DNA of 57,042 nt from Lysobacterales bacterium (GTDB lineage: Bacteria > Pseudomonadota > Gammaproteobacteria > Xanthomonadales > Marinicellaceae), in assembly GCA_027067055.1 (NCBI GenBank), contig JAMOMK010000011.1, positions 1 to 57,042 of the forward strand, read 5' to 3'. This document shows positions 1-57,042 of this stretch, in pieces. The stretch's first letter is position 1. The number at the start of each line of letters is the position of its first letter. The translations under genes were made by a program, and so were the position numbers. Under the pieces are notes generated by a model. It ran no database searches. It was not told the DNA's origin and saw only the letters and a list, made by a program, of their open reading frames with translations.

Positions 1-73
1 TAACACACCGCACATAGCAATGGTAATAGGGCGTGTCTTCTAAGCTAATTAATTGTTTTCTTGCTGTTGTCAT
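1..73 (-). CDS. REP-associated tyrosine transposase (RAYT), N-terminus only
   Basis: Only the first 24 codons lie in the window; the gene runs off the left edge. Reading leftwards from ATG at 73 the peptide starts MTTARKQLISLEDTPYYHCY, which matches the start of IS200-like Y1 transposases of the RAYT type (conserved Y-H-C-x-x-R near the N-terminus). The catalytic HUH motif and tyrosine would lie outside the window. A good ribosome binding site (AGGAG, about 7 bases before the ATG) supports this start. Known for the family: single-copy RAYTs mobilise or maintain short palindromic REP repeats nearby. The palindromic and direct repeats at 133-588, just upstream of this start, fit that association. 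Whether the gene is intact cannot be seen. Confidence 0.7.
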   Translation of the reverse strand, partial: MTTARKQLISLEDTPYYHCYVRCV

Positions 74-132
74 TTTGAGCTCCTGAAACGTAGTTTGTTC
101 CCGATTTTGGTAGTTTAACACAAAAGTAATTT

Positions 133-166
133 CATATAAACAACATGGGTGTCCTTGTATATTTAT
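133..166 (+). repeat. 34-bp direct repeat, copy 1
   Basis: A 34-base segment containing ACATGGGTGTCCTTGTAT is repeated without mismatch at 555-588, offset 422 bases. The two copies bracket the region upstream of the partial transposase. It is probably a RAYT-associated intergenic repeat or the ends of a small non-autonomous element (inference). Confidence 0.85.
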
Positions 167-240
167 CTTGTATATTTAAGAAGTGCCTGTCTATGTTATT
201 GGTTAACGATTTAACGGCTTGGAATTGGAGGGTTTTACCT

Positions 241-340
241 AAAAGGGTACTGACCCCAATAACTCTTGATTTTATTATAATACTGTTTCTCAATAAAACT
301 GTGTCCAGTGAATTGGGGGATGTTCAGGTAGACCCCTTTT
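241..340. repeat. REP-like inverted pair (REPIN-like)
   Basis: Two related short units face each other. At 241-261 the top strand reads AAAAGGGTACTGACCCCAAT. At 311-340 the segment begins AATTGGGG and ends GACCCCTTTT. Read on the opposite strand the second unit again has AAAAGGGGTC at one end and CCCCAATT at the other. Such AAAAGGG...CCCCAAT units in opposite orientation next to a RAYT gene are the expected form of a REP doublet. I see no gene in 74-641: the open frames here have no homology I recognise and no good ribosome binding site. Confidence 0.5.
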
Positions 341-554
341 TTGTCCCGTATGTTTATTGTTTCGATACTGATTCATTTCCTGCCTTTTTTTACAATTTTT
401 ATTTCAATATCTGACCTTCTAACATGTTCATTATTTGAATTAACTTCAAAAAACCAAAACCTTTCATTAACTACATTAAACATTCCATTATCATTACTGC
501 TTTTCATTTTTTCATCATCTGTCATCGGAATAAAGTCAATGCATATATTTTCTC

Positions 555-588
555 CATATAAACAACATGGGTGTCCTTGTATATTTAT
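555..588 (+). repeat. 34-bp direct repeat, copy 2
   Basis: This is the second perfect copy of the repeat at 133-166. It ends 53 bases before the exonuclease start codon, so the repeat pair spans almost the whole gap between the transposase and the exonuclease gene. Confidence 0.85.
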
Positions 589-641
589 TTCAAGCTAGAG
601 TTTATGGGTCTAGTGCCAATGTATAACTATCAAGGTTATTT

Positions 642-1154
642 ATGTCAATTGTGATGATAGATATAGAAAGTGACGGGCCAATTCCTGGTGATTATTCCAT
701 GATTTCATTTGGAGCTGTTATAGTAGATGAAAATTTAGATAAAACCTTTTACGGTAAACTTAAGCCAATTAGTAAAAAATGGATTCCTGATGCTCTAGCA
801 ATTTCCAAGTATACAAGAGAAGAAACACTTAAATTTGATGAGCCAAAAAAAGTTATGGAGCAATTTGAAATTTGGTTAAAAGAAAACTGCAAAACGAAGC
901 CAATGTTCTTCAGTGATAACAATGGCTTTGATTGGCAATTTATAAATTGGTATTTTCATCATTTCCTAGGAAAAAACCCATTCGGGTATAGTTCTACTAA
1001 CTTAGGCTCATTGTACAAAGGTTTAGTCGGAAACACTTTTAAAAATTTTAAACACCTTAGAAAAGCTAAACATACTCACAACCCAGTTGATGATGCAATT
1101 GGAAATGCAGAAGCTCTTCTGTACATGAAAAACCAAATGAATTTAAAAATTTAA
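642..1154 (+). CDS. DEDDh-type 3'-5' exonuclease
   Basis: A 170-residue single-domain protein of the DnaQ/RNase T superfamily. Visible catalytic residues are D7 and E9 in motif I (MIDIESDGP), D97 in the NGFDWQF motif, and H146 with D150/D151 in HNPVDDA, a complete DEDDh set. Such enzymes trim single-stranded DNA or RNA 3' ends using two metal ions. The size fits stand-alone exoribonuclease/exonuclease proteins rather than the polymerase epsilon subunit. An AAGG sequence six bases before the ATG supports the start. It stands alone, convergent with the immunity-like gene downstream, in an accessory region, so a role in phage or mobile-element biology is possible but not shown. The substrate cannot be told from sequence. 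Confidence 0.8.
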   Translation: MSIVMIDIESDGPIPGDYSMISFGAVIVDENLDKTFYGKLKPISKKWIPDALAISKYTREETLKFDEPKKVMEQFEIWLKENCKTKPMFFSDNNGFDWQFINWYFHHFLGKNPFGYSSTNLGSLYKGLVGNTFKNFKHLRKAKHTHNPVDDAIGNAEALLYMKNQMNLKI

Positions 1155-1192
1155 GAGGGTGTAGAACCTAATGTGCAAGCACTCTCAAATTT
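1147..1192. terminator. Possible bidirectional terminator
   Basis: An imperfect inverted repeat lies between the convergent exonuclease and immunity-like genes. AAATTTAAGAGGGTG at 1147-1161 faces CACTCTCAAATTT at 1180-1192. The stem is interrupted by a 2-base bulge and the loop is about 18 bases. A- and T-rich flanks on both sides would suit termination in both directions. This is weak evidence. Confidence 0.35.
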
Positions 1193-1194
1193 AA

Positions 1195-1557
1195 TTAATC
1201 AATCCTCAAACCAAGAAAATTGTCAACTGTTACAGTATAATTTTTAGATATGAATATTTCTTTTAAATGCTCACCAACGTTAACTAATAACTCTGTTGAA
1301 TCATTTGTCTCACATTCGATTAAAAGAAAATAGTTATATTCTCTTTTATTTTCAATAATGATATCGCCAAGGTTGCTTATTAAAGTGAGAGTCAAACCAA
1401 GTACTTCAAAAATATAATAATCACCTCCAAAGTTATCAGAATACCTAGATTGTACAATCTGATAGCTTGTTTGATTTACTGAAGAAATATTAAGAACACT
1501 TCTTATATCAATTGCAAGTTCATGTAATGTTTTATCTGTTTTAAAATATAATTCCAT
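1195..1557 (-). CDS. Putative immunity protein for the adjacent Rhs toxin
   Basis: A 120-residue protein with no family I can name. It is acidic, has no signal peptide or membrane segment, and looks like a small alpha/beta fold with alternating hydrophobic strands (YYIFEVLGLTLTLISN, NYFLLIECET). It starts 9 bases after the stop codon of the Rhs C-terminal toxin gene on the same strand. That is the standard arrangement of a polymorphic toxin and its cognate immunity gene. The function is therefore inferred from position only. It could instead be an unrelated hypothetical protein. Confidence 0.55.
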   Translation of the reverse strand: MELYFKTDKTLHELAIDIRSVLNISSVNQTSYQIVQSRYSDNFGGDYYIFEVLGLTLTLISNLGDIIIENKREYNYFLLIECETNDSTELLVNVGEHLKEIFISKNYTVTVDNFLGLRID

Positions 1558-1566
1558 AATCTCTAC

Positions 1567-2538
1567 CTAGTAAATATCTGTACTTGCTTTAACTGTTTCA
1601 TATCCTTTTTTACTATATATCCTGATACTTGACTTTCTACCTGTCATGTTACCAACTGCTTTTTCTGCTGAATGTAACTTGGGGAAAAATAATTTTGTTG
1701 CTGCAACAGATAATGCTCCATCTTTATTATGTGCACCTTGCTTCAAGCCTTGCTGATATAATTTATCACTAACAACAAAGAAATCTATATCACTAGCTTC
1801 ATCAAAAGCACCTCCTGTATGTTTAACACCTGTTGTTGAACTACCTCTTACACCAATAAGTGCATCATCAACATCTATAGCATTTTTAAATTGAGACATG
1901 GCATCATCAAATTGCTTTCCTTCTTTGAATCCAAGTGGAACTTTGGAACCTTTGCCCTTCCCAAATTTAAATCCAATTTTCAACCCTATTGCTTCAAGAG
2001 CTAAAGCAACATAGTCACCCTTAGTAGATAATGGTAATGTACTTACGCTACCCAATGCTTTCTTAGCTCGATAAATATAAATATCTTTCATATTTCGTGA
2101 TAAATTTGAAGCCTCAATTTCAAGAATTGTTTCTTCTAAAACACTCGGTGCAGCTCCTGAAATTTCTCCCATGGGACCTGGCCCATCTGATCCCCACCAA
2201 CTTACAAAACGATTCCAAATACCACCACCGTTTTGACTTTCCTTCTCTGAATTATCAGATTTGTCACTTTTTGAATTTTGTTGTTGTTCTCTAATCCCAT
2301 TATACATTTCCGTAATTGCATCCCTGCTAACTCCAAGAACACTAGCCATACTTTGATCCCATTGGCATGCATAATCATCAGAACCACATCTTGTGTCTTC
2401 ACCAAAATACCCACTTGGATCAGTCCCCGATAAAGGATTATTAAAAATATAAGTATAAGGATTCAAACTCTGTGTCGATGTAGGATTCTGAATAAAAGGG
2501 TCAACACTAAGGAACCGCCCATTATTATAATCATACAT
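1567..2538 (-). CDS. Orphan Rhs C-terminal toxin fragment with nucleotidyltransferase-like domain
   Basis: A 323-residue protein that begins inside the conserved end of an Rhs core. Residues 2-44 (YDYNNGRFLSVDP to GTDPSGY) are the RHS-associated core motif that precedes the variable toxin. The same frame continues five codons further upstream (VTHGR) and is then closed by TAA at 2554-2556, so the rest of the core is missing. After a linker (45-190) rich in Q, S, D and K, residues 225-258 carry VRGSS followed by SDIDFFVVSD. This G-S-S ... D-x-D pattern (G232-S234, D250, D252) is typical of the polymerase-beta nucleotidyltransferase fold. The toxin could modify RNA or protein by NMP transfer (inference). 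There is no export signal or full core, so it is either a displaced toxin cassette that recombines with a full Rhs gene or a decaying remnant. Confidence 0.7.
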   Translation of the reverse strand: MYDYNNGRFLSVDPFIQNPTSTQSLNPYTYIFNNPLSGTDPSGYFGEDTRCGSDDYACQWDQSMASVLGVSRDAITEMYNGIREQQQNSKSDKSDNSEKESQNGGGIWNRFVSWWGSDGPGPMGEISGAAPSVLEETILEIEASNLSRNMKDIYIYRAKKALGSVSTLPLSTKGDYVALALEAIGLKIGFKFGKGKGSKVPLGFKEGKQFDDAMSQFKNAIDVDDALIGVRGSSTTGVKHTGGAFDEASDIDFFVVSDKLYQQGLKQGAHNKDGALSVAATKLFFPKLHSAEKAVGNMTGRKSSIRIYSKKGYETVKASTDIY

Positions 2539-2648
2539 ACGGCCATGTGTGACTTAATGCATCGTACAACAACTTACATTAAAACCTTGACTTACCACCT
2601 CTTCTCGAAGTTTTTTTAATGCAACATGAAATTTAGTATGCCAATCTA

Positions 2649-2726
2649 ATGAAACAAGGTCAAGAAATTAATAGTGCCCGAGCTAAATATGGATTTACAG
2701 GGCGCCAATTGCTGATACTTATTTAA
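2649..2726 (+). pseudogene. Rhs-core remnant, opposite orientation
   Basis: The 25 codons from 2649 to the stop at 2724 contain NSARAKYGFTGRQL. It resembles the Rhs-core motif (Y-G-F-T-G-R-x-L-D) that normally stands some 20 residues before YYRARYYD...GRFLSVDP. Here it lies on the strand opposite to the Rhs toxin fragment and breaks off after QL, so the locus looks scrambled. The match is short. Confidence 0.4.
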
Positions 2727-2748
2727 TTAACAATTAACAATTAACAAT
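2725..2748 (+). repeat. Heptamer tandem repeat AATTAAC x3
   Basis: Three exact copies of AATTAAC (2725-2745) are followed by AAT. The last copy supplies the -35 element of the glyQ promoter. Other heptamer arrays with different units occur at 8495 and 51837. Confidence 0.8.
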
Positions 2749-2769
2749 CTTCAGATAATCCCTTATAAT
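2741..2769 (+). promoter_or_regulatory. sigma70 promoter of glyQS
   Basis: TTAACA at 2741-2746 and TATAAT at 2764-2769 are separated by 17 bases, close to the ideal sigma70 promoter. Transcription should start near 2776, giving a leader of about 25 bases. No clear Shine-Dalgarno sequence precedes the glyQ ATG. Confidence 0.75.
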
Positions 2770-2800
2770 CAACCGCTTTGTTAAAACTTTTAAAAACTCT

Positions 2801-3712
2801 ATGTTAACGTTTCAGGAAATTATTTTAAAACTGCAAGAATTTTGGGCGAAAAATGGTTGTGTGATTGTACAGCCTTTGGACTTGGAAGTCGGTGCAGGAA
2901 CTTTTCACCCAGCGACATTTTTACGTTCTATTGGCCCGGAGCCCTGGAACAGTGCTTATGTGCAGCCTTGCCGACGTCCAACTGATGGTCGTTATGGCGA
3001 AAATCCGAACCGTTTGCAACATTATTATCAGTTTCAAGTGGTATTGAAGCCATCACCTGACAATATCCAAGAATTGTATCTTGAGTCCTTAAAAGAACTG
3101 GGTATTGATACGCTTTTACATGATATTCGCTTTTTGGAAGATAATTGGGAATCCCCTACTCTGGGTGCTTGGGGTTTGGGCTGGGAAGTCTGGCTTAATG
3201 GCATGGAAGTGACACAGTTTACTTACTTTCAACAAGTTGGTGGCATCGAATGTCGTCCAGTGATGGGTGAAATCACTTATGGCTTGGAAAGACTTGCCAT
3301 GTATTTGCAAGAAAAAGACAGTATCTATGATTTGATTTGGGCAGAGACTCCAAATGGCACCGTCACTTATGGCGATGTCTTTCATCAAAACGAAGTGGAA
3401 CAATCCACTTACAATTTTGAGCACGCTAATGTCGAGATTTCATTGCAAGACTTTAATAATTGCGAAAGTGAGTGTTTGAAATTAATTGAAGCAAAACTGC
3501 CTCTGCCAGCCTATGAAAAAGCTTTAAAAGCATCGCATTACTTCAACCTATTGGATGCTAGAAAGGCCATTAGTGTAACTGAACGCCAACAGTATATTTT
3601 GCGTGTTCGCACCATGAGTAAGGCTGTTGCTGAAATGTATTACGACAGTCGTGAAGCACTTGGCTTTCCTGGATGTAAAACAAGTAAAGATAACGAAGGA
3701 GATGCCTCATGA
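2801..3712 (+). CDS. glyQ: Glycine--tRNA ligase alpha subunit
   Basis: A 303-residue protein, the usual length for GlyQ of the bacterial alpha2-beta2 glycyl-tRNA synthetase. It carries the catalytic core that activates glycine with ATP and charges tRNA-Gly. Family landmarks include [51 protein letters not shown] and the C-terminal [14 protein letters not shown]. The start is fixed by alignment with the family; the leader has no strong ribosome binding site. Its stop codon overlaps the glyS start by four bases (ATGA), so the subunits are translationally coupled and made in equal amounts. A near-consensus promoter lies just upstream. Confidence 0.98.
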
Positions 3713-5781
3713 GTAACATTTTATTTGAACTGGGCACCGAAGAGTTACCACCAAAAGCATTAAATAATTTAGCCATGAGCTTGTACAATGGTGTAGTAGC
3801 CGAATTAGACAAAGCAGGAATTAGCTTTGATAAAGACAATTCGCGTTGGTTTGCTTCCCCTCGCCGTTTATCCTTTATTTTAAAAAACATCGATGCGGGG
3901 CAAGCTGATAAAAAAATGCAACGCAAAGGCCCAGCGGTCGTTGCTGCATTTGATGATGAGGGCAACCCTAAACCTGCAGCCATTGGCTTTGCTAAATCTG
4001 TTGGTGCCGAAGTGGCAGATTTACAGAGACTTAAAACCGACAAAGGCGAATGGTTAGTTTTTGACATTGAAGAAAAAGGGCGGAAAACAGCAGAGTTATT
4101 GCCTGATTTCATTCAAAACAGCATTAAAAAACTCCCTATCCCAAAACCAATGCGTTGGGGTAATAACAGTTTTAGCTTTATTCGCCCTGTGCATTGGATG
4201 ATCTTGTTGCAAGATGAGCAGATTATTCCTTTTGAAATGTTTGGGCTTGCCACAAGCAACCAATCTCGCGGCCACCGTTTTCACTTTCCTGATTACATTA
4301 CCATTAAGTCAGCAGACACTTATGTGCAACAATTGTTGGATGTGCGTGTTGAAGTGGATCAAATAACGCGCAAAGAAAAAGTTAAACAACAAGTTATCGC
4401 TATTGCAAAGACCATTAATGGCACTGCTCGTACTGATGATAGCTTGTTGGAAGAAGTCACAGCAATTGTTGAGTATCCTGTAGCAACTGTTGGCAGCTTT
4501 GATGAGGACTTTCTGCAAGTTCCTCCAGAGGCATTAATCTCATCTATGCAGAAGCACCAAAAATACTTCCCTGTATTTGATGATGACAATAAATTGATGC
4601 CAAACTTTGTAGCATTAGCAAACATCGAATCCAAAGATGTGGCGCAAGTGGTTAAAGGTTTTGAAAAAGTCATTCGTCCACGCTTAGCTGATGCACGTTT
4701 CTTCTGGGAACAAGACCAAAAGAAACCGCTTGATTCTCGCTTTGCTATGCTTGATAAAATGACCTTTGAAAAACAGTTGGGTTCTATCGGTGATAAGTGT
4801 AAACGCATTGGTAAAATCATGTTATCTCTTGGTAGCAAACTCAATTTGGACATTCACCAAATAGAACGTGCATCTACTTTGTTAAAGTGTGATTTAGTGA
4901 CAGATATGGTCGATGAATTTCCTGATTTACAAGGTATTATGGGCGGCTATTATGCCACAGCTCAAGGCGAACATGAAAATGTTGCCGCTGCCATAACCTC
5001 ACAGTATAAACCAACTTTCTCTGGTGATAGCATTCCTGAAACAACCTTAGGTCAAGCGTTGTCTTTGGCAGACAAAATGGATACACTTTGTGGGATTTTT
5101 GCTGTTGGTAAGAAACCAACAGGTAACAAAGACCCATTTGCTCTACGTCGTAGCGCATTAGGCATTATCCGAATTTTGCAAGAAGCCAAACTACCGGTAA
5201 ACCTTTATGAATTAATACAAACTAGCCTTAATCAGATTGCCATCGATTCACTGGATCATACCAGTGTGCAAAAAGACATTGAAGCTTTTATCAGTCAACG
5301 ACTCAAACACCGTTACTTAGAACAAGGTATAAGTCATGATATAGTTGATTCAGTTTTAAAGCTTAAACCTGAAAACTTAGATGATTGCAATGAAAGAATA
5401 ATTGCTTGTGTTGCATTTAAACAAAACCTTTCAGCACCTGCCTTAGCCGCAGCCAATAAAAGAATTAGCAATATTTTAAAGAAATCAGATGAAGTAATTG
5501 CTGATGATGTGACTATTTCATTACTGCAAGAACAAGAAGAGAAAAATCTCTACGGTGCAATCGAGTCAATTAAGAGAACTTTCACCCTAAAAGTCACTCA
5601 ACAACAATACGAACAAGCCTTTAATCATTTAGCTTCATTAGCGGAACCTGTTGATAACTTTTTTAACAAAGTAATGGTCAACAGTGATGACCAAGCAATA
5701 CGCTTAAATCGTTTAGCCTTATTAAAACAATTAAATCAGTTATTTAATGCCATTGCTGATATTTCTAGACTGGAAATTTAA
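3709..5781 (+). CDS. glyS: Glycine--tRNA ligase beta subunit
   Basis: A 690-residue protein, standard for GlyS. The N-terminus ([15 protein letters not shown]), the [32 protein letters not shown] stretch around residues 248-280 and the C-terminal DALR-type anticodon-binding region ([21 protein letters not shown]) are all present. With GlyQ it forms the tetrameric glycyl-tRNA synthetase in the cytoplasm. The gene is intact, overlaps glyQ by four bases and is followed by a hairpin terminator, so glyQS is a complete two-gene operon. Confidence 0.98.
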
Positions 5782-5802
5782 AACCCATATAGAAGAAAAT
5801 CT

Positions 5803-5838
5803 AATGCCAATATGAACTGTTTTCATGTTGGCATTTTA
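5803..5838 (+). terminator. Terminator after glyS
   Basis: A 14-bp stem (AATGCCAATATGAA paired with TTCATGTTGGCATT, one G-T pair) closes a 5-base loop and is followed by a short T run. It lies 22 bases after the glyS stop and before the kinase gene. Confidence 0.7.
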
Positions 5839-5875
5839 GTGTTAAGATGGCACTATTCAATCAACTTAATCCTTA

Positions 5876-8341
5876 ATGGCATTGCATACCTTACAACCTG
5901 ATACCATGTTGCGTGAATACCGCATCATTAAACTTCTTGGTGAAGGTGGTTTTGGGTTGACTTATCTTGCTTTTGATACACATCTTGAAAAACATGTCGC
6001 TATCAAAGAATACATGCCTGCCGAACATGCCGTTCGAGAATCTGACTCAAAAATTGTCCCTCGTAGCAGTGCTTCTGAAAAAACTTACAAATGGGGTCTC
6101 AATGCTTTTATAAATGAAGCAAAAACTTTAGCCAAATTTGAAAACCCCAGCATTGTCAGAATTTATCGTTTTTTCAAAGAAAATGGCACAGCTTATATTG
6201 TTATGGAATACTGTCAAGGTGGTTGCTTAATCGACATTATTTCTAAAGATAAACCCATGGATGAGCAAAAGCTCAAAAAAATAATTACTTCAATTGTCAA
6301 TGGGTTACAACTCGTACATAAAGAAGGTATATTACATAGAGACATTAAACCTGACAATATCATGTTTCGCGCAAATGGCTCTGCTGTTTTAATTGATTTT
6401 GGTGCAGCTCGACATGCCATCGGAGATAAGTCACGAAAAGTCACAACTATCATTACTCCAGGCTATGCACCATTAGAACAATACAGTACTAAAGGGAAAA
6501 TTGGTCCGTGGTCAGATATTTATTCCTTAGCAGCAGTCGCCTATTTATGCATTACAGGAAAAAAACCACCTGATATCATGAATAGGTTACATGATGATAC
6601 CATTGCAAAATTATCTGACCGTCTTAATTCTTCAGCATTTCTTCAAGCCATTGACTTTGGTTTAATGCTACAGGTCAGTGATCGCCCCCAAAATTTATCT
6701 GACTGGTCTTCTTTATGGAATAAACAAAATAGTTCTGCTAAAATCACTCAGCCCAATAGTCCAATCCAAACTAAAGAAGCAATTTTTGCAAAAAAAGAAA
6801 TTAGCCCAGATACCCATTATTTTAAACCTCAAGCCATATCAGCACGGCCAACTATTTCTACGCGCGACCAGACTACTTTAAACACTCATAAATTTAATCA
6901 AGTTCACAAAACATCAGGCTTTGGATTCTTTAAGTGGCTACTTGTTTTGATTACTTTAATGATGTTGTCCGTTGTTGCTTATGTCGCATACGAACACATT
7001 ATTAACAAAAAAGAATTCAGTGAATTGCTTACAGTTAATGCCATGAAAACAAAGTGGAATTCATTCTTTACTCAGACACTAGACAAGCCACCAAAAATAA
7101 AAACACCAATTAAAAATGAATACATTCTAAGTGCTCAGAAAAAACTCAATTTTTTGGGTTATAAAGTTGCCCAAAATGGGGAGCTTGATATAAGAACCCA
7201 ACAAAGCATTAAAAAATTTGAACAAGACAATCAACTTGTTATTACAGGGGTAGTTGATGACATTCTTATCAATGAACTGTCTAACAAAATTGAAACGATG
7301 AAACAAGAAAACTGGAGTAAAGCACTTTCGACCAATACCGAAGAGGCCTATCAAACTTTTAGCGACAAACACCCAAATAGCCCACACCAAGAGGAGATTG
7401 AAGAAAATATAAGGCGATTAAAAGAACTCAAAACCATTCAACTTAAACAACTACAAATACAACAGCAACAAGAAGCTCTCGATTTAAAACAAAAAACTCA
7501 AAAACAAAGGTTAATTACAGTTACTCAAGAAAAGAAAAAGCTGATAAAAGAAATTCAAGCACAACTCATCAGGTTAAAATATAATGATTTAAATCAAACG
7601 GGAAACTTAGATTTACAGACTGAAAGTTTGATTAAAACCTACCAAAAACTGAAGAACTTACCAATAAATGGTTTACCAACTAAAACCTTGTTATTTAAAT
7701 TACAATCAGAAAGTAAATGGCCTGGTAGAGGTATTGGTGAGACCTTCAAAATATGCAATAATTGCCCTCAAATGGTGGTTATTAAAGCTGGCAGTTTCAC
7801 TATGGGCAATGAAACTGGACCAAGCACTCAGAAACCAGCACACAATGTGTATATTAAAGAATTTAGCATTAGTCAACGTCCAGTGAGTTTCAAACAATGG
7901 GACTCTTGTTATGCTGATGGATTTTGCACTTATCAGCCAAATGATGAGGGTAATGGTAGAAAACAAAACCCCGTAATAAACATTAACTACCAAGACAGCT
8001 TACAGTTTATTAATTGGTTAAAATCTTTATCTGGGAAAAACTACCAATTACCAAGCGAAGCTCAATGGGAATTTGCCGCAAGTTCAACAATACAAGGGAA
8101 TCCTTATCAATTAAAAAACCCAATCTATTCAATTACAGAATTAATTGCCGATTGCTGGCACCCTAATTACTTAGGAGCACCAACAGATGGAAGTGCAAGA
8201 AAGGACAGTATTTGTCAAAATGTAGTAACGCGTACAAACCTATCAAAAAAAAACAAATCATCGTTATATAATCGTACAAAACTAGGCAAGACAGAGCGAA
8301 AAAATACAGTTGGATTTAGAGTGACCGTTATTCAAGATTAA
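5876..8341 (+). CDS. Ser/Thr protein kinase with peptidoglycan-binding-like and FGE-like domains
   Basis: An 821-residue, single-pass membrane protein. Residues 15-275 are a Hanks-type kinase with G-loop GEGGFG (22-27), lysine K44 in VAIK, HRDIKPDN (154-161), DFG (174-176) and APLE (198-201), so it should be active. A membrane segment spans about 352-373. Outside it lie a peptidoglycan-binding-like repeat (414-468), a Q/K-rich coiled coil (505-560), a second such repeat (556-610) and a C-terminal formylglycine-generating-enzyme (FGE)-like domain (628-818). The FGE part keeps the MVVIKAGSFTMG start, LPSEAQWEFAA and the final GFRV. It lacks the usual R-G-G-S-W segment and the W-E-W motif, so it is more likely a sensor or binding domain than an enzyme. 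A cell-wall stress sensor is inferred. The next gene is a cyclic-di-GMP synthase. Confidence 0.9.
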   Translation: MALHTLQPDTMLREYRIIKLLGEGGFGLTYLAFDTHLEKHVAIKEYMPAEHAVRESDSKIVPRSSASEKTYKWGLNAFINEAKTLAKFENPSIVRIYRFFKENGTAYIVMEYCQGGCLIDIISKDKPMDEQKLKKIITSIVNGLQLVHKEGILHRDIKPDNIMFRANGSAVLIDFGAARHAIGDKSRKVTTIITPGYAPLEQYSTKGKIGPWSDIYSLAAVAYLCITGKKPPDIMNRLHDDTIAKLSDRLNSSAFLQAIDFGLMLQVSDRPQNLSDWSSLWNKQNSSAKITQPNSPIQTKEAIFAKKEISPDTHYFKPQAISARPTISTRDQTTLNTHKFNQVHKTSGFGFFKWLLVLITLMMLSVVAYVAYEHIINKKEFSELLTVNAMKTKWNSFFTQTLDKPPKIKTPIKNEYILSAQKKLNFLGYKVAQNGELDIRTQQSIKKFEQDNQLVITGVVDDILINELSNKIETMKQENWSKALSTNTEEAYQTFSDKHPNSPHQEEIEENIRRLKELKTIQLKQLQIQQQQEALDLKQKTQKQRLITVTQEKKKLIKEIQAQLIRLKYNDLNQTGNLDLQTESLIKTYQKLKNLPINGLPTKTLLFKLQSESKWPGRGIGETFKICNNCPQMVVIKAGSFTMGNETGPSTQKPAHNVYIKEFSISQRPVSFKQWDSCYADGFCTYQPNDEGNGRKQNPVININYQDSLQFINWLKSLSGKNYQLPSEAQWEFAASSTIQGNPYQLKNPIYSITELIADCWHPNYLGAPTDGSARKDSICQNVVTRTNLSKKNKSSLYNRTKLGKTERKNTVGFRVTVIQD

Positions 8342-8444
8342 CGACGTTTACAACATTAATCGTGAATAACTAGCATTTTGCGTACAAATCGAAGTAAAAT
8401 ATAACTGTAAGGAGTTTAAACCATTCTGAAAGACTGAGAAAAAA

Positions 8445-11400
8445 ATGAACAAAACATCAATCATTGTAAAAATTTATACGGTGCTTTGCATTAAAGTCAA
8501 TAGTCAACTATCTACTCTTAATTTAATCAATTTACCTGTCATTAGTTTTAGTTCTAAGTTCTATAAAGTTTCACTTTCTATTTTATTTCTTCTCCTTATT
8601 AATCTACAAACTTCTGCACAGCAAATGCCTTTTGCAACATTAAGTATCGCAGACGGGCTTGAAGATACCGTTATTTTTTCTATTGAAGAAGATGATTTAG
8701 GGTTTTTATGGATAGCATCAAGAACGGGCATCAATCGATATGATGGCAAACAATTTTGGACTTATGGTCGTAATGATGGCTTGCCCCATAACTTAGCCCG
8801 TGATTTACTTAAAACTAAAGATGGAACGCTTTGGATTGCCACAGAAAAAGGTTTAGCATGGTTTGATGGAAAATCATTTCATGTATTTAAACCAAAAAAT
8901 AAAAAAATAAATACATACTCAGCAAGAGCCTTAAGCCAAGCACCTGATGGAACATTATGGGTTGCCACTTATGGTGCGGGTGTATTACAGCTTGAAATAG
9001 GAGAAAACCCTAAGCTGATAAAACAATATAATTACAAAAATGGCCTTAAAACAGATCGCATAAGAAGTATTCTTGCTGATAAACAAGGCAATATTTGGGT
9101 CGGAACATCAAAGTATATTTTCAAAATCAACGAAAAGAAAGTAGAACAAATTCAATGGCATGCTAAAAAGTCTGAAATTAGAACAATCTTCCAACATAAA
9201 GACAATAGTATTTGGGTAGGCACACGTTTTGGCATTGCTCGTTATAATGGCAAAGCATTTGAGGCACTAAAGTTTAATGTGGATTTAAGTCAGCAAACGA
9301 TTAACAGCATCATGTATGATTTCCAAGGTTTTATATGGGTTGGCTCAAGAGATTTTGGCACTTATAAAATAGATCAAAACAATAAGATAATTAAACACTT
9401 TGAAATGAGAGATGGACTTCCTGATAACAGCATCAATGAAATTTTTCAAGACCAAGAACACAACCTTTGGTTTGGCACATATGGTGGTGGTTTAACTCGA
9501 TTAAGTACAACTAATGTATTAAATTGGAAAACACAACCAGGACTACCCAATCCGAATGTATATACCATAACAAATGATAAAAAAAATTGCTTATGGGTAG
9601 GCACAAATGGTAATGGAGCTAGCCATATATGCAACAAGGAAATCACACACTATACGCGTAAACAAGGTCTATCACATAATAAAATACTGTCTATTATGGT
9701 TGATAACAAAGGCATAGCTTGGTTTGGAACTTTACAGGGCATGAGTCAATTGATTGATGGAAAGTTTATCCACTTTGATCAAGACCAAGGTTTAAGTGGA
9801 TCTGTCATCTACCATATAATTCAAACTTCAGACAACTCAATGTGGATTGGTACAAACAATGGATTAAATCACTTCGATGGCCAAAATTTTTATACTTATA
9901 CCACAAGAGAAGGACTCCCTCACAATCGAATCAATCGTATTATAGAATCTCGAGAAGGTGGGTTATGGTTAGCATCTTCTTATGGTTTAACCTATTTCAA
10001 AGATGAACAATTTACTAGTTGGTCTACTACTGATGGTTTGCCAGCAAATTTCATTAATGACTTTTATGAAGATGACAAAGGTGGCTTGTGGATAGCCACC
10101 AACAATGGCTTAAGTTATTTCAAAGATAACAAATTCACTAACTGGTCAAAAAAAGATGGGTTACCTCACAATAATGCAACAGTCATACTGCCAGGAAAGG
10201 GTGATGGAATATGGATTGGCACTAGTAGAGGTGTTGCCATTTTTGATGGTGAAAATTTTACAATAATTTCTTCAAGAGAAGGTTTAGTGTTTGATCTCAT
10301 AAATCGAGGTGCAGGTTATAAAGATCCAAAGGGTAACTTATGGTTTGGAACAGGTGAGGGAATTAGTCGTTTTGCAAAAGATTTTAAGATTGGAGGGAGT
10401 GATGAACCACCAGTTCACATTCTATCAATCAACAACAATCAAAATCCATTAGACCTCTCTGCTCCTAGTGAAATAAAACAACAAGACAGCAGTTTATTAA
10501 TAAAATTTGCAGCCATTAGCTTTCAAAGAGCATCTGATATTACTTATCGCTATCGGTTTAACAATCAAATTAATACTCCTACTCCTTGGCGTGAGACTCG
10601 TTTAAGAGAACTGCAAATAGATTCATTAACCGCAGGAGATTACACGTTTGAAGTCTCTGCTCGAGTTGGCAATGGCCAGTGGAATACACATCCAGCACAG
10701 TATCAAATAACAGTCATACCCCCATTTTGGAAGACTAAGTGGTTTATTATTCTTGTAGGGTTCGCTATTTTGGCAGCATTTATAACTCGAAACTATCGCA
10801 GTAAAAAATATGCACTTAAGCTGGAAAACATCGTTCAAGAACGCACTAAAGAATTAAATGAAGTAAATAAAGGGCTTGAATGGCTTGCTAACCACGACAA
10901 CCTTACTCAACTTGCAAATCGAAATTATATTCACAGTAAATTAGAAGTTATTAAAAAAACAGGAGAGGCACAAGCAACTGGATTTATTCTTATTGACCTT
11001 GATCATTTTAAGTCTGTTAATGATAAATATGGCCATGAAATTGGAGATAAGGCCTTAAAAATATTTGCTGATATGCTTAGGAGTATTGTTAATACTAGTC
11101 AGATAGCCGCGCGTTGGGGCGGTGAAGAGTTTTTAATAGTAAGTCCATCAACTAACTTAGCCGAATTATCACAACTGACCCAAGACATTTTAATAAAGTG
11201 CAGAGCGATTAACATTGAGATTTCTCAAGAAGAGCATCTTATTTTACGTTGCTCACTGGGTTATGCGCTAACTCCATCCAAAGCAAAGCATTCATGCGAT
11301 GAAAAAACTATTCAGTTAGCAGATTTAGCTTTATATGAAGCCAAAAACAATGGCAGAGATTGTGCGGTTGGGTTTGTATGGAAAACACACCCTAGCGATA

Positions 11401-11480
11401 AATGGAAATTCCATACTATTTTAGACGATTTGGATGGTGCTATAAAAAACGACATTATAGAACGAGTGTTGATACCTTAA
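8445..11480 (+). CDS. Beta-propeller sensor diguanylate cyclase
   Basis: A 1011-residue membrane sensor. A signal peptide lies at about 40-58 (LSILFLLLINLQTSA), then a long series of two-component-regulator propeller repeats (WIGT/WIAT-x-x-G-L about every 40-45 residues, 65-650), a Y_Y_Y domain (about 665-755), a membrane segment (about 762-784), a short coiled coil and a GGDEF domain (815-985). The active-site motif is RWGGEEF (890-896), so it should make cyclic-di-GMP. The usual inhibitory site RxxD is replaced by NTSQ, so product feedback is probably absent. The ligand is unknown; related propellers often sense extracellular polymers. The first 39 residues before the signal peptide are unusual and include a heptamer repeat, so the true start may be later (GTG in codon 12, or an unusual start). 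Confidence 0.9.
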   Translation: MNKTSIIVKIYTVLCIKVNSQLSTLNLINLPVISFSSKFYKVSLSILFLLLINLQTSAQQMPFATLSIADGLEDTVIFSIEEDDLGFLWIASRTGINRYDGKQFWTYGRNDGLPHNLARDLLKTKDGTLWIATEKGLAWFDGKSFHVFKPKNKKINTYSARALSQAPDGTLWVATYGAGVLQLEIGENPKLIKQYNYKNGLKTDRIRSILADKQGNIWVGTSKYIFKINEKKVEQIQWHAKKSEIRTIFQHKDNSIWVGTRFGIARYNGKAFEALKFNVDLSQQTINSIMYDFQGFIWVGSRDFGTYKIDQNNKIIKHFEMRDGLPDNSINEIFQDQEHNLWFGTYGGGLTRLSTTNVLNWKTQPGLPNPNVYTITNDKKNCLWVGTNGNGASHICNKEITHYTRKQGLSHNKILSIMVDNKGIAWFGTLQGMSQLIDGKFIHFDQDQGLSGSVIYHIIQTSDNSMWIGTNNGLNHFDGQNFYTYTTREGLPHNRINRIIESREGGLWLASSYGLTYFKDEQFTSWSTTDGLPANFINDFYEDDKGGLWIATNNGLSYFKDNKFTNWSKKDGLPHNNATVILPGKGDGIWIGTSRGVAIFDGENFTIISSREGLVFDLINRGAGYKDPKGNLWFGTGEGISRFAKDFKIGGSDEPPVHILSINNNQNPLDLSAPSEIKQQDSSLLIKFAAISFQRASDITYRYRFNNQINTPTPWRETRLRELQIDSLTAGDYTFEVSARVGNGQWNTHPAQYQITVIPPFWKTKWFIILVGFAILAAFITRNYRSKKYALKLENIVQERTKELNEVNKGLEWLANHDNLTQLANRNYIHSKLEVIKKTGEAQATGFILIDLDHFKSVNDKYGHEIGDKALKIFADMLRSIVNTSQIAARWGGEEFLIVSPSTNLAELSQLTQDILIKCRAINIEISQEEHLILRCSLGYALTPSKAKHSCDEKTIQLADLALYEAKNNGRDCAVGFVWKTHPSDKWKFHTILDDLDGAIKNDIIERVLIP
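8495..8508 (+). repeat. Heptamer repeat AGTCAAT/AGTCAAC
   Basis: Two near-identical heptamers in tandem lie inside the first 20 codons of the propeller gene, ahead of its signal peptide. This resembles the intergenic heptamer arrays elsewhere in the window and casts doubt on the upstream start codon. Confidence 0.45.
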
Positions 11481-11492
11481 AGACCTCATTTC

Positions 11493-12263
11493 TCAACCAA
11501 GTTGACCTCTAGTCAACAAATCTTCAAAACGCTTAACATCTTCAAGTGTATCGATACCATGAGGCATATTTTGTTTGGCTTTTTTAGCTATAATTTTATA
11601 ACCATGAGACAGGGCGCGTAATTGCTCTAATGACTCTGTTTTTTCCAAATCAGAACTTTGAAGCTGAGAAAACTCTTTTAAAAATTTTGCACGATATGCA
11701 TAGAGTCCAATATGATGTTTATAATTAACAGATGGGTCCAGTTCATCATTTACAAATGTAGTTCGTGAAAACGGAATAGCTGCCCTAGAAAAATAAAGAG
11801 CATAATCATTTTTATCAGTCACTAATTTGACATTATTCTGATTAATTAACGATTCAAAACTGGTAATGTTTTGGTATAAAGTGGCAATAGATGCCTTTGG
11901 GTTGTCTTTTAATGCCTGAACAAGCTGTTGTATGTTTTCTTTTGGCGTTAAAGGCTCGTCTCCTTGATAGTTGATTACGATGGTTTTATCAGACCATTTC
12001 ATTAACTCAGCAACTTCAGCCAATCTGTCTGTACCAGAAAAGTGATTTGGAGAAGTCATAAGAGCTTCATAACCATTTGCCTCAACTATATTAACAATAC
12101 GTTGATCATCTGTTGCTACGATCATTTGTTCGGCATTTAATTGAGATGCGGACTCCAAAGCCCAAAGAATTAATGGCTTTCCTGCAATTTCAAGCAATGG
12201 CTTTCCTGGCAAACGACTTGATTGGTAACGTGCTGGCAAACAAATGACTACTTGGTCATTCAT
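11493..12263 (-). CDS. kdsB: 3-deoxy-manno-octulosonate cytidylyltransferase (CMP-KDO synthetase)
   Basis: A 256-residue cytoplasmic enzyme that activates KDO with CTP for lipopolysaccharide inner-core synthesis. Signature stretches are ICLPARYQSSRLPGKPL at the N-terminus (nucleotide binding), VATDD, NYQGDEPL, and YKHHIGLYAYR with LEQLRAL towards the C-terminus. Its start overlaps the lpxK stop by four bases. It is the last gene of the minus-strand operon exbB-exbD-msbA-lpxK-kdsB and converges with the propeller gene across a 12-base gap. No clear terminator is visible there. Confidence 0.97.
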   Translation of the reverse strand: MNDQVVICLPARYQSSRLPGKPLLEIAGKPLILWALESASQLNAEQMIVATDDQRIVNIVEANGYEALMTSPNHFSGTDRLAEVAELMKWSDKTIVINYQGDEPLTPKENIQQLVQALKDNPKASIATLYQNITSFESLINQNNVKLVTDKNDYALYFSRAAIPFSRTTFVNDELDPSVNYKHHIGLYAYRAKFLKEFSQLQSSDLEKTESLEQLRALSHGYKIIAKKAKQNMPHGIDTLEDVKRFEDLLTRGQLG

Positions 12264-13252
12264 TTTAACACTCCATCGACTAATTTAAGCACCTGCTCTT
12301 TTGTTTGTGTCTCCATATTTAGTTTTAACACCACTACCCAAACATTATCTAGTTTAAAATCTTGACACTTGGTTGCATCTTTTTCAGTAATAAAAATTGG
12401 ATCATCATTGCCAAAATTAAAGTGTTCAATTGTTAGAACTTCATGGTCGTCCAATGGGTTCTTAACAACTGCTAGACCTTGAGCCGATAACATATTGAAA
12501 AAACTATCTGGGTGAGCAATGCCTGCTATAGCATTAATGTGTTGATTACGAAACGACTCTAAAGTGCGTTGGTTTTTTGTTTTGCCTAATTCATATACCA
12601 TTAGTGGAGCATATGTAAAATAAGACTTGTCTTGTTTCTTACCTTTATAAATAACCATATCGACAGAATCTAAACGTGATTTTTCTTCACGAAGTGGTCC
12701 TGATGGCAATAGTTTTTCATTACCTAGTCCATACTTGGCATCAATTAAGACAAATTCAATATCTCGCTTTAAGGCATAATGTTGCAAGCCATCATCAGCA
12801 ACAATAATATCCACTCGATAATCTAACATTAATTTTTGCGCTGCTTTGACTCTGTTTTTACCTACAAAAACTGGAGCATCGGTATGTTTTGCGATCAATA
12901 AAGCTTCATCGCCACTGGCCTTAGGTGAGGTTTGTGGAATAACGAGCAAAGGTTCATGTTCTCTTTTACCACCATAACCACGAGAAACGACACCCACCTT
13001 CAGCCCTTGTGATTTAAGTTGATTAACTAACCAAATAACAAAAGGGGTTTTGCCAACACCACCAACCGAGATATTGCCTACAATAACTACAGGGCATTTA
13101 ATTTTATGTGACTTTAATAAACCAATAGCGTAAAGTTTTTCCCGGATTTTACTTAACAAAGAAAATAGCTTTGACATAATTTTATAGTGCAAAGGAATGG
13201 TTTGTCCCTTATACCAAATTGCATTTAGTTTTTGTTGTTTTGAATTCGACAT
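12260..13252 (-). CDS. lpxK: Tetraacyldisaccharide 4'-kinase
   Basis: A 330-residue inner-membrane-associated kinase that phosphorylates the 4' position of the lipid A precursor. The P-loop GNISVGGVGKTP lies at about 59-70, followed by the family's SRGYGGK and VADDGLQHYALKRD (catalytic DDGLQH) and the later ITEKDATKC motif. Length is normal. It lies 9 bases after msbA and overlaps kdsB by four bases, so lipid A kinase, flippase and KDO activation are co-expressed. Confidence 0.97.
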   Translation of the reverse strand: MSNSKQQKLNAIWYKGQTIPLHYKIMSKLFSLLSKIREKLYAIGLLKSHKIKCPVVIVGNISVGGVGKTPFVIWLVNQLKSQGLKVGVVSRGYGGKREHEPLLVIPQTSPKASGDEALLIAKHTDAPVFVGKNRVKAAQKLMLDYRVDIIVADDGLQHYALKRDIEFVLIDAKYGLGNEKLLPSGPLREEKSRLDSVDMVIYKGKKQDKSYFTYAPLMVYELGKTKNQRTLESFRNQHINAIAGIAHPDSFFNMLSAQGLAVVKNPLDDHEVLTIEHFNFGNDDPIFITEKDATKCQDFKLDNVWVVVLKLNMETQTKEQVLKLVDGVLK

Positions 13253-13261
13253 TCTTATCCT

Positions 13262-15001
13262 TTAGTTTGAAGAGAGTTGTATTTGGTGTAACTTGGAGTA
13301 TATTCCATTTTGGGCAAGAAGTTGTGAGTGACTTCCCAGTTCTGCAATTTTTCCTTGATTCATAACCACCAAAACATCGGCCTTTTCAATAGTTGAAAGG
13401 CGGTGAGCAATTACCAATGTGGTACGCCCAACCATGACTTGTTCGAGTGCTGATTGAATTTTTTTCTCAGATTCCGAATCAAGAGCTGAAGTGGCCTCAT
13501 CCAGAATTAATAAAGGCGCATCTTTTAAAACGGCACGGGCAATGGCAATGCGTTGGCGTTGACCTCCCGATAAACGTGTGCCATTTTCACCTAAAAGAGT
13601 GTCAAAACCTTCAGGTAATTCTTCAATAAACTCTAAAGCATTGGCTTGGGTCGCAGCCTTTTTTATAATATCAATACTGGAACTGCTATTACTACCGTAT
13701 GCAATATTGTTAGCCACTGTATCATTAAATAGGACTACATTTTGATCCACAAAGGCAATATGATTGCGTAAACTCGATAAACTATAATCATTAATATCAA
13801 TTCCATTAATCAACAACTTCCCTGATGAATAAGGATAAAATCGAGGAACAAGATTAACCAATGTACTTTTTCCACCCCCAGATTGCCCAACAAAGGCAAC
13901 AGTTTGACCTTGCTTTATATCCAAATTAATATGGCTTAATGCTGTAGTACCATCTTCGTATTTAAAAGACAAATTATCAAATTTTAGTGACACCTCTTTG
14001 GCATCCAAGTCAACCTTGCCTTCGTCCTGTTCTGCCGCATGATCCAATATATAAAAGACACTATCGGCTGCTGCTAAGGTTTTTTGAATCATAGCACTCG
14101 AATCAGCCATCCGTTTTAAAGGGGGCAACATTGCCATCATAGCTAGAATAAAAGACATAAACTTACCACCTGTCCATTGATCTATAGCACCCGGAACCGT
14201 GGCAAAATACACAATAATAGCTAAGGCACAGGCAGTGAGGATTTGTACAGTTGAAGAAGAAAGTGCGCGTATGGAAGTCACTTTCATGTTCAGGTAACGG
14301 TTCTGATTGTTAATAGTAAAAAATCTTTTGGCTTCATCTTCTTGTCCTGCAAAAACACGTACAACCTTTTGCCCTTTGACTACCTCTTCTACCACTTCAC
14401 TAACACCACTCATGGAGTTTTGAATACGGTGAGAGATTTTACGAAAACGCTTATTGACGACTGCAATAATCAAAGCCACTAATGGTACTAAGATAAAAAC
14501 AACCACTGTTAACTCAACACTTTGGTATAGCATCACGCCGATAAGTACAATAATGGTTAAGACATCACGAAAAATAGAAATAACAGTGGTAGAGACTCCC
14601 ATTGCCATCATCTCAATATCAAATGTCATGCGAGAAATCAGTCCAGCTGAAGACTCCTTATCGAAAAATGAAGTTGGCAGTTGTAAATATTTTCTGAAAA
14701 CCAATTGTCTCAAGTCCGCAATAACTTTACGCCCTACCCAGTTTAGCCCGTAAGTAGAAATATAATTGCCAACGCTACGCACGATAAACATAGCAATAAT
14801 AACCCAAGGCAAGAGACTTATTACTTTTTGGTCGTGCTTGCCAAAAGCATCATCAATCATGTATTCAAACATCAACATAAAAGAGGCTTGCACAGCAGCA
14901 TCCATCAAAGCCCCTAGAATAGCAATGAATAAAACAAATTTATAGGGTGTAGTGAATTTCCACACCCGAGAAAAAGAAGTCTTTTGCTTTTCAGCTGACA
15001 T
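13262..15001 (-). CDS. msbA: Lipid A export ABC transporter (MsbA)
   Basis: A 579-residue half-transporter with an N-terminal membrane domain (about residues 20-310) and a C-terminal ATPase domain. The ATPase has Walker A GQSGGGKST (near 370-378), signature LSGGQRQRIAIARA, Walker B LLILDEATSALD and the switch histidine in VIAHRLST. It works as a homodimer that flips lipid A-core across the inner membrane. The match to MsbA rather than another exporter rests on overall similarity and on the lpxK-kdsB neighbours. It lies 11 bases after exbD, in the same operon. Confidence 0.96.
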   Translation of the reverse strand: MSAEKQKTSFSRVWKFTTPYKFVLFIAILGALMDAAVQASFMLMFEYMIDDAFGKHDQKVISLLPWVIIAMFIVRSVGNYISTYGLNWVGRKVIADLRQLVFRKYLQLPTSFFDKESSAGLISRMTFDIEMMAMGVSTTVISIFRDVLTIIVLIGVMLYQSVELTVVVFILVPLVALIIAVVNKRFRKISHRIQNSMSGVSEVVEEVVKGQKVVRVFAGQEDEAKRFFTINNQNRYLNMKVTSIRALSSSTVQILTACALAIIVYFATVPGAIDQWTGGKFMSFILAMMAMLPPLKRMADSSAMIQKTLAAADSVFYILDHAAEQDEGKVDLDAKEVSLKFDNLSFKYEDGTTALSHINLDIKQGQTVAFVGQSGGGKSTLVNLVPRFYPYSSGKLLINGIDINDYSLSSLRNHIAFVDQNVVLFNDTVANNIAYGSNSSSSIDIIKKAATQANALEFIEELPEGFDTLLGENGTRLSGGQRQRIAIARAVLKDAPLLILDEATSALDSESEKKIQSALEQVMVGRTTLVIAHRLSTIEKADVLVVMNQGKIAELGSHSQLLAQNGIYSKLHQIQLSSN

Positions 15002-15012
15002 AATTAAATCCG

Positions 15013-15426
15013 TTATTCGCTTGGAGTCGTTGCAATCGAGACACTAGTAAAACCCAAATCTGCCAACACATCCATGACTGTAACCACGTGCTTATGTGCA
15101 GCATCAGCATCTGCGCGAATAACAATCGGAGGTTTTTCATCTCCTCTTATTATTTGCTTCAAACTGTTAGCAATGCTATCATATTTTGAGTTAAGTAACT
15201 CATTGTTATTAACATAGATACTTCCTTTTTGGCTGATGGAAATAACAACTTGTTCTTGCGCTTGCGGATTAACCTTCTCTGTTGCTTCAGGTAATTGAAT
15301 TTTTAATTTCGCCTGCTTTTCAAAAGTGGTTGTTACCATAAAAAATATGAGTAACAGAAATACTACATCAATCAATGATGTCATATTTAACTTAGGCCCA
15401 GGATTGCTGTCGTTATGGAATTTCAT
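15013..15426 (-). CDS. exbD: ExbD/TolR-family biopolymer transport protein
   Basis: A 137-residue protein with one N-terminal membrane segment (about 18-36) following the family's MTSLIDVVFLLLIFFMVTTTF motif, which includes the proton-path aspartate D20. A periplasmic domain follows. With ExbB it forms a proton-driven motor. The gene lies 5 bases after exbB and ahead of msbA. In many gammaproteobacteria this ExbBD pair is tied to the msbA-lpxK locus; no TonB gene is here, so its partner is unknown. Confidence 0.93.
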   Translation of the reverse strand: MKFHNDSNPGPKLNMTSLIDVVFLLLIFFMVTTTFEKQAKLKIQLPEATEKVNPQAQEQVVISISQKGSIYVNNNELLNSKYDSIANSLKQIIRGDEKPPIVIRADADAAHKHVVTVMDVLADLGFTSVSIATTPSE

Positions 15427-15431
15427 AATAA

Positions 15432-16040
15432 CTACTTTTTATTTTCGCCAATAACATCAATTAAATCCATCACTTGTTTTTCAATCACAATACTTTGGTC
15501 GATTATTTTGGTTTTGAAATGACGATGGAACAACATAGCAGGAATTGCCACAACCAAACCAGCGGCAGTAGTAATCAAAGCTTGTGAAATACCCGATGCT
15601 AAATGTGCCGCATCACCAACGCCATTAGCATTTATCGCAGCAAACACTTTAATCATACCAATAACCGTACCAAGCAAACCAAGCAAAGGAGAAACCTCTG
15701 CAATCACAGACAACCAGTTCAATGGCTTTTCCATTTTATGAATAGCATGACGTCCAGCATCTTCTACCGTTTCAACAATTGCATCACGCGGTAATTCACG
15801 GTTTCTTAAAGCAGAACTCATGACATAACCCAGTGGCGAGTTTTGTTCTAATTTTTGTAAGTGCTTGGTATCCAAATGCTTGGACTTTGACCATTTAACA
15901 ACTTGAGCTTTTAAATCAGTTGGAATGACATCTTTATCACGCAAAGACCAAAAACGCTCGCCCACAATCATCATGGCAAGTACCATAAGAATAAGGATGA
16001 AAACCATCACTAGACCACCAGAAGAAACTATTTCAAGCAT
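15432..16040 (-). CDS. exbB: ExbB/TolQ-family proton channel protein
   Basis: A protein of about 202 residues with three membrane segments: N-terminal (about 5-25), and a pair around residues 100-175 in the MotA/TolQ/ExbB domain (LLGLLGTVIGMIKVF, AGISQALITTAAGLVVAIPAM). It forms the pentameric channel of the ExbBD motor. I chose the ATG at 16040 because GGAG lies 10 bases upstream; the open frame extends to 16067 with no ribosome binding site. First gene of the minus-strand operon. A TATAAT (16074-16079, minus) lies upstream with a TTAACA 19 bases before it, a plausible but loosely spaced promoter. Confidence 0.93.
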   Translation of the reverse strand: MLEIVSSGGLVMVFILILMVLAMMIVGERFWSLRDKDVIPTDLKAQVVKWSKSKHLDTKHLQKLEQNSPLGYVMSSALRNRELPRDAIVETVEDAGRHAIHKMEKPLNWLSVIAEVSPLLGLLGTVIGMIKVFAAINANGVGDAAHLASGISQALITTAAGLVVAIPAMLFHRHFKTKIIDQSIVIEKQVMDLIDVIGENKK

Positions 16041-16148
16041 TAAAACCTGCTCCAAAATTAAATACAATGAGATATTATAATAACTATTGTTGGTATTGTG
16101 TTAAAAACTTACATTTTTTGCACGATTGTTTTGTGAAAGATAGTTAAG

Positions 16149-16183
16149 GAAGCTCTGATAAATAGAGATTTTATCAAAGCCTC
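16149..16183 (-). terminator. Hairpin after the arsenite transporter gene
   Basis: GAAGCTCTGATAAA (16149-16162) pairs with TTTATCAAAGCCTC (16170-16183) with two mismatches around a 7-base loop. It starts immediately after the acr3 stop on the minus strand. There is no strong T run, so termination may be weak. Confidence 0.45.
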
Positions 16184-16184
16184 T

Positions 16185-17198
16185 TTAGTCAAACCTATTT
16201 CGTGTTCTATTCACAAAAGCCACAAGTGATAACATCACAGGCACCTCGACTAATACACCAACCACGGTTGCCAAAGTGGCTCCAGAATGCAGTCCAAATA
16301 AACTAATGGCAACAGCAACGGCGAGTTCAAAAAAATTGGATGTGCCAATTAAACAACTAGGGGCTGCTATTTTATGTGGGATTTTCCACTTAAAGGCAAT
16401 AAAATATGCAATGAAGAAAATACCATAGGTTTGAATCAATAATGGAATAGCAATAAGAACTATATCCAGCGGTTGCTTAATAATCGCTGGTGCTTGTAGA
16501 CCAAACAGAATAACAATGGTTGCTAACAACCCTGCAATAGAAATCGGTGAAATTTTTGCTAAAAAACCTACTAAATGCGCTTCACCAGATTTTAACAAGA
16601 CCTTTCGAGTGATAAATCCAGTCACTAATGGAATAATCACATAAAGCACAACTGATAATAATAATGTACCCCAAGGGACTACAATATTGGTAACGCCTAA
16701 TAAAAATCCAGCAATTGGTGCAAAAGCAACAATCATTATTAAATCATTGACCGAAACTTGTACCAAAGTATAATTGGCATCACCCTTTGTTAATTGTGAC
16801 CAGACAAATACCATCGCTGTACACGGAGCTACTCCAAGCAAAATCACACCAGCTAAGTATTCGTTTGCTGTTTCGGGATCTATCCAATTGGCAAATAATA
16901 CTTTAAAAAACAAGGCGCCAATTAAAGCCATAGAAAACGGCTTAATTAACCAGTTAATTATTAAGGTTAGAATCAAGCCTTTGGGATTTTTTGCTACATC
17001 TTTTATCGAGGAAAAATCAACCTTAACCATCATTGGGTAAATCATCAGCCAGATTAATACAGCAACAACGATATTGACATGGGCGAATTCAAATTGAGCA
17101 ATTAAATTAAATAATTCAGGGATAAAATAGCCAAGTAAGACACCGATAGCAATGCAGAGTCCGACCCAGATGGTTAAATAGCGTTCAAATAAATTCAT
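16185..17198 (-). CDS. acr3: ACR3-family arsenite efflux permease
   Basis: A 337-residue protein with about ten membrane segments. The ACR3 hallmark [21 protein letters not shown] with the essential cysteine (near residue 122) is present, as are [18 protein letters not shown] and the [10 protein letters not shown] ending. It exports arsenite using the proton gradient. Its start overlaps the arsC stop by four bases, so the two are co-translated: ArsC makes arsenite and this protein removes it. The family is often labelled arsB but is unrelated to the E. coli ArsB fold. Confidence 0.95.
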
Positions 17199-17653
17199 GG
17201 CTTCATTTTCCCTATGTTATTTAAATTTACTTGTGTGATTTTATCAAGTTTGAGCATGTGAGTAATTCGGCATTTCATTTGTGTAAAGGCTTTATCAAAA
17301 GCATCTGCCCTATTTAATCCAACAACTTTATCAGGATCAGCAATACCCCAATGGGATTTAATCGCTTGTCCTAAGTAGAGTGGGCATACCTCACCCGCTG
17401 CATTGTCACAAACCGTGATTACAATGTCAAAATTTATGTGGGTAAAATCGTTCCAAGATTGAGAAGAAAGATTATCAATTGGCAAACCATGTTCTTCAAG
17501 AACAACTAAACTATCTGGGTTGACCTTGCCTGTTGGAAAACTACCAGCACTGTAGGCATTGAATCGGTCTTTACCAAGGTGATTTAATACCACTTCTGCA
17601 AGAATTGAACGACAGGAATTGCCTGTACACAAAAATAGAATGTTTTTTTTCAC
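17195..17653 (-). CDS. arsC: Arsenate reductase, low-molecular-weight phosphatase type
   Basis: A 152-residue protein of the thioredoxin-coupled ArsC class. It has the phosphatase P-loop C9-TGNSC-R15, a cysteine pair in [13 protein letters not shown] that forms the redox relay, and the DPDKV acid loop. It reduces arsenate to arsenite in the cytoplasm. First gene of the two-gene ars operon, with acr3 overlapping its end. No arsR regulator gene is in the neighbourhood. A perfect 13-base palindrome overlaps the predicted promoter and may be the operator. Confidence 0.94.
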
Positions 17654-17661
17654 TTGAATTC

Positions 17662-17691
17662 ATTATAAAAAGAGTTTGTATGATACAACAA
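17662..17691 (-). promoter_or_regulatory. ars promoter with 13-bp palindromic operator
   Basis: On the minus strand TTGTTG (17686-17691) and TATAAT (17662-17667) are spaced by 18 bases, just upstream of arsC. The perfect palindrome TTGTATGATACAA (17676-17688) overlaps the -35 element and the spacer, the classic position for a repressor site. The regulator is unknown; the TGTAT-ATACA pattern recalls GntR-type sites more than typical ArsR sites. Confidence 0.6.
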
Positions 17692-17778
17692 CTTCGAATA
17701 AAACCAACAGACTTCTTAATACTTAAACTAAATTCAAATCAAATTCATATGCTCCTGATAAAATCTCAACTTTAACCC

Positions 17779-18252
17779 TTAAATTTTATTTTCAATAGGG
17801 CGCATTACAATATCAAATCCACAGGTCTCATCACCCAATCCACCAATACAGGTTACTTCTTTTGCTTGGACTTTAGTGTTGGTTATTCCTTCTAGTGCTC
17901 CAGCGATTATTCCTCCCTCAAAATGACAAATAGGCCGCCCTACGGGCTCCATTCCCGCACAAGTAGCACATTCATGTACATCAACATGAACTTTATTATC
18001 AACAATTTCAGACAAGCTAATCTGACCAATATTAATGTCTTCACAAAATACAAGAAGCTGATCTATTGAGTCAAAATCCAACTCCTTACCTAATTTCTTG
18101 CCCGCATAATAAGTAATGGATGAAGCACCAGCACCCATAATATCTTCTAATGCCACCAATCTTAATAGCCTATATAACCCTAAACCAACCTGATCACCTA
18201 ATTGGGGTCGGTTAATTTTCAATGCATTTGCAATAGTAACTGGCTCTTTCAT
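17779..18252 (-). CDS. V4R-domain protein
   Basis: A 157-residue cytoplasmic protein made of one V4R (4-vinyl-reductase-like) domain. The typical end is visible: CHFEGGIIAGALEGI (109-123), then KEVTC (C135) and GDETCGFDIV (C144). Further cysteines at 95 and 98 (HECATCAGM) are suited to metal or cluster binding. V4R domains bind small ligands, for example in XylR/DmpR-type activators and in bacteriochlorophyll proteins; here it stands alone with no output domain. Its role is unknown. It lies upstream of the ars operon but is separated by 125 bases with a separate ars promoter. Its own upstream region has an FNR-like site in activating position, suggesting low-oxygen expression. Confidence 0.75.
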   Translation of the reverse strand: MKEPVTIANALKINRPQLGDQVGLGLYRLLRLVALEDIMGAGASSITYYAGKKLGKELDFDSIDQLLVFCEDINIGQISLSEIVDNKVHVDVHECATCAGMEPVGRPICHFEGGIIAGALEGITNTKVQAKEVTCIGGLGDETCGFDIVMRPIENKI

Positions 18253-18275
18253 GATTACGCTCTCTCTATTATCTG

Positions 18276-18328
18276 TATTTGTAAATATTTTATCTACTTT
18301 ACAAATATCATGTATTGACTTGCATCAA
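18276..18328 (-). promoter_or_regulatory. FNR/CRP-family site and class II promoter for the V4R gene, with inverted repeat
   Basis: TTGACTTGCATCAA at 18315-18328 matches the FNR/Anr consensus TTGAT-N4-ATCAA at 9 of 10 positions. On the minus strand a TAAAAT -10 lies at 18287-18292, giving a start near 18280, which puts the FNR site at about -41.5, the standard class II activation position. A perfect 10-bp inverted repeat (TATTTGTAAA at 18276-18285, TTTACAAATA at 18298-18307) flanks the -10 and could bind a second regulator. The site is also about 105 bases upstream of the divergent hemA start. Confidence 0.55.
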
Positions 18329-18426
18329 ATCAGCATCATTTTTTATCAATTAATTCATCACGGTTATATTTAATTTTTAATCATGATAAAATCAGCTCCC
18401 TTGTTTACTTTACAATTAGACTCTCC

Positions 18427-19686
18427 ATGCCATTAGTCGTCGTAGGACTTAATCACACAACCGCAAGTATTGATATTCGTGAAAAGATGTCAGTAGCGCA
18501 AGACTGCGTTGCTAATGTAGCTAAACAACTGTGTCAGCATAAAAAAATCCAATCCTGTATTATTATTTCCACTTGCAATCGCACTGAGTTTTACTTTGAT
18601 TGCGACAGTCATGAAACCGCTCAAGTTCAATTTTGCCAATCCTTTGGCTATACTTTTCAACAAATTGGTCAACATTTATATACACACAGTAATTTTGAGT
18701 GTATTAAACATTTGTTTGCTGTAGCCTCTGGTTTGGACTCTTTAGTCTTAGGTGAAGCACAAATTTTAGGTCAAGTAAAATTAGCCTATGACATTTCAAA
18801 ACAAAGTAGGTTTTTAAATAAAACAACCGATCGTTTTTTTCAAACAGCCTTTAGAATTGCAAAATCAGTTCGTAGTAATACTGATATTGGCAAAAATCCT
18901 GTATCCATTGCTAATAGCTCGGTACAACTTTCAAAACAAATATTTGGTGAATTAACTAAACAAAAAATATTGGTTATTGGTGCTGGTGCAACCTCTGAAC
19001 TCTTATTACGCTATTTGAGCAAACACAGTTACCATTCTTTATCAATTTGCAATAGAACTTTATCGAACGCTAATAAATTAGCAAAACAATTTGACTGCAG
19101 CAGCTTCGACATAAGCCAGCTACCAAGTCAAATGCCTACTTTTGATTTAATCTTCACAGCAACTGCAAGCAAGCACCCAATTATTGGATTTGATATGATT
19201 AAGTCAGCCCTATCTCAAAGAAAACATCGACCCATTGTTATTATAGATATTGCTATTCCACGTGATGTGGATGTTTGCGTTAAAAAATTCAATGATGTTT
19301 TTTATTATGCAGTGGATGATTTACAAAAAGTCATTAGCAACAATTTAAAAAATCGCGAACAAGCCGCTGTTGTAGCCAGAGAAATCATCAAAGCCGAGGC
19401 CGAATCTTTTTGTTATTGGCTAAAAAGCCAACAACACACACAATTGATTTCCACATTCCAACAAGAAACTGCTAAAATTAGAAAACATAGCCTAGACAAA
19501 GCCATAAAACAATTAAACAAGGGTGATAACCCAGAGAATGTACTCTTTGGATTAGCAAACAATTTAACAAAAAAATTAAACCATACACCCGTCAAAGCCA
19601 TAAGAGACGCCATAAACTCAGGTGATGAAAACACAATCAACACAATAAAAACATTATTGAAATTAGATCAACCATTGGACAAATAA
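18427..19686 (+). CDS. hemA: Glutamyl-tRNA reductase
   Basis: A 419-residue enzyme that reduces glutamyl-tRNA to glutamate-1-semialdehyde with NADPH, the committed step of C5 haem synthesis. Landmarks: [14 protein letters not shown] at the N-terminus, catalytic C50 in [25 protein letters not shown], the NADPH motif [11 protein letters not shown] and IAIPRDVD. The C-terminal dimerisation domain is present. The gene is followed 4 bases later by prfA, a common gammaproteobacterial pair. It is divergent from the V4R gene and may share the FNR-like site between them; hemA control by Anr/FNR-type regulators is known in other bacteria. Confidence 0.98.
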
Positions 19687-19690
19687 AAAC

Positions 19691-20761
19691 ATGACACCAG
19701 AGATTAAGACAAAATTACAAATAGCCAGTGAACGACATGAAGAGATTGGCCATTTAATGTCAGACCCGGATGTCATGTCTGATCAAAATAAATTTCGTGA
19801 TTTATCCAAAGAATATGCCAGTTTAGAAGACCTAGTCAAAACATTCGCACTCTACAAAGATGCAGAACAAGAAATAGTTGATGCTCAAGAAATGATGGAT
19901 GATCCTGAAATGAAAGAAATGGCACAAGAATCATTGCAGGAAGCAAAAGAAAATTTGAAAACACATGAAAAAGAATTGCAAATTTTATTAATACCTAAAG
20001 ACCCTGATGATGATAAAAATATATTCTTAGAAGTCCGGGCAGGAACAGGTGGTGATGAGGCCTCTTTATTTGCGGGTGATTTATTTCGCATGTATTCTCG
20101 TTATGCTGAAAACAAAAAATGGAGCATCAGCATTGTCAGTGTCAATGAAGGGGATCACGGCGGTTTCAAAGAAGTTATAGCGCAAATTGATGGAGATGGA
20201 GTTTTTTCACGCTTTAAATTTGAATCTGGCACTCACCGAGTGCAACGAGTACCAGCGACTGAATCACAAGGTCGTGTACACACATCCGCCTGCACAGTGG
20301 CAATTCTTCCTGTTGCTGATGAACGCGAAGAAATAACCATTAACCCATCTGACTTACGGGTTGATACCTTTCGTGCATCAGGTGCTGGTGGTCAACATGT
20401 GAACAAAACAGATTCAGCAATTCGTCTCACACATATCCCTAGCGGGCTAGTAGTTGAGTGTCAAGATCAACGCTCACAACACAAAAACAAAGCACGAGCA
20501 ATGACCTTATTGCAATCTAAAATAAATGACATTGAGAAAGATAAGCTAGCATCCGAACAAAGTGAAGCCAGAAAATTACAAGTCGGATCAGGTGATCGTT
20601 CACAAAGAATTCGAACTTATAATTATCCTCAAGGTCGAATAACTGATCATCGCATCAATCTAACTTTATACAAATTACCTGAAATCATGGATGGTGATAT
20701 TGATCAAGTCATCGAACCTTTAATTCAACAGAACCAAGCGGACATGCTTGGAGGCGAATAA
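19691..20761 (+). CDS. prfA: Peptide chain release factor 1
   Basis: A 356-residue release factor that recognises UAA and UAG. The GGQ motif that triggers peptide release is at 233-235 (GAGGQHVN), and the stop-codon reading motif P-A-T is in [10 protein letters not shown]. It starts 4 bases after hemA. The methyltransferase gene prmC, often next to prfA, is not here; a TPR protein follows instead. Confidence 0.98.
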
Positions 20762-20765
20762 ACAA

Positions 20766-22193
20766 ATGAAAAAGATAATCCTTATACTGCTTGTACTTAT
20801 TCAATGGGGTTGTTCTCAATCACCAAAAACCACCACTGACATTTCAGAAGTTAATGCCCTATTGCGCACCATAACCATTGATGCAATCAAAGAAAAAGAA
20901 TACGAACAAGCTAAACGCAGTATTGATGCATTGATTATTAACAACTCTGAAAAGTGGGATTTTATTCAATCAGCTATTATTTCATTACCTCCTTCATTAG
21001 CAATGCAAAGCATTGAAAAGGCTTTATCAAAAAAATCTGTTGCCCAATCTTCAGATAAATTATTTGCCTTATCAAAAGTATTTATTTCTTATAAAAAAAC
21101 AAAGCAAGCCTTATCACTAATCAATCAATCCATAAAACTAGATAATAATAACCTTGAAGCTCGGTATTGGCGCGCTCGACTACAAACAGTTTTGAAAAAT
21201 CATGCTGAAGCAGAAATTGATTTTAAATACATCACCAAAAAATCTCCTGAGAACGAGAATTACAGCACGCAATATGCGAGCTTTTTACAAGAAACCAAAC
21301 GTTTTGATGAAGCACAAAATATACTAGCAAAGCAAAAACCAACGCCTGATGGTTTGTTTAAACGTGTGGTCTTTGCTTTACAAAATAAAAACATAACTGT
21401 GGCAGAACAAAGCTTTAATGAATTAAAAAACCTAAAAGTTGAAGATAAACAACTCAACCATAAGATTTTTTTAATTGCCGAATCCGCATACTGGTTAAAA
21501 AACTATGTAGAAAGTGAAAAATATTATAAACAAGTCACTGGTGGCAATCATTATCTTGATGCACAAGACATGCTTAGCCTTATTTTATTTGATGATAAAA
21601 GATTTGATGAAGCCATTGAGATATTACATCAATTAGAAAATGCAGAAGAAAAATATGCTATTAAAGCCTATCGTTTAGAGAGCCAAATTTACAAAGAGCA
21701 AAATGATTTAGATGAATCAATTGCCGTTTTGACGCGCGCATTACAAATCATACCGAACAACCCTACTCTACTTTATGATAGAGCAATGTTATTTGAATCG
21801 CAGAGTAAAATAGATTTACTGGAAATAGACTTAAAACAAATTATTGCCGATGATCCAAAAAATCATGAAGCTTATAATGCGCTAGGATATTCATTGGTCG
21901 ACCACGATTTAAAGCTTGAAGAAGCTTATGAATATATCAAAAAAGCCATTGAATTAGATCCAGAAAACCCTGCAATAATTGACTCTCTAGGTTGGGCTCA
22001 ATACAAACTTGGCCACTATGAAGATGCAGCCGCAAGTTTTCAAAAAGCATTAGATTTAGACATAAATGACCCGGAGCTTTATATTCATTTTTATAAAACA
22101 TTATTAAAACTAAATAAAAAGGATGAAGCCAAAGAACTCATATTAAAAGCTAAAAAACTTTTCCCTGAAAATAATGAGATAACGAACCTGTAA
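20766..22193 (+). CDS. TPR-repeat (putative lipo)protein
   Basis: About 475 residues. I chose ATG at 20766: it begins MKKIILILLVLIQWGCSQ, a signal peptide with a cysteine that could be lipidated although the box (Q-W-G-C) is not canonical, and GGAGG lies about 11 bases upstream inside the prfA end. The rest is helical tetratricopeptide repeats, clearest from about residue 320 (YNALGYSLVDH...AYEYIKKAIELDPENPAIIDSLGWAQYKLGHYEDAAASFQKALDL). Similar TPR proteins sit beside hemA and lolB in pseudomonads; a scaffold role at the envelope is inferred. Confidence 0.85.
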   Translation: MKKIILILLVLIQWGCSQSPKTTTDISEVNALLRTITIDAIKEKEYEQAKRSIDALIINNSEKWDFIQSAIISLPPSLAMQSIEKALSKKSVAQSSDKLFALSKVFISYKKTKQALSLINQSIKLDNNNLEARYWRARLQTVLKNHAEAEIDFKYITKKSPENENYSTQYASFLQETKRFDEAQNILAKQKPTPDGLFKRVVFALQNKNITVAEQSFNELKNLKVEDKQLNHKIFLIAESAYWLKNYVESEKYYKQVTGGNHYLDAQDMLSLILFDDKRFDEAIEILHQLENAEEKYAIKAYRLESQIYKEQNDLDESIAVLTRALQIIPNNPTLLYDRAMLFESQSKIDLLEIDLKQIIADDPKNHEAYNALGYSLVDHDLKLEEAYEYIKKAIELDPENPAIIDSLGWAQYKLGHYEDAAASFQKALDLDINDPELYIHFYKTLLKLNKKDEAKELILKAKKLFPENNEITNL

Positions 22194-22344
22194 AAAATTT
22201 TCAATAGCACCAACGTATACATTAATTTAAGCCCTATTTGCGTGATACGTCTCTCGTTTTCATTAAATGCCTAATAAAAAATTGACTTCGTTCTAATAAA
22301 TCGTTAATTTGTTTGTATATACAGTTAATCATTGAGCAATTAAA

Positions 22345-25300
22345 ATGATATTTATTAAACAACCTAGCAATGATAATCCATCCTCTATTTCTGCAAAGCC
22401 AACAACTACAAAGAGTAGTTATAGTATAACTAAGCTTATCTTAGTTATATTTTTAAATTTATTTTCTTTTACTGCCACCTCACAAGAGGGTGTTGGATGG
22501 GGGTGGTGGCCAGCTGGTGTACTAGGACCTTTTGCAGGTAATATTGTTTGTAATAACCGCAATTCTTTCCAAGTACAGGCACTTGACCCTAACTCATACT
22601 TTCTTCCTGGAACAGACCCAGTAGGGCTTTCTTTTGTATCAGGAGCAACGGCACTCCAATTAGGAATGACTGGTGTAACCAATGGGACAGGGACAAGGCT
22701 TTTAATTAATTTTGGTTTTCCAATAGAAAACGTGAATTTTTCTATTTTTGATATCGATGGTTCTCCAGGTAACTGGCAGGACAGAATTACAATTAACCCG
22801 ACATTAGGCGGTATAGCAACAACAGCAAACTTATCATGCCCATTAGGTCTCGGTGCATGTACCTATAGCATTACAGGTAATCAAGCCGATGCAAATTTAA
22901 CAGCAAGTGGACCATTTACAAATGACACTCGATTAGATGTCAGCATACCCGGTTCAATTGATGCAATAGAGATTGTGTACAACAATCATACTATACCTGT
23001 TTCTACTACTCAAATTGTTTATCTAACCCAAATAATATGGAGTTGCCCAATAATTGGTGTTGCTAAAGTTATGACAAGACGTGCTGGTCAAGTATTTGGT
23101 GTATCACCCTATATTGTTGATATTGATTTTAATTTTGAAAATTTTGGACATGTAAATTTATCAAACCTTACTTCTTTAGAAGACTTGGATGCTGTATTTA
23201 ATATTCCACCTAATGTTGGAAATTATGTTGTTACATCTATTACCAAAACTTCAGGTCCAGCAACATTCACTGCCAATGCAGGGTTTGATGGCAGTGCAAA
23301 TCAAGAGTTAATCGGCATAGGTTCTTCTTTATTACCGACTGAAACAGCATCAATCAGAGTCACTCTTAATGTCAACAACTACGATTCATATACTAACACA
23401 ATCACAGTAAATGGCACATCTCCACAATCTGCAATTACAAGTGATGTATCCACTGACGGGGCAGATGCTGATGGGGCAGATGCCGATGACAACCCTGATG
23501 AGTCAACTCCAAGCACCTTGGATGTCACCTTGTTACCAGTGAGTTTAAACTATTTTTCAGCACAAAAATCTAATGGGCAAATACATATTGAATGGCAAAC
23601 TGATATTGAATTTGCTCATTTAGGCTTTGAGATATACCAACAAAACCAAGATGGAAGCAAAGACCTTATTTCACCATTTATTTCTCAAGAAAGTACAAAA
23701 CAAAACAATGCTCTTAAAACTTACACACACACAATAAATTCTGAAAACATCTTGCCAGTCTGGATAGTAGACATTAACAATAAGGGTGCAAAAACTTGGC
23801 ATGGACCTTTTAAAATAAACAATTCATTTGGAACTAAAATTTTAAACTCAAAAATAAGCTGGTCAGATGTCAAACAAACAAATAACCCGATAACTTCAAG
23901 CACTACAGCTAATATAGATTCTTTGCAAGTGGCTGTTAACACAACTGGAATGCAAAGAATTAATTACGCCGATTTAGTGCTTGCAGGAATGGACTTATCT
24001 AATATATCTCCACAAAATATTTCAATTGATTTAAATGGAGAAAACATTCCACTTTATATTAACGGAAACAATACTGCATTCGATAACACTACTAGTTTTG
24101 ACTTTTATGCAACTAACATCGAGGATTCAATATACACTAACACTCGTGTCTACAAACTCAGCATTAAGACCAATGAATTCAAACATATTCAAGCTAACAA
24201 CCAAACTCAATCAAATGTTATCGACTCGTGGTACTGGCAGACTGAACACTATAACCCAAATTTAATTTATGATTTTAGCTCACCGACAAATGATCCTTGG
24301 CGTGCAGACAAAGTGGCAACCTTTGCAAGTAATGACAAAACCATTGAATTTCCTTTGGATGAATTATCACCACTGACCAATAATGACATCGAACTACGTA
24401 TTGAAATATCAGGAGGAATTAATTATCAAAATCCACCAGATATTTACCCAACAGACCCAAATCGCTGTGGGGCAAATCATTTGGACTTATACCCAGGAAT
24501 ACCAAATGACCATTGCGTTGAGCTTTCAATAAACCAATCTGCCTACTCTGAACTAGTTTTTGACGGGCTAAGAAACCACATAGCATCTTATCAATTAGAC
24601 CAAAGCCATGCTGTAAACGGCTTGTTAAACATCAACCTCAAGGTACAAGGTCAGAGTGGCTACCCTCACGACTTAGTACACATAGAAGATATTGCAATCA
24701 CATACCCTCGAAGACTAACAGCAACAGAAAATAAACTCGAATTCCAAATTGCAGAATCTACTAAAATTCATAACGATTTAATTAACCAACTTGGTTTTGA
24801 AAAAAATATAGATATTGATGCACCACCAACAATCACTCACAATTTGCCTGCTATTGAAATAGATGGATTTGACAGTACCAATATAGTGGCTTATGCATTA
24901 GATGCAGGCTACCCACAACGAATCCAAAATATCAAATCCAAAGTAAGTCCGCTCGGTTTTAGTGCCAGCATTCCTGCTATTGCATTCTCTGATAAATATT
25001 GGCTCTCTACTCAAGAGGCTTTATTAAAGCCTTCTTTATCTCCTTGGAAAGATGAAATAAAAATAAAAGATATAGCCACAGATTATATTATTATCTCTCA
25101 CCCAGACTTCATAGAGACAGCTCAGCAATTAGCTAACTTACACAGCAGTAACGGCTTAAGTGTTAAAATTGTTGATATCAACGATATTTACAATCAATTC
25201 TCAGACTCAATCGTTGATCCTTTAGCAATTAAAGATTTCATTAAACACACTAATAGCAACAAAGCTCTCTCCTATGTATTACTTATCGGCGCTGATAACT

Positions 25301-26124
25301 ACGATTATAAGGGCTATTTATCCAGCAACCACTTTAGTCATATACCTTCAATCTACAGCGCAATTGATGATATTGTACGTTATGCTCCTGCTGATAGCTT
25401 GTATACAGATTTGGATGGAGATAACATTTCAGATATTGCTATCGGACGCTTACCAGTCAGAACCGTTGAAGAATTACAGTTATTGATCAATAAAGAAATT
25501 GAATTTATTAGTCAAAGCACAACAACCATCTCTAGTCAATTTATTACAGACAAGCAAGATGACAACTATTCCTATACACAAATCAGCAATGATTTACATG
25601 CATTGGTTCCACAATGGAATATCTTAACTGCCAATCGTGATGACTATTCGAGTGAAGCTGAAACTAAACAAAAAATCTTAGATAATTTTAGCCAAAATCC
25701 ACGACTAACGACTTACTTAGGTCATTCAGGGCCCAGAAACTGGTTCTCATTTCCATCTGCCTTTACCTACAACGACATTATAGATGTTAATAACAGCGAA
25801 TCTCCATCAGTAGTGATGCAATGGGGCTGCTGGAATAGTTATTACGTTGAACCAGAAGCCAACACAATGTCACACCGATTCTTATTTAACAATGACAAAG
25901 GTGCTGTAGCTGTCTTTGGAGCCTCTGCCCTGACTTCAGTAAAATCTGAAAAAGCACTAGCAGCATTGATATTACCAGAACTAGCCAAACCAAAACAAAC
26001 AATCGGAAAAGCCATGTTAATAGCTAAAAAACAATTAGCTGAACAAGGAGATTATAGAGATGTGATTATTGGTTGGAACTTACTCGGCGACCCAGCACTA
26101 AGACTTATTTATACCCAAAATTAA
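22345..26124 (+). CDS. Secreted C25 (gingipain-type) cysteine protease
   Basis: A 1259-residue exported protein. A signal peptide spans about 28-47 (LILVIFLNLFSFTATSQ). Residues 48-235 are an unnamed beta-rich region with several cysteines, then a DUF11-like repeat (about 236-360), an acidic linker with DGADADGADAD (about 370-390) and an LPVSLNYFSA segment near 395 typical of large secreted proteins. The C-terminal 370 residues are a peptidase C25 domain. The dyad is H1127 in GHSGPRNW and C1162 in QWGCWN, with the family's IGADNYDY and DLDGDNISDIAIGRLPVRT. The protein ends right after the catalytic domain (GDPALRLIY): no C-terminal sorting domain of the type IX system is seen, so secretion probably uses another route. 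Gingipains are best known from Bacteroidota; this is unusual but not unique in marine Gammaproteobacteria. Confidence 0.88.
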   Translation: MIFIKQPSNDNPSSISAKPTTTKSSYSITKLILVIFLNLFSFTATSQEGVGWGWWPAGVLGPFAGNIVCNNRNSFQVQALDPNSYFLPGTDPVGLSFVSGATALQLGMTGVTNGTGTRLLINFGFPIENVNFSIFDIDGSPGNWQDRITINPTLGGIATTANLSCPLGLGACTYSITGNQADANLTASGPFTNDTRLDVSIPGSIDAIEIVYNNHTIPVSTTQIVYLTQIIWSCPIIGVAKVMTRRAGQVFGVSPYIVDIDFNFENFGHVNLSNLTSLEDLDAVFNIPPNVGNYVVTSITKTSGPATFTANAGFDGSANQELIGIGSSLLPTETASIRVTLNVNNYDSYTNTITVNGTSPQSAITSDVSTDGADADGADADDNPDESTPSTLDVTLLPVSLNYFSAQKSNGQIHIEWQTDIEFAHLGFEIYQQNQDGSKDLISPFISQESTKQNNALKTYTHTINSENILPVWIVDINNKGAKTWHGPFKINNSFGTKILNSKISWSDVKQTNNPITSSTTANIDSLQVAVNTTGMQRINYADLVLAGMDLSNISPQNISIDLNGENIPLYINGNNTAFDNTTSFDFYATNIEDSIYTNTRVYKLSIKTNEFKHIQANNQTQSNVIDSWYWQTEHYNPNLIYDFSSPTNDPWRADKVATFASNDKTIEFPLDELSPLTNNDIELRIEISGGINYQNPPDIYPTDPNRCGANHLDLYPGIPNDHCVELSINQSAYSELVFDGLRNHIASYQLDQSHAVNGLLNINLKVQGQSGYPHDLVHIEDIAITYPRRLTATENKLEFQIAESTKIHNDLINQLGFEKNIDIDAPPTITHNLPAIEIDGFDSTNIVAYALDAGYPQRIQNIKSKVSPLGFSASIPAIAFSDKYWLSTQEALLKPSLSPWKDEIKIKDIATDYIIISHPDFIETAQQLANLHSSNGLSVKIVDINDIYNQFSDSIVDPLAIKDFIKHTNSNKALSYVLLIGADNYDYKGYLSSNHFSHIPSIYSAIDDIVRYAPADSLYTDLDGDNISDIAIGRLPVRTVEELQLLINKEIEFISQSTTTISSQFITDKQDDNYSYTQISNDLHALVPQWNILTANRDDYSSEAETKQKILDNFSQNPRLTTYLGHSGPRNWFSFPSAFTYNDIIDVNNSESPSVVMQWGCWNSYYVEPEANTMSHRFLFNNDKGAVAVFGASALTSVKSEKALAALILPELAKPKQTIGKAMLIAKKQLAEQGDYRDVIIGWNLLGDPALRLIYTQN

Positions 26125-26147
26125 GGTTGACCATTACATACAAGCCT

Positions 26148-26169
26148 TGCACTAAAAGTGCATAGTTTT
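26148..26169 (+). terminator. Possible terminator after the C25 protease
   Basis: TGCACT-AAA-AGTGCA (26148-26162) is a perfect 6-bp stem with a tight loop, followed by TAGTTTT, 24 bases after the protease stop codon. Confidence 0.5.
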
Positions 26170-26183
26170 AACTAGCGTGTTGA

Positions 26184-26408
26184 GACAATAAAGGTTATGC
26201 TACAGAAGCGGCTCTAAAATGTCGTGATTATGCTTTTGAAAATAACTTTTCTAATTCATTAATCTCAATCGTGCATGTAGATAATAAAGCCTCTGAAAAA
26301 GTGGCTTTGAATAATGGCATGTATTTAGAAAAAATAATAAACTCTTATAAAGGAAATCCAGTTAATATATTCCAAATTAACAAACAGAACTGGAAAAACA
26401 ATCTCTAA
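26184..26408 (+). pseudogene. C-terminal half of a GNAT acetyltransferase (remnant)
   Basis: An open frame with no start codon translates to GYATEAALKCRDYAFENN, then VDNKASEKVALNNGMYLEK, and ends at TAA (26406). This is the acetyl-CoA-binding second half of a RimJ/RimL-type N-acetyltransferase (motif A G-Y-A-T-E-A and the N-x-x-S-x-x-V-A-x-x-N-G-M motif). An in-frame TGA at 26181 precedes it and the N-terminal half is missing. It fills most of the 394-base gap between the protease and the oxidoreductase. Confidence 0.8.
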
Positions 26409-26518
26409 TCCCAAAGTTGATTTTAGTCAGATTTCAAGAAGTTAATTATTTTCACTCTCCTTTAATGGCTCAAACTGTGCGAAAATAGTAGTAAATTACC
26501 TCAGGGGATTATTTTAGC

Positions 26519-28168
26519 ATGAATAAACAACAGCCCAACAATAAGCTTCATGATTTAACCGCTCCACCCGATTTGAAAAAAAGTAATGGCACTGGCCCTA
26601 TTTCTCATCGCCACCCTATTTACCAAGATTACCGACCGCCTTGCAACCAAAAATGCCCTGCTGGTGAAAATATTCAGGGTTGGTTGGATAAGGTTTACAA
26701 AAAAGAATTTGAAGAAGCGTGGCAATTATTAATCGAAGATAATCCCATGCCTGCCATTCATGGTCGCGTTTGTTACCATCCTTGTGAAACCAGTTGCAAC
26801 CGCGAAAATGTTGATAATGCTGTGAGCATCCACCAAGTCGAACGCCATTTGGGTGATCTAGCCATTAAACACAACTGGAAACCACGGATTAAAAACCGCA
26901 AATCACATAAGAAAGTTTTGGTGGTTGGGGCAGGTCCAAGTGGTATTTCCGCCGCTTACCATTTATGCCGTTTGGGTCATGATGTCGAAGTACGTGATGC
27001 CGGCCCTATTGCTGGTGGCATGTTGCATTTTGGTATTCCTGCCTATCGACTTCCGCGTGATGTTTTAGCTCAAGAGGTCAAACGCATCGAAGACATGGGG
27101 GTTAAGTTCACCCTAGATCATATGGTGAAAAACCTACGTGAAGAAAAGGAACAAGGCGATTTTGATGCCGTTTTTGTCGCCATTGGTGCCCATGTCAGTA
27201 AAAAAATAAATATCCCAGCTCGTGAGGCTGGTCGCATCATGGATGCGGTGAGTTATTTGCACGATGTAGGTGAAGGCAAGCAACTGAATCTTGGTAGACG
27301 TGTTGCCGTTTACGGTGGTGGAAATACCGCCATGGATGCAGCCCGAACAGCGAAACGCATGGGTGCAAAAGACACCATGATTATTTATCGTCGTGATATG
27401 AAAAGTATGCCAGCTCTGCCTTTTGAAGCCGAAGAAGCGATGGAAGAAGGCGTGAAAATCAATTGGTTGCGCACCATCAAAGAAATTGATGTCGATAAAA
27501 TCACCGTTGAAAAAATGAAACTTGATGAAAGTAACAAGCCCGTTCCAACAGGTGAATTTGAAACCTTAGAAGCCGATTCTCTCATCCTAGCATTGGGGCA
27601 AAATATAGATTCAAAACTTTTAACCAGTTTTCCAGAAATAGAATTTGAACAAGATGGAGCGGTCAAAGTTAATGAACAAATGATGACAGCTGCTACAGGA
27701 ATATTTGCAGGTGGCGATATGGTGCCAAGTGAGCGTACCGTCACCATTGCCACAGGTCATGGCAAAAAAGCGGCTCGATATATTCACGCTTTTCTATCCT
27801 CACAAGTATATAAGCCACCTGTTAAAACACCGGTAGTGGATTTTAAATCCCTGCACCTTTGGTACCATACCGATGCAGAAGTTTCCGAGCAACCCATGAT
27901 TTCTATCGAAAAAAGAACGCAGTCTTTTGATGAAGTGCTCGGTGGCTTAAGTGACGAAGAAGCCATTTATGAAGCCAGTCGTTGTTACAGTTGTGGCAAT
28001 TGTTTTGAGTGCGATGGTTGTTACGGTGCTTGTCCCGAAGATGCCATTATCAAACTGGGTGAAGGTAAATTTTATACCATTGATTATTCCAAATGCACGG
28101 GTTGCAATGCTTGTGTCTTGCAATGCCCAACCGCAGCCATTCATATGGTTGATGACGAGTCGATTTAG
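26519..28168 (+). CDS. FAD-dependent NAD(P) oxidoreductase with Fe-S clusters (GltD-like), PFOR partner
   Basis: A 549-residue protein resembling the glutamate synthase small subunit. Residues 42-93 hold cluster-binding cysteines (C42, C46, C85, C89, C93). An FAD motif VVGAGPSGIS starts near 135, an NAD(P) motif YGGGNTAMDAART lies near 265, and a second FAD contact is IFAGGDMVPSERTVTIATGHGK. Unlike plain GltD it carries an extra C-terminal ferredoxin domain with two 4Fe-4S motifs (CYSCGNCFECDGC...CP and CTGCNACVLQCP). It ends 8 bases before the PFOR gene. The obvious role is to pass electrons between NAD(P)H and the PFOR via its ferredoxin domain (inference). A GGGGA ribosome binding site precedes the start. 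Confidence 0.88.
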   Translation: MNKQQPNNKLHDLTAPPDLKKSNGTGPISHRHPIYQDYRPPCNQKCPAGENIQGWLDKVYKKEFEEAWQLLIEDNPMPAIHGRVCYHPCETSCNRENVDNAVSIHQVERHLGDLAIKHNWKPRIKNRKSHKKVLVVGAGPSGISAAYHLCRLGHDVEVRDAGPIAGGMLHFGIPAYRLPRDVLAQEVKRIEDMGVKFTLDHMVKNLREEKEQGDFDAVFVAIGAHVSKKINIPAREAGRIMDAVSYLHDVGEGKQLNLGRRVAVYGGGNTAMDAARTAKRMGAKDTMIIYRRDMKSMPALPFEAEEAMEEGVKINWLRTIKEIDVDKITVEKMKLDESNKPVPTGEFETLEADSLILALGQNIDSKLLTSFPEIEFEQDGAVKVNEQMMTAATGIFAGGDMVPSERTVTIATGHGKKAARYIHAFLSSQVYKPPVKTPVVDFKSLHLWYHTDAEVSEQPMISIEKRTQSFDEVLGGLSDEEAIYEASRCYSCGNCFECDGCYGACPEDAIIKLGEGKFYTIDYSKCTGCNACVLQCPTAAIHMVDDESI

Positions 28169-28176
28169 AGGTAACA

Positions 28177-31100
28177 ATGATGAACGATAAAAACAATACT
28201 ATGGAAAAAACCATTGATGGTGGTGAAGCCACAGCCTATATCGCCTACCGAACCAATGAAGTCTGTGCGATATATCCCATCACCCCTTCATCAACCATGG
28301 CAGAACTTGCCGATGTTTGGGCAAGTGAAAAAATAGAAAACATTTGGCACAACACCCCCCTCATTGCCGAGATGCAAAGCGAAGGAGGAGCTGCTGGTTC
28401 GGTTCATGGAGCCTTACAAACAGGGGCATTAACCACCACATTCACAGCCTCTCAAGGTTTGATGTTGATGATACCTAACATGTATAAAATTGCGGGTGAA
28501 TTAACCCCAACCGTGTTTCATGTCGCTGCTCGATCATTATCCACTCAAGGCTTGAGTATTTTTGGTGATCACCAAGATGTCATGGCAGTGCGCATGACAG
28601 GCTTTGCCTTGCTTGCATCGGCATCGGTTCAAGAATGCCACGATATGGCATTAGTCACTCAAGCAGTCACCTTAAAATCACGCGTGCCCTTCATTCACTT
28701 TTTTGATGGTTTTAGGACATCGCATGAAGTCAGCAAAATAAAGATATTAAGCGATAACCAAATACGCTCTATGATTGATGACGACAAAGTTTTTGCCCAC
28801 CGCAAACGGGCGTTAAATCCTGATGAACCAGTCATGCGTGGGACCGCTCAAAACCCAGATACTTATTTTCAATCCAGAGAATCGGCCAGTCAATATTACG
28901 ACAAAACCATTGATGAAGTTGAAAACAGCTTGCAACAGTTTGCCGAACTAACTGGCAGAAAATACGATTTATTTGAATACTATGGGGCAAAAGATGCCAA
29001 ATATGTGATGATAATCATGGGTTCAGGCTCTGAAACCGCTATCACAACAAGCCAATACCTTAATAAAAATGGAGAAAATGTCGGAGTACTTCGTGTGCGC
29101 TTATACCGACCATTTAGCGCTAAACATTTCCTCGCTGCCTTACCACCAACAGTTGAAAAAATTGCCGTGATGGACAGAACCAAAGAACCAGGCAACAGCG
29201 GTGAACCACTCTACAAAGATGTGGTGACAGAATTGGGACAAGCCTACTCTAATGGTGAAATTACTGCCATGCCAAAAGTGATTGGCGGACGTTATGGTTT
29301 AAGCAGTAAAGAATTCACCCCATCAATGGTGGCACGAATTTTCGCCGAATTGAAGAGTGATTCACCAAAAAATGGCTTTACCATCGGCATTAATGATGAT
29401 GTTATGCACACCTCACTTGCTGTCACTGACCCTATCAATATCGAGTCAGATAAAGTGGTGCGCGCCCTATTTTTCGGTTTGGGTTCAGATGGTACTGTTG
29501 GCGCCAATAAAAACAGCATTAAAATCATTGGTGGTGAAGAGGGTTATTATGCCCAAGGTTATTTTGTTTACGATTCCAAAAAAGCAGGTTCACAAACCAC
29601 ATCGCATTTACGTTTTGGACCCGAACCCATTCGCGCGCCCTATTTAATTGAATCGGCAAACTTTATTGCTTGCCATCAATTCAATTTTATTAATCATGTC
29701 GATATGTTGAGTCGAGCTAAACAAGGTGCGATTTTCTTGCTTAATTCACCTTATGACCAACACAAAGTGTGGCAACAACTGCCTTTAAATGTTCAACACG
29801 ATATTATCGACAAAGAAATAAAGTTTTACGTCATTGATGGAGCAAAAGTCGCTCGATCAGTCGGTATGGGACGACGCATTAATACTGTTATGCAGACTTG
29901 TTTCTTTGCCCTATCTGGTATTATGCCCAAAGACCAAGCCATTGAAAAAATTAAAGCCGCCGCACAAAAAAGTTATGCTAAAAAAGGCAATGAAATTGTG
30001 CAACGAAACTTTGCTGCCATCGACCAAGCTATTGCTCATTTGCAACAAGTCGATGTGCCAAAAGCGGCAACCGACTTTAATAATAACAAGGGCTATGGTG
30101 ATTTTGACAATGCGCCTGAGTTTGAAAAAAATGTTACTGCCAAGATGTTTCATGGTCTAGGTGACAGTATTCCTGTGAGTATTTTACCCGATGATGGGAC
30201 TTATCCAACGGGCACCAGCCAATGGGAAAAACGCGATATTGCCCATGAAATACCCATCTGGGATCCAGATTTATGTATCCAATGTGGTAATTGTTCTATT
30301 GTGTGTCCACATGCGGCCATTCGTGCAAAATTTTATCCAGTTGAAGAATTAGAGGGTGCTCCCGATGGTTTTAAATCAGCCAATGTGACCTCGCGTGGTT
30401 TTCCCGATGTTCGTTACACTCTGCAAGTTTATCCTGAGGATTGCACGGGTTGTCAACTCTGTGTCAAAGCCTGTCCAGCCCAAGACCCTAATGACGAATA
30501 CCATTTTGCCATAAATATGCATGAAAAACTTGAGCATTTAGAACAAGAAAAGGTCAATTTAAAACATTACCAAAAACTGCCTTACCAAGACCGTGATCGT
30601 GTGGATTTTTCCAATGTGCGAGGTGTGCAATTTTTAGAACCCTTATTTGAGTTTTCAGGTGCTTGTTCAGGTTGTGGTGAAACACCTTATTTGAAACTTA
30701 TCAGCCAACTCTTTGGTGACCGTTTATTGGTAGCTAATGCAACGGGCTGTTCTTCAATTTATGGTGGTAATCTACCGACAACACCCTGGGCAAAAAATGC
30801 CGAAGGACGTGGGCCTGCCTGGTCGAATTCTTTATTTGAAGATAACGCCGAATTTGGTTTTGGCTACCGTTTGGCGGCGGATAAACACATTGCCTTAGCA
30901 AAACAATTATTAGAAGAATATGATGACAAAATTTTGAATAAAAACTTAGTCAATAAAACACTAAATGCACCACAAATCCGCGAATCTGATATTCGTAGAC
31001 AGCGTGTACGTATTGCTGAAATTAAAAAACAACTAGAAGCACAAACTCAAGTACAAGACAGCTACAAAGCGAAAGAATTATTATCAGTATTAGACCATAT

Positions 31101-31791
31101 GGTGCGGCGTTCTATCTGGATAGTTGGCGGAGATGGTTGGGCCTATGATATTGGCTATGGTGGCGTTGATCATGTGCTTGCCTCAGGTCGAGATGTCAAC
31201 ATCTTGGTGATGGATACCGAAGTGTACTCCAACACTGGTGGGCAAGCCTCCAAAGCCACACCCATTGGCGCAGTGGCTAAGTTTGCCGCTGGTGGTAAAG
31301 TTGTACCACAAAAAGATTTGGCACTTCAAGCCATTGCCTATGGTAATGTCTATGTGGCAAAAGTTGCAATCGGTGCTAGCCCACAACAAACTCTACAAGC
31401 TTTCCGTGAAGCTGAAGCCTACAACGGCCCAAGCTTAATTATTGCTTATAGTCCATGTATTGAACACGGCTATGCCATGGAAGATGGACTGGCTCAACAA
31501 CAAGGAGCGGTAAAATCGGGTTATTGGCCACTTTATCGTTACAATCCAGAGCTGCGTTCTGCTCACCGCAATCCGTTTATGCTGGATTCTCTACGCCCTA
31601 AAATTAGCGTCAAAGAATATGCCTATAAGGAGAACCGTTATTTCAGCTTAACAAAGACAAACCCCAAAGAGGCAGAACACCTCATGCAAATGGCGCAAAT
31701 TGTGGTCAATCAAAAATGGGCTGTTTACGAAGAAATGGCAACCCGCGATGCATCCGAGTTTATTCCTGATACACGAATGCCGAGTGGTTAA
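28177..31791 (+). CDS. nifJ: Pyruvate:ferredoxin (flavodoxin) oxidoreductase
   Basis: A 1204-residue single-chain PFOR that decarboxylates pyruvate to acetyl-CoA and reduces ferredoxin, or runs in reverse for CO2 fixation. Domains in order: TPP/pyrimidine domain (AYRTNEVCAIYPITPSS), a transketolase-like C-terminal domain (GSGSETA, MDRTKEPGN), the gamma-type domain (GLGSDGTVGANKNS), a ferredoxin domain with CIQCGNCSIVCP and CTGCQLCVKACP, and the TPP-binding domain (CSGCGETPYLKL, GGDGWAYDIGYGG, YSNTGGQASKATP). All key motifs are intact. Start is ATG at 28177 or 28180. It is probably an operon with the upstream NAD(P) oxidoreductase. PFOR is uncommon in aerobic gammaproteobacteria. The last 58 bases are duplicated at 32565. 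Confidence 0.96.
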   Translation: MMNDKNNTMEKTIDGGEATAYIAYRTNEVCAIYPITPSSTMAELADVWASEKIENIWHNTPLIAEMQSEGGAAGSVHGALQTGALTTTFTASQGLMLMIPNMYKIAGELTPTVFHVAARSLSTQGLSIFGDHQDVMAVRMTGFALLASASVQECHDMALVTQAVTLKSRVPFIHFFDGFRTSHEVSKIKILSDNQIRSMIDDDKVFAHRKRALNPDEPVMRGTAQNPDTYFQSRESASQYYDKTIDEVENSLQQFAELTGRKYDLFEYYGAKDAKYVMIIMGSGSETAITTSQYLNKNGENVGVLRVRLYRPFSAKHFLAALPPTVEKIAVMDRTKEPGNSGEPLYKDVVTELGQAYSNGEITAMPKVIGGRYGLSSKEFTPSMVARIFAELKSDSPKNGFTIGINDDVMHTSLAVTDPINIESDKVVRALFFGLGSDGTVGANKNSIKIIGGEEGYYAQGYFVYDSKKAGSQTTSHLRFGPEPIRAPYLIESANFIACHQFNFINHVDMLSRAKQGAIFLLNSPYDQHKVWQQLPLNVQHDIIDKEIKFYVIDGAKVARSVGMGRRINTVMQTCFFALSGIMPKDQAIEKIKAAAQKSYAKKGNEIVQRNFAAIDQAIAHLQQVDVPKAATDFNNNKGYGDFDNAPEFEKNVTAKMFHGLGDSIPVSILPDDGTYPTGTSQWEKRDIAHEIPIWDPDLCIQCGNCSIVCPHAAIRAKFYPVEELEGAPDGFKSANVTSRGFPDVRYTLQVYPEDCTGCQLCVKACPAQDPNDEYHFAINMHEKLEHLEQEKVNLKHYQKLPYQDRDRVDFSNVRGVQFLEPLFEFSGACSGCGETPYLKLISQLFGDRLLVANATGCSSIYGGNLPTTPWAKNAEGRGPAWSNSLFEDNAEFGFGYRLAADKHIALAKQLLEEYDDKILNKNLVNKTLNAPQIRESDIRRQRVRIAEIKKQLEAQTQVQDSYKAKELLSVLDHMVRRSIWIVGGDGWAYDIGYGGVDHVLASGRDVNILVMDTEVYSNTGGQASKATPIGAVAKFAAGGKVVPQKDLALQAIAYGNVYVAKVAIGASPQQTLQAFREAEAYNGPSLIIAYSPCIEHGYAMEDGLAQQQGAVKSGYWPLYRYNPELRSAHRNPFMLDSLRPKISVKEYAYKENRYFSLTKTNPKEAEHLMQMAQIVVNQKWAVYEEMATRDASEFIPDTRMPSG
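31732..31789 (+). repeat. 3' end of PFOR, copy 1 of a 58-bp direct repeat
   Basis: The final 19 codons of the PFOR gene recur at 32565-32622 with only three mismatches. The two copies bracket the lipoprotein gene. Confidence 0.9.
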
Positions 31792-31849
31792 TTAAATCAA
31801 TGTGTTTTATAATAAGATGAATTGGTTTTTAAATATGAAATGGATTAAT

Positions 31850-32557
31850 ATGAAATATATTGCAAATAAAAAAGCAGCTCTTAAAAATATAACACTACTA
31901 TTTTTAGGGCTGGTATTATTTAGCTGTTCTGAAAACACTAATCTAAATAATACAAATGGAAATATTATCAAATCTATGTGTACAAACATAAATGAAAGCT
32001 TACTAGAATGTGATTTTAAAGATGCTGTTTGTGAGGGAAGTGTTCGCCATTTTACAGATGAAGTTGGCGATAATAAACCCTTTGTTGATTTAACCGAAAT
32101 GACGATGACCGTTGGGGAAGATTGTATTGGTTTTACTATCTCAGTAGATAGTATGCCAGAAAAGCTAACCTTAAATCAGGATGCTTTAAAAGTTAATGAC
32201 CTTAATTACTCTTGGGGAGTTTGGCTTGACCTCAATGAAAATAGCTATCCAATGGATGGTGATTTAAGGGTAACTATTGACAAATACAAGTGGGAAGAAA
32301 ACTCAGAAACAACGATAAATATAATGAGTAAAGCTGTGGCAAGTGTTACTGAATTATCTCTTTCAGGAGGAGATGCTATCGCATTTATTTCTAGCTCACT
32401 TTCAGAAAACACTTTTAACATTTACCTCCCTAAATCCTTACACAGTAAGGTTGCTAAAATTTTAATCACAACCCCTGTTCAATTTTCAGCAACATTCAAT
32501 GATGGAAAATCAAGTTATCGAGATTATTACCCAAGTGATGTTACAACTATTAACTAA
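31850..32557 (+). CDS. Putative lipoprotein of unknown function
   Basis: About 235 residues from ATG at 31850 (upstream in-frame ATGs at 31802, 31820, 31835 and 31841 would extend the N-terminus). It begins MKYIANKKAALKNI, then a hydrophobic stretch ending in lipobox LFSC with C26. The mature part is beta-rich, has scattered cysteines and an acidic calcium-site-like stretch (WLDLNENSYPMDGDLR). I recognise no family. It lies directly after PFOR, between two copies of the PFOR 3' end, which suggests the gene arrived by recombination or insertion. It is AT-richer than the PFOR gene. Confidence 0.6.
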   Translation: MKYIANKKAALKNITLLFLGLVLFSCSENTNLNNTNGNIIKSMCTNINESLLECDFKDAVCEGSVRHFTDEVGDNKPFVDLTEMTMTVGEDCIGFTISVDSMPEKLTLNQDALKVNDLNYSWGVWLDLNENSYPMDGDLRVTIDKYKWEENSETTINIMSKAVASVTELSLSGGDAIAFISSSLSENTFNIYLPKSLHSKVAKILITTPVQFSATFNDGKSSYRDYYPSDVTTIN

Positions 32558-32564
32558 GCAGTTA

Positions 32565-32624
32565 GAAATGGCAACCCGTGATGCCTCTGAGTTTATTCCT
32601 GATACACGAATGCCGAGTGGTTGA
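32565..32624 (+). pseudogene. Remnant of a PFOR C-terminus, copy 2 of a 58-bp repeat
   Basis: These bases encode EMATRDASEFIPDTRMPSG and a stop (TGA), exactly the PFOR C-terminus. Three differences from the copy at 31732 are all at third codon positions and silent (CGC/CGT, GCA/GCC, TCC/TCT). The upstream side is not homologous beyond the repeat. It is either the tail of a second PFOR gene or the footprint of the event that brought in the lipoprotein gene. Confidence 0.85.
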
Positions 32625-32698
32625 CGGATATTGTAGTGAAGTAAATAAATACTGCTTGCAGATAGTATCATTCGTAACTAAAATACAGTCAAATTTAC

Positions 32699-32776
32699 CG
32701 TCATTCCTGCGAAGACAGGAATCTCATGATGGTTTGAAGTTAATTTAATAAGATTCCTGCCTTCGCAGGAATGACG
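32699..32776. repeat. REP-like inverted repeat pair
   Basis: CGTCATTCCTGCGAAGACAG... at 32699-32724 and its reverse complement at 32751-32776 match over 26 bases with one mismatch, separated by 26 bases. Each arm is itself palindromic (ATTCCTG...CAGGAAT). This is the widespread GTCATTCC-type REP element. It ends 12 bases before the next gene's start codon and may shape its 5' leader. Confidence 0.85.
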
Positions 32777-32788
32777 CGAGAATAAAAA

Positions 32789-34417
32789 ATGATAAGTTCA
32801 CATATTCCAAATGTTCCAGCTCCAGTTAATGAGCCGATTAAACAATACATTCCTAATTCTGCTGAAACCTTAGCTTTACAAGCACAGTGGGATAAGATGG
32901 CGGCGACTAAGTATGAAATTCCATGTGTGATTAATGGAAAAGATGTTTTTACCGATAAAACTGAAAATGTCGTTATGCCACACAATCACCAACATGTTTT
33001 GGGTGTTTCCTATTTGGCTGGCGATAAAGAACTCAATGATGCCGCAGATGCCGCCATTGCCGCGCAAGAAAAATGGCGTGAAATGCCATGGCAATCACGT
33101 GTGGCTGTCTTTTTACGCGCAGCAGATTTAGTAGCAGGGCCTTACCGCAACACCTTAAATGCTGCGACAATGTTAGGGCAATCAAAAAATTGTTTTCAAG
33201 CAGAAATTGATGCAGCCTGTGAATTTATCGACTTTTTGCGTTTCAACGCTTATTTTTATCAACAAATAATGAACCAACAACCCGTATCATCTGAAGGTGT
33301 TTGGAATCAACTGGATTGGCGCCCTCTTGAAGGCTTTGTATTAGCCATTACCCCATTTAATTTCACTGCAATAGCTGGTAATTTGCCTGCGGCTCCTGCC
33401 ATGTGTGGCAATACCGTGGTTTGGAAACCATCTGGCACACAAATGTTATCCGCCCATATTTTGATGGAAATATTCAAGCAAGCAGGTCTTCCTGATGGTG
33501 TTATAAATATGGTGGCTGCAGATGGTCCAGATGCCGGCCGTGTGTTATTACCACGTCCTGAATTATCGGGGGTGCATTTTACTGGCTCTACAAATACCTT
33601 CCAACACATTTACAAAGAAGTCGGTAGCAACATAGACCGTTACCGCACCTATCCACGCATGGTGGGAGAGACAGGTGGTAAGGATTTTGTCTTTGCGCAT
33701 AATTCTGCCGATCCAAAAGCAGTGGCAACAGCGCTTTCTCGTGGTGCATTTGAATACCAAGGGCAAAAATGTTCGGCAGCCTCTCGTGCTTATATTCCTG
33801 CATCGCAATGGCAACAAGTAAAGGATTATTTAGCCGCTGATTTAGCCGATTTCAAAATGGGCACAACCCGTGATTTTAGTAATTTTATTAATGCCGTGAT
33901 TGACGAGCGTTCATTCGATAAGATTGAAGGCTTTATTCAATACGCCAAAGATGCCGATGATGCACAAGTCATTATGGGTGGTGGCTGTGATAAATCAGTT
34001 GGTTATTTTATCGAACCAACCGTTATCTTAACCACAAACCCAACATTCAAAACTATGGTTGAAGAAATCTTCGGTCCAGTACTAACCATATTTGTTTACG
34101 ACGATAACAAGCTAGATGAAACCCTGAAGATTTGTGATGAAGGTTCTCCATATGCACTAACAGGTGCAATACTTGCCCAAGACCGCTACGTGATTAATCA
34201 CATGGCAGATAAACTACGTTTTGCCGCTGGTAACTTCTACATCAACGATAAACCAACAGGTGCTGTGGTCGGACAACAGCCATTTGGTGGCGGACGTGCA
34301 TCAGGAACTAATGATAAAGCGGGTTCAGCATTGAATTTATACCGTTGGATGTCACCTAGAACAGTAAAAGAGACGTTTGTGCCACCGACGGATTATAAGT
34401 ATCCATTTTTAGGCTGA
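32789..34417 (+). CDS. pruA: L-glutamate gamma-semialdehyde (1-pyrroline-5-carboxylate) dehydrogenase
   Basis: A 542-residue aldehyde dehydrogenase of the stand-alone P5CDH (ALDH4A1-like) type. It oxidises glutamate semialdehyde to glutamate with NAD+ in proline catabolism. Visible are the N-terminal NGKDVFTDKTENVVMPHNH, NAD-contact TPFNFTAIAGNLPAAPAMCGN, catalytic Glu in VGETGGKDFVF, catalytic Cys in YQGQKCSAASRAYIP, and EEIFGPVLTIFVY. It is a single-enzyme form, not the fused PutA of enterics. No proline dehydrogenase gene is in the window. Confidence 0.92.
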   Translation: MISSHIPNVPAPVNEPIKQYIPNSAETLALQAQWDKMAATKYEIPCVINGKDVFTDKTENVVMPHNHQHVLGVSYLAGDKELNDAADAAIAAQEKWREMPWQSRVAVFLRAADLVAGPYRNTLNAATMLGQSKNCFQAEIDAACEFIDFLRFNAYFYQQIMNQQPVSSEGVWNQLDWRPLEGFVLAITPFNFTAIAGNLPAAPAMCGNTVVWKPSGTQMLSAHILMEIFKQAGLPDGVINMVAADGPDAGRVLLPRPELSGVHFTGSTNTFQHIYKEVGSNIDRYRTYPRMVGETGGKDFVFAHNSADPKAVATALSRGAFEYQGQKCSAASRAYIPASQWQQVKDYLAADLADFKMGTTRDFSNFINAVIDERSFDKIEGFIQYAKDADDAQVIMGGGCDKSVGYFIEPTVILTTNPTFKTMVEEIFGPVLTIFVYDDNKLDETLKICDEGSPYALTGAILAQDRYVINHMADKLRFAAGNFYINDKPTGAVVGQQPFGGGRASGTNDKAGSALNLYRWMSPRTVKETFVPPTDYKYPFLG

Positions 34418-34521
34418 TAATTTTAACTTGGAATTTATATTGGTTGATTTGACTCATTCTATTTTAAAGTGACTATAGGTGAGAGCACTGATAAGACGGT
34501 GGACAACTTCACCTTAAGTAA

Positions 34522-34953
34522 GTGGAAACTATTTTGAATATTACACAATTTAACTTATCCTACGATGAAAAGAGGTTGTTTAAAGAATTTTCAGATTCTG
34601 GGATGCCATTGAGCCTGTTCTTAGTTGAGGTACGTTTTTATTATCCTCAACTATCTAAAAATAAACACTTAGAAATCGCTAAAAAACTTCTTCTAAGTCT
34701 GATAGAAAAAAAATTGCTTGTTCTCTGTAAATTAACTCCTCAAAACACTAAAAACTACGTTTACGAAGTTAATGATTCTACAATAATGAATCCGCAGGAT
34801 GTAGACAAACATATTTCAAAAGACATTAGTTGGAAACAATACATTGACCCAAATGATCAAACAATTTCTTATGAAATTGCAACAACTGATCTGGGTGAAA
34901 AGTTATTAGATATGTTATTTGATACAAAAAAGCCAACAAAATCTAATACTTAA
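34522..34953 (+). CDS. Hypothetical protein, 143 residues
   Basis: I do not recognise this protein. It is soluble, lysine-rich and predicted mostly helical in the first 75 residues (HLEIAKKLLLSLIEKKLLVLCKL), with a pattern that could be a winged helix followed by a strand-rich tail (YVYEVNDSTI). The start is a GTG at 34522 with only weak ribosome binding; a TTG at 34534 is an alternative. Its stop is 2 bases from the convergent ubiquinone-hydroxylase gene. Composition is more AT-rich than its neighbours, suggesting an acquired gene. Confidence 0.55.
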   Translation: METILNITQFNLSYDEKRLFKEFSDSGMPLSLFLVEVRFYYPQLSKNKHLEIAKKLLLSLIEKKLLVLCKLTPQNTKNYVYEVNDSTIMNPQDVDKHISKDISWKQYIDPNDQTISYEIATTDLGEKLLDMLFDTKKPTKSNT

Positions 34954-34955
34954 AT

Positions 34956-36122
34956 TTAACTTCCTGCCTGCCCTGCTAACCATTTTTTAAAAGGCAGTTT
35001 GTTGATCACTTTTAAGCCGATGTTTCGTAAGGGTTTTTTGATGTGTTCGTCATCTTTAAAGAGGTGGTGAAGAATAGACATCATTTCAGAGGTTTCTTTG
35101 ACTTTAGAGATGCGTCTTCTTTGGTATTTGCGTAAGGATTGATGCAACAGATCATCGTCTTTTAACACAGATGCATCAATAACTTTTAACAATTGTTGAA
35201 TATCGCCAATACCGAGGTTAACACCTTGCCCTGCAAGTGGGTGCACGCCGTGTGCGCTGTCTCCACACAAAACGATGCGGTTTTTAAAATAAGCTTGCGC
35301 GTATAATTGCGTCAGTGGAAAGGCTGCGCGTTTAGATAATAAAGTTATTTTACCAAAGTCTTTGCCAATGGCTTTTGTTACGCCTTGTTCAAAAATTTGT
35401 TGCTCGCATTGTAACCAATCATCGGCTTGTTGTTCTGGCAGGCTCCAAACGATTGAAAATATTTTTTCTGCTTCATTGATTGGCAATATACCAATCGGTC
35501 CACCTGCATTAAAAGCTTGAAGTGCGGTTTGTATTGGTGCGTTTTCAATTTTAATATAAGACACCAAACCTTTTTGATGGTACGGTGTTTCTTTGGTTTT
35601 GATTTGAGCATAGGCTCGAACAAATGAATTACGTCCTTCAGCTGCTATTAATAACCGTGATTTGTATTTATCCCCATTGGATAATTCCACACGAATTTGT
35701 GCACCTTCATTTTCTATGCTCTTTATCTGGGTTTGTTGCACTGTTTGACAGTTATCGTCAAGGCTATTCCAAGCGGCTTGTACCAAGTTATTGTTTTCCA
35801 TTAAATAACCCAAACAATCATTCTGAGCATAATCAGCTTCGAATGTAATCTCTCCATCTCCACGGTTATCCCAGACGTGCATTTTGCTGTAAGATTGGAT
35901 TCTGTCTTGAAGCAGATGAGTAAATATGCCCAACCCTTTTAAGTAATTGATATTATCAGCTGAGATGGCTGATACGCGTAAGTCTCGTGATGAATCTTGC
36001 TTAATCGTACTCGCCGCTTGTGCTTCAATTAGGAGCACTGACAAGCCTTGCCTACTGGCGGCAACGGCTGCAATCGAACCTATCATGCCACCACCAGAAA
36101 TGATTATATCCACACGTTTCAT
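34956..36122 (-). CDS. UbiI/UbiF-type FAD monooxygenase (ubiquinone biosynthesis)
   Basis: A 388-residue flavoprotein hydroxylase of the UbiH/COQ6 family. FAD motifs are IISGGGMIGSIAAVAA at the N-terminus and VLCGDSAHGVHPLAGQGVNLGIGD near 280-303, with the NAD-linked AAEGRNSFVR between. M-H-V-W-D near 80 resembles UbiI and UbiF. It adds one of the ring hydroxyls of ubiquinone. The upstream gene is a second family member (UbiH-like) overlapping by four bases. Which hydroxylation each performs cannot be set from sequence alone. Confidence 0.88.
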   Translation of the reverse strand: MKRVDIIISGGGMIGSIAAVAASRQGLSVLLIEAQAASTIKQDSSRDLRVSAISADNINYLKGLGIFTHLLQDRIQSYSKMHVWDNRGDGEITFEADYAQNDCLGYLMENNNLVQAAWNSLDDNCQTVQQTQIKSIENEGAQIRVELSNGDKYKSRLLIAAEGRNSFVRAYAQIKTKETPYHQKGLVSYIKIENAPIQTALQAFNAGGPIGILPINEAEKIFSIVWSLPEQQADDWLQCEQQIFEQGVTKAIGKDFGKITLLSKRAAFPLTQLYAQAYFKNRIVLCGDSAHGVHPLAGQGVNLGIGDIQQLLKVIDASVLKDDDLLHQSLRKYQRRRISKVKETSEMMSILHHLFKDDEHIKKPLRNIGLKVINKLPFKKWLAGQAGS

Positions 36123-37351
36123 GCTTTTTTCCTCAACAGTTGTGGTATCTGCCCACGGTAACCAGAAGCACGGTGAAACAGCTCTTGTTTTAAATGCTTG
36201 GATTGATTCATCGCAAACAGACTTATTGAACGCAATGTAGCAATAAGCGGCTCATCAATTTTAAACCAAGACATGAGATCATCGGTGTATCGCATGGTTT
36301 GTTGCTGGTCTGTATTGATGGCATTTTGATAGGTATTTAATGATTCATCAGCACCAATATCTTGTGATTTCTGTATTATTTCTTGCAGAACATCAAATAA
36401 TCGAGCCACATCTCGAACAGCCAAGTTTAAACCTTGTGCAGAGACAGGGCTCATACCATGGGCCGCATTGCCAATCAAAATCACTCGGTTTTTAACTTGT
36501 TTTGGTACGGTGACCAAATATAAAGGGTAAGAAGAGCGTTTTCCCGCCTTGATGAACTTACCTAATCGGTAACCGAATTGTTGTTGCGCCTTTTGAATAA
36601 AATCTTCATCGGATAAATCCAATATCTCTTGGGATTGGGCGTTTTCTACCGTCCATACAAAGCCACAGCGATTGCTGACAAAAGGTAAAATGGCCGTAGG
36701 CCCTTTATCTGTTAGTCGCTCAAAAGCACAGTTATTATGCTTTTGCTCTGGTGTAATATTGCAAATTATTGCGGTGCGTTGATAGGATTTTATAATGGTT
36801 TCTAAACCGAGTTGTTGACGAACACCTGATTGGATTCCATCGGCTGCCAACATTAGTTTGGCGGAGATTGTGTGGATGCTTTCTCCCACAGTGTAATCAA
36901 CCTCTATTGATTTTTTTTTGTGTTGCATCTGTTTAAAAGAGGCTGGTGCAATGATTGTGATGGATTCATTTTCTTCGCAAGCATGTTTCAATGCAAAGCC
37001 CAGTATTTTTGCTTCAACTATATAGGCTAACGCATTGACATTTAATTCGTCTTTATCAAAAACAACCGAACCAAAATGCCCTTTGTTACTGACATGGACT
37101 TTATTTATCGGTGTGATGTTTTGTTTTAGTTTTTGCCAAATACCCAGGTTTTTCCAAAAATTTACCGATGCTTGATTAACCACCAAGGTTCGATCATCAT
37201 AGCTAGGATGTGAATTGCCCTCTGCCACTTGACTTTCGAGCAAAGCAATGGATAAATTGAGTTGTGACAGGCTTAAAGCAGCAGCCATACCAACCATGCC
37301 ACCACCAACGATAATGATATCAAAATCAGGCTTGTTGTTTGGCTTTGTCAC
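36119..37351 (-). CDS. ubiH: UbiH-type 2-octaprenyl-6-methoxyphenol hydroxylase
   Basis: A 410-residue FAD monooxygenase. It has [18 protein letters not shown] near 12, [13 protein letters not shown], and [26 protein letters not shown] near 290-315. The UbiH-like features are the [12 protein letters not shown]-terminal stretch, [23 protein letters not shown] and the AGKRSSYPL motif. The start is GTG at 37351, which lies inside the purF gene: the two frames overlap by 26 bases, an unusual degree of overlap that implies translational coupling. It sits at the end of the dedD-cvpA-purF operon. Confidence 0.9.
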
Positions 37352-38792
37352 TTCTATTCACTTCGAGTTGTTGAAGGTAATCGACATCAATTTCTGTCAC
37401 ATACTCGTTGGAAAAACACGAGGTATCAAATTGAGTCACGTACTTGTTATCATCCGAACAAGCCAGGATTAAATCATCAAGACTTTGATAAAAGACTTTA
37501 TCAGCCCCCAATATTTCACAAATTTCTTGTTCTGTTCTATTGTGTGCAACCAATTCATTTGCCGCAGGCATATCAATACCATAAACATTGGGGTAACGAA
37601 CAGGAGGTGCCGCTGAAGCAAAATAGACTTTTTTAGCACCTGCTTCTCGTGCCATTTGAATAATCTGAGTAGAGGTCGTTCCACGTACAATAGAATCATC
37701 GACCAATAACACTGTTTTATTTCTAAATTCTAAATCAATCGCATTTAGCTTACGTCTAACCGATTTAACACGCTCTTCTTGACCTGGCATAATAAAGGTT
37801 CGTCCGATATAGCGATTTTTAACAAATCCTTCTCTAAATTTGACATTTAACGCATAAGCCAATGGAATAGCACTTGATCGTGCAGTATCGGGTATAGGTA
37901 TGACCACATCAATGTCGTGTTCTGGAATCTCTTTGATGATTCTTTCTGCTAGAGTCTCTCCCATACGCAATCGGGCTTTATGAACAGAAATATTGTCAAT
38001 TATTGAGTCTTCGCGAGAAAAGTAAACAAATTCAAAAATACATGGTGTATGTTTTTGAACATCTGAACATTGTTGCCTATATAACTTGCCATCAATACCA
38101 ATTAATACCGCTTCACCCGGAGCCACATCGTTGACAAGTTTATATCCATGTAAATCTAATGCGACACTTTCTGATGCCAACATATATTCATCTTGATTAT
38201 TAACAATACGTTTGCCTAATACCAGTGGTCTTATGCCGTTTGGATCACGAAACCCGATGATTCCATGACCTGGAATCATTGCAACCACGGCAAATCCGCC
38301 AACACATCGTTTATTTAAGGCTGTAATGGCAGCAAAAACATGTTCTGCTTTGAGCTTTGGTTCTGTGTTCTTTTGTAATTCATGAGCAAGTACATTAAGT
38401 AAAACTTCTGAATCAGATCCTGTATTTATGTGTCGGCGGTCTTCTTCAAACAATTCATTACGTAATTGCTTTGTGTTAATCAAATTACCGTTATGTGCCA
38501 GAGCGATTCCATAAGGAGAGTTTACATAAAATGGTTGTGCTTCTAAGCGATTGTCGCCACCTGCGGTTGGATAACGCGTATGCCCAATCCCCATATTGCC
38601 ATGTAATTTTTTGACATTTTCTGCATTAAACACATCTCGCACTAAACCATTCTCTTTAACTAAAGCAACACGTCTTTTATCACAAGTTGCTATCCCAGCA
38701 GCATCTTGACCACGGTGTTGTAACACGGTTAGACATTCGTAAATAGTTGTTGCTACTGGCTTTTGGCTGACGACACCAATGACTCCACACAT
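37326..38792 (-). CDS. purF: Amidophosphoribosyltransferase
   Basis: A 488-residue enzyme for the first step of purine synthesis, transferring glutamine amide nitrogen to PRPP. The nucleophile is C2 (MCGVIGV), followed by the Ntn glutaminase domain ([25 protein letters not shown]) and the phosphoribosyltransferase domain with PRPP loop [14 protein letters not shown]. The gene follows cvpA with no gap, as in E. coli, and overlaps ubiH by 26 bases downstream. Confidence 0.98.
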
Positions 38793-39425
38793 TTATTTAT
38801 CCTCTGATGTATTTTGATTAGGTTTGAGTGTTTCGGTTATTTTGTCTTTTGATTCTGTGACAATTTTATCAATTAACGATTCCATGCCATTGGTGTCTTT
38901 CTTTGCTTTTTCCAGCTCTTCCGCTTTTTTTGTTTCCAAGAAGGAAAAATAATTTTTAAACTGATCAGGCATATTGTCTCTAGCCCATTCAGAAATTTTA
39001 GTAAAATGAGGAACTAATTTGGACTCCTGCCACCACGGATCTTCTGATAATGGCGTTGCTTGCACAAAGAAGGTAATGGCAACAATGGCAATTAAGCCAC
39101 GCATAGCACCAAAAAACATACCGAAAAACCGATCTGTACCACTTAATCCAGTTGATTTAATCAGTTTACCAATAATAAAATTAATAATTCCTCCAATAAT
39201 TAAAGCTGAAATAAATAAAGCAACAAAAGCGATTAAATGACGTGCCGATGGCAATTCAATATAACTGGTTAACGCATTGGCTCCTGTGTCAACAAAATGA
39301 TAAGCAATCCAAAATGCCCCTGCCCAAATCACTAAAGAGAAGACTTCTCGGGTTAAACCCCGAAATAAACTGATAATAACAGAAAGACCTAAAATTGCTA
39401 AAAACACATAATCTAACCAGTTCAT
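38793..39425 (-). CDS. cvpA: CvpA-family membrane protein
   Basis: A 210-residue inner-membrane protein with four membrane segments in the first 130 residues (start NWLDYVFLAILGLSVIISLFRG) and a soluble lysine/glutamate-rich tail. CvpA is needed for colicin V export in E. coli and is usually upstream of purF, exactly as here. GGAG lies 8 bases before the ATG. Confidence 0.93.
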   Translation of the reverse strand: MNWLDYVFLAILGLSVIISLFRGLTREVFSLVIWAGAFWIAYHFVDTGANALTSYIELPSARHLIAFVALFISALIIGGIINFIIGKLIKSTGLSGTDRFFGMFFGAMRGLIAIVAITFFVQATPLSEDPWWQESKLVPHFTKISEWARDNMPDQFKNYFSFLETKKAEELEKAKKDTNGMESLIDKIVTESKDKITETLKPNQNTSEDK

Positions 39426-39434
39426 TGTTTTCTC

Positions 39435-40376
39435 CTAGAGCACTACTTTTTGTTTTTCATGGGGCTTAACAATACCTTTAAGATTCATGCTCTTCTTTAC
39501 TTTATTTTGTTCCGATAGTGCTTCGTCACGTGTAGCAAATGGTCCTACTCTGACTCGATACATTTTTTTATTAGTAGCAGTGGTTATGGAATCTACAAAA
39601 CTGACAAATCCTTTTTTACGAATTTTATTACGTAGCTTTATCGAGTTTTGCTGATTTGAAAACAAACCTATTTGCACTATCCACCCTGTATCCAACAACA
39701 TTTGCACATCGTCACTGGCACTTTCATTGAGCGTTTCTATACTTGTTTTACCCAATTTCAGTTTAAGATTTTGAATTTTTTTATTTAATTCTTTTGTACG
39801 TGCTAAGTTAATGTATTGCTTAGAATAGACTTTATACATACCTGTGGCAGCATCTTTTTCAACAATCGCATCGATGCCATTGTGGATAAGTTTTGCTTTA
39901 ATTTTTTGTGCATTTTTAATTTCTGAGAATACACCTAATTTTATTCGATAACTGACACCTTTTGTCTCTGGGTTATGCTCTATAATTACTTCAGGAATCT
40001 TTTTAGGTTTTTTTATTTGAGGCTTTTCTTTTGGTGTTTTGATTATTTCTTTAATTTCTTTTTTGGGTTTTTCTTTGTCAATAACCACTGGCTTTTTAGG
40101 TTCTGAATTATCAACAATTTCAACAATAGTCTCTTGCTTTTTAATTGTTGGTCTATCAGCAATAACTTCTTTTTTGATTACCTCATCAACTTGAGTTGCA
40201 TTACCATCAATTGATAATACTTTTTGTATTAATTCTTGTGGTTCTTGTGGAATTTCAATTGTTATACTTTGATTACCATCTTGCGCCGAACCGTCAAACA
40301 ACAAGGGTAAAAATATGACTGCTAGGGCAATCAAAACTGATGCGCCAACTAATCTTTGTTTCAATGCTAAATCCAT
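39435..40376 (-). CDS. dedD: DedD-like SPOR-domain cell-division protein
   Basis: A 313-residue protein with one N-terminal membrane segment (about 9-27), a long K/P/E/I-rich linker (about 60-140) and two SPOR domains (about 143-220 and 233-308). SPOR domains bind denuded septal peptidoglycan glycans. E. coli DedD sits next to cvpA-purF, as here, but with a single SPOR; the apparent duplication is unusual. folC, normally before dedD, is absent. Confidence 0.85.
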   Translation of the reverse strand: MDLALKQRLVGASVLIALAVIFLPLLFDGSAQDGNQSITIEIPQEPQELIQKVLSIDGNATQVDEVIKKEVIADRPTIKKQETIVEIVDNSEPKKPVVIDKEKPKKEIKEIIKTPKEKPQIKKPKKIPEVIIEHNPETKGVSYRIKLGVFSEIKNAQKIKAKLIHNGIDAIVEKDAATGMYKVYSKQYINLARTKELNKKIQNLKLKLGKTSIETLNESASDDVQMLLDTGWIVQIGLFSNQQNSIKLRNKIRKKGFVSFVDSITTATNKKMYRVRVGPFATRDEALSEQNKVKKSMNLKGIVKPHEKQKVVL

Positions 40377-40386
40377 AATAACCTCA

Positions 40387-41661
40387 TTAATGCTGTTGAT
40401 TCATATAGTTTATAAATTCTGTAAACTCAAAACTTTGTTGACCTATCTCTTTTTCTCGTAAAGATTTAAGTGTAATCATTCCAGTTTTGACCTCCTCTTC
40501 TCCGACTATAATAGCAAATTGGGCACCCATTTTGTCAGCTTTTTTAAATTGTGCTTTAAAACTTGTCGGGTTCTGATTCATAAACAATTTTAAGTGCGGC
40601 AAGGCTTCATGAATTCTTTCTGATAATTCATAAACAAATTCCATTGAAACACTTTTATCAACAACCACATAAGTTTTTGATTCATTACTTTGTTGCCAAA
40701 GATTTAAATCTTTGATTATCTCAACTATTCGGTCAACACCCATTGCAAATCCGACAGCAGGAGTTGGCTTGCCACCTTGAAGTTCGACTAAGCCATCGTA
40801 ACGTCCACCTCCACAAATTGTCCCTTGTGAACCAAGATCAGTCGTTATCCATTCAAACACTGTCTTCGAGTAATAGTCCAAGCCTCGAACCAATTTAGGA
40901 TTGATTGTATAAGAAACCCCACAACTATCTAAGATTGATTTAAGTTGTTGAAAGTGTTCTTTTGACTCTTCGTCTAAGTAGTCACTTAATACTGGAGCAG
41001 TATCGATTACAGGCTTCATTTTAGGGTTTTTAGAATCTAAAATTCGAAGAGGATTGGTTAATAAACGTTTTTGTGCATCTTCATCCAATAATTCTGCATG
41101 TGTCTGAAAATAAGCAATAAGCACTTCACGGTAAGCTTTACGCGATTGACTAGTCCCCAATGAATTGATTTCGAGTTGAATATTTGGCAAACCAAGGTTT
41201 TTCCACAATCGAGCCGTCATTAAAATAAGTTCAGCATCAGCATGGGCTGATTCTACATTAAAATATTCGGCTCCAATCTGCGTGAACTGGCGATTTCTGC
41301 CTTTTTGTGGTTGTTCATAACGAAACATGGGTCCAATATACCAAAGTTTTTGAGTCAAGCCGCGATTGCATAAATTGTTCTGAATTACAGCACGTACACA
41401 ACCTGCAGTACCCTCTGGTCTTAAACTTAATGGTAAACCTTTACGACTATGAAATGAAAACATTTCTTTTTCTACCACATCCGTGGCTTCACCTATTGTG
41501 GTATGGAAAAGTTGAGTTTCTTCAACAATAGGAAATCTTATTTGCTGGTAAGAATACGATTGGAAAGTTTCTTCTGCGATACGCTCAACCCGTTGCCAAA
41601 TCCAACTCTCATCTGGCAAAACATCATACATTCCTTTTATTCGTGATATTATCTTATTCAA
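40387..41661 (-). CDS. hisS: Histidine--tRNA ligase
   Basis: A 424-residue class II synthetase. Motif 2 (MFRYEQPQKGRNRQF), the histidine-specific LVRGLDYYSKTVFEW and the GGGRYDGL and PAVGFAMGVDR motifs are all present. It is followed by dedD after 10 bases. In many gammaproteobacteria ispG lies between rodZ and hisS and bamB/yfgM follow; neither is here. A short hairpin (AAACTC-loop-GAGTTT) directly precedes the start codon and no good ribosome binding site is seen. Confidence 0.97.
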   Translation of the reverse strand: MNKIISRIKGMYDVLPDESWIWQRVERIAEETFQSYSYQQIRFPIVEETQLFHTTIGEATDVVEKEMFSFHSRKGLPLSLRPEGTAGCVRAVIQNNLCNRGLTQKLWYIGPMFRYEQPQKGRNRQFTQIGAEYFNVESAHADAELILMTARLWKNLGLPNIQLEINSLGTSQSRKAYREVLIAYFQTHAELLDEDAQKRLLTNPLRILDSKNPKMKPVIDTAPVLSDYLDEESKEHFQQLKSILDSCGVSYTINPKLVRGLDYYSKTVFEWITTDLGSQGTICGGGRYDGLVELQGGKPTPAVGFAMGVDRIVEIIKDLNLWQQSNESKTYVVVDKSVSMEFVYELSERIHEALPHLKLFMNQNPTSFKAQFKKADKMGAQFAIIVGEEEVKTGMITLKSLREKEIGQQSFEFTEFINYMNQQH

Positions 41662-41764
41662 ATCTAAACTCTAATATTGTTGAGTTTTTATTTTAAATCA
41701 AATCAAATATAATTCAATCAAAGAATGAACTTGAGTTGAGATAATTACTTTGCTGAAGTGTTAA

Positions 41765-42667
41765 TTAACCCTCTGTTGGCCAATTAAAATCTGCAATATT
41801 CTTTTTAGAAAAATCACTTAACTTTAAAACTTTGCCATTAATTTCAATTTTAACATTTTTTGTATTTCCTATCCTAAAATGAACGGGTTTTTCTGACTCT
41901 AGCACTATTGTCCCAGGTTTTAACAAATCATTGTGCAGTTTATTCCCATCAAAGTTCTCAACCTTAACCCAACTTGTTTGCGCTGCCGTTATTGAAATTG
42001 TGTATTTGCTCGACGGTAATTGCAGAGTTTCTTGTTCTACTTTTTGTGGCATCTCTAAATTAATAATATCATCTACGTTAGATTGAGATGATTGTTCTTG
42101 AGTCTCAACAGAACCTTCTGAATCATCTGACTTATCTAAACTTGGAATGAGTGAAGAGTAGTGGTAATTATCATCCTTTACACTTTCAATTTCATTATCT
42201 AATGTATTATTTTTCTGTGGAGTAATTTCCAAACTATCCGTGTTCACAATTTCAATACTTTGTGCGGATCTTGAACTTTTCATGTAGTTCTTCAATACAA
42301 ACCAACCACTAACACTCACTGCAATGAGGATAGAGGTGCCTAAAGCATAACTCATTACACTCTTTGAACGACGCTTTAATTTAATGCCTTTCGCCATACT
42401 ATGACTGGTATTAACCAAAGGAATATTTATTTCTGTCTTTGGAACTAAATCAATATATGGCTGTGCATCAACACCCAGTAATTTAGTATAATTACTAAGA
42501 TAACCGCGCACATAGGGAAATGCGCCTAATTCTGAAAATTGACCACTCTCTAACTTTTTTATCACATCAGTTGATAGCTTTAGTTCTTCAGCTATTTCTT
42601 CAATAGACAATCCTTTATCAATTCGCAATGTTTTTAAGTTATTAGTATTGTTTTCATTTGAACTCAT
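41765..42667 (-). CDS. rodZ: RodZ-like cytoskeletal membrane protein
   Basis: A 300-residue protein with a cytoplasmic helix-turn-helix domain (about 8-70: LRIDKGLSIEEIAEEL, PYVRGYLSNYTKLL), one membrane segment (about 104-126), an acidic/serine linker and a C-terminal DUF4115 domain (about 225-298: ISITAAQTSWVKVENFDG). RodZ links MreB to the cell-wall elongation machinery. Its position directly after pilF, one base away, is typical. Confidence 0.93.
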   Translation of the reverse strand: MSSNENNTNNLKTLRIDKGLSIEEIAEELKLSTDVIKKLESGQFSELGAFPYVRGYLSNYTKLLGVDAQPYIDLVPKTEINIPLVNTSHSMAKGIKLKRRSKSVMSYALGTSILIAVSVSGWFVLKNYMKSSRSAQSIEIVNTDSLEITPQKNNTLDNEIESVKDDNYHYSSLIPSLDKSDDSEGSVETQEQSSQSNVDDIINLEMPQKVEQETLQLPSSKYTISITAAQTSWVKVENFDGNKLHNDLLKPGTIVLESEKPVHFRIGNTKNVKIEINGKVLKLSDFSKKNIADFNWPTEG

Positions 42668-42668
42668 T

Positions 42669-43451
42669 TTAATTCTCTTGGATTTGTTTTAGGGACTCAG
42701 ATTGGGGAAATCTGTTCTTCAATTGGGTCAAATATTTTTTAGCGAGTTTTGTGTGATTCAATCCTTTTTCAACCTGATAACCTGCTGCCAAAATTTTCTC
42801 AGAAGGTTGTACTACTTGTTCTAACCGCTGTAAAAAGGCACGTGACTTCATATACTCACCTTTTTTTAGGTAAATGGTTAATAAATAGTATAATGAATTG
42901 GCCGATTTTTTATTAATTTTTAATGACTCTCTAAAGTATTCTTCAGCTTCTTCATTTTGATTGCTTTTCATAGCACAAACGCCAGCATTTTCATAAGCAG
43001 AGGCCGGTGTTTGGTATTTTGGGTTATCAATGACTTCTATGTACTTGCTAATTGCTTCTTTATACGAACCTCTCTGACATAAAAAATTGGCATAGTTATT
43101 AACAATGTCTGGGTTGCCATTATTGTACTTAATAGACTTTTTATAATGAGTTTCCGCACTATCAAACAACCCTTTTCTATCGTAGACTGTCGCCAACATA
43201 GAGTGGGCTAAAGCATAAGTTGGGTTGATTTTTATTGCCTTTTTGAATTTTTTAATAGCAACATCAATATCACCATCTTTACCTCTCTTGAGGTATCCGA
43301 CACCTAGGTCTACATTAATTTTTTCTGCTGAATTAGTTTCGACTGCTTTAATATTTTCTGTTCGTTTATTAGTGTGTTTGGAACCACCTGATGAAGCACA
43401 AGAACTAACTAACAAGATTAATGACGAAAGAACTATGCTTTTAATTATCAT
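42669..43451 (-). CDS. pilF: Type IV pilus biogenesis lipoprotein PilF/PilW
   Basis: A 260-residue lipoprotein with lipobox VSSC (C18) and six or so TPR repeats (GDIDVAIKKFKKAIKINPTY, AHSMLATVYDRKGLFDSAET). It helps assemble the PilQ secretin in the outer membrane. It sits between rlmN and rodZ, as in pseudomonads. Other pilus genes are not in the window. Confidence 0.92.
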   Translation of the reverse strand: MIIKSIVLSSLILLVSSCASSGGSKHTNKRTENIKAVETNSAEKINVDLGVGYLKRGKDGDIDVAIKKFKKAIKINPTYALAHSMLATVYDRKGLFDSAETHYKKSIKYNNGNPDIVNNYANFLCQRGSYKEAISKYIEVIDNPKYQTPASAYENAGVCAMKSNQNEEAEEYFRESLKINKKSANSLYYLLTIYLKKGEYMKSRAFLQRLEQVVQPSEKILAAGYQVEKGLNHTKLAKKYLTQLKNRFPQSESLKQIQEN

Positions 43452-43455
43452 GATT

Positions 43456-44544
43456 TTAAGAAACCTTTAATTGAATTTGATTGGAACGGCGAGTTCGATC
43501 ATGAAACTCACCAGCCAGTTGTCCACAAGCAGCATCTATGTCATCACCACGAGTCTTTCTTACAGTGGTGACTATGCGACTTTCCTCACATATATTTTGA
43601 AACCTTTCTACAGATTCAGGTAATGAACGTTTAAAGCTATTGCCAGGAAAAGGATTAAATGGAATAAGGTTAATCTTACACGGAATATTTTTAAGTCGTT
43701 TAACCAAAGCTCTTGCGTGTTCAGGCTTATCGTTAATATCCCTTATTAATGTGTATTCAAAAGTAATTTTGGCTTTCCTTTTATCTTTAACAAAATCCTC
43801 ACAAGCTTTTAAAAGCGTTTCTATGTTGTATTTTTTATTAATCGGCATTATTTCACTTCGTAACTCGTCAGTTGCTGCATGCAAAGAAACAGCTAATGAA
43901 ACTTCAATGTCCTCATTAAGCTTATAAATATAGGGAACCATACCTGATGTACTAACTGTTACACGACGTGAGGCTAAACCAAAGCCAAAATCATCCAACA
44001 TTATGCGTAAAGCAGGAAGTACGCGTGAATAATTGGCTAAAGGTTCTCCCATTCCCATTAATACAACATTGGTCAGTTTTCTATTTTTTGTTGATTGCCC
44101 TAATCGTTTTGCAGCAATCCACACTTGTCCAATTATTTCGGCTGTTGTTAAGTGGCGGTTAAAACCTTGAGCGCCTGTTGCACAAAAAGTGCAATTCAAG
44201 GAACAACCAACTTGAGAAGAAATACACAAAGTCCCTCTGCTTTTTTCAGGAATATAAACAGTTTCGATGGCATTGCCTTCATTCATCTGCATTAACCACT
44301 TAATTGTTCCATCTTTGGAAATTTTTTCGCTGACAACATGCGGAACTTCTAGTGTTGAAAATATTTGCATCTTAGAACGTAAAGATTTACTGAAATTAGT
44401 GTAATTATCAAAATCTGATTCGTAGTGATGGTAGAGTCCTTTCATAAACTGAGTTGCACGGTATTTTGTTTCACCAATTTTGGCAAACAATTTTTCCAGT
44501 GCAACTCGGTCCAAGCCGAGAAGATTTATTTTTTCTTCTGACAT
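43456..44544 (-). CDS. rlmN: Dual-specificity 23S rRNA / tRNA A2 methyltransferase
   Basis: About 362 residues. Radical SAM protein with the cluster motif CSLNCTFC, preceded by SSQVGC, and the family's C-terminal resolving cysteine region (DIDAACGQL). It methylates C2 of A2503 in 23S rRNA and A37 in some tRNAs. I chose ATG at 44544 (MSEEKINLLGL), since a longer frame to 44604 would run into ndk. The start is 19 bases after the ndk stop. Confidence 0.95.
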   Translation of the reverse strand: MSEEKINLLGLDRVALEKLFAKIGETKYRATQFMKGLYHHYESDFDNYTNFSKSLRSKMQIFSTLEVPHVVSEKISKDGTIKWLMQMNEGNAIETVYIPEKSRGTLCISSQVGCSLNCTFCATGAQGFNRHLTTAEIIGQVWIAAKRLGQSTKNRKLTNVVLMGMGEPLANYSRVLPALRIMLDDFGFGLASRRVTVSTSGMVPYIYKLNEDIEVSLAVSLHAATDELRSEIMPINKKYNIETLLKACEDFVKDKRKAKITFEYTLIRDINDKPEHARALVKRLKNIPCKINLIPFNPFPGNSFKRSLPESVERFQNICEESRIVTTVRKTRGDDIDAACGQLAGEFHDRTRRSNQIQLKVS

Positions 44545-44563
44545 AATTTTATACTTTAAAGGA

Positions 44564-44989
44564 CTATCTAGGGTTAACTTCTGTACTAGCAAAGAAATAA
44601 GCAATTTCTACTGCTGCAGTTTCTGGAGCATCTGATCCATGCACAGCATTGGCGTCTATACTTTCTGCAAAATCAGCACGAATTGTACCTGCTTCAGCTT
44701 CGCTTGGATTAGTCGCACCCATTAATTCGCGGTTTTTAGCAATCGCACCATCACCTTGTAAGGCTTGTATCATAACAGGGCCTGAAGTCATAAATGTAAC
44801 AAGGTCTGCAAAAAAAGGACGCTCCTTATGTACAGCGTAGAAACCTTCTGCTTCTTGCTGACTTAAATGCTTCATTTTAGATGCAATAACCTTAAGACCT
44901 GCATCTTCGAATCTTTGATAAATTTGTCCAATAACATTTTTTGCTACTGCATCTGGTTTTATGATTGACAATGTTTGTTCAACTGCCAT
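44564..44989 (-). CDS. ndk: Nucleoside-diphosphate kinase
   Basis: A 141-residue enzyme that balances nucleoside triphosphates by phosphate transfer through a histidine. Active-site motif [16 protein letters not shown] with its conserved His is present, and [13 protein letters not shown] at the start. First gene of ndk-rlmN-pilF-rodZ. GGAG is 10 bases before the start. Confidence 0.98.
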
Positions 44990-45204
44990 ATTATTTTAAC
45001 TCCACTTAATTTTTAAGAAAATATTCTTTTACTTTCTTAACGTTACACAAAATATTTAACCTAATATTTTAACTTAGCATTGATTTATTTTGAATCAAAA
45101 CATCAAGTTTTCATTAGATTAAACCTAAAATGCGCGATTATACATGGTTTTAGTCAATAATTGTGCATATGATTCACTTTTCCATTAGTTTTTATTCTCT
45201 CATA

Positions 45205-45214
45205 CGAACGTTTG
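45205..45214. promoter_or_regulatory. Possible PsrA operator
   Basis: CGAACGTTTG is an imperfect palindrome with AAC/GTT half-sites, about 60 bases before psrA and just upstream of a TATAAA (45238-45243). PsrA sites in pseudomonads contain AAAC and GTTT half-sites. The spacing differs, so this is tentative. Confidence 0.25.
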
Positions 45215-45275
45215 AATTGTAATCAAAAATCCAATCATATAAAATAGCCAAATAATCACAGTTAATACTTTAAAA

Positions 45276-45902
45276 ATGACAGTCTTATCAACCAAAGAAA
45301 GAATCCTAAACACTACTGAAAAACTAATCTCCGAAAAAGGCTTTTCAGGTATTTCTTTGCGCACAATTAGCACTCATGCCAAGACAAATTTAGCCGCAGT
45401 AAACTACCACTTTGGCAACAAAGAAAAGTTAATTGAGATGATGTTAGAAAGGCGACTCGACACACTCTTCGAATTACGCGTTAATCTTCTTGATGAATTA
45501 GAAAGCGGCAGTTCAAAGCCCTGTAATTTAAAACATATATTAAAAGCATTTATTGCCCCCGCTCTTACCATGAGCAATGACTATCACCAAGGTGGCAAAC
45601 GATTTATGCTCGTTCTTGCACGTGCCTATGCAGAAAAAAGTGAATTTTTACACAGCCTATTGAGTAAGAGGTATGCTGATATTATAAAAAGGTTTGCACA
45701 ATCAATTCAAAGAGCAACGCCTTACCTCGATGAAAATGTTGTTTTTTGGCGCTTTCATTTTATTATGGGTTCTCTTATTTATGTGATGGCAGATTTTGGC
45801 GCATCAACCAAAACATCTGACATGAGTGAATCAGACTATTTCAACCTGTGCTGCAATGAATTAATTGAATTTGCTTTAGCCTCTTTAACTCAGTCAAAAT
45901 AA
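45276..45902 (+). CDS. psrA: TetR-family regulator, PsrA-like
   Basis: A 208-residue repressor. The N-terminal helix-turn-helix (residues 6-52) reads SLRTISTHAKTNLAAVNYHFG, very close to PsrA, whose C-terminal ligand domain binds long-chain fatty acids or acyl-CoA. Known role of PsrA in pseudomonads: it represses beta-oxidation genes and itself until fatty acids bind. Here it lies 7 bases before the fadE-like gene and heads the fad operon, so self-control and control of fadE-fadN-fadA are likely (inference). Confidence 0.85.
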   Translation: MTVLSTKERILNTTEKLISEKGFSGISLRTISTHAKTNLAAVNYHFGNKEKLIEMMLERRLDTLFELRVNLLDELESGSSKPCNLKHILKAFIAPALTMSNDYHQGGKRFMLVLARAYAEKSEFLHSLLSKRYADIIKRFAQSIQRATPYLDENVVFWRFHFIMGSLIYVMADFGASTKTSDMSESDYFNLCCNELIEFALASLTQSK

Positions 45903-45909
45903 ATCAATT

Positions 45910-48267
45910 ATGACTCTGTTACTTTTATCTCTGACTCTCTTAACTTTATTATCAAGCTTTTATTTTTTAAAACTTTCGTATTACTCTATAGCTTTTGTCG
46001 GTTTAATTCTAACATTTAAGTTTTTCTCAATAATTTCTGAAAACCAATTCATATTTCTAATAATCCCCACAATACTAGTTGTTCTAGTATTAACAATTAA
46101 AAAACTGCGACTCCAACTCATTACCAAACCTATTTTTCATGCTTTAAAAAAGGCTAATTCAAATTGGCAAAACTTCAAAAGAATTGACAATGGTTGGTTT
46201 GCTACCGAATTCGAGCGGTCAATTTTCCAAGGAAAACCTCAATTCATTAAGCTAAAACATAAAGGTGAAACAAAACCAAATATTCCACAAGAAACTGAAT
46301 TTTATTTTGTAATTTTAGATCCAAAAACAAATAATTTTACTAAAATAAACAAACTTTCCGCATTGGGAGCTACCGCTTTATTAATTAATAAATGCTACAA
46401 CGGGCAGGGATTTTCAAGTTGTGAAATATCACAAACACTAACCAATATTGGTAAAGTTAATCCTATAATTTCAGCAATTATCGGCATTCTAAATCTAGAT
46501 TCTCTAACAAGTTTCATACACCATTTTGCCAGCCGAAAACAAAAAGAAAAATACCTGCCACTTTTCGCTTCAGCCAAAATGTTGCCATTTCTTAAACCAA
46601 CATCTCTTTACGAAACCCTCGATTCACAAAAGTCATCTATCGAAGGCAGGATTGAGAAAAAATTCATCAAAAACAAAGAAATCATGGGCGTACGTGTTTC
46701 TTTTCAAGATGTTATTTTATTAGGGACCTCTCAATCTAATTGCTTTTACATCAATGTAAACATCAAAGACTTTAACAACCAATTTAAAAACAAAACGAAT
46801 TTAGGCACTGCCATTTGTATAATCAATAAGGAAATTAAAAATGTCACGTATAAAAAAGGTTTAAAGGCCTATGATGATTATTTGCATTATTTTTCTTGCA
46901 CCGGTAACAATGTTTTTATTCCATTTACCCATATTATTAATGAAGAACACGGAATCGGCAAAGGCCTTGAATATTTATATAAAAACCAATGCCATGCCAG
47001 TAATATTTGGCCACTAGCCACATCAATTCCAACCAATAAGACGGCTACACTAACTTCATGGTACTTTGCTCACTTACAAAAACAGAATGGCAGACAACTA
47101 CTAAGTTTCCGAGTAGTTTTATCTAAATTAAATGAGCAATTCAGCCAGTGTTTAAAGTTACAACTCGCCAATAAAATTGCTTTACACAATAATTTAGAAG
47201 ACCCTTTACTAAAATTTACATCAATTTTAAATAAAGAAACCCATATTTCTCAAACAATGAACCAACTCAGCTTGCTGCGAGGAATTTTAGGGTCAAATTC
47301 ACACAACATCAAAACAGAAAGTAAAGTCCGTTCATTTTATAAGGTCGCCCATCTGGCAACAGAACTTGATGGCATGAGCCACGAGATCAATCAACTGCCT
47401 TTAATTAAAAAAGCTTCTTTAGCCTGCCACCCTTATTATTCTCAAGAGGTGAATTTATTAATGAACTCAGATGATAAAAATTCTGCAATAGCATTTGATA
47501 AGTTAATCATTAAACATGTAGGTTATATTTTGCAAAATCTAAGTAAAGTCTGGCTGTATTCATTACGAACATCATTTATTGGACGTTTGTTTTTTCAAAA
47601 AAACAAATACAAATACATGATTAAACGCATGAGTTGTAGCTTCGCTTTTTTATCCGACATCACGCTTATAAACTGGACGTTCAAACACAAAATCAATACC
47701 AGCTTTGCAAGCCACCTTGGAGAGTGTATTCAACACATCATATCATCCATCAGCCTTTACGATTATTATGTTTCAAGTAGTGACAACACCCATGCAAAAA
47801 GATTAGCAAAACTCACCTTGAAAAATGAGTTATACGCCTCTCAAAACGCGTTAAAAAATACTGCAAATTTAGCATTTAATCGCATTCCAACCTTGTTCAT
47901 CAAGTTACTATTATTTCCAACAGGTCGACCATATCATTATATAAATTCCAATAAACCCATACATGAAAATATTGAGGAAATATGTCAATCAGATGGAAGC
48001 AGCAATAGTCCATTTACTAATCATTCTCCTTTTTTAAAAAAAATATACCAAGCGAAACAAAATTTAAATCAGGCAGCTTCAGCTGAAATTGCAGTAACCA
48101 ATGCCACAGGAACACCTGTAACTACTGATAATTATGAACTTTTAATCAACCGTTGTTTGGCTGCTGGCATCCTCAGCGTCGAACAATCAGAACAACTACG
48201 AGAAGCTTACCAAAGCATCTTAGAAATTAAATTAACTAACCATTTTGGAAACTATTATGAAAAATAA
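45910..48267 (+). CDS. Degenerate FadE-like acyl-CoA dehydrogenase
   Basis: A 785-residue protein with the FadE layout: two or three N-terminal membrane segments (about 2-62), FQGKPQFIKL (106-115), and C-terminal landmarks AFDKLIIKHVGY (528-539) and FPTGRPYHY (669-677). It is close in length to E. coli FadE (about 814). But the acyl-CoA dehydrogenase signature ALTxPxAGSD is absent (the region reads PFLKPTSLYETLDSQ), the GGxG segment is missing, and the motif that should read VEGxNxLxR is ELDGMSHEINQ. The FAD and substrate site therefore seems lost. It has no frameshift and is translated in phase with fadN, overlapping it by 11 bases. It may be a regulatory or structural pseudoenzyme of the operon, or a decaying gene. 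Confidence 0.75.
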   Translation: MTLLLLSLTLLTLLSSFYFLKLSYYSIAFVGLILTFKFFSIISENQFIFLIIPTILVVLVLTIKKLRLQLITKPIFHALKKANSNWQNFKRIDNGWFATEFERSIFQGKPQFIKLKHKGETKPNIPQETEFYFVILDPKTNNFTKINKLSALGATALLINKCYNGQGFSSCEISQTLTNIGKVNPIISAIIGILNLDSLTSFIHHFASRKQKEKYLPLFASAKMLPFLKPTSLYETLDSQKSSIEGRIEKKFIKNKEIMGVRVSFQDVILLGTSQSNCFYINVNIKDFNNQFKNKTNLGTAICIINKEIKNVTYKKGLKAYDDYLHYFSCTGNNVFIPFTHIINEEHGIGKGLEYLYKNQCHASNIWPLATSIPTNKTATLTSWYFAHLQKQNGRQLLSFRVVLSKLNEQFSQCLKLQLANKIALHNNLEDPLLKFTSILNKETHISQTMNQLSLLRGILGSNSHNIKTESKVRSFYKVAHLATELDGMSHEINQLPLIKKASLACHPYYSQEVNLLMNSDDKNSAIAFDKLIIKHVGYILQNLSKVWLYSLRTSFIGRLFFQKNKYKYMIKRMSCSFAFLSDITLINWTFKHKINTSFASHLGECIQHIISSISLYDYYVSSSDNTHAKRLAKLTLKNELYASQNALKNTANLAFNRIPTLFIKLLLFPTGRPYHYINSNKPIHENIEEICQSDGSSNSPFTNHSPFLKKIYQAKQNLNQAASAEIAVTNATGTPVTTDNYELLINRCLAAGILSVEQSEQLREAYQSILEIKLTNHFGNYYEK

Positions 48268-50623
48268 TTATACCGTTAAAAAAGCCGCTATTTTAGGTGC
48301 TGGTGTCATGGGAGCACAAATTGCTGCCCATTTTGCCAATGCAGGAATTCCGGTTATTCTTTTTGATTTGCCCAGTGATGGCAAAGACAAAAATGCCATT
48401 ATCAATAAATCCATCAAAATGCTGGGCAAAGCAAAACCAGCTCCTTTAGGTTATAAGTCTGTCACACAGTTAATAGAACCCGCCAATTATGAGACTGATT
48501 TAGCTAAATTACTCGAAGTGGATTTAGTTATTGAAGCAATTGTAGAACGCATGGACATAAAAAAGTCTTTGTACGATAAGATTGAAGATTACATCAAACC
48601 TGAAGCCATTTTTGCAACTAACACATCAGGACTTAGCATTAATGCCTTATCCGAAGTGTTTCCTGAAAAATTAAAACACCAGTTTTGTGGTGTGCATTTC
48701 TTCAACCCACCACGTTACATGCATTTGGTTGAAATCATTCCAACTAAAAAAACTGATGCAAATGTAATTTCTGCTTTAACAGAGTTTATGTCATCAACCC
48801 TTGGCAAAGGTGTGGTTAATGCCAAAGATACACCAAATTTTATTGCTAACAGGATTGGTGTTTTTTCTATTCTTTGTACCATTTATCATGGCATGAAATT
48901 TAATATTCCGCTTGAGACTGTTGATGCACTAACTGGTACACTTATTGGACGAGCAAAGTCTGCTACTTTTAGAACGGCTGATGTCGTTGGTTTAGACACC
49001 TTAAATCACACAGTCAATACCATGCTTAATGGATTGCCCGATGACCCTTGGAATAAACATTATAAAATGCCTTCGTGGTTAACTGATTTAATCAAAGCAG
49101 GAGCCTTGGGTGCTAAAACTCGTGCGGGTGTTTACAAAAAAGAAGGCAGAGATATTAAAATCTTAGATCTTAAGAAAAAAGAATACCGCCTACAAGATGC
49201 CAAAATTGACGATGAAGTCTTAGCTATCTTAAAAAACAGAAATGCAGTCGAACGATTTGAACAATTACGTGCATCTAAATCTAATCAAGCGCAATTTTTA
49301 TACAGCATGTATCGTGATTTATTTCATTATGCAGCTTATCATTTAGAAGAAATTGCGGACAATGCTCGCGAAGTGGACTTTGCTATTCGATGGGGCTTTG
49401 GTTGGAGACAAGGACCATTTGAAATTTGGCAATCAGCTGATTGGAAAAAAGTCACCTCTTGGATAAACCAAGACATGAAAGACGGCAAAACCATGGTACA
49501 AGCTGCTCTTCCTGATTGGGTTGCAGAAATTGATGGTGCTCACACGGCAGAAGGTTCATACGCACCAAAAACCAAGTCATTCCAAGGCCGTCCTGATTTA
49601 GCTGTCTTTAAACGCCAGTTGTTCCCAGAACTAACCATCGGTGAAAAAGCTGATTATGGCACAACAGTGCATGAAGACGATGATATTCGTTTATGGCACA
49701 TAGACGATGACGTCTTGATTGCTAGTTTCAAAACCAAGAAACACATCATAACAACAGGTGTTTTAGCCGGCATTCAAAAAGCTGTTAAAATTGCTGAATC
49801 TGATTTTAAGGGTTTAGTTTTATGGCAGACAAGTGAACCATTTACATTAGGTGCCAATCTTGCCCCTGCCCTACAAGCTGTTGCAGAAGGACGAGTCAAT
49901 GAGGTAGAAGATCTTGTTAATACTTTCCAACAAACATCTCAAGCTTTAAGGTTTTCAAAAGTACCTACTGTTATCGCCGTTCGTGGTATGGCATTAGGCG
50001 GTGGTTGTGAATTTTCCATGAATGCCACATCGGTTGTTACTGCATTTGAATCTTATATTGGTTTAGTTGAAGCTGGTGTTGGCTTGTTACCTGCTGGTGG
50101 CGGATTAAAAGAAATTGCACGACGCACATCAGAAGATTTTGAAACAGGTGATTTATATCCACAAATTGAACATTTCTTCAAGCTTGTTGCTATGGCACAA
50201 GTTGCTGGTTCTGGACTAGAGGCCAAAAAATGGAAATTACTCAAACCGTGTACTGATGTGGTATTTAATACCCACGAAGTTCTGCATGTCGCCAAAGAGA
50301 AAATTAAATGGTTAAGTGCCAAAGGTTATCGCGCTCCAGCAGAGGATCAAAACATTCGTGTTTGTGGTCAAGCTGGCATTGCCAACATGAAGATGATACT
50401 CGCCAATATGATGGCAGGTCGTATGATGAGTCCGCATGATTATGAAATAGCAGTACGTATCGCAACTGTTATTGCTGGTGGTGATGTCGATAGCAACTCG
50501 CTTGTAAGTGAACAATATTTACTCGACTTAGAGCGTAAATTGTTTATCGAGTTGATTCAAATGCCAAAAACATTGGCACGAATTGAACACACATTAAAAA
50601 CTGGCAAACCATTACGTAACTAA
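48257..50623 (+). CDS. fadN: 3-hydroxyacyl-CoA dehydrogenase / enoyl-CoA hydratase
   Basis: About 788 residues. The order is dehydrogenase first (NAD motif AILGAGVMGAQIA near residue 10; NTSGLSI; HFFNPPRYMHLVEII), then a second dehydrogenase C-domain and a C-terminal enoyl-CoA hydratase domain (MALGGGCEFSM, EAGVGLLPAGGGL). This is the FadN (B. subtilis YusL) layout, the reverse of E. coli FadB. It performs the second and third beta-oxidation steps. I chose ATG at 48257, with GGA just upstream and overlapping the fadE-like stop; four more codons upstream are possible. fadA follows by 13 bases. Confidence 0.94.
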   Translation: MKNNYTVKKAAILGAGVMGAQIAAHFANAGIPVILFDLPSDGKDKNAIINKSIKMLGKAKPAPLGYKSVTQLIEPANYETDLAKLLEVDLVIEAIVERMDIKKSLYDKIEDYIKPEAIFATNTSGLSINALSEVFPEKLKHQFCGVHFFNPPRYMHLVEIIPTKKTDANVISALTEFMSSTLGKGVVNAKDTPNFIANRIGVFSILCTIYHGMKFNIPLETVDALTGTLIGRAKSATFRTADVVGLDTLNHTVNTMLNGLPDDPWNKHYKMPSWLTDLIKAGALGAKTRAGVYKKEGRDIKILDLKKKEYRLQDAKIDDEVLAILKNRNAVERFEQLRASKSNQAQFLYSMYRDLFHYAAYHLEEIADNAREVDFAIRWGFGWRQGPFEIWQSADWKKVTSWINQDMKDGKTMVQAALPDWVAEIDGAHTAEGSYAPKTKSFQGRPDLAVFKRQLFPELTIGEKADYGTTVHEDDDIRLWHIDDDVLIASFKTKKHIITTGVLAGIQKAVKIAESDFKGLVLWQTSEPFTLGANLAPALQAVAEGRVNEVEDLVNTFQQTSQALRFSKVPTVIAVRGMALGGGCEFSMNATSVVTAFESYIGLVEAGVGLLPAGGGLKEIARRTSEDFETGDLYPQIEHFFKLVAMAQVAGSGLEAKKWKLLKPCTDVVFNTHEVLHVAKEKIKWLSAKGYRAPAEDQNIRVCGQAGIANMKMILANMMAGRMMSPHDYEIAVRIATVIAGGDVDSNSLVSEQYLLDLERKLFIELIQMPKTLARIEHTLKTGKPLRN

Positions 50624-50636
50624 TAGGAGAAATATC

Positions 50637-51830
50637 ATGAAAAAAGTACAAGACGTTTATATCGTAGAAGCCGTAAGAACTCCTGTTGGTAAAGCACCAA
50701 GAGGTATGTTTAACAAAACCCGCCCAGATGATTTATTATCACACTGCATGTCAACCATGCTTGCACGCCACCCTGATTTTGACAAAAATGAAATTGGCGA
50801 TGTCGTGATTGGTTGTGCTATGCCAGAGGGCGAACAAGGCATGAATATTGCACGAATTGCAAGCTTGCTTGCTGGTATCCCTGATACCGTACCTGCCATG
50901 ACCATTAACCGATTTTGCTCCTCTGGCGTACAAGCCATTGCCATAGCCGCACAACAAATTGCCACAGGTCAAATGAGTAGTGCTATCGCCGGTGGAACTG
51001 AATCCATGAGCATGGTGCCAATGATGGGCAATAAAGTCACAATGAACCCAAAAGTGTTTGAAGATGACAATATCGGCATAGCATATGGCATGGGAATTAC
51101 GGCAGAAAATGTCGCTGATCAATGGAAAGTAACGCGTGAAGCACAAGATGAATTTGCTTACAACTCACATATGCGTGCCTTAAACGCCATAGAAAAAGGT
51201 TACTTTAAAGATGAAATAGTTCCTTACACTATCGAGTCACGCACACCAGATTTAGCCAAAGCCGAAACCATTGTTACCTCAAGAACTGTTGAAAACGACG
51301 AAGGTCCTCGTGCAGGTACTTCTGTTGCTGTGTTAAACAAACTGCGTGCAGTGTTCAAGATGGGTGGTTCGGTTACGGCTGGTAATTCATCACAAATGAG
51401 TGATGGAGCTGGTGCATTGTTGTTGGTTAATGAAGAAACATTGAAACGCTATAACATGACACCAATTGCTAAATACCATGGCTTTTCTGTGGCAGGTGTT
51501 CCTGCTGACATAATGGGCATTGGCCCAATTAAAGCCATACCCAAGGTGTTAGACCTTGCTGGTTTAAAATCACAGGACATGGACTGGATTGAATTGAATG
51601 AAGCCTTTGCAGCACAATCTCTCGCTGTTATTGGCGAATTAGGTTTAGATACCGATAAAGTTAATCCAAATGGCGGTGCTATCGCTCTTGGTCATCCACT
51701 TGGAGCAACTGGCGCTATCCGAGCTGCTACCGCTATTCATGGTTTGCGTAGAACCGGTGGAAAATACGGCATGATAACCATGTGTATCGGAACAGGAATG
51801 GGCGCAGCTGGGATTATTGAAGCGTTGTAG
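50637..51830 (+). CDS. fadA: Acetyl-CoA C-acyltransferase (3-ketoacyl-CoA thiolase)
   Basis: A 397-residue thiolase with catalytic C94 ([10 protein letters not shown]), H353 ([12 protein letters not shown]) and C383 ([12 protein letters not shown]). It carries out the last beta-oxidation step and pairs with FadN. A strong AGGAG precedes the start. Last gene of the psrA-fadE-fadN-fadA run; a hairpin terminator follows. Confidence 0.97.
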
Positions 51831-51836
51831 TTTTTT

Positions 51837-51874
51837 CAGGTATCAGGTGACAGGTTTTAGGTTACAGGTATCAG
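51837..51874 (+). repeat. Heptamer tandem repeat CAGGTNN
   Basis: Five and a half 7-base units read CAGGTAT CAGGTGA, CAGGTTT, TAGGTTA, CAGGTAT, CAG. They lie in the fadA-grpE gap directly before the terminator. A different heptamer array is at 2725. Confidence 0.75.
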
Positions 51875-51879
51875 AAATA

Positions 51880-51908
51880 AAAATGGCATCCTTTTGGGAT
51901 GCCATTTT
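51880..51908. terminator. Bidirectional terminator between fadA and grpE
   Basis: A perfect 12-bp stem (AAAATGGCATCC / GGATGCCATTTT) with a 5-base loop is preceded by A and followed by a T run, so it works on both strands between these convergent genes. Confidence 0.9.
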
Positions 51909-51929
51909 TTTATTTTAAAAAAGCGAGCT

Positions 51930-52517
51930 TTATTTAGAAACAACCACCATCGCAGGACGTACGAGACGACCATTTAAGATATAACCTTTTTGAAAGACAT
52001 CCACAATCGTATTTGGGGCTAAATTAGGATTAGGAATTTGCGTCATGGCTTCGTGAAATTCCGGGTTAAATTTTTCACCCTCTGGATTAATAATTTCCAT
52101 GCCATTATCTGTAAGCACTTTATTGAGCACATGTTGTGTCATTTTCGTTCCTTCAATCATTTGCTCGACCGTCATTTCTACGCCATCTTTACCATAGGCT
52201 TCAAGTTCTTTATCCATACTATCGGCAACTGGAAGCAAAGCTTTGGCAAATCGATCAATGGCATATTTACGCAAGTTATCCAATTCACGTGCATTGCGTT
52301 TACGGATATTATCCATTTCTGCATGCAGGCGAATTATCTCTTCTTTGTACTTAGCCACTTCTTCATCGCGCTGAATTTCTTCTTCAACGATTTCAGACTC
52401 AACTTCGGCTTCATTTACGTCTTCAGCTTCATTGAAATTTTCCATAACTTCTTCGATTTCAACTTCATTATCTACTTCTTTTTTAGGTGTTTCTTCATTC
52501 ATCTTGTTCATTCTCAT
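51930..52517 (-). CDS. grpE: Nucleotide exchange factor GrpE
   Basis: A 195-residue cofactor that releases ADP from DnaK. It has an acidic N-terminal coiled coil (EVEIEEVMENFNEAEDV), the NIRKRNARELDNLRKYAIDRFAKALLPVADSMD helix and the C-terminal VVDVFQKGYILNGRLVRPAMVVVSK. Three close ATGs (codons 1, 3, 6) make the start ambiguous. It is alone here: dnaK and dnaJ do not follow. No heat-shock sigma32 promoter is seen in the 54-base gap to recN. Confidence 0.95.
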   Translation of the reverse strand: MRMNKMNEETPKKEVDNEVEIEEVMENFNEAEDVNEAEVESEIVEEEIQRDEEVAKYKEEIIRLHAEMDNIRKRNARELDNLRKYAIDRFAKALLPVADSMDKELEAYGKDGVEMTVEQMIEGTKMTQHVLNKVLTDNGMEIINPEGEKFNPEFHEAMTQIPNPNLAPNTIVDVFQKGYILNGRLVRPAMVVVSK

Positions 52518-52571
52518 TAATATAGATACAATAACAGCCGCTAATATAATGTTTATTACTCAAATTGCAAT

Positions 52572-54224
52572 ATGCTAAAGTCACTTTTTATAAAAAATTA
52601 TGTTCTTATCAAGCAACTAGATTTAGATTTTTCTAGTGGTTTTCATGCTTTTACGGGTGAAACAGGTGCGGGCAAGTCAATAATTGTTGGTGCTTTGTCA
52701 TTAATACTCGGCAATCGAGCTGATTATTCCGTCATACGCAGCAACGAACAAAAATGTGAAATCAGCGCACTATTCGACATCAGTCAAAACAAACAAGCGC
52801 AAGACTGGTTAACGCAGTTAGATGATGATGAAACAAGTGAAATTGAAATTCGCCGTGTGATTACTACCGATGGACGTTCTAAATCATGGCTTAATTCACG
52901 TCCATGCACTAATGCCAGTTTAAAACATCTCGGTGAACTATTAGTGCAAATTCATGGGCAACACGATCAGATTAAACTCAACAATGCCAATTACCAGCTA
53001 GCTGTTATTGATGAAACAGGTAATTACCAAGATTTATTAACTCAAATAACAGAGCTTTATCAACAATACAAACATACTCAAGCACAACTAACCCAAATTG
53101 AATTAGCAGGAGCCTTAAACGAATCTGAAAGTCAGTTATTGCGTTATCAATTTGAAGAACTCTCGCAACTCAACCTAACAGAGAATGAATTGGATAAACT
53201 GCATCAACAACAAAAAGCCTTAACTGGCGCGGTTGACACATTAAGCAATATGGATAAATCGCTAGCTTTGTTAAATGGCGACCATAACAATGTCACCCAA
53301 GTCATTGCCGAAATAACTTCTTCGTTGACCGAAATTCAAGGCATTGATTTAACTGAAATATTAACTATGTTGGATGAAGTCTCTATCAACCTAAATGAAA
53401 TCGAAACTGAAATCCAAGCACAACACAGTCAAGTTGAAGTTAATCCCGAAAAACTGCACGAAATTGAAAATCGCTTAGATCAAATATACAGCACCGCACG
53501 TAAACACCAAGTCAATGCCGAAAATCTCTACCAACACCACCTTGATCTATCAGAGAAGTTGGAATTGAATGATTCACAAAAACAAAAACGCGCCAAGTTG
53601 CTGGAAAATTTAAGTGGAATTGAACAACGCTACACAAAGAAGTCATTACAGCTTTCAAAAAACCGAACACAAACTGCCAATCAATTTGGCAAAAACGTCA
53701 CTCAAGTCATTCAAAAACTCGGCTTAAATAAAGCAGAATTTATCGTAGTAATCAAATACAATCCAGAGGCTAATATCACGGCAATTGGACAAGACAGCTG
53801 TGATTTCGAAGTCGTCATGAATCCAGGGCAAGCGCCACAAAAAATGTCCAAAACCGCCTCAGGTGGCGAATTATCACGTATCGCACTGGCGATAGAAATA
53901 TGCAAAAAGCAAGACCAATCCTCAAGCTTTGTCTTCGACGAAGTCGATGCAGGCATCGGTGGCGCAGTAGCCGAAACCGTCGGCAAACTGATGCGTAAAC
54001 TCAGCGCTAAACAACAAGTCTTTGCTGTCACTCATCTGCCACACGTCGCAGGACTCGCACACCACCATTACCTCGTGAGCAAAACTGAAGTTAAAGGCCT
54101 CACAGAAAGCTCCGTTACCCTACTCGACAACAACCAACGCATCCAAGAACTCGCCCGCATGTCAGGCGGCTCAACCATCACCGAAACTACACTGGAACAA
54201 GCTAAGGCATTTATGCTAAAATAA
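52572..54224 (+). CDS. recN: DNA repair protein RecN
   Basis: A 550-residue SMC-like ATPase for double-strand break repair. Walker A GETGAGKS lies near residue 29, long central coiled coils, ABC signature TASGGELSRIALA and Walker B SFVFDEVDAGIGG near the C-terminus. Divergent from grpE. No clear LexA box is seen in the short upstream gap, although recN is a common SOS gene. Confidence 0.97.
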   Translation: MLKSLFIKNYVLIKQLDLDFSSGFHAFTGETGAGKSIIVGALSLILGNRADYSVIRSNEQKCEISALFDISQNKQAQDWLTQLDDDETSEIEIRRVITTDGRSKSWLNSRPCTNASLKHLGELLVQIHGQHDQIKLNNANYQLAVIDETGNYQDLLTQITELYQQYKHTQAQLTQIELAGALNESESQLLRYQFEELSQLNLTENELDKLHQQQKALTGAVDTLSNMDKSLALLNGDHNNVTQVIAEITSSLTEIQGIDLTEILTMLDEVSINLNEIETEIQAQHSQVEVNPEKLHEIENRLDQIYSTARKHQVNAENLYQHHLDLSEKLELNDSQKQKRAKLLENLSGIEQRYTKKSLQLSKNRTQTANQFGKNVTQVIQKLGLNKAEFIVVIKYNPEANITAIGQDSCDFEVVMNPGQAPQKMSKTASGGELSRIALAIEICKKQDQSSSFVFDEVDAGIGGAVAETVGKLMRKLSAKQQVFAVTHLPHVAGLAHHHYLVSKTEVKGLTESSVTLLDNNQRIQELARMSGGSTITETTLEQAKAFMLK

Positions 54225-54255
54225 AAATAATGAAAAGGTCAACGAATTTAACATT

Positions 54256-54417
54256 TTGAAAAAATATCACAAATATTTAATATCCTTAATTATTATCGCT
54301 GCACCTATAATCGTAATGTTTGTGCACTTTTCTTTACTTTTTCGGGTTATTAATATCGTTATAACTGTCACTTTTGTTTGGCTTATTTTGTATATCTCAG
54401 AAGACCTTGGTAAGTAA
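54256..54417 (+). CDS. Possible small membrane protein
   Basis: A 53-codon frame from TTG at 54256 encodes KKYHKYLISL and two hydrophobic stretches (IIIAAPIIVMFVHFSLLF and VINIVITVTFVWLILYI) ending ISEDLGK. The positive N-terminus and two membrane spans suit a small inner-membrane protein. There is no good ribosome binding site or ATG, so it may not be expressed. Confidence 0.35.
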   Translation: MKKYHKYLISLIIIAAPIIVMFVHFSLLFRVINIVITVTFVWLILYISEDLGK

Positions 54418-54429
54418 CTTTGTTTTAGA

Positions 54430-54600
54430 ATATGTAACACAAAAGCTCACGAATGAGGCACGGAGATTCGCGGAGTTTTTGTAAGGTGTGGCCTCGCCCA
54501 CCATTTTAGAATTTTTGGGTTATCGAAGATCCTGAAACACTGCCGATGGGCGGAGCCCATCTTACGGGAAGTACATCGACTCGTTCCTCACGCTCCGCGT
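54430..54600. repeat. GC-rich composite of intergenic repeats
   Basis: The gap to the next gene is richer in G and C than its surroundings and holds stacked repeat-like pieces: GCACGGAG followed by GCGGAGTTTTT (54461-54480), a perfect hairpin GATGGGC-GGA-GCCCATC (54545-54561) and short palindromic GC blocks. A related GTAACAC...CACGGAG...GAGTTTT stretch lies inverted at 55646-55700. No gene is seen. Confidence 0.5.
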
Positions 54601-54627
54601 GGTAATGCATAGAGATGTTTAATCATT

Positions 54628-55248
54628 TTACTTCATTTCAAACAGTGAAGCCTCAATTGCCCTTATTGGAGTTACATCGTATGGTTGACCAATAATATTT
54701 TCCAGCCTTTTTTGATTGGCAAGATTGTATTTTCTAAAAAAAGAATCAAAGTGTTTATTTTTCACCAGTATATAAACTTGCTTAATATAATCATAATAAT
54801 TATCCAGTTTTTTCATAGCATTCTGATTGTTATTACCAGTTAAATTATATTGAATTTTACTATCCCAAATTGGAAACACTTCTGGATTAATGAAATGTAG
54901 CATTTTTGATGCACCAACCAGAGAATGTAAGCAATTGGCAATTGGTTGTATTTCTATCTCATCATAATTATTCTTTGTAGCCTTTTTTGCTTTTGACAAT
55001 TGAACTGCAGCACGATCTAAATATTCATCATCAATACGTAAAACACGAGGCATCCAAGCATAGGTCATTAACGCAAGCATTTTAAATGTTTGAACGTCAT
55101 CCAATTTTGATTTTTTGGAAAATTTAATGATTTCAGGATATGTTAATAAATATGTGTATTCACGTAATTTTTCATCCTTTAATTTTTTATGAAAATTTCC
55201 AATATTAGGTAAATTATTTTCTAAATCTGATAGTTTTATAATCTTCAT
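54628..55248 (-). CDS. Hypothetical protein with A-S-K-x-L-H-F / F-P-I-W-D motif
   Basis: About 206 residues, start ATG at 55248 (a TTG frame extends 6 codons earlier). Helical and basic. The stretch LVGASKMLHFINPEVFPIWDSKI is a conserved-looking block seen in uncharacterised proteins related to helix-hairpin-helix DNA glycosylase folds; I cannot confirm that. It starts two bases after the stop of the small gene upstream, so the two form an operon. Function unknown. Confidence 0.6.
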   Translation of the reverse strand: MKIIKLSDLENNLPNIGNFHKKLKDEKLREYTYLLTYPEIIKFSKKSKLDDVQTFKMLALMTYAWMPRVLRIDDEYLDRAAVQLSKAKKATKNNYDEIEIQPIANCLHSLVGASKMLHFINPEVFPIWDSKIQYNLTGNNNQNAMKKLDNYYDYIKQVYILVKNKHFDSFFRKYNLANQKRLENIIGQPYDVTPIRAIEASLFEMK

Positions 55249-55250
55249 TT

Positions 55251-55481
55251 TCAATCTTCTAAACAATCTACAATTTTCAGGTTCACATTACCAAGTTCTG
55301 TTAATCTATCTTCATTAACTCCATAAACAATTTCTGAGATCGTTGGATAGATGTCTAGTTTAAGACTAAAACCTGGGAATTCACAATTAGCTTCAGCACA
55401 ATGTTGATGAATTGGCTCTAGCCACTTTAAGTAATTTTCAGTTGTTTCAACATCTAATTCAATTATTAGTTTTTTCTTCAT
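55251..55481 (-). CDS. Hypothetical small acidic protein
   Basis: A 76-residue acidic protein (IIELDVETTENYLKWLEP) with two cysteines near the middle and one near the end. GGAG is 9 bases before the ATG. First gene of a two-gene unit with the 206-residue protein. No family recognised; the pair could be a toxin/antidote-like or defence cassette, but nothing shows this. Confidence 0.6.
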   Translation of the reverse strand: MKKKLIIELDVETTENYLKWLEPIHQHCAEANCEFPGFSLKLDIYPTISEIVYGVNEDRLTELGNVNLKIVDCLED

Positions 55482-55614
55482 AATTTTTTCTCCATCTATT
55501 TTAAGGATTCATTTTAATTAAAATCATTCTCAAAACTTGAGAATAGAATAATTATATTAAAATGCCTCCATGTTACTTAATCCAGAAACAAAAACGCGAT
55601 AGTCAATGAGGTTG

Positions 55615-55652
55615 CCACGTCGCTACGCTCCTCGCAATGACGTGGTTTTTTT
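55615..55652. repeat. REP-like hairpin with T tail
   Basis: CCACGTC (55615-55621) and GACGTGG (55639-55645) form a perfect 7-bp stem around GCTACGCTCCTCGCAAT and are followed by seven T. The core is the widespread ATTGCGAGGAGCGTAGC repeat. Its T tail points rightwards, whereas the flanking genes are leftward, so it is a repeat rather than their terminator. Confidence 0.7.
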
Positions 55653-55708
55653 ATAAAACTCCGTGTCTCCTCTGTGAACCTCCGTGTTACTTTCTCTTTA
55701 ACAAAGAA

Positions 55709-57042
55709 CTACTCCCCATATGGCGTCCAAATATTCTTCACATCGGTGGCTTGATTTAAAAACTCTTTGCCTTGTGCTTGTGAATTATCAAACCAATCTC
55801 TGGCTTTGCCGTTATTGACCCATGTGCGTTTGAGGTTGGCGGCAGATGCTTTTTCGACCATGGTTGAACCTTCTGTATCACCGAAATACCATACGGATTC
55901 GACTTCGTAGTGATCGGCTAGGGTTTGTGCGAGTTCATTTTTATCGCCTGTTATGATATTGACCACACCTGCGGGTAGATCGGATGTTTCGAGGATTTGG
56001 TAGAATTCTAAGGCGGTTAATCCTGCGCTTTGCGATGGAATCATCACAATTCGATTACCCATTGCGATAGTTGCTGCCATTAATGACACAAAGCCAAGTA
56101 ATGGATTTTCATCAGGGCAAACAATGCCCATGATGCCATTAGCCTCTGGCATGGCAAGTACAACTCCTCTGACTGGAACCGTATGCACTTGTCCGTCAAA
56201 TTTATCAGCTATAGCAGCATAATAAAACAACCTTTCAATACTGGTATCGACTTCACGTTGTGCATCTTTAGCACTTGCGCCAGTGATTGCTTGAATGTTT
56301 TTGCTAAATTCATCACTGCGAAGACTCAGATTCTCGGCTATAAAATAAAGCACTTGTGCGCGATTATGTGCCGTTGTGTTTGTCCAACCTGTTGCTTTGC
56401 GCGCAGCTTCTACGGCATTACGCACATCTTTGCGGTTGCCTTGGCCAATATGAGCGATTAACTCGCCTTTGCTTGAAACCACGGCTTGTGAATAACCGCC
56501 ATCAGGGCGTGCTTGTTTTCCTCCGATATAAAACTTAGGCGTTCTATCCACTATTGCCTTTGAGCTTTGTGATTTCAACTCAAATACTTTTTGTGGTTTA
56601 CTTAATTTTAGTGTGGCATCGACTTTGGGTTTTAAGTAAGCGTACATGCCTTCGATTCCACCTTCGCGTCCAAAACCTGATTCTTTTTTACCACCAAATC
56701 CAGCGGCGGCATCAAACTGGTTGGTGCAGTTTATCCATACGACTCCTGCTATTACTTTTGGTGCAATATCAAGGGCTAGGTTGATGTTTTCACTCCAGAC
56801 ACTACAAGCCAGTCCATAGCGAACATTGTTTGCCAGTGCAACGGCTTCTGCTGGTGTACGGAATGTCATGGAGACTAAAACTGGACCAAATATTTCTTCT
56901 TGAGCAACATAATGAGCGGTATCCACTTCGGTCAATAAAGTTGGCGGATAAAAACAACCACATTCTGGCAAAGTGATTTCTGGTTGGTAGAGTTCTGCGC
57001 CTTCTTCAACACCTAACTTAACTAACTCTGCAATGCGCGCTC
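55709..57042 (-). CDS. Aldehyde dehydrogenase with second, incomplete ALDH domain (5' end missing)
   Basis: 443 codons are visible; the gene continues past the right edge. The first part is the end of a normal aldehyde dehydrogenase domain (AQEEIFGPVL, NCTNQFDAAAGFGGKKESGFGREGG). From about visible residue 167 a second ALDH-like NAD-binding half begins (FYIGGKQARPDGGYSQ, AARKATGW, EANGIMGIVCPDENPLLG, AGVVNIITGD). It stops before the region of the catalytic cysteine, and the place of the usual E-L-G-G-K reads VNNGK, so this half is not catalytic. Long ALDH proteins of about 800 residues with such a tail are known in proteobacteria. The first domain's cysteine is off the window. Substrate unknown. 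Confidence 0.88.
   Translation of the reverse strand, partial: ARIAELVKLGVEEGAELYQPEITLPECGCFYPPTLLTEVDTAHYVAQEEIFGPVLVSMTFRTPAEAVALANNVRYGLACSVWSENINLALDIAPKVIAGVVWINCTNQFDAAAGFGGKKESGFGREGGIEGMYAYLKPKVDATLKLSKPQKVFELKSQSSKAIVDRTPKFYIGGKQARPDGGYSQAVVSSKGELIAHIGQGNRKDVRNAVEAARKATGWTNTTAHNRAQVLYFIAENLSLRSDEFSKNIQAITGASAKDAQREVDTSIERLFYYAAIADKFDGQVHTVPVRGVVLAMPEANGIMGIVCPDENPLLGFVSLMAATIAMGNRIVMIPSQSAGLTALEFYQILETSDLPAGVVNIITGDKNELAQTLADHYEVESVWYFGDTEGSTMVEKASAANLKRTWVNNGKARDWFDNSQAQGKEFLNQATDVKNIWTPYGE

Follow-up and report, generated by a model that had tools for sequence, protein, structure and literature searches.

What does a protein do that is built like the acyl-CoA dehydrogenase FadE and stands in a β-oxidation operon, if the residues that make FadE an enzyme are exchanged for others? 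The question is raised by a gene in a 57,042-nucleotide stretch of DNA from a Lysobacterales bacterium, here called the window. The gene sits between a psrA-like TetR regulator gene and fadN-fadA (Table 1). Its product, which we call pseudo-FadE, had been described in an earlier note as a FadE-like protein that has lost its catalytic core.

Table 1. Features of the pseudo-FadE locus (positions in the window)
Feature	Position	Strand	Basis
Weak candidate PsrA operator CATAC-GAAC-GTTTG	45201..45214	+	by-eye reading
psrA-like gene for a TetR regulator, heading the operon	45276..45902	+	NF053516 PsrA, 155.5 bits, under the cut-off of 300
pseudo-FadE, 785 aa, acyl-CoA dehydrogenase (ACAD) fold and ACDH_C domain	45910..48267	+	ORF, Pfam, NCBIfam, structure prediction
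Hydrophobic helices of the N-terminus (residues 1-82), a probable membrane anchor like that of FadE	45910..46155	+	model and alignment
Acyl-CoA_dh_N domain, residues 145-222	46342..46575	+	PF02771, 28.8 bits against a cut-off of 22.9
LYETLD in place of the flavin/substrate motif PxAGSD, residues 233-238	46606..46623	+	alignment
Rebuilt active-site segment, residues 454-514	47269..47451	+	entropy in 19 homologues
Codon of D487, at the catalytic Glu position (E502 of the genome's normal FadE)	47368..47370	+	alignment
ACDH_C domain, residues 505-773	47422..48228	+	PF09317, 98.2 bits against a cut-off of 25
fadN (hydroxyacyl-CoA dehydrogenase/enoyl-CoA hydratase)	48257..50623	+	ORF and NCBIfam; FadN conserved positions kept
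fadA (3-ketoacyl-CoA thiolase)	50637..51830	+	NF006553, 668.5 bits against a cut-off of 567

The gene, its operon and its fold

The frame comprises 785 codons and is uninterrupted from the ATG at 45910 to the stop at 48267. As the earlier note had it, the frame overlaps fadN, the ATG of which (48257) lies within the end of pseudo-FadE, the overlap being 11 bases. The landmarks of FadE that the note had listed are also there: FQGKP at residues 106-110, AFDKLIIKHVG at 528-538 and FPTGR at 669-673. The psrA-like product exceeds the cut-offs of PF17939 and PF00440. Read by eye against the PsrA operator consensus, a PsrA-box-like sequence can be found upstream of psrA in four genomes, the full CAAAC-N4-GTTTG in L005 only; a pattern scan of the window did not match the candidate at 45201..45214, and a loose pattern matched other places.

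Pfam recognises in pseudo-FadE the ACDH_C domain and, weakly, Acyl-CoA_dh_N; one more match is at chance level. The NCBIfam models of FadE cover most of its length, with 164.4, 150 and 141.2 bits against cut-offs of 608, 600 and 1300, respectively. Its group has 28 members, described below. ACDH_C (PF09317) is found in 27 and Acyl-CoA_dh_N in 23 of them. Acyl-CoA_dh_M and Acyl-CoA_dh_1 are seen in 0/28 pseudo-FadE versus 22/22 intact FadE (E 0.01). The flavin-binding middle domain and the catalytic C-domain are thus unrecognisable in Pfam, which agrees with the proposed absence of the catalytic core.

The protein is, nevertheless, a FadE by descent and build. Alignment of the pseudo-FadE and intact FadE groups by hhalign yields a probability of 100 over 754 columns at 19% identity, and AlphaFold2 predicts an acyl-CoA dehydrogenase fold, with which the matches of fold searches agree. 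A gene fusion or an unrelated protein is ruled out by the near-full-length alignment and the fold. Sequence similarity of the pseudo-FadE profile to solved dehydrogenases is confined to the region around the N-domain (residues 111-228). The 50 matches listed by each of two fold searches all have the acyl-CoA dehydrogenase fold, without a metal enzyme among them, which excludes nothing. The long Foldseek matches have large rmsd values (6.4-19.4 Å for ranks 1-12), so that the position of ACDH_C relative to the core is only tentative. The model is poor in the active-site loops, and so is that of the normal FadE. At the N-terminus the model has helices at residues 2-18, 22-38, 44-62 and 64-82. This stretch aligns with the same region of intact FadE and is probably inserted into the membrane as an anchor.

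Replacement of the catalytic and flavin motifs

The motifs were compared in a MAFFT alignment of 22 full-length pseudo-FadE and 39 intact FadE (30 FadE1, 9 FadE2) from the same order. Six partial pseudo-FadE rows are absent from it and were added for those counts that reach up to 27 rows; the FadE1 loci L044, L051, L052, L068, L070 and L072, being partial, near-duplicate or extended by a long extra frame, were left out. Intact FadE has 162 invariant positions. Pseudo-FadE keeps the same majority residue at 45 of them, and 92 are lost in every homologue. At 36 of the 162, a different residue is fixed at ≥95%.

The most telling position is that of the catalytic base. It is Glu in 39/39 intact FadE and Asp (D487) in all 27 pseudo-FadE that cover it. 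D487 lies opposite the catalytic Glu, ungapped, in both the MAFFT and the hhalign alignment, and it is flanked by shared anchors: K457=K442 and H522-P523=H507-P508 (normal FadE=pseudo-FadE) in MAFFT, the HP anchor also in hhalign. When the normal FadE of the genome, P0002, is aligned to human ACAD9, its catalytic Glu matches the Glu of the ACAD9 motif FEGTN, and this alignment ties the motif positions of pseudo-FadE to known dehydrogenases. A published study of FadE1 and FadE2 from Pseudomonas aeruginosa (PMC11890623) names the base Glu441/Glu442; these residues would correspond to the catalytic Glu position aligned here. Around it, VEGANILTR has become LDGMSHEIN, position for position and gapless. 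The Gly of VEG is kept and most of the new letters are fixed across the bacterial family.

The other motifs are affected as well. AGSD, [Y/W]xT, RKQF, HGG and EGxNxxxR we take, from MCAD and VLCAD, to be contacts of FAD or acyl-CoA. P, A, G, S and D of PxAGSD are invariant in 39/39 intact FadE. In pseudo-FadE, P, A and S are L233, E235 and L237 in 22/22 full-length proteins (23/23 rows covering them), G (G251) is L or T, and D is E or D. Intact R379 is replaced by A or S and intact H475-G476-G477 by L-G-S, both in 22/22. In RKQF, Q or K takes the place of R, and N that of F, in 24/24 rows covering these positions. T500 is changed to E, T508 to I and R509 to N in 22/22, N505 to S in 21/22. Taken together, A250, S252, Y284, T286, R379, H475, G477, T508 and R509 are missing from 22/22 full-length pseudo-FadE. 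Retained residues include Q407 and G476, G503 next to the catalytic position, and the HP farther downstream.

The earlier note had declared the acyl-CoA dehydrogenase signature, the glycine-rich segment and VEGxN to be gone. The old motifs are indeed absent, but they are replaced rather than simply lost, and the segment that carries the replacements at the catalytic position is the best conserved part of the protein. What remains of FadE is the ACDH_C domain and the fold; the domains _M and _1, scores above the NCBIfam cut-offs, the catalytic Glu and the flavin motifs are lacking. Judged by the defining features in its sequence, pseudo-FadE is no FadE enzyme, though it is built like one. Presumably, it no longer binds FAD productively, nor would it dehydrogenate acyl-CoA; an intact FAD site assembled from different residues looks unlikely in view of these replacements. 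That the protein is conserved and not an ordinary FAD dehydrogenase we consider very likely.

Distribution, selection and origin

Pseudo-FadE is a speciality of one bacterial family. At E 1e-50 or better it was found in 28 of the 33 family genomes, in three of the family's four genera, with 36-92% identity. Searches of the order (E 1e-45 or better; 28/398 genomes, all in the window's family, and 0/365 of the others) and of an even sample of the class (E 1e-60 or better; 1/369, the window's own genome) rule out a wide or scattered distribution, with the proviso that both considered at most two candidates per genome among the matches listed, so that a weak copy may be missed. In 26/28 carriers fadN follows directly downstream of the gene, in the same orientation and on the same contig, with ≤41 bases between the matches; if fadN-like frames are included, the number is 27/28. 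G007 has no fadN match. In G026 the fadN match is on another contig, and the end of the pseudo-FadE contig enters a fadN-like frame.

No match at E 1e-50 was obtained in five of the 33 family genomes. G001, G002, G028 and G032 are fragmented assemblies of 340-470 contigs, and in G001, G028 and G032 fadN was not found at E 1e-100 either. G002 has a 42-residue C-terminal piece of pseudo-FadE near a contig end just before fadN, which is outside the count of 28. G011, in 2 contigs, is without pseudo-FadE, without a normal FadE at E 1e-40 and without a close FadN. This genome is 4.7 Mb in size and its FadN is only 34% identical; either its β-oxidation set has been replaced or its placement in the family is odd. 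Another oddity concerns labels: L039-L042 carry pseudo-FadE 91-93% identical to that of the window, yet L042 (CAMZLQ010000011.1) is labelled "uncultured Alcanivoracaceae bacterium" and L039-L041 "Lysobacterales bacterium"; one label is probably wrong.

The frame is kept by selection, as had been supposed. Of 36 same-genus pairs, 8 yielded a dN/dS for pseudo-FadE, ranging from 0.029 to 0.143, the highest coming from a pair with a dS of only 0.041; the other 28 yielded none, and among them those of G003, G004 and G005 with G007, being (nearly) non-overlapping fragments, are meaningless. For G000 versus G003, G004, G007 and G009 the ratios are 0.055, 0.056, 0.045 and 0.038. Versus G003, G004 and G009 they are 0.016, 0.026 and 0.025 for FadE1, and 0.035, 0.029 and 0.029 for FadN. 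In distant same-genus pairs (G000 versus G005, G006, G008 and G010), dN of pseudo-FadE is 1.4-2.7 times that of FadE1 or FadN. Pseudo-FadE thus evolves faster, yet is strongly constrained. The ratio near 1 that would have indicated a pseudogene was not observed, and the disrupted orthologues looked for among the 28 carriers were not seen: none of the frames has an internal stop, six being cut by contig ends. The term pseudoenzyme, which the earlier note had chosen, fits a conserved, selected homologue that lacks essential catalytic residues and is presumably inactive.

Where did it come from? In several families of the order, rlmN-ndk is divergent from psrA-fadN-fadA. Family f9 has an intact FadE2 between psrA and fadN (L103, L105) or, in L104, the order FadE2-fadN-fadA, psrA not being seen. 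Family f8 has FadE2 next to ndk (L107-L109); fadN was not found in these genomes. L102, L112, L115 and L116 have psrA-fadN-fadA without FadE in between, and L101, L113 and L114 fadN-fadA without psrA or FadE in the stretch read. In a tree of 9 pseudo-FadE, taken from the 22 of full length, with 11 FadE1 and 9 FadE2 (29 rows), pseudo-FadE forms a single clade (SH-aLRT 100) on a very long branch, 7 of its 9 rows having an odd residue composition. Support for FadE1 is 82 and for FadE2 42, and the tree therefore does not place the group. The one clade on its long branch makes a single change within the bacterial family likely. The simplest reading is descent from a FadE in the psrA-fadN slot, the parent, perhaps FadE2, being deduced from operon position. 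The FadN of f9 is 50-52% identical to that of the family, the FadN of other families 49-56%. Not being especially close, the f9 FadN leaves two possibilities: the slot was ancestral and lost several times, or it was filled more than once. A possibly separate decay of a paralogue is seen in family f10, where the second FadE (G041:C71:13695-16034) contains one in-frame TAG.

Possible functions and known relatives

The earlier note had placed the real dehydrogenase elsewhere, and a normal FadE, P0002, is present at G000:C101:24811-27282. It has 824 residues and an intact VEGAN motif. The genome contains six loci with a dehydrogenase middle domain, P0002 included; the window locus is not one of them. 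According to a paper on Xanthomonas (PMC6637906), fadE is there under TfmR, and fadBA adjoin a PsrA-like gene. The separate location of the normal FadE here resembles that of Xanthomonas fadE with respect to fadBA. Upstream of the normal FadE of L002 (minus strand), an inverted repeat, ATACGC-AA-GCGTAT, ends 60 bases before the start codon. It resembles the operators of TetR-type regulators, and by analogy with Xanthomonas a TfmR-like protein might bind it.

The best explanation overall is a conserved, FadE-built pseudo-dehydrogenase that would act as a non-catalytic partner of FadN-FadA, and we regard its chances as evenly balanced. The partner role by itself, anchored in the membrane, is more tentative and falls slightly short of that. 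It might work as follows. PsrA is relieved by fatty acids. The operon would then be read and yield pseudo-FadE, FadN and FadA at the same time; in this genome the frames of pseudo-FadE and FadN overlap. Oxidation of acyl-CoA would be left to the normal FadE. Pseudo-FadE at the membrane would dock FadN-FadA next to the real FadE, or it would report acyl-CoA. The rebuilt pocket (LGSxxHxIKxE plus HLxxELDGxSHEINQLPLxKK) might be a contact or ligand site.

Several observations speak against parts of this proposal. The change from Glu to Asp is mild by itself: one of the structures listed in the fold search is the Glu370Asp variant of glutaryl-CoA dehydrogenase (PDB 2r0m). The elevated dN in distant pairs and the poorly modelled active-site loops also weaken the case. 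As to partnership, fadN-fadA get along without an adjoining FadE in the seven genomes from other families mentioned above, and the partners themselves are not conspicuous. Eleven FadN loci of other families (L100 and L115 being the same place) share 253 invariant positions, of which the family FadN keeps 232, with 7 fixed replacements; this comparison covers the 25 of 27 fetched family loci with frames long enough. For FadE1, 7 sequences of other families define 311 invariant positions; the family FadE1 keeps 285 of them, likewise with 7 fixed replacements. With 7 replacements each, the neighbours look ordinary and bear no visible imprint of a changed partner.

The strongest rival is a new enzyme, its flavin pocket rebuilt into a different active site that acts on acyl-CoA intermediates. 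We consider it unlikely, yet the fixed His, Asp and Glu residues demand attention. The entropy profile of 19 pseudo-FadE homologues, dereplicated at 90%, shows residues 454-514 to be invariant in 25/61 columns, with a mean entropy of 0.61 bits, as compared to 1.04-1.69 bits in the seven other segments, which puts it fifth among 725 windows of equal length. The consensus, LRxxLGSxxHxIKxE ... HLxxELDGxSHEINQLPLxKK, has 11/61 positions in common with intact FadE. H465, K468, H481, E485 and D487 are present in 27/27 pseudo-FadE, E470, H491 and E492 in 26/27. Five of these residues fall within 481-510, the 30-residue window of lowest entropy in the protein, and possibly H481, E485, D487, H491 and E492 form, with H465, K468 and E470, a metal or acid-base site. 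A scaffold that merely loses its chemistry would be expected to relax at its old site. Here the old site was replaced and then frozen, which suggests a job for the rebuilt one, and constancy of this degree would sooner be expected of an active site than of an empty scaffold. However, the same segment is likewise the most conserved one in intact FadE (0.50 bits), so that structure alone may explain part of the constraint. Moreover, the homologue L017 lacks three of the residues, with Y in place of H491 and Q in place of both E492 and E470, and loop 490-493 is modelled with a pLDDT under 50.

Next to 481-510, the lowest entropy is that of window 738-767 in the C-terminal tail. This tail (AVTNATG...NHFG; 48037-48264, residues 710-785) thus holds the second most conserved stretch of pseudo-FadE, unlike the C-terminal region of intact FadE, which is among its most variable parts. 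It may be a contact site.

Pseudo-FadE could also be a regulatory subunit of the real FadE, forming mixed dimers with FadE1 in which a site that binds acyl-CoA without reacting tunes the active partner. Acyl-CoA dehydrogenases are dimers or tetramers, pseudo-FadE has kept the fold and the hydrophobic N-terminus, and FadE1 was found in 25/28 carriers; G007, G026 and G027, where it was not found at E 1e-40, are all fragmented. The gene adjoins fadN-fadA, however, not FadE1, and the replacements in FadE1 amount to no unusual family-specific change. This role we hold to be rather improbable. More improbable still is continued dehydrogenase activity with FAD, the flavin being held by other residues and Asp serving as base. 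Admittedly, the fold is kept, and in 27/27 Glu has given way to Asp rather than to a neutral residue. Yet AGSD, the [Y/W]xT strand, HGG and EGANxxTR are changed, as are the F of RKQF and the Arg of GRxxSLP; in places bulky residues stand where small ones were (G251 to L/T, S252 to L), and the middle domain is unrecognised in 28/28. A pseudogene or assembly artefact, for which only the loss of the enzyme-defining motifs speaks, is ruled out for practical purposes by open frames in 28 genome assemblies of three genera, by dN/dS far under 1 and by the fixation of the new motifs.

A bolder reading would be that the flavin pocket was converted permanently, and once, within one gammaproteobacterial family, into a new flavin-free ligand or catalytic site on a membrane-anchored co-worker of FadN-FadA, which would make pseudo-FadE a component of bacterial β-oxidation in its own right; we would call this conceivable, with the balance of probability against it. 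To our knowledge, it is unsettled how the product of FadE is handed over to the hydratase/dehydrogenase/thiolase complex and whether the bacterial β-oxidation enzymes assemble at the membrane. A FadE kept for everything but its chemistry, in an operon with FadN-FadA, would isolate the non-catalytic role of FadE. The members of the acyl-CoA dehydrogenase fold are, as far as we know, flavoproteins; should the pocket have acquired new chemistry, pseudo-FadE would be a flavin-independent branch of the fold. A practical warning concerns annotation: weak profile matches would name such proteins acyl-CoA dehydrogenases. In the open papers searched for a FadE pseudoenzyme, judged by titles and the starts of abstracts, no description was found.

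Among the closest known systems is the ACDH_C-type FadE itself, as represented by P0002 and the FadE2 of f9. Length, hydrophobic N-terminus, ACAD fold and ACDH_C domain are the same, with f9 even the operon slot; the catalytic and flavin motifs of pseudo-FadE are replaced, and many of the replacements are fixed in the family. The 3-sulfinopropionyl-CoA desulfinase (5af7), DszC and EpxF (9gn5), which were matched in sequence or structure searches, share the fold and catalyse other reactions. These still bind flavin; in pseudo-FadE the flavin-binding residues are replaced. Human ACAD9, the best solved sequence match of intact FadE, is an acyl-CoA dehydrogenase with a non-enzymatic role. As described in PMC10716376, it is an assembly factor of complex I: binding of ECSIT releases its FAD and turns it into the assembly factor. 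ACAD9 keeps its enzymatic site and loses FAD upon partner binding, whereas in the bacterial protein the site is rewritten in the sequence. Pseudo-FadE is no member of the ACAD9 type, because its own site is permanently changed. At most, it would work like ACAD9, as a fixed counterpart of the partner-bound state of that protein.
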